A stretch of 32,934 nt of DNA from Candidatus Latescibacterota bacterium. Its GTDB lineage: Bacteria; Latescibacterota; Latescibacteria; Latescibacterales; Latescibacteraceae. Position 1 is the first letter of the stretch; every line of letters begins with the position of its first letter. The position numbers were made by a program, and so were the translations under genes. The DNA lies in NCBI GenBank assembly GCA_016927495.1, contig JAFGMP010000067.1, positions 1 through 32,934 on the forward strand. Direction: 5' to 3'. The notes under the pieces are model-generated. The model was not told the DNA's origin, did not search any database, and was given only the letters and a program-made list of their open reading frames with translations. Of the stretch, positions 1 to 32,934 are shown in pieces.

Positions 1-85
1 ATGTGGTTCATGAACCGCCGTGGTACGGAACCGTACGCCCGGTGGTGTGGGAGGACGGTGGGGGCGACCCCGCCTCCTACCCGAT
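1..85 (+). mobile_element. 3' end of a group II intron (domains V and VI), truncated by window edge
   Basis: Positions 14-46 fold like a group II intron domain V. ACCGCCG (14-20) pairs with CGGTGGT (40-46) with one G-U pair, then a bulge, then GTACG (23-27) pairs with CGTAC (32-36) under a four-base loop. A second hairpin follows, with GGAGG near 50-54 against CCTCC near 73-77, then a short ACCCGAT tail. This matches domain VI with its branch-point region and the 3' splice site near position 85. The arrangement resembles bacterial class C introns, which from established knowledge commonly insert just after intrinsic terminators. The reverse transcriptase/maturase gene and the 5' part lie left of the window. 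The exact boundary is inferred from the usual intron ending, and the class is a judgement by eye. Confidence 0.72.
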
Positions 86-120
86 TTCTGAAAATTATGT
101 TGAATGAATCCTTAATCCGG

Positions 121-147
121 TTGTATATTCTTTTACGGGAATATAAT
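121..147 (+). promoter_or_regulatory. candidate promoter for the HDOD gene
   Basis: TTGTAT (121-126) and a perfect TATAAT (142-147) are separated by 15 bases, which is shorter than the usual 17. A small inverted repeat, GGAATA at 138-143 against TATTCC at 160-165, overlaps the -10 box and could be an operator. The region lies just downstream of the intron end and about 90 bases before the HDOD start. Confidence 0.3.
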
Positions 148-237
148 CAATAATGCGATTATTCCAATACATTTAGCGCTATATTTCAGGAAAAAATATT
201 TTCAACTTTACCATAAAAATACGAAAGGGTTCACTTT

Positions 238-1173
238 ATGAATGATAAATCGGATGATTTTCAGAAAAACACATGGAAACCTGTTCGTGCGGATAACATA
301 GATCGGGAAATCGTATCCCGTTACCATGAAATACTTGAATATTTACCGGCTTTACCGGGCCATGTTTTTGAGTTGTTAACAAGCATATCCGATTCGGAAA
401 GCAGTTCAAAAAACATCGCCGATATCACCTCATCCGACCCTGTTCTGGCATCTAAAATATTAAAGATTGTCAATTCTGCATATTATAGCCTTCCCGATAA
501 AATTGACAATCTTCAATTAGCAATTGTACTGCTTGGATATGAAGAAGTGAGAAATATCGCTCTTCGGTGCAGCGTTCATAATATTATCGGCACCGGGGGC
601 GATTTTAAAGGTTATGACGTTCGTCATCTCTGGAAACATTCGTTTCTTGTGTCAGTTTGTTCCGGCTTGCTTGAGAAGAAACATGATTTAGACCGTGAAG
701 GTGTATTATTGACTCTGGGATTGCTTCACGATATCGGTAAATATGTGCTCTTTAACGCCGCAATCATCATGCGGAAGAAAGGTATGAAAATCGGAGATAT
801 AAGCAACGATTCAGCACGTTCATATATGCTGAAACATGAAGAAGAGATGTTTGGTGTAAATCATGCTGTTATGGGATCGATGATAGCAAAAAAATGGGGA
901 TTATCAGAGAGACTTTACACCGTTCTCGAATATCACCATTACCCTTCTTTTTTCGGGTTGGAAACGATTCCTGAAAAGTATGTCAGGGATGTCGCTGTGG
1001 TAAGTATATCCGATTACATAATCAACATACTGACCGGGAAAAATCAGCTTCCCATGCCATCACAGGTATTTTTCGACATACTCGGTCTTGAACCGATTAA
1101 AGGTAATGTTATAAGTGATGGATTGAGAAACAAGCTTGAAAAAGCACAGGATATGCTTACGTATTTGAAGTAA
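238..1173 (+). CDS. HDOD domain signalling protein
   Basis: This 311-residue protein matches the HDOD family, the catalytically degenerate relatives of HD phosphohydrolases that act in signal transduction. Visible marks are the helical N-terminal part with SDPVLASKILKIVNSAYY (about 66-83), an HDIGK motif at 164-168, and EYHHYP near 234. The full length is taken up by the HDOD domain, with no GGDEF, EAL, CheY or kinase domain, so it is probably a stand-alone adaptor acting in the cytoplasm. The ATG start is backed by GAAAGGG about 9 bases upstream. The gene is alone on the plus strand and converges on the next gene with a gap of about 20 bases. The partner and signal cannot be read from sequence. 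Confidence 0.85.
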   Translation: MNDKSDDFQKNTWKPVRADNIDREIVSRYHEILEYLPALPGHVFELLTSISDSESSSKNIADITSSDPVLASKILKIVNSAYYSLPDKIDNLQLAIVLLGYEEVRNIALRCSVHNIIGTGGDFKGYDVRHLWKHSFLVSVCSGLLEKKHDLDREGVLLTLGLLHDIGKYVLFNAAIIMRKKGMKIGDISNDSARSYMLKHEEEMFGVNHAVMGSMIAKKWGLSERLYTVLEYHHYPSFFGLETIPEKYVRDVAVVSISDYIINILTGKNQLPMPSQVFFDILGLEPIKGNVISDGLRNKLEKAQDMLTYLK

Positions 1174-1192
1174 ACAATGACTAAAAAGCCGG

Positions 1193-1882
1193 TTATTTGA
1201 ACAGGAGTTTAATTTTACTCCATGTATTATATTGAGAAGTGTTTGGATATCCGAAATTATCTCCTATACCGCCCACAATTGTTGCGGTATGATCTATCTC
1301 TGCCCGTAACGCGGATGTTTGATTGAATGTTTCAATACCATCTTTTTCAAAACCACTTCCTAAAAATGCCACAAACATGATGTTGTCACGGCGTGTACAA
1401 TTGAGTCTGTTCAACAGATTGTCAAGTCCTCTGCCCACGGGAATCGATATAATAAGGGGAGAACTTTTTGAAAAATTGAACGAATCTTGTTCGCGACCAT
1501 TGACAAGAACCAGAAATGTAACATTAAAAAAAGTTGATGCGGATCCGGCATCTTCAAAAAAATCACCCCGCACATTAAGTATGACCCGTATTTCAACGGG
1601 ACGGGTATCCGGCGACTGATTCAAATGAAACGAAACGTCCTCCATATCCTCCAAAATATCACGGTATTGTGACTGTCCGCCTGAAAGCTGATAATCCACG
1701 ATTACAAATTCATTACCATCACCGGTAAGCACCGGGCCATTGCTGTAATATGGTTTCAGATAGAGTTTCCATGTGATTTCGGCGGAAATAACTTTTGGAA
1801 TGAATCCGGTAAACAAGAATAATACAACGAGGGAAAGAACTTGTCTGATCATTGAATCCATCGGTATAAAAATTGTTTTCAT
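1193..1882 (-). CDS. secreted protein of unknown function
   Basis: I do not recognise this 229-residue protein. It begins with a probable signal peptide: MIRQ at residue 11, then a hydrophobic run (LSLVVLFLFTGFIP), then VISA before EITW, which suggests signal peptidase I cleavage near residue 34. The rest is rich in beta-prone and polar residues (ITWKLYLKPYY, VEIRVILNVRG, FFNVTFLVLVNG) with a single cysteine in the mature part. This is compatible with a small beta-sandwich envelope protein, but that is a guess. Three ATG codons are possible starts (residues 1, 8, 11), none with a good ribosome binding site. The longest is kept because a good promoter sits just upstream. It converges on the HDOD gene, and no functional link is visible. 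Confidence 0.65.
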   Translation of the reverse strand: MKTIFIPMDSMIRQVLSLVVLFLFTGFIPKVISAEITWKLYLKPYYSNGPVLTGDGNEFVIVDYQLSGGQSQYRDILEDMEDVSFHLNQSPDTRPVEIRVILNVRGDFFEDAGSASTFFNVTFLVLVNGREQDSFNFSKSSPLIISIPVGRGLDNLLNRLNCTRRDNIMFVAFLGSGFEKDGIETFNQTSALRAEIDHTATIVGGIGDNFGYPNTSQYNTWSKIKLLFK

Positions 1883-1903
1883 TACAGCTAAAAGTACATA
1901 TAA

Positions 1904-1932
1904 AAAATAGGGAAATCATGTGCTCTTGTCAA
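1904..1932 (-). promoter_or_regulatory. candidate promoter for the secreted protein gene
   Basis: Read on the minus strand, a perfect TTGACA (1927-1932) is followed after 17 bases by TATTTT (1904-1909). The predicted transcript would start near 1897, leaving a leader of only about 15 bases before the ATG at 1882. That is short and lacks a clear ribosome binding site. Confidence 0.45.
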
Positions 1933-2357
1933 TCGGAATTTGTTTTAAATCACAGGCAGAAGGCACAAATGCACAGAGACAGATGGGGAGAAAATCAGTA
2001 ACAAAGATACAAAGTGACAGAGTAGTTTGAAAAGACAGGCAGAAGACACAGATTCAATCTTTTTATAAATTACTCACAAAAATTTATTGCATAAAAAAAT
2101 TATAGTTGTATTTTTAAAGTAAATATTGATATTTCGTTCAACTTAACGTGGTGATTCCTGTGTTAAAAAGAAAAATACATACGGTTTTACTGCTATTTAT
2201 TTAATACTATTAATACACGCTCATCCACTTACTTATATAAATCGCATTATGCGTGACTTAAAATATCCAGCGTATTATAAACATCTAACTTCCTTTTTAG
2301 AATCATATCCGTATTCATCTGTGGCCAATAATTTTTAAATGTTACTTGGTATATCAC
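1933..2357. other. gene-free region between the secreted protein and groEL
   Basis: No credible coding region is seen on either strand. The left third holds purine- and CA-rich repeat remnants (see 1952-2050). The rest is AT-rich without an obvious promoter or RNA gene. The right edge is the groESL terminator. Confidence 0.6.
1952..2050. repeat. degenerate direct repeat, ACAGGCAGAAGRCACA
   Basis: ACAGGCAGAAGGCACA at 1952-1967 recurs as ACAGGCAGAAGACACA at 2035-2050, 15 of 16 bases identical and 83 bases apart. The stretch between them contains further purine-rich units such as CACAGAGACAG and ACAAAGTGACAG. It looks like decayed low-complexity intergenic repeat material, and its function is unknown. 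Confidence 0.45.
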
Positions 2358-2390
2358 AAAAAAACGCCTGTGTCCGAAAACACAGGCGTT
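2358..2390 (-). terminator. intrinsic terminator of the groES-groEL operon
   Basis: On the minus strand, AACGCCTGTGT (2380-2390) pairs with ACACAGGCGTT (2363-2373) in an 11 bp perfect stem with a 6-base loop, followed at once by a run of seven T (2358-2364 as A on the plus strand). It lies about 30 bases after the groEL stop. This is a textbook Rho-independent terminator. Confidence 0.92.
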
Positions 2391-2420
2391 CGTTTTGCTT
2401 TATTGCATATAGAGCTTCTT

Positions 2421-4073
<1,653 letters not shown>

Positions 4074-4079
4074 TCAATG

Positions 4080-4370
4080 TTATGCATATACTGCAAGAAT
4101 GTCCGACTCAGACATGATAAGATACTCTTTACCATCAAACTTGAGCTCGGTTCCGCCATACTTCGAATACAATACCTTGTCGCCAACTTTGACATTCATC
4201 TTGATAGCTTTGCCGTTTTCATCCGTCCTGCCAGGACCTATTGCGACAACTGTGCCTTCTTGTGGTTTTTCCTTCGCGGTATCGGGAATAATGATACCAC
4301 CTACGGTTTTGGATTCTTCAACATCTGAAGGTTCCACCAATACTCTGTCTGCCAATGGTTTGATCTTCAA
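4080..4370 (-). CDS. groES: co-chaperonin GroES (10 kDa)
   Basis: GroES is the heptameric lid of the GroEL chamber. Starting at the TTG at 4368-4370 gives [14 protein letters not shown] (initiator read as Met) and 96 residues, the normal family length. A strong AGGAGG lies 6 bases before this TTG. An upstream in-frame ATG (4412) would add 14 unrelated residues and sits inside the CIRCE element, so it is rejected. Visible features are [11 protein letters not shown] at the N-terminus, the mobile loop around [19 protein letters not shown], and the C-terminal [17 protein letters not shown]. It is first in the groES-groEL operon. Confidence 0.95.
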
Positions 4371-4405
4371 AGTTACTCCTCCTTTATTAGTGGTTTGATA
4401 ACGAA

Positions 4406-4432
4406 TTAGCACTCAATAGGTGAGACTGCTAA
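4406..4432 (-). promoter_or_regulatory. CIRCE operator (HrcA binding site)
   Basis: TTAGCACTC (4406-4414), nine bases, then GACTGCTAA (4424-4432) matches the CIRCE consensus TTAGCACTC-N9-GAGTGCTAA with one mismatch in the second arm. It lies between the groES promoter and start codon, where HrcA is known to repress. This predicts that groESL is a heat-inducible HrcA target. hrcA itself is not in the window. Confidence 0.92.
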
Positions 4433-4452
4433 TTTTTTATGATCAGATTTAT

Positions 4453-4481
4453 AATATAAGCAAAAACAATCAGAATTTCAA
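4453..4481 (-). promoter_or_regulatory. candidate sigma-70-type promoter of groESL
   Basis: On the minus strand, TTGAAA (4476-4481) and TATATT (4453-4458) are exactly 17 bases apart. Transcription would start near 4446, so the CIRCE element would lie within the first 40 bases of the transcript, as in other HrcA-regulated operons. Confidence 0.6.
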
Positions 4482-4512
4482 CTTCATTTTTTATGATTTC
4501 ATTAATGGAAGT

Positions 4513-4549
4513 GAAAGGGACATTCATGAATAATACAAATGTCCCTTTC
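4513..4549 (-). terminator. stem-loop after dnaK, possible terminator
   Basis: GAAAGGGACATT (4513-4524) is a perfect 12 bp inverted match to AATGTCCCTTTC (4538-4549) with a 13-base loop, starting a few bases after the dnaK stop. No long T-run follows in the minus-strand direction, so it may be a weak terminator or an mRNA 3' end stabiliser. Confidence 0.55.
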
Positions 4550-4553
4550 CGAT

Positions 4554-6479
4554 TTAATCAACTACTTCAAAATCGGCATCGACTGCACCGGCATCAGTCT
4601 GTTTGCCTGCTGATTCCTTTTTTTCTGCCTGCGGTTCATGGCCTGACTGTGCTCCGGGACCGCCATGAGCATCCTGGGGATTAGTCTGTGCATACATTTT
4701 CTGTGCTGCTTCATGCCATGCCGCGTTCAATCCGTCACGTGCCGATGTGATTTCGGATATATCCGAACCCTTGATTGTTTCTTTTGCACGTTCAAGAGCC
4801 GCTTCGACTTTAGCTTTGGCGTCCGCATCCATGTTTGAACCCATTTCTTTCAGGTTCTTTTCAGTCTGATAAATGAGTTGGTCGGTTTCGTTACGGGCGC
4901 TGATTTCTTCTTTTTTCTTTTTATCTTCACCGGCATGAACTTCGGCATCCTTGACCATCTGCTTAATTTCACTTTCATTCAGGCCGCTTGAAGATTCGAT
5001 ACGGATATTCTGCTCTTTACCGGTTCCCTTATCTTTTGCCGACACATTGAGAATACCGTTTGCATCGATGTCGAATGTTACCTCGATTTGTGGTATACCC
5101 CGTGGGGCCGGTGGGATACCATCGAGGTGAAATCTGCCGATGGTTCTGTTTGCGGCAGCCATTTCACGTTCACCCTGAAGTACATGAATTTCCACTGAGG
5201 GTTGATTATCCGCCGCTGTGGAAAAGATTTCACTTTTCTTGCTTGGAATAGTCGTGTTGCGCTCTATAAGACGTGTGAATACACCGCCCAGGGTTTCGAT
5301 TCCGAGAGACAGCGGTGTGACATCCAGAAGCAGAACATCGTTAACTTCACCGGATAATACTCCTCCCTGAATAGCTGCCCCTGCCGCAACAACTTCATCG
5401 GGATTCACACCCTTATGAGGATCTTTACCGAACATCTCTTTAACAAGTTCCTGAACTTTCGGGATTCTTGTGGAACCTCCGACAAGAATTACCTCACCGA
5501 TCTGTCTGGCAGTAACACCCGCATCTTTTAAAGCGTTTTGAACAGGTTTACGGGTTCGTTCGATCAACTCGGCCGTAAGCTGTTCGAATTTGGCACGGGT
5601 GAGCTTTATGTTAAGATGTTTTGGGCCCGAGGCATCCGCTGTTATAAACGGCAGATTGATGTCTGTTTCAAGTGTATTCGATAATTCACATTTGGCTTTT
5701 TCCGCAGCTTCCTTGAGCCTCTGAAGCGCCATTGCATCTTTTCTCAAGTCAATTCCCTCATTTTTGAGAAAATCATCCGCGAGCCAGTCAACGAGACGCT
5801 GGTCGAAATCATCACCTCCGAGATGCGTGTCACCATTAGTGGACAATACTTCAAAAACACCGTCCCCAAGTTCGAGAATTGAGATATCGAATGTACCACC
5901 ACCAAGATCGAATACGGCTATTTTTTCATCATGTTTTTTATCGAGGCCATAAGCAAGCGATGCCGCTGTCGGCTCGTTGATGATTCTTCTGACTTCAAGG
6001 CCTGCTATGCGTCCCGCATCTTTGGTCGCCTGCCTTTGCGCATCGTTAAAATAAGCGGGGACTGTTACGATAGCTTCCGTTACCTTTTCGCCGAGGTATT
6101 CTTCGGCAGTCTGTTTCATTTTTTGAAGTATTACAGCCGAAAGTTCCGGCGGTGAGTATTCTTTATCATCAATTTTAACCCGTGCACTATCATTGGCGCC
6201 GCTTACCACCTTATATGGTACTTCCTTTATTTCCTGCTGAACCTCGGCAAAACGCCTGCCCATAAAACGCTTAATTGAAAAAATGGTACGTTGAGGATTA
6301 GTGACTGCCTGACGTTTTGCTATCTGTCCTACAAGACGTTCTCCTTTGTCGGTATAAGCAATTACGCTCGGTGTTGTTCTGCCACCCTCCTGGTTCGGTA
6401 TGACTACAGGTTGACCGCCTTCCATGACTGCAACCACTGAATTTGTTGTTCCAAGATCAATTCCAATTATACGAGACAT
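4554..6479 (-). CDS. dnaK: Hsp70 chaperone DnaK
   Basis: DnaK binds exposed hydrophobic segments of client proteins in an ATP cycle assisted by DnaJ and GrpE. The 641-residue protein is complete. It has [18 protein letters not shown] (about 5-22), the [15 protein letters not shown] and [13 protein letters not shown] signatures, [17 protein letters not shown], the interdomain linker [19 protein letters not shown] (about 382-400), a helical lid, and a G/P/Q-rich tail ending [16 protein letters not shown] lies about 7 bases before the ATG. The nearest same-strand genes are groES-groEL about 140 bases downstream on a separate promoter. grpE, dnaJ and hrcA, often its neighbours, are not in the window. 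Confidence 0.98.
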
Positions 6480-6905
6480 TATAATTACCCCCTTAATAAT
6501 AAATTTTTATTTAGAATAATGCTAATAGGATGCCAAACAATACATAATGAGTATAAATTCCTGATATTATTATAACTTACGCTATCATGACTTTTTTTTG
6601 CAAATTTTTTTGTTTTCAGATTAACGCCATAAAGGCATAACAGACTGCCATTGTGGCGCTATATGTCGGCTCATATGTCATTCCTGAATTTATTATGCAG
6701 TGACTTGCAACATTATGTAGCGAAACAAAAAAATGAATGAAATTGATATATTGAAAATATGCATATATTTTTTCAAATAATTATTATTTCTATGTGAAAT
6801 TTATTTTATATAAAGTGAAACAAATCTTTATTATATTCATGTTTGTGTATAAATATTCGATAACTCAGCAAAACAAAAGAGTATTCCATGCCCTTCGTTC
6901 TCCGG
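6480..6905. other. divergent regulatory gap between dnaK and the PHP gene
   Basis: No coding region is seen. The region is very AT-rich, with an imperfect inverted repeat at 6625-6658 and a plus-strand promoter just beyond its right edge. For dnaK, TTGTTT and TATTCT about 16 bases apart (around 6507-6536, minus strand) form only a weak promoter candidate. No CIRCE-like sequence was found here, unlike upstream of groES. Confidence 0.5.
6625..6658. repeat. 34 bp imperfect inverted repeat upstream of dnaK
   Basis: CGCCATAAAGGCA (6625-6637) and TGCCATTGTGGCG (6646-6658) face each other across 8 bases. As RNA, 12 of 13 positions pair (one G-U). No T-run follows on either strand, so it is unlikely to be a terminator. 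Its position about 150 bases before dnaK, with no CIRCE present, makes an operator a possibility. Confidence 0.5.
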
Positions 6906-6934
6906 TTGATTTATCAAAGAATATATCCTATATT
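6906..6934 (+). promoter_or_regulatory. candidate promoter of the PHP-uppS-cdsA-dxr-rseP operon
   Basis: TTGATT (6906-6911) and TATATT (6929-6934) are spaced by 17 bases. The predicted start near 6941 gives a leader of about 35 bases to the ATG at 6976. It is the best promoter-like match before the first gene of the tightly packed operon. Confidence 0.45.
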
Positions 6935-6975
6935 ACATATTTAAATAGTTTATACGGAACTTTGAGGTGAGCGAA

Positions 6976-7845
6976 ATGCTGCACGGCACCATAGATCTTC
7001 ATATACATACGACCTGTTCCGACGGCCAGGATACACCGGAAGAAATCGTCGATGCCTATGTTCAGGGCGGTTATACGACAATTGCAATTACCGATCATGA
7101 TTCAGTTGATGGTGTTATACGGGGGCTTGAGGCAGCGAAAGACAAACCGATTGAATTGATCCCCGGTATAGAGCTTTCCTCGATTGAGGATATATATGAT
7201 ATACATATTCTCGGATATTATATGAATTATGATAATGACGAATTCAGGAAACGAATCGCATTTTTTAAAGAAAAGCGTAAAGAACGGGCCGAGGAAATTG
7301 TGAAAAACCTTAATTTTCTCGGGCTCGACATCCAGTTCGAGACCGTGCTCAGGATAGCGCACGGCGCACCGGTGGGCCGTCCACATATAGCAGAGGCGCT
7401 GCTGTCGGAAGAATTAATTATGACATATAATGAAGCTTTTGCCAGGTATATCGGTGATCAGGGGCCTGCATATGTGCCGAAATACAAAGTTACCCCAGCA
7501 GAGGCGATAGAACTCATACTCAACAGCGGTGGTATTCCTTCGCTTGCACATCCCGGAGTTCTCAACCGCGAAGAATTCATTTTTGAACTTATAGAGTACG
7601 GCCTTGTCGGTCTTGAGGCTATTCACCCGCTGCATACACCCGAGAAGCAGCTCTATTATGAAAAGCTCGCTAAAAAATACGGACTGATCGTTACAGGCGG
7701 TTCCGACTGGCATGGTAAAGACCGAAGAAGGAGTTTTAAGGAACTCATCAATTCGCGCCGGGTGCCCCAAAAGACAATTAACGATATGAAGTCATTTCTC
7801 AAGAACAGGAAACGTATTGAAAAAGAACTTTACCGAAGACCGTAA
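6976..7845 (+). CDS. PHP domain phosphoesterase (YciV/RNase AM-like)
   Basis: This protein of about 289 residues has the metal-binding motifs of the PHP superfamily: DLHIHTTCSDG near the N-terminus, ITDHDSVDG, PGIELSS, GRPHIAEAL, SLAHPG, and GGSDWHG near residue 250. The small stand-alone form resembles E. coli YciV (RNase AM), which acts on 3',5'-nucleoside bisphosphates and 5' ends of RNA. That substrate is inferred from family resemblance only. The ATG at 6976 is chosen because AGGTGA lies 5 bases before it. A GTG at 6967 in the same frame lies inside that site. Its 3' end overlaps uppS by 29 bases, so the two are probably translationally coupled. The link to lipid carrier synthesis is positional. 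Confidence 0.85.
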   Translation: MLHGTIDLHIHTTCSDGQDTPEEIVDAYVQGGYTTIAITDHDSVDGVIRGLEAAKDKPIELIPGIELSSIEDIYDIHILGYYMNYDNDEFRKRIAFFKEKRKERAEEIVKNLNFLGLDIQFETVLRIAHGAPVGRPHIAEALLSEELIMTYNEAFARYIGDQGPAYVPKYKVTPAEAIELILNSGGIPSLAHPGVLNREEFIFELIEYGLVGLEAIHPLHTPEKQLYYEKLAKKYGLIVTGGSDWHGKDRRRSFKELINSRRVPQKTINDMKSFLKNRKRIEKELYRRP

Positions 7846-8623
7846 GAAAGTTATTAAAAAGGGAGCGCTGCCGAAACATGTGGCTATTATCATGGACGGT
7901 AACGGACGGTGGGCGAAAAGCCGCGGATTAAAACGTATTGACGGCCATCGTGCTGGAATCGATACCGTTCGCCGTATTGTACGTCTTGCGGGTGAGATCG
8001 GTATTGGTTATATGACCCTGTATACGTTTTCGTCCGAAAACTGGAACCGACCTCCGGGAGAGATACGGGGTTTGATGGAAATTCTTGCTCAAACTCTCGA
8101 GAAAGAAATACCGGAGTTACATGAAAACGGCGTCAGGCTTCAAACAATCGGTGATATATCAGCGTTGCCGAAAAGAAGCCGTGACGCGCTTTATGAGGCT
8201 GTCGAAGCGACATCGAAAAACACGGGTCTGACACTTGTTCTTGCCTTGAATTATGGCGGGCGTGATGAAATTGTGCGGGCAATAAAGTCTATTGCCCGTA
8301 ATGTGCGGGATGGACAATTAAATCCTGACAACATCTCATATAAAAATGTTGAATCTGCACTCTATACTGCCGGGATACCGGATCCCGATCTGCTCATCCG
8401 TACTTCCGGAGAGTTCAGGCTTTCAAATTTCCTTCTCTGGCAGTTGGCCTATACGGAACTCTGGATAACCGATGTTATGTGGCCGGATTTCTCTGATATG
8501 GAATTTTTCGATGCTCTTGAATCGTACGGAATCCGTGAACGGAGATTTGGAAAAACAAGCCAGCAAATAAACAGAATGACCCGGAAAGTTGCATCGTATA
8601 TTATTAAAGGGGAAAGCCAGTAA
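7817..8623 (+). CDS. uppS: isoprenyl transferase (undecaprenyl diphosphate synthase)
   Basis: UppS adds isopentenyl units in cis to farnesyl diphosphate to make the C55 carrier for peptidoglycan and other envelope polymers. Motifs are AIIMDGNGRWAKSRG, with the catalytic Asp at residue 27 when counted from the TTG, GHRAGIDTVR, TLYTFSSENWNRP, and the substrate-binding RTSGEFRLSNFLLWQ followed by YTELW. The length is 268 residues. The TTG at 7817 is the best available start, with AGGAA about 6 bases upstream, placing the start inside the PHP gene. The next in-frame ATG would remove the active site. Its stop overlaps the cdsA start by one base (TAATG). Confidence 0.95.
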   Translation: MKKNFTEDRKKVIKKGALPKHVAIIMDGNGRWAKSRGLKRIDGHRAGIDTVRRIVRLAGEIGIGYMTLYTFSSENWNRPPGEIRGLMEILAQTLEKEIPELHENGVRLQTIGDISALPKRSRDALYEAVEATSKNTGLTLVLALNYGGRDEIVRAIKSIARNVRDGQLNPDNISYKNVESALYTAGIPDPDLLIRTSGEFRLSNFLLWQLAYTELWITDVMWPDFSDMEFFDALESYGIRERRFGKTSQQINRMTRKVASYIIKGESQ

Positions 8624-9474
8624 TGTCCGCTTCCGGAATTGCCGATAACTCCCTGGTTAAAAGGGTGGTTGTCGGTATTTTTTTTGCACCGCTGCTGGTA
8701 TGGTTTTTCCGGAGAGGCGGTTATCCGTTTTTCGCTTTTGTTGTATTTCTCACTGCTTTTGGCCAGTGGGAATTATTTCGCATGTTACATGACAGACTCA
8801 GGTTCGTTCACCGGTTGGCTGGTTTTATTTCCGGGATGCTTATTATTATAGGTACTTATATTATGACATTCAATGTTATAACCGGGATAATCATAGCTTT
8901 TCTTGTTTTTATATATGTGGTAGAAATTGTGACGGGAAAGGAGCACAGGCTCGAAAACATCGTGCTATCCTTGTTTGTTACGGTGTATCCTGCTCTTTTC
9001 ATTGCTTGTATGCTGAAACTCAGCTTGGTTCCCGATGTGACAGAATCGATACAGGGGAGATATATTCTCCTTTTTATGCTGTTCGTAATATGGATTTTTG
9101 ATACGTTGTCTTATTTTTCTGGACGGCTTTTTGGAAAACACTCTTTTTTCCAAAGTATATCACCCAAAAAAACGGTTGAGGGATTCTGCGGTGGAATTGC
9201 CGGAGTTATTGTTTTTGCTGTCGGTACCGGCATATATGCAGGGAAAGAATTGTTATTGCATGCGATTGTATTTGCCGTTCTTGTCGCTTTGGCCGGACAG
9301 GCCGGTGACCTGTCTGTTTCGATAATCAAGCGCGACAGGGGAGTAAAGGATTCATCGAACCTGATTCCCGGTCATGGCGGTATACTTGACAGATTCGACA
9401 GCCTGATATTTGCATCACCGGTTGCTTATGCATATGTATTGTTAGTTATCCGATTCTCCGGAGGTAATTATTGA
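8623..9474 (+). CDS. cdsA: phosphatidate cytidylyltransferase
   Basis: CdsA makes CDP-diacylglycerol from phosphatidic acid and CTP at the inner membrane, the branch point for phospholipid synthesis. The 283-residue protein is strongly hydrophobic with about seven or eight membrane segments. Near the C-terminus it carries the family signature SVSIIKRDRGVKDSSNLIPGH, continuing GGILDRFD (roughly residues 231-259), which fits the S-x-x-K-R-x4-K-D...H-G-G-x-x-D-R-x-D pattern. The ATG overlaps the uppS stop by one base and GGGGAAAG lies upstream. The end overlaps the dxr start (TTGA). uppS-cdsA-dxr-rseP is a widely conserved order. Confidence 0.95.
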   Translation: MSASGIADNSLVKRVVVGIFFAPLLVWFFRRGGYPFFAFVVFLTAFGQWELFRMLHDRLRFVHRLAGFISGMLIIIGTYIMTFNVITGIIIAFLVFIYVVEIVTGKEHRLENIVLSLFVTVYPALFIACMLKLSLVPDVTESIQGRYILLFMLFVIWIFDTLSYFSGRLFGKHSFFQSISPKKTVEGFCGGIAGVIVFAVGTGIYAGKELLLHAIVFAVLVALAGQAGDLSVSIIKRDRGVKDSSNLIPGHGGILDRFDSLIFASPVAYAYVLLVIRFSGGNY

Positions 9475-10619
9475 AAAAGTGTATCATTCTCGGTTCAACC
9501 GGTTCGATAGGTACATCGAGCCTTGATGTCATAAAATCTAACTCCGGACATTTCCGTGCGGTTGGACTTTCTGCGGGGAGTTCAGTCGGAAAAATGTGTG
9601 AACAGGTCCTCGAATTCAAACCTGAAGCAGTATCGATGAGTGATTCCGGCGCAGCGTATGAGCTTCGGGAACGTGTCGGACATCACACCATGGTATATGA
9701 AGGTATTGAAGGTATGATAGAGATGATACGGTCACTCGATGCAGATGCTGTGATTAACGGACTTGTAGGCTCTGTGGGTGTTTTACCGACTTTGACTGCG
9801 CTTGAATACGATAAAGATGTGCTTCTGGCAAATAAGGAAACCATGGTCATGGCCGGGCGTCTTGTAATAGAGGCTGCTGCAAGGTTCAAAAAAAGAATTG
9901 TTCCGATTGACAGCGAAATGAGCGCTATTTATCAATGTCTGAAGGGAGAAAGCTCAAAGACATTGAAAAGGTTGATTTTAACCGCTTCGGGCGGTCCGTT
10001 TGTCGATTATTCTGCGGAAAAGCTTAAATTTGTCACGGTTAAACAGGCGCTTAATCATCCTACATGGTCGATGGGCGTTAAAAATACCATCGATTCGGCA
10101 ACAATGATGAATAAAGGGCTTGAGGTTATCGAGGCACGGTGGCTGTTTAATGTTCCCGGCACGGAAATAGATGTGACCATACATCGTGATTCCATTGCTC
10201 ATTCACTGGTGGAATTTATAGACGGTTCGTTGATTGCTCAGCTCTCGAAACCCGATATGCGGCTGGCAATACAATACGCCATGACCGATCCGGAACGTCT
10301 TCAGTCGCCTTATGGAGGCATTGATTTTTCGTCACCGTTTTCTCTGACGTTCGAACCGCCGGATTTTGACAGATTCCCCTGTCTTGCCCTGGCTTATGAG
10401 GCGCTTGAACGCGGAGGTACTGCACCCGCAGCATTAAACGGAGCAAATGAGCGGGCTGTTGAAGCTTTTGTAAATGGGAATATAACTTTCATGGACATTC
10501 CCGAAACAATACGGCGAGTTATTGAAAATCATCGGTTTATAGAAGAGCCGAATATTGATGATCTTATCACAACAGACCTTGAAGCAAAACGTTTCACGAG
10601 TGTGTTGGTTGAATCATAA
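9471..10619 (+). CDS. dxr: 1-deoxy-D-xylulose 5-phosphate reductoisomerase
   Basis: Dxr converts DXP to MEP with NADPH, the first committed step of the MEP isoprenoid pathway that supplies UppS. At 382 residues it is of normal length. It has the dinucleotide-binding GSTGSIGTSSLDVI (about 8-21), NKETMVMAG, the metal-binding DSEMSAIYQCL, ASGGPF, SMGVKNTIDSATMMNKGLEVIEA split over the catalytic region, and GGTAPAALNGANE. The start is a TTG at 9471 with GGAGG 6 bases upstream and a 4-base overlap with cdsA. It is followed 11 bases later by rseP. Confidence 0.97.
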   Translation: MKKCIILGSTGSIGTSSLDVIKSNSGHFRAVGLSAGSSVGKMCEQVLEFKPEAVSMSDSGAAYELRERVGHHTMVYEGIEGMIEMIRSLDADAVINGLVGSVGVLPTLTALEYDKDVLLANKETMVMAGRLVIEAAARFKKRIVPIDSEMSAIYQCLKGESSKTLKRLILTASGGPFVDYSAEKLKFVTVKQALNHPTWSMGVKNTIDSATMMNKGLEVIEARWLFNVPGTEIDVTIHRDSIAHSLVEFIDGSLIAQLSKPDMRLAIQYAMTDPERLQSPYGGIDFSSPFSLTFEPPDFDRFPCLALAYEALERGGTAPAALNGANERAVEAFVNGNITFMDIPETIRRVIENHRFIEEPNIDDLITTDLEAKRFTSVLVES

Positions 10620-10630
10620 AGGAGTTTTCT

Positions 10631-11953
10631 ATGTTTACAACAATAGTATCTTTTTTGTTTGTATTAAGTCTTCTGGTAGTCGTTCATGAGTTCGGCCACT
10701 ACATCATAGCCAAAATGGCCGGTATCGGAGTCGAGCGTTTCAGTGTGGGAATGCCACCGAAACTGTTCGGGATACAGATCGGCGAAACCGATTATTGTAT
10801 TTCTGCCATTCCCTTTGGAGGGTATGTAAAATTGACAGGCCAGTCTGACTTCGATGAGGTTAATGACGAAAACTATGGCGATAAAGATTACCGAAATAAG
10901 TCGACTCCGGTCAAGATAGCCGTACTTGTGGCGGGAAGCCTCATGAACCTGTTAACCGCAGTTGTGATATTTTCTGTCATATTCTGGTCCAGCGGCGTGC
11001 CTGAAGAAACAACCCGTATAGGACTTGTTGAAGAGGGTACGCTTGCTTCTGAGGTCGGACTCAGGATAGGCGATGAGATAATAGCGGTTAACGGATCCGA
11101 AATAAACCGCTGGCAGGAAGCGCTGCTTCCTCTGTATACCAATGACGGCGTTACTTTTACGGTTAAAAATGAGAATGGAGAACGTACTGTAGATGTGCCA
11201 CGGAAATTAGGTGAGACCGAGGAGTTCGGAATTTACCAGCATTATGATGCACAGGTGGGAACTATTATTTCTGACAGTCCCGCAGAACGTGCCGGTTTCC
11301 AGCCGCAGGATAAAATTTTGGCTATTGATAGCGAATCAATTATTGGTTGGGAACACATGAGAAAAATTATCGAAGCCAATCCGGACGTGGAAAAAGAATT
11401 TTCCATCGAGCGAAAAGGCGAAACCATCAAATTTCCGGTAAAGATTGGTCATGTGACAAGAGATATGCCGGATGGCTCTAAGATAACTGTCGGCAGAGTC
11501 GGTTATACCCCTCATATTTCTATACTAAAAGTCGGTTTTATTTCCTCGATCAAGATGGCAGTAGACAATACAGTATATTTAATTGTAAATACCGTCGATT
11601 TCTTTTTCAAACTTATAACCGGCCGTATGTCTGCCAAACTTGTCGGCGGCCCGGTTATGATAGCCCGCATGGCAGGTGAGAACGCCAAAAGCGGCTTTGC
11701 ATCACTTATGGGATTCACCGCCTTTATCAGTATCAATCTCGGGGTTTTGAATCTGATCCCGTTTCCGGTTCTTGATGGCGGGCATATTGCATTTCTTCTG
11801 ATAGAATCTGTTTTCCGAAGAAAACTCTCCCATAAGGTACGAATGGCTTTTCAACAGGCAGGCACACTGGTTCTTTTTCTGCTTATGATCTATATCACCC
11901 TTAATGATGTTATGCGTATTGATACGATAGCCCGTCTTTTCGGCAGAAATTGA
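10631..11953 (+). CDS. rseP: RIP (site-2) zinc metalloprotease RseP
   Basis: RseP cuts membrane-embedded substrates such as anti-sigma factors and leftover signal peptides. This 440-residue protein has HEFGHY at residues 19-24 (zinc ligands H19 and H23, catalytic E20) in the first membrane helix, about two central PDZ modules (SEVGLRIGDEIIAVNG and AERAGFQPQDKILAID), and the third zinc ligand region NLIPFPVLDGGH near residue 380. The two PDZ copies match the E. coli architecture. AAAGGAG lies 7 bases before the ATG. It is the last gene of this operon. No sigma/anti-sigma pair is in the window, so its substrate is unknown. Confidence 0.96.
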   Translation: MFTTIVSFLFVLSLLVVVHEFGHYIIAKMAGIGVERFSVGMPPKLFGIQIGETDYCISAIPFGGYVKLTGQSDFDEVNDENYGDKDYRNKSTPVKIAVLVAGSLMNLLTAVVIFSVIFWSSGVPEETTRIGLVEEGTLASEVGLRIGDEIIAVNGSEINRWQEALLPLYTNDGVTFTVKNENGERTVDVPRKLGETEEFGIYQHYDAQVGTIISDSPAERAGFQPQDKILAIDSESIIGWEHMRKIIEANPDVEKEFSIERKGETIKFPVKIGHVTRDMPDGSKITVGRVGYTPHISILKVGFISSIKMAVDNTVYLIVNTVDFFFKLITGRMSAKLVGGPVMIARMAGENAKSGFASLMGFTAFISINLGVLNLIPFPVLDGGHIAFLLIESVFRRKLSHKVRMAFQQAGTLVLFLLMIYITLNDVMRIDTIARLFGRN

Positions 11954-11996
11954 TATGTATACCGACGACAGCCCCGGGAAAGAATTTTACCTTCAT

Positions 11997-12060
11997 AAAT
12001 ACGGTATGTGTTGAACGGTATATTTTTTCAATATACTATATACCTTTTATTACCGTATTT
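11997..12060 (+). terminator. nested inverted repeat after rseP, possible terminator
   Basis: AAATACGGTA (11997-12006) is a perfect 10 bp inverted match to TACCGTATTT (12051-12060). Inside lies a second hairpin, GTATATT (12018-12024) against AATATAC (12030-12036). The plus-strand 3' arm ends in four or five T, so it could end the rseP transcript, but the stem is AT-rich and the T-run short. Confidence 0.4.
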
Positions 12061-12191
12061 TAAACTTCATTCTGCAGTATAAACTAACGCATTCCCATTA
12101 TTATTTTTTTTAAAAATCGCTTATTTCCCCCGACAATAGCATGTCAGGTTAATATTTTTTCAAAAAAATGTTCTCTTTTGAAAATTTATCC

Positions 12192-12219
12192 TTGACAATA
12201 CCATATTGTAGGCTATATT
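12192..12219 (+). promoter_or_regulatory. candidate dcw cluster promoter (PmraZ)
   Basis: A consensus TTGACA (12192-12197) is followed after 16 bases by TATATT (12214-12219). Transcription would start near 12226, directly at the TGGGG repeats. This is the only strong promoter seen before mraZ and probably drives the long division cluster. Confidence 0.7.
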
Positions 12220-12229
12220 AGGAGGAAAG

Positions 12230-12244
12230 TGGGGAATAGTGGGG
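12230..12244 (+). promoter_or_regulatory. MraZ operator boxes (TGGGG x2, 10 bp pitch)
   Basis: TGGGG at 12230-12234 and 12240-12244 are separated by five bases, matching the known MraZ site of TGGGN repeats with 5-base spacers. A degenerate AGGAG at 12220-12224 keeps the same 10 bp phase and could be a third box. They sit at the predicted transcription start, where MraZ binding would repress its own operon, as known in E. coli and mollicutes. Confidence 0.75.
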
Positions 12245-12465
12245 CATTATCCCTTATTAGGGCTGATTCCTCTAAGTGTATTTAAAATAGTAACTTACAA
12301 TAATATTGTTTTTGCATGTTTGAGATGAGCTATGTGCGCACATGACGCGGATTTTATGAAAAATGCATAATTTCCTGTGCGGTCCACATATGCTGCGGCA
12401 ATTTTTTCATAGAAAAGCTGGTTACGGAATAAGAATTTTCGTTTAAAAAATCAAAGGTCTGTGTC
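12245..12465 (+). other. long mraZ 5' leader with nested hairpins
   Basis: About 220 bases separate the MraZ boxes from the mraZ ATG, with no ORF. An in-frame stop at 12430 rules out an earlier mraZ start. Two structures are visible: a perfect 12-base palindrome ATGTGCGCACAT (12332-12343), and a nested stem at 12355-12411 (TATGAAAAA with TTTTTCATA, GCATA with TATGC, TGTG with CACA). No known riboswitch is recognised. Confidence 0.4.
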
Positions 12466-12921
12466 ATGCTCCAGAGTGCAGGTTTAACAGGAAGAAGCGA
12501 CAACAAAGTCGATGTAAAGGGACGGCTTAATATTCCCGCATCGATGCGTCGTGTTTTGGCACCTGACGACCATGATGAAGTAGTTGTGCTTTCGGTTCCG
12601 TCGGGCCACTTGCTGCTATTTAACAAAGATTACTGGAGCGGCACGATTCAGCAGAGTATAATCGACAGGGCAAAAGAGATCGGCGAGCAGAATGTTTGGC
12701 GTGCGATTAACAAGTTGAGTGAGAACTCTCACATGTCTACGGTCGACAGTCAGGGTAGAATAACGATTCCGAGCCGCCTTCTCGACATGGCCGTCATTAA
12801 GAACGAGGCTGTTGTGATCGGCGCTTTCGACAGGGTGTTTGTCTGGAATCCGGTGAAATATGAATCATGGATTCACGAGGATGATGTGAACTCCACAATT
12901 TCTGAAATCGGGATTTTTTAG
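12466..12921 (+). CDS. mraZ: transcriptional regulator MraZ
   Basis: MraZ is a ring-forming DNA-binding protein that represses the dcw cluster. The 151-residue protein has two SpoVT/AbrB-like swapped-hairpin halves. The first carries VDVKGRLNIPASMRRVL (about 18-34) and the second VDSQGRITIPSRLLDMA (about 88-104), with the conserved D-x-x-G-R-x-x-I-P core in both. The N-terminus is slightly longer than in E. coli, where the equivalent starts MFRG. The ribosome binding site is weak (AAAGG about 8 bases before the ATG), but an in-frame stop upstream fixes the region. It is first in the cluster, with its own putative operator upstream. Confidence 0.93.
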   Translation: MLQSAGLTGRSDNKVDVKGRLNIPASMRRVLAPDDHDEVVVLSVPSGHLLLFNKDYWSGTIQQSIIDRAKEIGEQNVWRAINKLSENSHMSTVDSQGRITIPSRLLDMAVIKNEAVVIGAFDRVFVWNPVKYESWIHEDDVNSTISEIGIF

Positions 12922-12930
12922 GAATGCTCA

Positions 12931-13857
12931 GTGAAATCGGATTTTTACCACACTCCTGTTTTGCTTGCAGAGGTAATGGAATACCTCAACGTTGTTACTG
13001 ATGGTCTGTATGTGGATTGTACGGTTGGCGGAGGTGGGCATTCACGGGCGATACTCGAAAATGGCGGGAGGGTAGTTGGAATTGACCGCGATAAAGATGC
13101 GATTGCTTATGCCCTAAAATATTGTAAGGATTTTACTGATCGGTTTAAGACTGAAATATCGAAGTTTTCAAATATAATATCGGTGGTAAGTAAATACACC
13201 GATTTGGTTGATGGTGTTTTGATGGATCTGGGGGTGAGTTCAAAAATGATTGATGATCCGTCGAGAGGATTCAGCTACAGGAGTGACGGCCCTCTCCTTA
13301 TGAGTATGGGTGGCGGTGTGCAAACTGCATTCGATGTTGTTAATCATGAGGATACTCAGGAGCTTGCACGGATTTTCAGAGATTATGGTGAAGAACGTAA
13401 GGCAGGAAAAATTGCCAGGGCTGTAGTAGAAGCCCGTTCTTCTCAACCCATACGAACGACGGTGCAGCTTGCCGATATAATCGAGCTGGCTGTCGGTCCC
13501 CGAATGCCCCAGAAAAGCAAAGCACGAGTTTTCCAGGCGCTAAGAATACATGTTAATAACGAGTTGGGCGAGCTTAAGGATGGATTAAACGGAGCGCTTG
13601 GTGTTCTGCGACCCGGCGGCCGTCTTTGTGTGATTACATATCATTCAATCGAAGACCGTGCCGTAAAATATTTTATGAAAAACCATGCGGACCCGTGTGA
13701 ATGCCCTCCCGGATTTCCGGAATGTACATGCGGATTAAAACCCGACCTTAAGCTTGTCACGAGAAAAGCGATCAAACCGACTGTTCGGGAGATTGAAAGC
13801 AATCCCCGGTCGAGAAGCGCATTATTGCGTGTCGCTGAAAAGGTGGTTGTACCATGA
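12931..13857 (+). CDS. rsmH: 16S rRNA (cytosine-1402 N4) methyltransferase RsmH
   Basis: RsmH (MraW) methylates N4 of C1402 in the ribosomal P site using S-adenosylmethionine. This 308-residue protein has HTPVLLAEV (about 7-15), the SAM-binding VDCTVGGGGHSRAIL (about 28-42), DLGVSSKMIDDPSRGFSYR, QALRIHVNNEL, and CVITYHSIEDRAVKYF. A cysteine-rich insertion near residue 255 (C-x-C...C-x-C around PCECPPGFPECTCG) is common in this family. The start is GTG at 12931, with AGGA 7 bases upstream, 9 bases after the mraZ stop. The end overlaps ftsL by 4 bases (ATGA). Confidence 0.96.
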   Translation: MKSDFYHTPVLLAEVMEYLNVVTDGLYVDCTVGGGGHSRAILENGGRVVGIDRDKDAIAYALKYCKDFTDRFKTEISKFSNIISVVSKYTDLVDGVLMDLGVSSKMIDDPSRGFSYRSDGPLLMSMGGGVQTAFDVVNHEDTQELARIFRDYGEERKAGKIARAVVEARSSQPIRTTVQLADIIELAVGPRMPQKSKARVFQALRIHVNNELGELKDGLNGALGVLRPGGRLCVITYHSIEDRAVKYFMKNHADPCECPPGFPECTCGLKPDLKLVTRKAIKPTVREIESNPRSRSALLRVAEKVVVP

Positions 13858-14156
13858 CCTACGGTATGCAGAGAGTCAAACCGAGAAAAGTAAAAGGAAG
13901 TAATCGGTTATGGATATATTTATCAATTATTTTCTGTACTGTCTGCTTACTGTTTTATTTGAGTACCCGCGTACTGGTCATGACATATGAGGAAAATATC
14001 AGAGAATTACTTATACAACGTGCAGAAGCCGTAAACGAGATATCGAGCCTCGAAATCGAAGTCACAGGTCTGAAAAAAGGAAGCAGAATAATTAAGTATG
14101 CTTATAAGTACTTAGGGCTGACAATGCCTGACGGAGCACCGGAAAAGCTCTTCTGA
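13854..14156 (+). CDS. ftsL: FtsL-like cell division protein
   Basis: This is a 100-residue bitopic protein with a basic N-terminal tail (RVKPRKVKGSNR), one membrane helix at about 21-42, and a periplasmic coiled-coil-prone segment (about 45-85). It fits FtsL in size, topology and position between rsmH and ftsI. FtsL forms a complex with FtsB and FtsQ that recruits and activates FtsWI. Sequence similarity to FtsL is always low, so the call rests mainly on architecture and location. The 4-base overlap with rsmH supports the start. No ftsB is seen in the window. Confidence 0.8.
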   Translation: MTYGMQRVKPRKVKGSNRLWIYLSIIFCTVCLLFYLSTRVLVMTYEENIRELLIQRAEAVNEISSLEIEVTGLKKGSRIIKYAYKYLGLTMPDGAPEKLF

Positions 14157-14169
14157 AAAGGAGAAAGTT

Positions 14170-14382
14170 ATGGCGTTAATTGGCAGGTTGTTGACAATAA
14201 TCGGTTTGTATATGGGTATGACTTTGGTTTTTGTGGGCATCCAGGCCGGCCTGATCGAAGGGATATATTATCTTTTCACGAAACGGATTTTGGAAACAGG
14301 CCCCCATGGCACACGTTTTATAGTATTTCTCAGCATATTATTGTCGATTGTCTGGGTATGTTTTTTCACAGGTACTTTTTGA
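14170..14382 (+). CDS. small two-helix membrane protein of unknown function
   Basis: I do not recognise this 70-residue protein. It is nearly all hydrophobic: a first membrane helix at about 6-34 (LTIIGLYMGMTLVFVGIQAGLIEGIYYLF), a short polar loop KRILETGPHGTR, and a second helix at about 49-68 ending CFFTGTF. A strong AAAAGGAGA lies about 6 bases before the ATG, and it sits 13 bases after ftsL and 11 bases before ftsI in the same operon, so it is very likely translated. Both ends would face the same side of the membrane. A divisome accessory role is only positional inference. Confidence 0.72.
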   Translation: MALIGRLLTIIGLYMGMTLVFVGIQAGLIEGIYYLFTKRILETGPHGTRFIVFLSILLSIVWVCFFTGTF

Positions 14383-14393
14383 GGTAAGATTAG

Positions 14394-16493
14394 ATGTATA
14401 TCGGTCCTTGTGTCTCACGTCAACAGTTTGCGATAGTGGTCTTTATTTTTATGTGGTTGATTCTTGTTGTGAAGACCGGCACTATTCAACTTTCAGGGCA
14501 TAGCGGTTATGAAGCCCGTGCACTCGATCAGCGTATGGACCCTATGATAATCCATGCAAAACGTGGTACAATATATGACAGAAACGGTGAGAAATTAGCT
14601 GCCAGTCGCGCATCAGCATCATATGGCTTAATGCCGCGGAAAATTGAAAATCCTGATAAAGCAGCACAACTGCTTGCCCAGGCCACAGGACAAAATTTTG
14701 TGGAATTACGGAAAATGTGTACTTCTGATAAATCTTTTGTATGGTTAGCCAGACAGCCTGATCCATCGATTATCAAACGACTCGACATACTTACTTTAGA
14801 AGGATTAACCAAACAATTCGAATTCAACCGGTATTATCCCCTTGGATCAGTCGGTACACAGATTATCGGACTTACCGATATTGATTGTAATGGTATTGAG
14901 GGGTGTGAACTGTATTTTAATGATGATTTATCAGGTCGGGACGGTCGGTCGACACTATTAAGAGATGGCAGGAACAGGTTAAGTCCCTCACTTGATGAGC
15001 CTCTTATAGAACCGGTCGATGGTTTCGACATAAAACTGAATGTTGATTGGCGTATTCAGGAAATAGCCGAGGAAGAACTCGAAGTAAGCCTTCTTGATAC
15101 AAAAGCTGAATGGGGTGGGGCAATAGTGCTTGATGCCGGCTCCGGTGAAATTCTGGCAATCGCCAATGTTCCCAAAATTGATCCTAATCATTCAGCTATT
15201 CATCCTAAAAAACCCGAATATATGAGAAATAAACTGGTGACAGATATGGTTGAACCCGGTTCAACATTTAAAATTGTTGCTTTTACGGAAGCCCTCGATT
15301 CCGGAATTATAAACGAAGACGATTTGATAAATTGCGAAAATGGTAATTACAGACTGGCGAGTCATAATATCAATGATTTTCATAAACTCGGTGTCGTTCC
15401 CGCTCGCGACATATTAATTCAGTCATCAAATATCGGTACAGTCAAAATAGCCGATAAGATCGGTAAAAAGAAGCTCTATGAACGTGCACGGCTAATGGGG
15501 TTCGGGGAAGTGACCGGAATAGATTTGCCATATGAAACACCGGGTAGTCTTCAAAATCCCAAAGAATGGTCAAAACTCTCTTTACCGACTATTTCATTTG
15601 GGCAGGGTGTTGCGGTATCACCCCTTCAGATTGCTATGGCCTATGGTGCCATTGCGAACGGAGGCGAACTGCTTACACCCCGTATCGTTAAAGAAATCAA
15701 ATGTGACGATGACCGGTCCGGACGATCTTATGACACGGCAAAAATTCGTCGTGTGATGAAACCGGAAACCGCACGCCGACTTACCGAACTGCTGGTTGGT
15801 GTTGTAGAGGAAGGAAGTGGTAAAAATGCCGCAATTCCTCATGTTCGTATAGCCGGTAAAACCGGTACCGCCCAGAAAACGGAACCGGGGAAGGTTGGAT
15901 ATGTTTCCGGAGAATATATTTCATCGTTTGTAGGATTTGTCGATGATCGTGAGCCTAAAATCGTGTGTCTTGTCATAATCGATAATCCCAAAGGTTCATA
16001 TTATGGTTCTCAGGTAGCGGCTCCGGTATTTAAAAATATTTTAAACCGCATGATGAACATGAGCGATAACCCCTGGGAGTCGATGCCGGTTAAAAAAGAA
16101 AATGAAACCGTGATAAAAACCGTTCAAATTCCCGATGTCACAGGTAGCAAAGTTTCCGATGCTGTAGTGAAACTACGTGATCTCGGATTAATAGCGGATG
16201 TATCGGGTGATTCGACTTTGGTGGTAAATCAATTTCCTTTAGCGGGAGCTTGTGTTAATACGGGTTCTACCGTAACCCTCTACAGCGATACGTCCACAAC
16301 CATTAAAACCGGTCGCATCATGGTTCCTGATCTGGTGGGCAAATCGATGAGGGAAGCCATCCAGGAACTGGTTCGAAATAATCTTGATGTTAAAGTCAAA
16401 GGTTCGGGTATAGTAAAAAAACAGAATCCTTCTGCCGGGGTATTTGTTGAGCACGGTACGATTTGTTTGATAGCTTGCAGTAAGATCTATTGA
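14394..16493 (+). CDS. ftsI: septal peptidoglycan transpeptidase FtsI/PBP3 with two PASTA domains
   Basis: This class B penicillin-binding protein crosslinks septal peptidoglycan with FtsW. The 699-residue protein has an N-terminal membrane anchor (about 12-28), a dimerisation module beginning IIHAKRGTIYDRNGEKLA (about 52-69), and the transpeptidase domain with the catalytic S290-T-F-K293, S344-S-N346, and K489-T-G-T. Two PASTA modules follow (about 573-630 and 636-699, starting IPDVTGSKVSDAV and VPDLVGKSMREAI). E. coli FtsI lacks PASTA, whereas SpoVD-type and Bacteroidetes FtsI proteins carry it. GAGGTAAG lies about 5 bases before the ATG. It is followed by the hairpin element rather than directly by murE. 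Confidence 0.95.
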   Translation: MYIGPCVSRQQFAIVVFIFMWLILVVKTGTIQLSGHSGYEARALDQRMDPMIIHAKRGTIYDRNGEKLAASRASASYGLMPRKIENPDKAAQLLAQATGQNFVELRKMCTSDKSFVWLARQPDPSIIKRLDILTLEGLTKQFEFNRYYPLGSVGTQIIGLTDIDCNGIEGCELYFNDDLSGRDGRSTLLRDGRNRLSPSLDEPLIEPVDGFDIKLNVDWRIQEIAEEELEVSLLDTKAEWGGAIVLDAGSGEILAIANVPKIDPNHSAIHPKKPEYMRNKLVTDMVEPGSTFKIVAFTEALDSGIINEDDLINCENGNYRLASHNINDFHKLGVVPARDILIQSSNIGTVKIADKIGKKKLYERARLMGFGEVTGIDLPYETPGSLQNPKEWSKLSLPTISFGQGVAVSPLQIAMAYGAIANGGELLTPRIVKEIKCDDDRSGRSYDTAKIRRVMKPETARRLTELLVGVVEEGSGKNAAIPHVRIAGKTGTAQKTEPGKVGYVSGEYISSFVGFVDDREPKIVCLVIIDNPKGSYYGSQVAAPVFKNILNRMMNMSDNPWESMPVKKENETVIKTVQIPDVTGSKVSDAVVKLRDLGLIADVSGDSTLVVNQFPLAGACVNTGSTVTLYSDTSTTIKTGRIMVPDLVGKSMREAIQELVRNNLDVKVKGSGIVKKQNPSAGVFVEHGTICLIACSKIY

Positions 16494-16523
16494 TCGCCGT
16501 AAGTAAGAAAAAAGTAATTTATC

Positions 16524-16667
16524 ACAGGTTAGTAATCAGCAGCCGGAATTAAACAAAAACATTTTCAGATTGTGTAAAATTCAGGGAAACGCAGTTGATA
16601 ACTAACAATAACCATTTTTGATAATAGTTTACTAACGGAATATTTCGGCTGCTGATTACTAACCTGT
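16524..16667. repeat. 144 bp element with 26 bp terminal inverted repeats between ftsI and murE
   Basis: ACAGGTTAGTAATCAGCAGC plus CG (16524-16545) is a perfect 22 bp inverted copy of 16646-16667. Pairing extends inward to 16549/16642 with one G-U, giving a 26 bp stem around a 92-base AT-rich loop. The loop and arms contain GTTGATAACTAACAATAACC-like and GATTACTAAC units, of the kind found in REP/MITE-type palindromic repeats. The right end lies 2 bases before an ATG that opens the murE frame. No T-run follows, so it is not a standard terminator. It looks like a non-autonomous inserted repeat, though this needs other copies in the genome to prove. Confidence 0.7.
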
Positions 16668-16705
16668 TAATGTCTAAGAAGTCCACACGGGAACAGAAAA
16701 GAATT

Positions 16706-18160
16706 ATGAAGCTGAATGAATTGTTTACGGGAATCGATAACATTGATTTGAGAGGTGATTCGAATGTTAACATTGAATCACTGCAGTACGATTCCCGAAA
16801 AGTTACCAACGGTTCACTCTTTATAGCCGTAAAAGGATTTACTATCGACGGTAATTCATTTATTGCCGATGCTGTTCGTAAAGGAACTGCGGCAATATTA
16901 ACCGCTGAGCCTTGTGAAATTGACACCATACCCGTAATTCGTGTTCCCGACATACGAAAGACTATGGCCATAGTTTCAGATCGCTTTTACGGCAGCCCCC
17001 AGAATGCACTCGTAATGACCGGTATTACCGGTACAAACGGGAAAACTACAACATCATACATGGTAAAATCTATTTTTGAGGCAGGTGGCTTCAGGTGCGG
17101 CCTTATAGGTACCATCAGTCATCTTGTGGCAGATAAAAAGATTCAGGCTTCAAATACAACTCCCGAAGCGCCGGATATTCATTCATATCTCGCATCGATG
17201 GTTGCCGCCCACCAGAGCGCCTGTGTAATGGAAGTGAGCTCTCATGCCCTTGAACTTTCGAGAGTGTATGGAATAAAATACAGGGCTGCGGCATTTACCA
17301 ATATTACAAGAGACCATCTTGATTTCCACGGCAGTATTGAAAGATATCTCGATGCTAAAAGTATTTTATTCAGCTCACTTCCGGGAGATTCTGCAGCAGT
17401 TATAAACCGTGATGACAGATATTCGGATCATATCATAAACGTTTCCAGAGATTGTGAGATTTTTACGTATGGATTCGATGATGTGAGCGATATCAGACCG
17501 ATTTCCTATGAATTAAATTCGAACGGTTCAAAGTTCAGGCTTTATGCGCCGGTCGGTGAGATTGAAGTATCGCTGAAAATTCCCGGACGATTCAATATAT
17601 CGAATGCTATGGCTGCAACGGGTATCGGTATAGCATGTGGTTTTCCGAAAGAAATTATTGCAAAGGGCTTTATGAATATGGAGCCGGTTAAAGGCAGGTT
17701 TGAAACGGTTGATGAAGGACAACCGTTTTCGGTTTTTATCGATTATGCCCATGCTCCCGATGCCCTGGAAAGGATTCTTACATCGGTTCGTGAGTTGACA
17801 TCAGGAAGGCTGATATCGGTTTTTGGCTGCGGAGGTGACCGTGACCGGGGCAAAAGGCCGATTATGGGTGAAATATCAACCCGTATAGCTGATGTAAGCG
17901 TAATTACTTCTGATAATCCGAGAAGTGAAAATCCAATGGATATAATACAGAATATATTGCAGGGAATATCCGGCAATAAAGGATATGAAATATTCCCCGA
18001 TCGTGCAGATGCAATTAAGTATGCGCTTGAAGCGGCAAATCCCGGCGATGCTGTGGTGATTGCAGGTAAAGGGCATGAAGACTACCAGGTTACAGGGACA
18101 GTGAGAAAACATTTTGACGATGCCGAAACTGCCCGTCAAATTCTCAGGTCATTGAAATGA
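16706..18160 (+). CDS. murE: UDP-MurNAc-L-Ala-D-Glu:meso-diaminopimelate ligase MurE
   Basis: MurE adds the third stem-peptide residue. From the ATG at 16706 the protein is 484 residues and starts MKLNELFTGI, like other MurE proteins. An ATG at 16670 would add 12 basic residues (MSKKSTREQKRI) directly after the inverted repeat. Neither has a clear ribosome binding site. Motifs are SLFIAVKG, the ATP-binding GTNGKTTT (109-116, K113), the TTPEAPDIH region, EVSSHAL, HLDFHGS, and D403-N-P-R406, the meso-diaminopimelate recognition motif, so the wall is probably DAP type. The end overlaps murF by 4 bases (ATGA). Confidence 0.95.
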   Translation: MKLNELFTGIDNIDLRGDSNVNIESLQYDSRKVTNGSLFIAVKGFTIDGNSFIADAVRKGTAAILTAEPCEIDTIPVIRVPDIRKTMAIVSDRFYGSPQNALVMTGITGTNGKTTTSYMVKSIFEAGGFRCGLIGTISHLVADKKIQASNTTPEAPDIHSYLASMVAAHQSACVMEVSSHALELSRVYGIKYRAAAFTNITRDHLDFHGSIERYLDAKSILFSSLPGDSAAVINRDDRYSDHIINVSRDCEIFTYGFDDVSDIRPISYELNSNGSKFRLYAPVGEIEVSLKIPGRFNISNAMAATGIGIACGFPKEIIAKGFMNMEPVKGRFETVDEGQPFSVFIDYAHAPDALERILTSVRELTSGRLISVFGCGGDRDRGKRPIMGEISTRIADVSVITSDNPRSENPMDIIQNILQGISGNKGYEIFPDRADAIKYALEAANPGDAVVIAGKGHEDYQVTGTVRKHFDDAETARQILRSLK

Positions 18161-19533
18161 AAGGTTATACAATGAACAGGCTTTTGCATAGCCTCAATAT
18201 TGATACAAGTCGATTTACCAATGATTTTCTTGGCCATGAAATATCCGGTGTATCGACCGATACGAGATTTATTAAAAAAGGCGATGTTTTTTTCGCTCTG
18301 AAAGGTCCCAGGTTTGATGGGGCAGATTATGTCGGACGTGCTTTTGATGCCGGCGCATCTTTATCTGTCGTCAACCAAAGTTCACGGGAGAAATTGTTAT
18401 CCTGGGATCGTGTTGTATATGTTGAAAATTCCGAACGTGCGCTTGGTTCTGCCGCAAGTGACTATCGTGAGTTGTTTATAGGTAAAGTGATCGGTTTAAC
18501 CGGAACAAGCGGCAAAACAACGGTCAAGGATATGATCAGCAAAATTCTCGGTGGTCAATTTCAGGTTCACAGTACTCAGGGGAATTTTAACAATCAGATC
18601 GGCCTGCCTCTGACGATATTCGGAATCGATGACTCCCACAACTGCGCCGTACTTGAAATGGGTATGAGCGCCCCCGGAGAAATTGCGTATCTCGCAAGTA
18701 TTGCAAGGCCGGACATCGGTGTGCTGTTAAATGTCGGTCCGGCACATTTGGAGTTTTTTGGAAGTATCGAAAAAATCGCCGATGCGAAAGCAGAACTTTT
18801 AGAATCACTTGGTGAAAATGGTACAGCAGTTGTAAACGGCGATGACACGTTAATTGAGTCGCGGTTATCGCGGTGCAAAGGAAAAATCGTAAAATTCGGA
18901 ATCAACAGAATGTATGACTTTAAAGGTGAAAATATAGTACTTCATCCGGATGGCTGCGCCTCATTTGATATAGAAGAATTTACAATAAAACTAAATGTTC
19001 CCGGTTCACACAATGTTTATAATGCTTTGGCTGCTTATGCTGTTGCAAGTATTCTGGGTGTGGATAAAATGAATATCGCCATGCAGCTTGAAAATATTAC
19101 CGCTTCTTCGATGAGAATGGAACGTATCGAGCGAGACGGTATTCTTTTCATAAATGATTCATATAATGCAAATCCTCTTTCAATGAAAGCCGCCGCCGAT
19201 GTTCTGAGGAACATGGAAAATGTGTCCGGTGGAAGGAAAATAGCCGTTTTGGGTGATATGCTGGAGCTTGGTGAGGGTTCGGAAAAAGCACACCGTGAGA
19301 TTGGCAGACTGTTTGGTTCTCTGGGAATAAACATGCTGTGTTTTGTCGGGAAATCGGCTGATTTTTATGCCGAGGGAGCATGGGAAAGCGGTATGCACCC
19401 GGATGATGTCATAATTTACGATCATGTGGATGATGCCGTGGAGTTTATAGAAAATGTGAAATGTCCCGGTGATATTATCCTCGTGAAAGGCTCACGTGCA
19501 CTGGGTATGGAAAAAGTAGTTAACAGATATTGA
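18157..19533 (+). CDS. murF: UDP-MurNAc-tripeptide:D-Ala-D-Ala ligase MurF
   Basis: MurF completes the pentapeptide by adding D-Ala-D-Ala. The 458-residue protein has the N-terminal substrate module (GVSTDTRFIKKGDVFFALKG, about 31-50), the ATP loop GTSGKTT at 116-122, the central AVLEMGMSAPGEI and NVGPAHLEFFGS, and the C-terminal INDSYNANPLSM, AVLGDMLELG and VKGSRALGME motifs. The ATG at 18157 overlaps murE by 4 bases. A second ATG five codons later (18172) is an alternative. The ddl gene that would supply D-Ala-D-Ala is not in the window. Confidence 0.97.
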   Translation: MKGYTMNRLLHSLNIDTSRFTNDFLGHEISGVSTDTRFIKKGDVFFALKGPRFDGADYVGRAFDAGASLSVVNQSSREKLLSWDRVVYVENSERALGSAASDYRELFIGKVIGLTGTSGKTTVKDMISKILGGQFQVHSTQGNFNNQIGLPLTIFGIDDSHNCAVLEMGMSAPGEIAYLASIARPDIGVLLNVGPAHLEFFGSIEKIADAKAELLESLGENGTAVVNGDDTLIESRLSRCKGKIVKFGINRMYDFKGENIVLHPDGCASFDIEEFTIKLNVPGSHNVYNALAAYAVASILGVDKMNIAMQLENITASSMRMERIERDGILFINDSYNANPLSMKAAADVLRNMENVSGGRKIAVLGDMLELGEGSEKAHREIGRLFGSLGINMLCFVGKSADFYAEGAWESGMHPDDVIIYDHVDDAVEFIENVKCPGDIILVKGSRALGMEKVVNRY

Positions 19534-19652
19534 AAACCGGCAGTAATACCGGGTATTGAATTGTAGAAGTTGAAAATAAGGATTTTAGATGCAACGGATT
19601 AACCGTTTATAAAGTTACTTTTTCATTTATTTGAAAAATTGGAAACAACTGA

Positions 19653-20744
19653 ATGTTTTATCATTTTCTGGTACCGCTGACCAAACATTTTACAGCTCTG
19701 AATATATTCAATTATATAACATTTCGGGCCGGTTATGCTATGGTTACCGCTTTGCTGATGTCGTTCATCCTCGGACCTATGATTATAAGAAAACTCCGTT
19801 CATGGCAGGTTCACGAATCTATCCGTCAAGATGGACCACAGAGTCATTTGGTTAAAGAGGGCACTGTTACCATGGGCGGATTGATCATAATCATGAGCGT
19901 AATTATACCGACACTTTTGTGGTCGAGACTTGACAACATGTATGTGCTGCTTACCCTTTTTTCCATAACCTGGATGGGTGCGGTAGGCTTTTTGGACGAT
20001 TACCTGAAAGCCAAACGAAAAATGAGAAAAGGTCTGGTTGCCAAATATAAACTTGTAGGACAGATTATACTCGGAATAATTATCGGCAGTATTATTTACC
20101 ATAATACCAATGGTAATCAGTATGCCATGATGACAATGATACCATTCACAAAGAATTATGCATTTAATTATTCTGCCTGGTATGTCTATATCCCCATGGT
20201 GATTCTTGTAATTACATCGGCATCCAATGCTGTGAACCTGACCGACGGCCTCGATGGGCTGGCAATCGGATTGGTTGCAATAGCTACCGGAACCTATGCC
20301 ATTGTATGCTATGTTTTAGGCCGATCGACGACTGCCGAATATCTGAATGTCTTTTATCTTCCCGGCTGCGGTGAATTGACTGTGGTCAGCCTTTCGATAG
20401 TAGGCGCTGCTCTCGGTTTTCTCTGGTTTAATTTTCATCCTGCAAAAGTATTTATGGGAGACACCGGCGCTCTTGCTTTGGGAGGGGCGTTGGGAACAAT
20501 GGCGATATTAAGCAAAACGGAGATACTTTTAATCATTATAGGTGGTGTGTTTGTTTTCGAGGTAGTATCGGTAATTATTCAGGTATCGTCATATAAACTC
20601 AGGAAAAAGCGTGTATTCAGGATGGCTCCTCTTCACCATCATTATGAACTTAAGGGTTGGGCGGAGGAAACGGTGGTTGTAAGGTTCTGGATCGTTGGTT
20701 TTTTTCTGGCCGTTATAGCATTAACAACGTTCAAGATACGATAA
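19653..20744 (+). CDS. mraY: phospho-MurNAc-pentapeptide transferase MraY
   Basis: MraY transfers phospho-MurNAc-pentapeptide to undecaprenyl phosphate, making lipid I in the inner membrane. The 363-residue polytopic protein aligns end to end with the family: NYITFRAGYAMVTALLMSF near the start, IRQDGPQSHLVKEGTVTMGG, the catalytic DDYLKAKRKMRKGL, NAVNLTDGLDGLAIG, FMGDTGALALGG and APLHHHYELKGW. The start at 19653 gives the N-terminal length expected from E. coli MraY. It lies about 120 bases after murF and 12 bases before ftsW. The usual murD between mraY and ftsW is absent. Confidence 0.97.
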   Translation: MFYHFLVPLTKHFTALNIFNYITFRAGYAMVTALLMSFILGPMIIRKLRSWQVHESIRQDGPQSHLVKEGTVTMGGLIIIMSVIIPTLLWSRLDNMYVLLTLFSITWMGAVGFLDDYLKAKRKMRKGLVAKYKLVGQIILGIIIGSIIYHNTNGNQYAMMTMIPFTKNYAFNYSAWYVYIPMVILVITSASNAVNLTDGLDGLAIGLVAIATGTYAIVCYVLGRSTTAEYLNVFYLPGCGELTVVSLSIVGAALGFLWFNFHPAKVFMGDTGALALGGALGTMAILSKTEILLIIIGGVFVFEVVSVIIQVSSYKLRKKRVFRMAPLHHHYELKGWAEETVVVRFWIVGFFLAVIALTTFKIR

Positions 20745-20756
20745 CATGGAGCAAAA

Positions 20757-21896
20757 ATGAAAAATCAGTCAATTGACATCTGGCTACTTACATCAGTGTT
20801 AATTCTTGCCGGAATCGGCCTTGTAATGGTATACAGTTCCAGTATGTATCTGTCCATGAACGAGGATGGCAGTGGATCGTTTTATATAAAAAAACAGGCG
20901 ATACGGCTTATGATAGGGCTTTTCATGATGATGTTCCTTACAAAAGTTAACTATCGGGGGTATTCGAAGATCGCTCCGATACTTCTGGTTGTCGGGTTCA
21001 TATTGCTGGTGATGCTTCTGGTTAAAAAACATGTAACCGGTGATGTCGAACGCTGGTTGAGAATCGGAGGAGTCGGATTTCAACCCTCTGAATTCATGAA
21101 GATATTTCTCATCATGTACCTTGCATCTGCCATTTCCGGTATGGGTGATAAAATCAGGGAATTTACCAAAGGATTTTTACCGCTTCTGGCCATAATCGGA
21201 ATAACTTTTGTGCTGGTAGTTCTCCAGCCAGATCTCGGTATTTCGGGGCTGATACTTGTTACCGGATTGTATATTCTTTTTATCGGCCATGCAAAATTAT
21301 CACACATATTGCTGGTGACAATTCCTGCTGTTTTTTCAGTAATTTTCATTGTCAATACAGTACCATACATGAAACAACGCTGGGATGTGTTTATGCATCC
21401 CGAAAACAATCCTGATGCTGCCTGGCAGATTACGCAATCGGTTATCGGCATCGGAAGCGGTGGTATGTTCGGTGTGGGTCTCGGAAACAGCAGACAAAAA
21501 TTTCTTTTCCTGCCTGAGAGTCATACTGACTTTGTATTTTCGATTTTTGCGGAGGAACTTGGGTTTGTCGGTACTGTAACTATGATGGTTCTGTTGTTTG
21601 TACTTATTTACCGGGGATTTGCAATTGCCCGACAGGCACCCGACATGTTTGGATTTCTTCTGGCATCGGGTATATCGACTATGATCGGATTTCAGACATT
21701 TATCAATATCGGAGTTACTACTGCACTGCTGCCGACGACAGGTATGACTCTGCCGTTTATATCGTATGGCGGCTCATCCCTGCTTCTTCTGTTTTGTTCG
21801 ATTGGAATTCTTCTCAATATCTCGAAACAGGGTTGTTATGAGCGCAGATTATCACAGGAATTTGGCATACGTCTTCACAGGAGAGCGATGGCATGA
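20757..21896 (+). CDS. ftsW: SEDS peptidoglycan glycosyltransferase FtsW
   Basis: FtsW polymerises lipid II at the septum together with FtsI. The 379-residue protein has about ten membrane helices and SEDS signatures: GLVMVYSSS near the N-terminus, the catalytic-loop region VERWLRIGGVGFQPSEFMKI, VVLQPDLGI, LPESHTDFVFSIFAEELGFVG, and GVTTALLPTTGMTLPFISYGGSS near the C-terminus. Its place before murG favours FtsW over the elongation protein RodA. The ATG has GGAG about 5 bases upstream, and the end overlaps murG by 4 bases. Confidence 0.95.
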   Translation: MKNQSIDIWLLTSVLILAGIGLVMVYSSSMYLSMNEDGSGSFYIKKQAIRLMIGLFMMMFLTKVNYRGYSKIAPILLVVGFILLVMLLVKKHVTGDVERWLRIGGVGFQPSEFMKIFLIMYLASAISGMGDKIREFTKGFLPLLAIIGITFVLVVLQPDLGISGLILVTGLYILFIGHAKLSHILLVTIPAVFSVIFIVNTVPYMKQRWDVFMHPENNPDAAWQITQSVIGIGSGGMFGVGLGNSRQKFLFLPESHTDFVFSIFAEELGFVGTVTMMVLLFVLIYRGFAIARQAPDMFGFLLASGISTMIGFQTFINIGVTTALLPTTGMTLPFISYGGSSLLLLFCSIGILLNISKQGCYERRLSQEFGIRLHRRAMA

Positions 21897-22987
21897 GAAT
21901 AATGTTTGCCGGGGGCGGAACCGGAGGACATATATATCCAGCTCTTGCGGTGGCTGAAGAAATAAAACAAAAAAGGCCTGAAACCGAATTCCTTTTTGTG
22001 GGCGGAACGCGCGGCGTGGAGCAAAAAATTATCAGCAGTTCCGGTTTTCCGGTGAAAACAATTCCCGTTACGGCGTTACCCAGAACGCTGTCGCCTGATA
22101 TCTTCAGTTTTATCGGCAGGCTGGGTGTATCGATTATCAAGTCACGGAGTTACATACGAAAATTTAAGCCCGGAGTAATTATGGCAACCGGAAGCTATAT
22201 ATCGGGCGCTTCCATGATTGCGGCAATTAGCCTTGGTGTGCCCGTCGTGATACAGGAACAAAACTCATTTCCGGGAATTACCAACCGAAAACTCGGACGA
22301 TATGCCAAAATTGTGTTTCTCGGATTCGAAGATGCGGGAAAATATTTCGGTACTAATTCCGAAGTTCATGTAACCGGAAATCCGGTCAGAAAAGACATTG
22401 GAGCGGAACCTCGTGAAACCTCTGCTCAGGCATTCGGTTTTGATCCGACACGTAAAACCGTATTTGTTTTCGGTGGAAGCCAGGGAGCCCAAAAGATTAA
22501 CAAAACATTTTCCGAAATAGTTGAATCCATTGCGGATAGCGGTATTCAGGTTTTATGGCAAACCGGAGAAAAAAATGCAGCTAAATGGGCATCTTATGAT
22601 GGCAGTGCTGATGGCAGAATCAGAACATACCGCTATATAGACAACATGGCCCAGGCTTATGCCGCATCCGACCTTGTTGTTGCCCGTGCAGGGGCGATGA
22701 GTATAACGGAAATAACCGTTTGCGGCCTGCCTGCTGTTTTTGTTCCATTGCCGACGGCTGCCGCAAATCATCAGGAGCATAACGCCCGTACCCTGGTTAA
22801 TGCCGGCGCGGCGTCGGTCATTTTCGAACGGGAACTCACACCCAGGTTGCTGGAACAGGAAATTACACGTATAGTAACATCTGATGAACGTTTGGCTGTT
22901 ATGTCAAAAGCATCGGCGAAGCTGGGAAAGAAAAATGCGGCAAGAACCATTGCCGGTATCCTTATCGACCGGTACGGTCAGAATTAG
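21893..22987 (+). CDS. murG: UDP-GlcNAc:lipid I N-acetylglucosamine transferase MurG
   Basis: MurG converts lipid I to lipid II on the cytoplasmic face of the inner membrane. The 364-residue GT-B protein starts MRIMFAGGGTGGHIYPALAVAEE, the lipid-binding G-loop. It has VIQEQNSFPGITNR (about 121-134), the second G-loop FGGSQGAQKIN (about 198-208), and the UDP-GlcNAc site VARAGAMSITEI followed by AAANHQEHNA. GGAGAG lies just before the ATG, and the ftsW stop overlaps by 4 bases. Confidence 0.97.
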   Translation: MRIMFAGGGTGGHIYPALAVAEEIKQKRPETEFLFVGGTRGVEQKIISSSGFPVKTIPVTALPRTLSPDIFSFIGRLGVSIIKSRSYIRKFKPGVIMATGSYISGASMIAAISLGVPVVIQEQNSFPGITNRKLGRYAKIVFLGFEDAGKYFGTNSEVHVTGNPVRKDIGAEPRETSAQAFGFDPTRKTVFVFGGSQGAQKINKTFSEIVESIADSGIQVLWQTGEKNAAKWASYDGSADGRIRTYRYIDNMAQAYAASDLVVARAGAMSITEITVCGLPAVFVPLPTAAANHQEHNARTLVNAGAASVIFERELTPRLLEQEITRIVTSDERLAVMSKASAKLGKKNAARTIAGILIDRYGQN

Positions 22988-23008
22988 TTAATAAGTTAAG
23001 GAGTAATA

Positions 23009-24409
23009 ATGCTTTTAGGACCGCTTACACAGCATGTTAAAAATATACATCTGATAGGAATCGGTGGCTCAGGAATGAGCGGTATCGCTGAAATTCTTGT
23101 AAATTTGGGATTTACGGTTACCGGTTCTGATTTACGGTCCACAACGGTGACGGAACGTCTCGAATTTTTTGGGGCACGAATTTTTATTGGTCATATCGCT
23201 GAAAATATTACAGGATGTGATGTCGTAGTATATTCTTCAGCCGTAAAAAAGGACAATCCCGAAATCATTGCCGCACGGGAACGTAAAATTCCTGTAATAG
23301 GCAGGCCTGAAATGCTTGCCGAACTCATGAGAATGAAATATGGGATTTGTATTGCTGGCACACATGGGAAAACTACAACGACCTCGATGACCGGCAGGGT
23401 GTTGACTCAGGGAAATATCGATCCTACGATTATTGTGGGTGGTCGTGTGGAAGACTTCGGCGGGGGAGCAAAAATAGGCCAATCACATTACTTTGTGCTC
23501 GAAGCCGATGAATATGACCGGACATTTTTGAAATTGACACCTGTTATTGCGGTGGTTACCAATATCGATACCGATCATCTTGATTGTTATAAAAATTTGG
23601 AAGACATCAGATCGGCATTTCTTGAATTTGTCAATAAGGTGCCGTTTTACGGTTCGGTCATACTCTGTATCGATGATAACGGTGTGCAGAGTATTATACC
23701 CGGAATATCGCGCAGAATGGTATCGTACGGCATATCCCGTCAGGCGGAAATACGGGCGGACAATATTACCTTCAGTGGTACGGAATCGACATTCGATGTT
23801 TTCTGCCGGGGTTTATACTGCGGTAAAATCAACCTGAAGGTACCGGGTATACATAACATAAGAAATGCACTTGCAGCGCTTTCCGTCGGATATGAAATGA
23901 GTGTTCCTTTTGTAACAATTGCGGAAGCTCTTGGCGATTTCAAATCTGTGGGTCGTCGATTTGAGATCAAAGGCGAAGAAAACGGCATAATGGTTGTGGA
24001 TGATTTTGCCCATCATCCGACCGAAATAATTGCCTGTCTTGAGGGTGTCAGGGCAGGGTATGACAGACGTATTGTTGCGGTATTTCAACCTCATCTTTAT
24101 TCGCGTACAAAAGATTTTCATAAGGAATTCGGACGTGCATTCATGAATTCCGATGTTTTGGTTGTGACCGATGTTTACCCGGCGCGTGAAGAACCGGTCG
24201 AGGGTGTTACGGGCAAGCTTGTTTCGGATTCCGCACAGGCAGCAGGTCATCGTAATGTCAGCTATGTCGAAAACCGTGCCGATCTTGCCAATGCGGTGAA
24301 AGAGATAGTCAGAGAGGGCGATATCGTCATTACCTTTGGTGCTGGAGATGTCCATAAAACAGGAACCGAACTGCTGGAGTTGTTGAGAGTATCTGGAGTC
24401 AGAATTTAA
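23009..24409 (+). CDS. murC: UDP-N-acetylmuramate:L-alanine ligase MurC
   Basis: MurC adds the first amino acid to UDP-MurNAc. The 466-residue protein has the N-terminal Rossmann loop IGIGGSGMSGIAEIL (about 16-30), the ATP loop GTHGKTTTTS (117-126, K121), EADEYDRTFL, NIDTDHLDCY, and the C-terminal DDFAHHPTEI, FQPHLYSRTKDF and FGAGDVHKTG. AAGGAG lies about 7 bases before the ATG. In many bacteria murB and ddl follow; here ftsQ comes 26 bases later, so both lie elsewhere or are replaced. Confidence 0.97.
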   Translation: MLLGPLTQHVKNIHLIGIGGSGMSGIAEILVNLGFTVTGSDLRSTTVTERLEFFGARIFIGHIAENITGCDVVVYSSAVKKDNPEIIAARERKIPVIGRPEMLAELMRMKYGICIAGTHGKTTTTSMTGRVLTQGNIDPTIIVGGRVEDFGGGAKIGQSHYFVLEADEYDRTFLKLTPVIAVVTNIDTDHLDCYKNLEDIRSAFLEFVNKVPFYGSVILCIDDNGVQSIIPGISRRMVSYGISRQAEIRADNITFSGTESTFDVFCRGLYCGKINLKVPGIHNIRNALAALSVGYEMSVPFVTIAEALGDFKSVGRRFEIKGEENGIMVVDDFAHHPTEIIACLEGVRAGYDRRIVAVFQPHLYSRTKDFHKEFGRAFMNSDVLVVTDVYPAREEPVEGVTGKLVSDSAQAAGHRNVSYVENRADLANAVKEIVREGDIVITFGAGDVHKTGTELLELLRVSGVRI

Positions 24410-24435
24410 AATTTGATATATGCGGTAAAAATGTT

Positions 24436-25290
24436 ATGAAGAAAAAAACTAAAAGATCACAAAATTCACCGAGATGGAAACAGGATCAGGTTAAAATAAA
24501 ACGAAAACCTGTTAACACAAAACGTTCCGGTAAAAAGATCAGATTGCCCCAAATGCCTTCTGTTTCGGGATTGATCCGTTTTGTGATTTTAATCTTTTTG
24601 TTTTCGGCAGTTCTTTGGCTTGTGGGGAGACCTGTGGTCAGATCGATTGCATCGCATCCGGTTTTCAATGTTCGAGATGTCGTGGTTGAAGGAGCACAGT
24701 ATCTGAACGAGGAAGAAATAATTGAAACAGCATCGGTAGAATTAAACGCAAATATTTACGACATCGATATCGAACGGATTTCACAATCGCTGCAAAAAAC
24801 ATATACGGCTGAAGATTTCACCATTTTCAGACGTTTGCCGCATACGATAGTAATCGATATAACCGAAAGAAAACCGGTGGCCCTTTTAAATATGGACTCT
24901 ATGGTCGGAGTTGATGAAAATGGTGTGCCGCTTCCCCATATCGGCGCTGATCTTGTTGAGTCTTTGCCAATAATTACGGGAATAAAGAGCGTTTCGTCGC
25001 TTGCGGATTCGACCGTCAGGGCACGTTTGTTAACCGGATTGAATATGCTCAACAGTATTTCTGAAGATGCTCCTTCAGTGTACAAAAGAATTTCGGAAGT
25101 AGATGTAACAACCACGGCAAGTATGGGAATAAGTCTTGTCGACAACGGTATCGATGTGATTATCGGAGACAAAGATTGGAAACGCAAGATACCGACGCTG
25201 GCAAAAATAATCAACGAAGTAACCCGTCGCGATGATTCAATTAAAGCAGTTGATATTCGTTTCGGGGAAAAGATTTATGTAAAGAAATAG
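24436..25290 (+). CDS. ftsQ: cell division protein FtsQ (DivIB-like)
   Basis: FtsQ bridges early and late divisome proteins through FtsL and FtsB. This 284-residue protein has a very basic cytoplasmic tail (about 1-45, many K and R), one membrane helix at about 46-65 (SGLIRFVILIFLFSAVLWLV), a POTRA domain (about 74-145, with FNVRDVVVEGAQYLNEEEII and FRRLPHTIVIDITERKPVA), and a C-terminal beta domain ending IDVIIGDKDWKRKIPTLAKI and VDIRFGEKIYVKK. Order and architecture both fit FtsQ. The ribosome binding site is poor. Confidence 0.93.
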   Translation: MKKKTKRSQNSPRWKQDQVKIKRKPVNTKRSGKKIRLPQMPSVSGLIRFVILIFLFSAVLWLVGRPVVRSIASHPVFNVRDVVVEGAQYLNEEEIIETASVELNANIYDIDIERISQSLQKTYTAEDFTIFRRLPHTIVIDITERKPVALLNMDSMVGVDENGVPLPHIGADLVESLPIITGIKSVSSLADSTVRARLLTGLNMLNSISEDAPSVYKRISEVDVTTTASMGISLVDNGIDVIIGDKDWKRKIPTLAKIINEVTRRDDSIKAVDIRFGEKIYVKK

Positions 25291-25309
25291 ACGAGTTCAG
25301 GAGCCCGGA

Positions 25310-26548
25310 ATGAGTAGAGGAAATATAGTAGTTGGGCTGGATATCGGTACTACCAAAATAGCTGCGGTCATAGCAAGAATTGAAAATGACGGTACACCCT
25401 CTGTTATAGGAGTTGGAACAAGCCCTTGCGAGGGTCTGAAACGGGGTGTTGTGATCAGCCTGGAAAAGACTGTTGAGGCCATTGGAAAAGCGATAACGGA
25501 TGCCGAACTTATGGCGGGTATTGATGTTCAGGAAGCATATGTAGGCATAGCCGGTGATCACATAAAATCCCTGAATTCACGGGGTGTGATAGCAGTATCA
25601 CGGGCCGATCACACAATTACCGAAAAAGATATAGAACGCGTACTCGATGCCGCCAAAGCGATACGGCTTCCCGATGAACGTGAGATAATTCATGTTATTC
25701 CTCAGGAGTATATCGTTGATAACCAGGATGGGATACGAAATCCGCTCGATATTTCCGGTGTGCGTCTCGAAGCCGAAGTCCATATCGTAACAGGAATTAT
25801 GACATCCATACAGAATGTAGTAAAGTGTGTTAATCGTGCAGGATTGGAAGTAAGAGAACTGGTCCTCGAACCCCTTGCCAGTTCATATGCCGTACTTAGC
25901 AGTGACGAAAAGGAATTGGGTTGCGCTGTTCTTGATATAGGTGGGGGAACTACCGATCTGGCAGTATTCCATGCTGAAGCTATTCGATATACTTCTGTTA
26001 TAGGAATCGGAGGAAAGAATGTAACATCCGATATCGCCATAGGTTTAAGAACACCCGTTGATAATGCTGAAACAATAAAAATAGAACAGGGATATGCGCT
26101 TAAATCTCTTATCCCAAAAGATCAAATATTTGAAGTTCCCGGTACGGGCGGCAGAGAATCCCGAAAAGTATCGCTCGATATTATAGGCACCATTATCGAG
26201 CCCAGAATGGAGGAATTGTTCACTATCGCGAAACGAGAAATCGAGAAAAATGAGTATAAGGAACTGTTAGGCGCCGGAATTGTGCTGACAGGCGGGGCAT
26301 CTCTCATACGCGGATGTGCGGAGCTTGCGGAACAGGTTTTTGATATGCCTGCGAAAGTAGGATACCCAAAGGGATTTAGCGGAATCACCGATATAATCAA
26401 TAATCCTTCATATGCCACAGTCCTCGGGCTGATTCTTTACGGCTCCCAGGACGTAGAGGGCGGCGAACAATTCAGATCGCTGGCAAAAACAGGTACTTTG
26501 GAACGTACAATGGAATCTGTCAGAAAATGGTTTAAGGATTTTATTTAA
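25310..26548 (+). CDS. ftsA: cell division protein FtsA
   Basis: FtsA is the actin-like protein that tethers FtsZ to the membrane. The 412-residue protein has the phosphate-1 motif VGLDIGTTKIAAVIA (about 8-22), the FtsA-specific 1C subdomain (about 80-165, with VIPQEYIVDNQDGIRNP), phosphate-2 CAVLDIGGGTTDLAVF, and GIVLTGGASLIRG near residue 325. The C-terminus, TMESVRKWFKDFI, has the alternating hydrophobic and basic pattern of the membrane-targeting amphipathic helix. CAGGAG lies upstream of the ATG. It is followed by ftsZ after 28 bases. Confidence 0.97.
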   Translation: MSRGNIVVGLDIGTTKIAAVIARIENDGTPSVIGVGTSPCEGLKRGVVISLEKTVEAIGKAITDAELMAGIDVQEAYVGIAGDHIKSLNSRGVIAVSRADHTITEKDIERVLDAAKAIRLPDEREIIHVIPQEYIVDNQDGIRNPLDISGVRLEAEVHIVTGIMTSIQNVVKCVNRAGLEVRELVLEPLASSYAVLSSDEKELGCAVLDIGGGTTDLAVFHAEAIRYTSVIGIGGKNVTSDIAIGLRTPVDNAETIKIEQGYALKSLIPKDQIFEVPGTGGRESRKVSLDIIGTIIEPRMEELFTIAKREIEKNEYKELLGAGIVLTGGASLIRGCAELAEQVFDMPAKVGYPKGFSGITDIINNPSYATVLGLILYGSQDVEGGEQFRSLAKTGTLERTMESVRKWFKDFI

Positions 26549-26576
26549 GTATTCATAATAAAACAAGGGGTGAGTT

Positions 26577-27755
26577 ATGATTATCGAAATTGACATGGCG
26601 ATGTGCAGTAACGCCAATATAAAAGTAGTCGGCGTCGGCGGTGCCGGAGGGAATGCGATCAACCGTATGATCACTTCAAACTTGAAAGGTGTCGAATTTG
26701 TTGCAATTAATACCGATAAACAGGCATTGGATATCAATCAGGCCAATATGAAATTACAAATCGGTGCAAGTCTGACAAAAGGGCTTGGTGCAGGTGCAAA
26801 TCCTGAGGTTGGCCGTAAAGCTATCGAAGAAGATATCGATAAAATTTCCGAATTACTCCGTGGAGTTGACATGGTTTTCGTAACTGCCGGCATGGGTGGC
26901 GGTACGGGTACCGGCGCATCACCGGTGGTAGCCCAGATTGCCCGTGATGCCGGAGCGTTGACTGTTGGTGTGGTAACGAAACCTTTTCTTTTCGAAGGCG
27001 CAACCCGTCAAAAAATTGCGGTTAAGGGAGTTAAAGACCTCAAAGATGTTGTCGATACGTTGATTGTGGTTCCGAACCAGCGCCTTCTGTCTATTGCCGA
27101 ACGTAATATGCCATTTACCGAGGCATTTAGGATGGCCGACGATGTGTTATTCCAGGCGACCAAGGGGATATCGGATATCATCAATGTACCGGGAATAGTA
27201 AATGTCGATTTCATGGATGTACGTACGGTTATGAGCGAAATGGGTGACGCCATCATGGGTACCGGAACCGGACAGGGTGAAAACAGAGGCCGTCAGGCAG
27301 CAGAACAGGCCATCAACAGTCCACTCCTTGAAAACGTATCCATAAGGGGCGCACGAGGCGTTCTTCTCAATATAACCGGCGGCAACGACATGGGGCTGTA
27401 TGACATTGACCAGGCCGCCATGCTCATTTATGAAGAGGCCGGTGACGGTGCGAACATCATATTCGGCGCGGTTATCGATGAAAACATTCATGATGAAGTA
27501 CGGGTAACCGTAATAGCCACAGGTTTTAATGTCGGTGAAGGCTGCGAAGCTGTTGAAGAACAAATGGCCACAATTGTTGACTTTGAAAGCGATACGTCGG
27601 AATTTGACATTGACAGAGCAGTTCGGGAGGCTGCCGGTATAACTAATTCCGCAAAAGAGCAGCGCGTTGTATTGAATGGTGCGGTGCGAAGGTTCGACCG
27701 TACAGCAAAAAACGGATTGGATTACCCTACATTCCTCAGAAGGCAGGCTGATTAA
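26577..27755 (+). CDS. ftsZ: cell division GTPase FtsZ
   Basis: FtsZ polymerises into the division ring. The 392-residue tubulin homologue has [14 protein letters not shown] (about 19-32), the tubulin signature GGGTGTG at 107-113, the T7 loop region [11 protein letters not shown] (about 210-220) that completes GTP hydrolysis across subunits, and a short linker. The C-terminal peptide [12 protein letters not shown] matches the DIPAFLRRQ tail that binds FtsA and other partners. AAGGGGTG lies 5 bases before the ATG. It ends the dcw cluster. About 110 bases without a clear terminator follow. Confidence 0.98.
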
Positions 27756-27868
27756 AAACTGTGGAATGAAATATGGTTTTTTAGATAAATAACTTTCTTT
27801 CGAAGAGTTCAAAATCTTATTAACCATAATAAAAAAATTGATTGAAAGTAATTTGCCGGAAAGATTAA

Positions 27869-29401
27869 GTGAAAAGAAATACCGCCTGTGGAGAATGTAA
27901 TGGGATACTGCTTGTTTATCCTGACAGTAAAGAGGCGGCTCTCGGATCTCCCGGTTTCAGACAGGTATACAGAACACTGGCAGGTTTACCCGATACTGTA
28001 GTCGACTGGGGCTGGTATGACAACAAAAAGGATACGATAGAATATGAATGCCGTGAGTGGTTCGGAGAATATGACAGCATTGCCATCAGTGTTCCGTTTG
28101 AATTGCTGTATGGCAACACAGTCAGGATTCTTACGGCGCTTGGTATCGAACCGGAGAAAGAAAAACGCAGCCGGGTGAAACCGGTTGTTATCACAGGAGG
28201 TGCGGCGCCGACAATTAATCCGTCTGTAGCAGGTGTAATAGCGGATGTTGTGTGTGTCGGTGAAATTGAAACGCACATTTCATATAAACTTAACAAGTTC
28301 ATTTCAAATCATCAATCGGGGGCGGCAAAGCGACTCACCCCCATGATAGGTATGAAAATACCTATGAAAAATCGCGCCGCCCCTGATTCTATTTTAATTT
28401 CAGACAAAATTGACTCATCTATGCTCGCCGGATTCGATAATCCAGCCTTATGCACTTTCAAAGATGCGGGTCTTGTCGAGGTTGGCCGTGGTTGTTCACG
28501 GGGCTGTCGTTTTTGTGCAGCAGGCCATATTTATCTTCCGGTACGGCATCGGCCTGTCGATAATATTCTCCGCGATGCATCGACATTTAGCGGAAAAGCG
28601 AAACGTATCGGCCTTGTCGGAGCCGCATTGTCGGACCACCGGTCACTCAAGGAAATCTTGCGCGGTATTCTGGATTTGGGATTCGGTTTGTCGACATCGT
28701 CATTCCGTGCCGATATGCTCGATGATGAAGTTGCTTTACTCCTTAAGCAAGGCGGTGTAAAAACCGTAACCATTGCACCTGAGGGTGGCAGCGAACGTAT
28801 CCGCAGCATCATTAACAAACGGTTGACCGAAAAACAGATTCTTGATGCGGCCGAATCATGCAGACGTGCCGGTATCGGGGGATTAAAGCTGTATTATATG
28901 ATCGGCCTTCCCTGGGAAAAACAATCCGATATAGGAGCAATTATTGATCTTACCGCAAAAATACGGGATACCTTTCAGGGTAAAGGTAAAAAGATTACCG
29001 TATCGATAAACCCATTCATACCGAAACCACAGACACCGTTTCAGTGGTACGGCATGGCTGAACCTTCATATATAAATTCTGTCTACCGTGATCTGAAAAA
29101 AGCATTCATAAGAATGCGTGGAATTACGCTCAAAACCATGAGTGTCCGCACGGCGTTTATGGAGGCGGTGATATCGCTTGGAGACGAAGCTGTCGGGAGA
29201 GCGGTTATTGATTCAAACCGTGCCGATATACCCTGGAAAAAAGCGCTTGAGGTTCATGGTGTCGATGTTTATAACCTTGTGCACCGTATGAAAGCACCCG
29301 ATGAGAAATTCTCATGGGACAATGTCACGGGAGAAAAAAGAAAAGCGGTGCTCTTTGCCTCGTTTGAAAAGGCTCAGCAAACCGCTTCTACAATATCCTG
29401 A
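27869..29401 (+). CDS. radical SAM protein with N-terminal B12-binding-like domain
   Basis: This 510-residue protein has an N-terminal Rossmann-like half (about 1-160, with SIAISVPFELLYGN and PVVITGGAAPTINPSVAGVI) resembling B12-binding domains. A radical SAM core follows, with the iron-sulfur ligands C209-x3-C213-x2-C216 in VGRGCSRGCRFCAAG and the downstream IYLPVRHR, LSTSSFRADMLDD, IAPEGGSERIR and YYMIGLPWE. This pattern matches a broad uncharacterised family (TIGR03960-like) often found near ribosomal protein or RNase genes. The reaction is unknown. The start is GTG at 27869, with GGAAAG 6 bases upstream. It converges on rpmB with only 20 bases between stops. Confidence 0.85.
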   Translation: MKRNTACGECNGILLVYPDSKEAALGSPGFRQVYRTLAGLPDTVVDWGWYDNKKDTIEYECREWFGEYDSIAISVPFELLYGNTVRILTALGIEPEKEKRSRVKPVVITGGAAPTINPSVAGVIADVVCVGEIETHISYKLNKFISNHQSGAAKRLTPMIGMKIPMKNRAAPDSILISDKIDSSMLAGFDNPALCTFKDAGLVEVGRGCSRGCRFCAAGHIYLPVRHRPVDNILRDASTFSGKAKRIGLVGAALSDHRSLKEILRGILDLGFGLSTSSFRADMLDDEVALLLKQGGVKTVTIAPEGGSERIRSIINKRLTEKQILDAAESCRRAGIGGLKLYYMIGLPWEKQSDIGAIIDLTAKIRDTFQGKGKKITVSINPFIPKPQTPFQWYGMAEPSYINSVYRDLKKAFIRMRGITLKTMSVRTAFMEAVISLGDEAVGRAVIDSNRADIPWKKALEVHGVDVYNLVHRMKAPDEKFSWDNVTGEKRKAVLFASFEKAQQTASTIS

Positions 29402-29421
29402 TAATATCAGTAAATCTGTTA

Positions 29422-29610
29422 TTACGCTTTGACGATTTTTCCGCTTCTGAGACATCTGGTGCAGATTCTCATACGTTTTGTGGTACCGCCAACTTTAGCT
29501 TTGACATTGACGAGATTGGGTCTGAATTCCCGCTTTGTCGTGTTGTGAGCATGACTGACATTATGGCCGATCATACGTTTTTTGCCGCATATTTCGCACT
29601 GACGTGACAT
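29422..29610 (-). CDS. rpmB: 50S ribosomal protein L28
   Basis: L28 is a small protein of the large ribosomal subunit. From the ATG at 29608-29610 it has 62 residues and starts [11 protein letters not shown], with GGAGG 8 bases upstream. An earlier in-frame ATG (29634) lies ahead of that ribosome binding site and is rejected. C5-x2-C8 and C50-x2-C53 form a zinc-ribbon (C+ form), and [14 protein letters not shown] is the conserved core. It is monocistronic here; rpmG, which often neighbours it, is absent. Confidence 0.95.
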
Positions 29611-29901
29611 TATAGTAACCTCCGTGATTTTCAATTATAGACTTGAAATATATAAAAAATAAAGTGATATGTAAAGGAAATTTTTATCAATTTATTTTTT
29701 TTAGTTTCAATTTTAGTTTAATAATATCCGGCAATAATTCCCGACAAATTATGATTTAATAAAAAGAAATTTTTATGTCAGCTGATCTGATAATAAACTT
29801 CATTCGCTTCCAAAGAATTTCTTACTTTTTTTATTCCCCAAACGTATTATTATAAATGACATACTGTAATAAATTCAAATACAATATACAGGTATGCTGT
29901 A
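29611..29901. other. AT-rich divergent gap between rpmB and the propeller gene
   Basis: About 290 bases carry the rpmB ribosome binding site and presumably both divergent promoters, but no pair of boxes stands out. CATACTGTAAT (29860-29870) is echoed by TATGCTGTAAT just before the propeller start. No coding region or RNA gene is seen. Confidence 0.4.
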
Positions 29902-32900
29902 ATGCGGATAATACGATTTCTCATATGTTTATGCAGTTTAACGCTGCTGCTTTTTCTTCCGGCATCGGGAAATGAAGGAATCTGGAGTCACTTTGTGAAC
30001 GGCAACGACATTCACAAGGTTGTATCCGGACCGGAATACATGTGGTGCGCCACATCGGGAGGTTTGGTAGGTTGGAACAAACGTGATGGCTCCTATGTCC
30101 ATTTTACAAAGTTTGACGGGCTTTTGTCAAATAATCTTGCTACTCTCGCAATTGACCATACCGGAGCACTCTGGATAAGCTACGACGATGTAAAAGGAGC
30201 GGTGACCCGCTATGACGGGGCTTCCTGGAGTATTATCGACGGTTCGACAGGCAAACTGCCGGATACCCAAATATTGTCGATGTTTTCTGACAGCGCCGGC
30301 AGGATGTGGTTTGGTACCGATGGTGGAGGTATTGTTTATTATGAAGATGATATCTGGGGCAAAGAAGATTCCATAAAGGGGATTGACCAGATAAATGAAA
30401 TAACATTTGATGCCGATGGCGTCATGTGGTTTGCTACGCGATTCGGCGTTTTAAGCTTTGATGGCATTAACTGGAGTAGAAATACCACGAATAGTAACCT
30501 GAAAAGTGATATTATAACCAGTATCACCACAGATGACCGCGACGTTAAATGGATCGGGACATCAAATGGAATTGCTCGTTTTGATGGAGATACATGGATA
30601 CCATACACACAAAGTGACGGACTTATAGACAACCGTGTTAACTGTTTAGCTCAAGGCACCGGCGGAGTCCTCTGGATTGGAACAAAAGGCGGAGCATCAA
30701 AATTTGATGGTTTAAATTGGTTGTCTTTCACCGAAGAAGACGGGCTGATCAACAATAATGTTACCGGAATCACTGTTGATGGAAATGGACGTATATGGTT
30801 AGCTCATGATACGGTATATAATGGGGTTTCGGTGTTTAACGGAAATCAATGGGAATGGTATACGACCTGGAATTCGGGATTGGTCAGCAATCAGGTCGAT
30901 GCATTGGCTTCCGACAAAGATGGCAATGTCTGGCTTGGAACAGATAAAGGTGTTTCCCGCTTTGACGGCGTTACATGGAAAACGTATTCGACAAAAGATG
31001 GCCTCGCGGTAAAAAATGTCTCCGGATTGTATATCGATAACCGGAATAACCTCTGGGTTGCTTATGAACAGTCAAAAAACGCCGGTATCACAAAATTTGA
31101 CGGAAATGTATGGAAAACCTATACAACACAAGACGGACTTTTACACAATTCCGTTACTTCGATAGCACAAGTAAAAAATGAAGGTATGGTTTTCGATACA
31201 TCTGAAGGATTATCGCTGTTTGACGGTGTAAATTGGGTAAATTACCCGAACAATCAGTGGCTGTTGTCACCGCATATTTATGATATTGCTGAAGATAGCG
31301 AGGGATTTGTATGGTTTGGCACCAAAAACGGATTGACTCGATTTGACGGATCGGAATGGTTAACATTCACCTCAGAAGGAGTTTTGAATGCAGATAATTT
31401 TGTCGATGTTGAAACTTCGGATAATGGAATAATATGGTGCGTGACAGAAAACGGTGATCTGGTAAGTTTCGACGGCTCAAAATTTATTAAACACCCGATT
31501 GAACAGACATGGGAATCCTACAGATCTACTGTTACCGGAATTGCTGTAGATAAAGAGGGAATAATATGGACCAACACACCAGTACTGAATGAGGATGGAC
31601 ACATAGATGCTACACAGGTGTGGACATTCGATGGCGTTGTATGGAACGAATGCAGCATCGATATATTCCGGGACGGGCCTAATACCGGTTTGATTACGGA
31701 TATTATTGCCGATGAAAACAATACAATCTGGTTCGGTACACAACATGGTCTTTACCAATACGACGGCACAGTATTGTTGAACTACACCATGAATGCACCT
31801 TTTGCTAACGATATCACTACAATAACCATCGATAAAAACAACCGGAAACTATTCGGAACATCACGGGGAGTTTTTTCATTTGACAATGTTTCGTTTACGG
31901 CCATAACTGATACACCGGTTTTTTCTATCGCTGTCGATCATAATAACGTACAATGGTTCGTGACTCCATCCGGTGTCGAGGTCAATGATTCATCTACCTG
32001 GAAGCGGTTTACTCTGGAAAATGGACTCATTTCAAACAGCGCTCGTGTGATCGGTGTCGATAAAAATAATATCAAATGGGTTGGAACATCGCTGGGTGTA
32101 CAGAGTTATGACGGTATTACCTGGAAGCTTCACGCAAACGGAGACGGCCGGTATTCCGATTTTGTCAGGGTATTTGCTGTGGATGAAAACAACGTGAAGT
32201 GGTTCGGAAACGGCTTATGGGCGGAACTGTGGAGCTATGACGGCACAAACTGGAAACATTATACGAAAGATGACGGCTCAATTTTACGTAGAATTTACGC
32301 GATTGCTGTTGATAAGAATAATGTTAAGTGGATAGGGACACATTACGAACTTGCCCGTTACGATGGGATTTCTATGACCATATATACTGAAGCGGACGGC
32401 CTGGCCTCTAATCATGTCACTGCGCTGGCAACTGACAACAACAATATTGTGTGGGTGGGAACGAACGAGGGCGTGTCACGGTTCGACGGAGAATCATGGA
32501 TCACTTATACCGAAGAAAACGGGTTACTCAGTAATTCCATAACCAGTATCGCAGTGGATTACAACAATGTTAAATGGTTTGGTACATCAGAGGGTATATC
32601 CAGTTTTGATGACCGGTCGCTTAGCGATTCAAGGAGCACTATAAAGCCGATAACCATTCGAGGTAATTATCCCAATCCATTTAATACAAGCACCACGGTG
32701 GAATTTAATCTTTCATCATGGGTGCCAGTCAACTTTACCGTCTATAATGTCATGGGACAATCGGTCAGGGAATTATCAATGGGGAAATTACCGGCCGGCA
32801 GTCATCAGGTTTCGTGGGATGGGCTTGACCAATATGGGAAACCGGTATCCTCCGGCGTTTATCTCTACCGTATCGAAACCGGAGAACACCACAAAAGCGG

Positions 32901-32922
32901 CAGGATGATGTTTTTGAAGTGA
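29902..32922 (+). CDS. exported multi-blade propeller protein with C-terminal sorting domain
   Basis: This 1006-residue protein begins with a signal peptide (MRIIRFLICLCSLTLLLFLPASG). About 21 repeats of roughly 42 residues follow, from near residue 40 to 910, with the pattern V-x-x-I-A-x-D-x-x-N-x-x-W-x-G-T-x-x-G-x-x-x-F-D-G-x-x-W-x-x-Y-T-x-x-D-G-L. These are Reg_prop-type beta-propeller blades, best known from the sensor part of hybrid two-component kinases. 21 blades would fit three seven-bladed propellers. There is no membrane helix, kinase or DNA-binding domain. Residues about 921-1006, starting NYPNPFN and ending GVYLYRIETGEHHKSGRMMFLK (listed in part), form a FlgD/T9SS type A-like sorting module, so the protein is probably secreted or surface-attached. 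The ligand is unknown. It ends 12 bases before the window edge. Confidence 0.9.
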   Translation: MRIIRFLICLCSLTLLLFLPASGNEGIWSHFVNGNDIHKVVSGPEYMWCATSGGLVGWNKRDGSYVHFTKFDGLLSNNLATLAIDHTGALWISYDDVKGAVTRYDGASWSIIDGSTGKLPDTQILSMFSDSAGRMWFGTDGGGIVYYEDDIWGKEDSIKGIDQINEITFDADGVMWFATRFGVLSFDGINWSRNTTNSNLKSDIITSITTDDRDVKWIGTSNGIARFDGDTWIPYTQSDGLIDNRVNCLAQGTGGVLWIGTKGGASKFDGLNWLSFTEEDGLINNNVTGITVDGNGRIWLAHDTVYNGVSVFNGNQWEWYTTWNSGLVSNQVDALASDKDGNVWLGTDKGVSRFDGVTWKTYSTKDGLAVKNVSGLYIDNRNNLWVAYEQSKNAGITKFDGNVWKTYTTQDGLLHNSVTSIAQVKNEGMVFDTSEGLSLFDGVNWVNYPNNQWLLSPHIYDIAEDSEGFVWFGTKNGLTRFDGSEWLTFTSEGVLNADNFVDVETSDNGIIWCVTENGDLVSFDGSKFIKHPIEQTWESYRSTVTGIAVDKEGIIWTNTPVLNEDGHIDATQVWTFDGVVWNECSIDIFRDGPNTGLITDIIADENNTIWFGTQHGLYQYDGTVLLNYTMNAPFANDITTITIDKNNRKLFGTSRGVFSFDNVSFTAITDTPVFSIAVDHNNVQWFVTPSGVEVNDSSTWKRFTLENGLISNSARVIGVDKNNIKWVGTSLGVQSYDGITWKLHANGDGRYSDFVRVFAVDENNVKWFGNGLWAELWSYDGTNWKHYTKDDGSILRRIYAIAVDKNNVKWIGTHYELARYDGISMTIYTEADGLASNHVTALATDNNNIVWVGTNEGVSRFDGESWITYTEENGLLSNSITSIAVDYNNVKWFGTSEGISSFDDRSLSDSRSTIKPITIRGNYPNPFNTSTTVEFNLSSWVPVNFTVYNVMGQSVRELSMGKLPAGSHQVSWDGLDQYGKPVSSGVYLYRIETGEHHKSGRMMFLK

Positions 32923-32934
32923 TGGATTTTTATA

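Follow-up and report, generated by a model that had tools for sequence, protein, structure and literature searches.

A single-copy inverted-repeat element, possibly a MITE-like insertion, in the ftsI–murE junction of a Latescibacterota bacterium

In the stretch of DNA analysed here (32,934 nt, referred to as the window), ftsI and murE are separated by a spacer carrying a short, AT-rich inverted-repeat element, at a junction that is 1 bp wide in the nearest relatives. The preferred reading, given a probability of about 0.55, is that a solitary MITE-like insertion broke a tight ftsI–murE junction. The features of the region are:

14394–16493, forward strand: ftsI, a PBP transpeptidase with two PASTA repeats (open reading frame; Pfam PF00905, PF03717, PF03793)
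16494–16705, no strand: lineage-specific spacer, 212 bp, from the ftsI stop to the conserved murE start (1 bp in genomes G001 and G003)
16524–16549, forward strand: left inverted-repeat arm, ACAGGTTAGTAATCAGCAGCCGGAAT (inverted-repeat detection)
16550–16641, no strand: element interior, 92 nt, between the arms (sequence; promoter and terminator scan)
16599–16606, reverse strand: internal arm-motif copy, GTTAGTTA, oriented as the right arm
16629–16636, reverse strand: internal arm-motif copy, GTTAGTAA, oriented as the right arm
16642–16667, reverse strand: right inverted-repeat arm, 22 bp perfect, 25/26 overall (inverted-repeat detection)
16670–16705, forward strand: in-frame 12-codon upstream extension of murE (MSKKSTREQKRI), probably untranslated (relatives lack it; no Shine-Dalgarno-like sequence)
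16706–18160, forward strand: murE from its conserved start, MKLNEL... (Pfam Mur ligase domains; alignments of relatives)

The inverted-repeat unit (16524–16667) is 144 bp long, with arms of 26 nt each that are 96% complementary and 92 nt apart. Pairing is perfect for 22 bp counted from the outer ends, as an earlier note on this DNA had stated, and the 26 bp extension described there pairs at 25/26 positions. Two further details given in that note are also correct: the unit ends 2 bases before an ATG at 16670, and 176 bases separate this ATG from the ftsI stop (16493). No other inverted repeat in the window is as long or as good, and the GC content of the element is 0.33, compared to 0.43 for the window. 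As RNA it folds at −53.2 kcal/mol (z = −5.27), and none of the shuffled sequences folded as well. The only long open reading frame entering it (16549–16971) lies antisense to murE and is not taken as evidence for a gene.

The rarity of this structure was assessed against its own genome (6.09 Mb, 521 contigs, 91% complete), using 738 kb of sampled stretches as the background for inverted repeats. At a threshold of at least 16 perfect pairs, the element was the sole inverted repeat in 324 kb. At 20 of 22 pairs and spans of up to about 440 bp, only four places were found in the 738 kb, the element included, and the other three all belong to repeated palindromic sequences, leaving the element as the only lone one. 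The structure is real and statistically striking, an inverted repeat far beyond chance. Two of the three other places, both in contig C69, hold copies of a short palindrome. The third, in contig C61 (L088:1414-1630), is a 217 bp inverted-repeat element with arms CCGAACTATTCATAAAATTTAT, 20/22 paired, and a C-rich core common to contigs C147 and C199.

The upstream gene ends in TGA (16491–16493) and its product has the transpeptidase, dimerisation and PASTA domains of Pfam, while a Mur ligase gene followed by a second Mur ligase gene lies downstream, fitting murE and murF. The 212 bp spacer is made up of 30 bp on the left, the 144 bp inverted-repeat unit, and 38 bp on the right. G001, of the same genus, and G003, of the same family, are the nearest relatives in which the ftsI–murE junction is assembled. 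In G001, ftsI ends in ...AAGAGGTAA, followed by one base and then the murE start, ATGAAACTC, a gap of 1 bp; the MurE proteins of G001 and the window are 68% identical. The gap is likewise 1 bp in G003. Genome G002 is uninformative on the junction, since no more of MurE than its final 40 residues was found there, at the start of a contig. Most of the other relatives examined have short or overlapping ftsI–murE junctions, and a few have wider ones. Because the gap is 1 bp in the nearest relatives, the spacer was gained in the window's own lineage, giving the contrast of filled and empty sites that is one criterion for MITEs. An empty site with ftsI and murE adjacent had been proposed as support for insertion, and two such sites are now at hand. 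The impression that genes elsewhere in the cluster overlap or lie a few bases apart is not right, as there are gaps of 512 bp (rseP–mraZ), 237 bp (ftsL–ftsI) and 119 bp (murF–mraY).

The start of murE could also be placed by comparison with relatives. The MurE alignments of G003 and many other relatives begin at residue 13 of the window protein, which is their start codon, and by eye the G001 start aligns with the same residue, indicating that the conserved start is ATG 16706 and not ATG 16670. No Shine-Dalgarno-like sequence was found upstream of ATG 16670, which lies directly behind the stem, and only a weak purine-rich stretch precedes ATG 16706. The 12-residue basic extension that the element was earlier suggested to have added to MurE is therefore doubtful, and is probably not translated.

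The structural traits given for bacterial MITEs (terminal inverted repeats, a size of about 100–200 bp, AT-richness and non-coding content) are seen in the 144 bp element, and its size, inverted-repeat length, low GC and absence of coding content are as published for such elements (PMC2229807). It looks like one of a familiar type, within the wide class of short non-coding inverted-repeat inserts, its mobility being putative. A motif, GTTAGTWA, occurs in both arms and in two internal copies in the right half of the element, in one orientation and at spacings of 30 and 27 bp. Four of its five occurrences in the window are within the element. Repeated copies near one end could be candidate sites for a transposase or another DNA-binding protein, and the two further internal copies match the expectation for protein-binding sites that recur close to the end of an element. 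No exact target-site duplication was found beside the arms, and a TA flanks the element on each side only when two additional bases are admitted on the left. The gained sequence also takes in flanks that relatives lack, 30 bp beyond the left arm and 38 bp beyond the right arm, so the insertion is more than an arm-to-arm one, which counts against the MITE-like reading.

The steps proposed under the MITE-like reading are as follows. A short AT-rich, non-coding segment with inverted repeats of 22–26 bp would have entered the ftsI–murE junction in this lineage only, presumably by transposition. The 1 bp spacing between stop and ATG in the relatives would suit translational coupling. With a spacer of 212 bp, tight coupling of the two genes would be lost, and murE would initiate independently at ATG 16706. 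Continuous transcription across the spacer is expected, because no terminator was found, and the mRNA would carry a long hairpin. This hairpin could be a target of RNase III, as for the Correia/NEMIS elements of Neisseria, with a possible effect on the mRNA.

Searches for sister copies gave uniformly negative results. By BLAST against its own genome (91% complete), the segment matched itself and its own arms, and otherwise gave chance matches at E values of 0.48 or more. The arm core, with up to three mismatches, had eight extra matches in this genome compared to six for a control pattern, and no partner arm was found within the sampled flanks of the eight. No contig end carries the element by BLAST, which fits a single copy since a multi-copy repeat would be expected to break or end contigs. 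In 59 relatives there was no BLAST match, and among 64 genomes of the phylum the two-armed pattern was present only in its own genome (0/63 others). Exact arm matches in GTDB genomes and viral contigs numbered four and three, respectively, all in unrelated contexts and lacking a partner arm; by our own estimate, a collection this large should yield about seven 18-mer matches by chance. Plasmid and phage collections gave only short chance matches by BLAST. An autonomous transposon with shared ends was not detected, as its own genome holds no second matching pair of ends and the matches in the collections have no partner arm, nor was a transposase with matching ends found.

The lack of a sister copy in any collection searched, and of a matching-end transposase, counts against a MITE-like insertion. 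Taken with the lack of a clear target duplication, the single copy and missing parent transposon mean that the element is not filed as a proven MITE. The idea of a mobile insertion put forward in the earlier note thus stands as to insertion, given the empty sites in the same genus and family, but not as to multiple copies or membership of the REP class: the search for many copies found one in its own genome and none in the 63 further genomes from its phylum, and the unit does not repeat. Repeated copies are usual for MITEs rather than a strict rule, and one published family has from 1 to 22 copies per genome (PMC10969869).

Among known systems, the element was likened by architecture to the Correia/NEMIS elements, which are about 107–155 bp long, AT-rich and intergenic, with inverted repeats of about 24 bp and a hairpin in the transcript (PMC2229807); the window element is similar in size, arms, AT-richness, intergenic site and predicted transcript hairpin. 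Cleavage of the hairpin by RNase III has been described for Correia elements, which are present in more than 100 copies (PMC10969869). They differ from the window element in having a target duplication and TA ends, and in their copy number, whereas it is a single copy with no clear duplication. REP elements are high-copy palindromes of 20–40 bp (PMC3733652) and, like the window element, are intergenic palindromic DNA, but the latter is single copy and has a 92 nt interior.

The main rival to a MITE-like insertion involves no mobile element. The spacer could have grown by ordinary insertion or drift, with the palindrome made in place by a replication template switch that reverse-copied about 26 bp to a position about 100 bp away. 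This would explain why there is one copy with no target duplication and no relative in any collection, and why additional sequence flanks the arms. A template switch alone leaves the gain of 212 bp unexplained, as well as the two internal copies of the arm motif, and this origin is considered unlikely, if still worth weighing.

An invertible segment is less probable again. A site-specific recombinase would flip the 92–100 bp between the arms and, by altering read-through or expression, switch murE together with the genes downstream. The arms are within the published range of 10–40 nt for inverton inverted repeats and flank a short segment upstream of a gene, which is inverton architecture (PMC11892184). 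The single copy and the near-perfect arms would also fit. Against this, no promoter-like site was found inside the segment, and no recombinase gene was seen among the open reading frames of the 33 kb window (nine were checked with Pfam). Invertases are often, but not always, near their invertons. Moreover, a switch would be unlikely to target an essential cell-wall gene. The specific version in which a recombinase acting in trans flips the segment, so that a switch within the division and cell-wall cluster makes coupling or expression of murE and downstream genes phase-variable, is a long shot.

It is also improbable, to nearly the same degree, that the hairpin in the ftsI–murE mRNA is a species-specific RNA regulator, tuning murE expression or mRNA stability under selection. 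The strength of the fold and its position just upstream of murE favour such a role, but the hairpin is absent from the same genus and family, no Rfam match was found in the window, and the element ends 38 nt before the conserved start, so that it probably leaves the ribosome site uncovered. An RNA element conserved among relatives is likewise unlikely, as the spacer was gained in this lineage. A folded, resident mRNA segment tuning murE, the other role offered in the earlier note, is accordingly left without support from conservation in relatives; of the two signs named there as pointing to it, a single copy was found, but a structure conserved in related species was not. A scan of 16400–16800 predicted no sigma-70-like promoter and no intrinsic terminator. 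The stem itself was rejected as an intrinsic terminator, having no T-run after it, and the element was rejected as an integron attC site from its sequence, the GTTAG/CTAAC boxes being in the wrong relative orientation.

An assembly artefact from a chimeric or fold-back read is the least probable explanation: the assembly is fragmented (521 contigs), but a fold-back should run on into the left flank's reverse complement, whereas pairing stops at the arm ends and the flanks are unrelated, and the element is mid-contig, between an intact ftsI and an intact murE.

Short non-coding inverted-repeat elements occur elsewhere in the family. The mraY–ftsW gap of G003 (L075:8400-8645) contains a 246 bp element with arms ATGTCGTTAAGTAAGC and 17 bp perfect ends. 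It has a C-rich palindromic core and about 40 long copies in that genome, and is apparently a large MITE family. Related C-rich palindromic inserts are found between mraZ and mraW, and between murG and murC. Like the window element, the 246 bp element is a short non-coding inverted-repeat insert with AT-rich arms in an intergenic gap of the same cluster, but it differs in its copies and C-rich core, and has no BLAST match to the window element. These inserts in gaps of the division and cell-wall (dcw) cluster show that the family carries such elements and that the cluster tolerates them. Together with the 217 bp element of contig C61, they favour the MITE-like reading. The element at ftsI–murE is most likely an ordinary, small, lineage-specific insertion.

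Usually tight, the dcw cluster tolerates lineage-specific, non-coding inverted-repeat inserts, in the window at a junction otherwise of 1 bp and in the same-family genome at mraY–ftsW, mraZ–mraW and murG–murC. The natural filled and empty sites provide a means of asking whether these essential genes need to be translationally coupled. In G001, the mraY–ftsW gap is about 238 bp (L074 3700-3966) and contains a short open reading frame, while the corresponding gap of the window is 12 bp, suggesting that gaps in the cluster have been gained at different places in each lineage. The ftsL–ftsI gap of the window (14157–14393) contains a possible unannotated open reading frame of about 69 codons for a small membrane protein (MALIGRLLTIIGLYMGMTLVF...). 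Upstream of mraZ, at about 12235–12260, are GTGGGG repeats, which we take to resemble MraZ binding boxes, a putative assignment.
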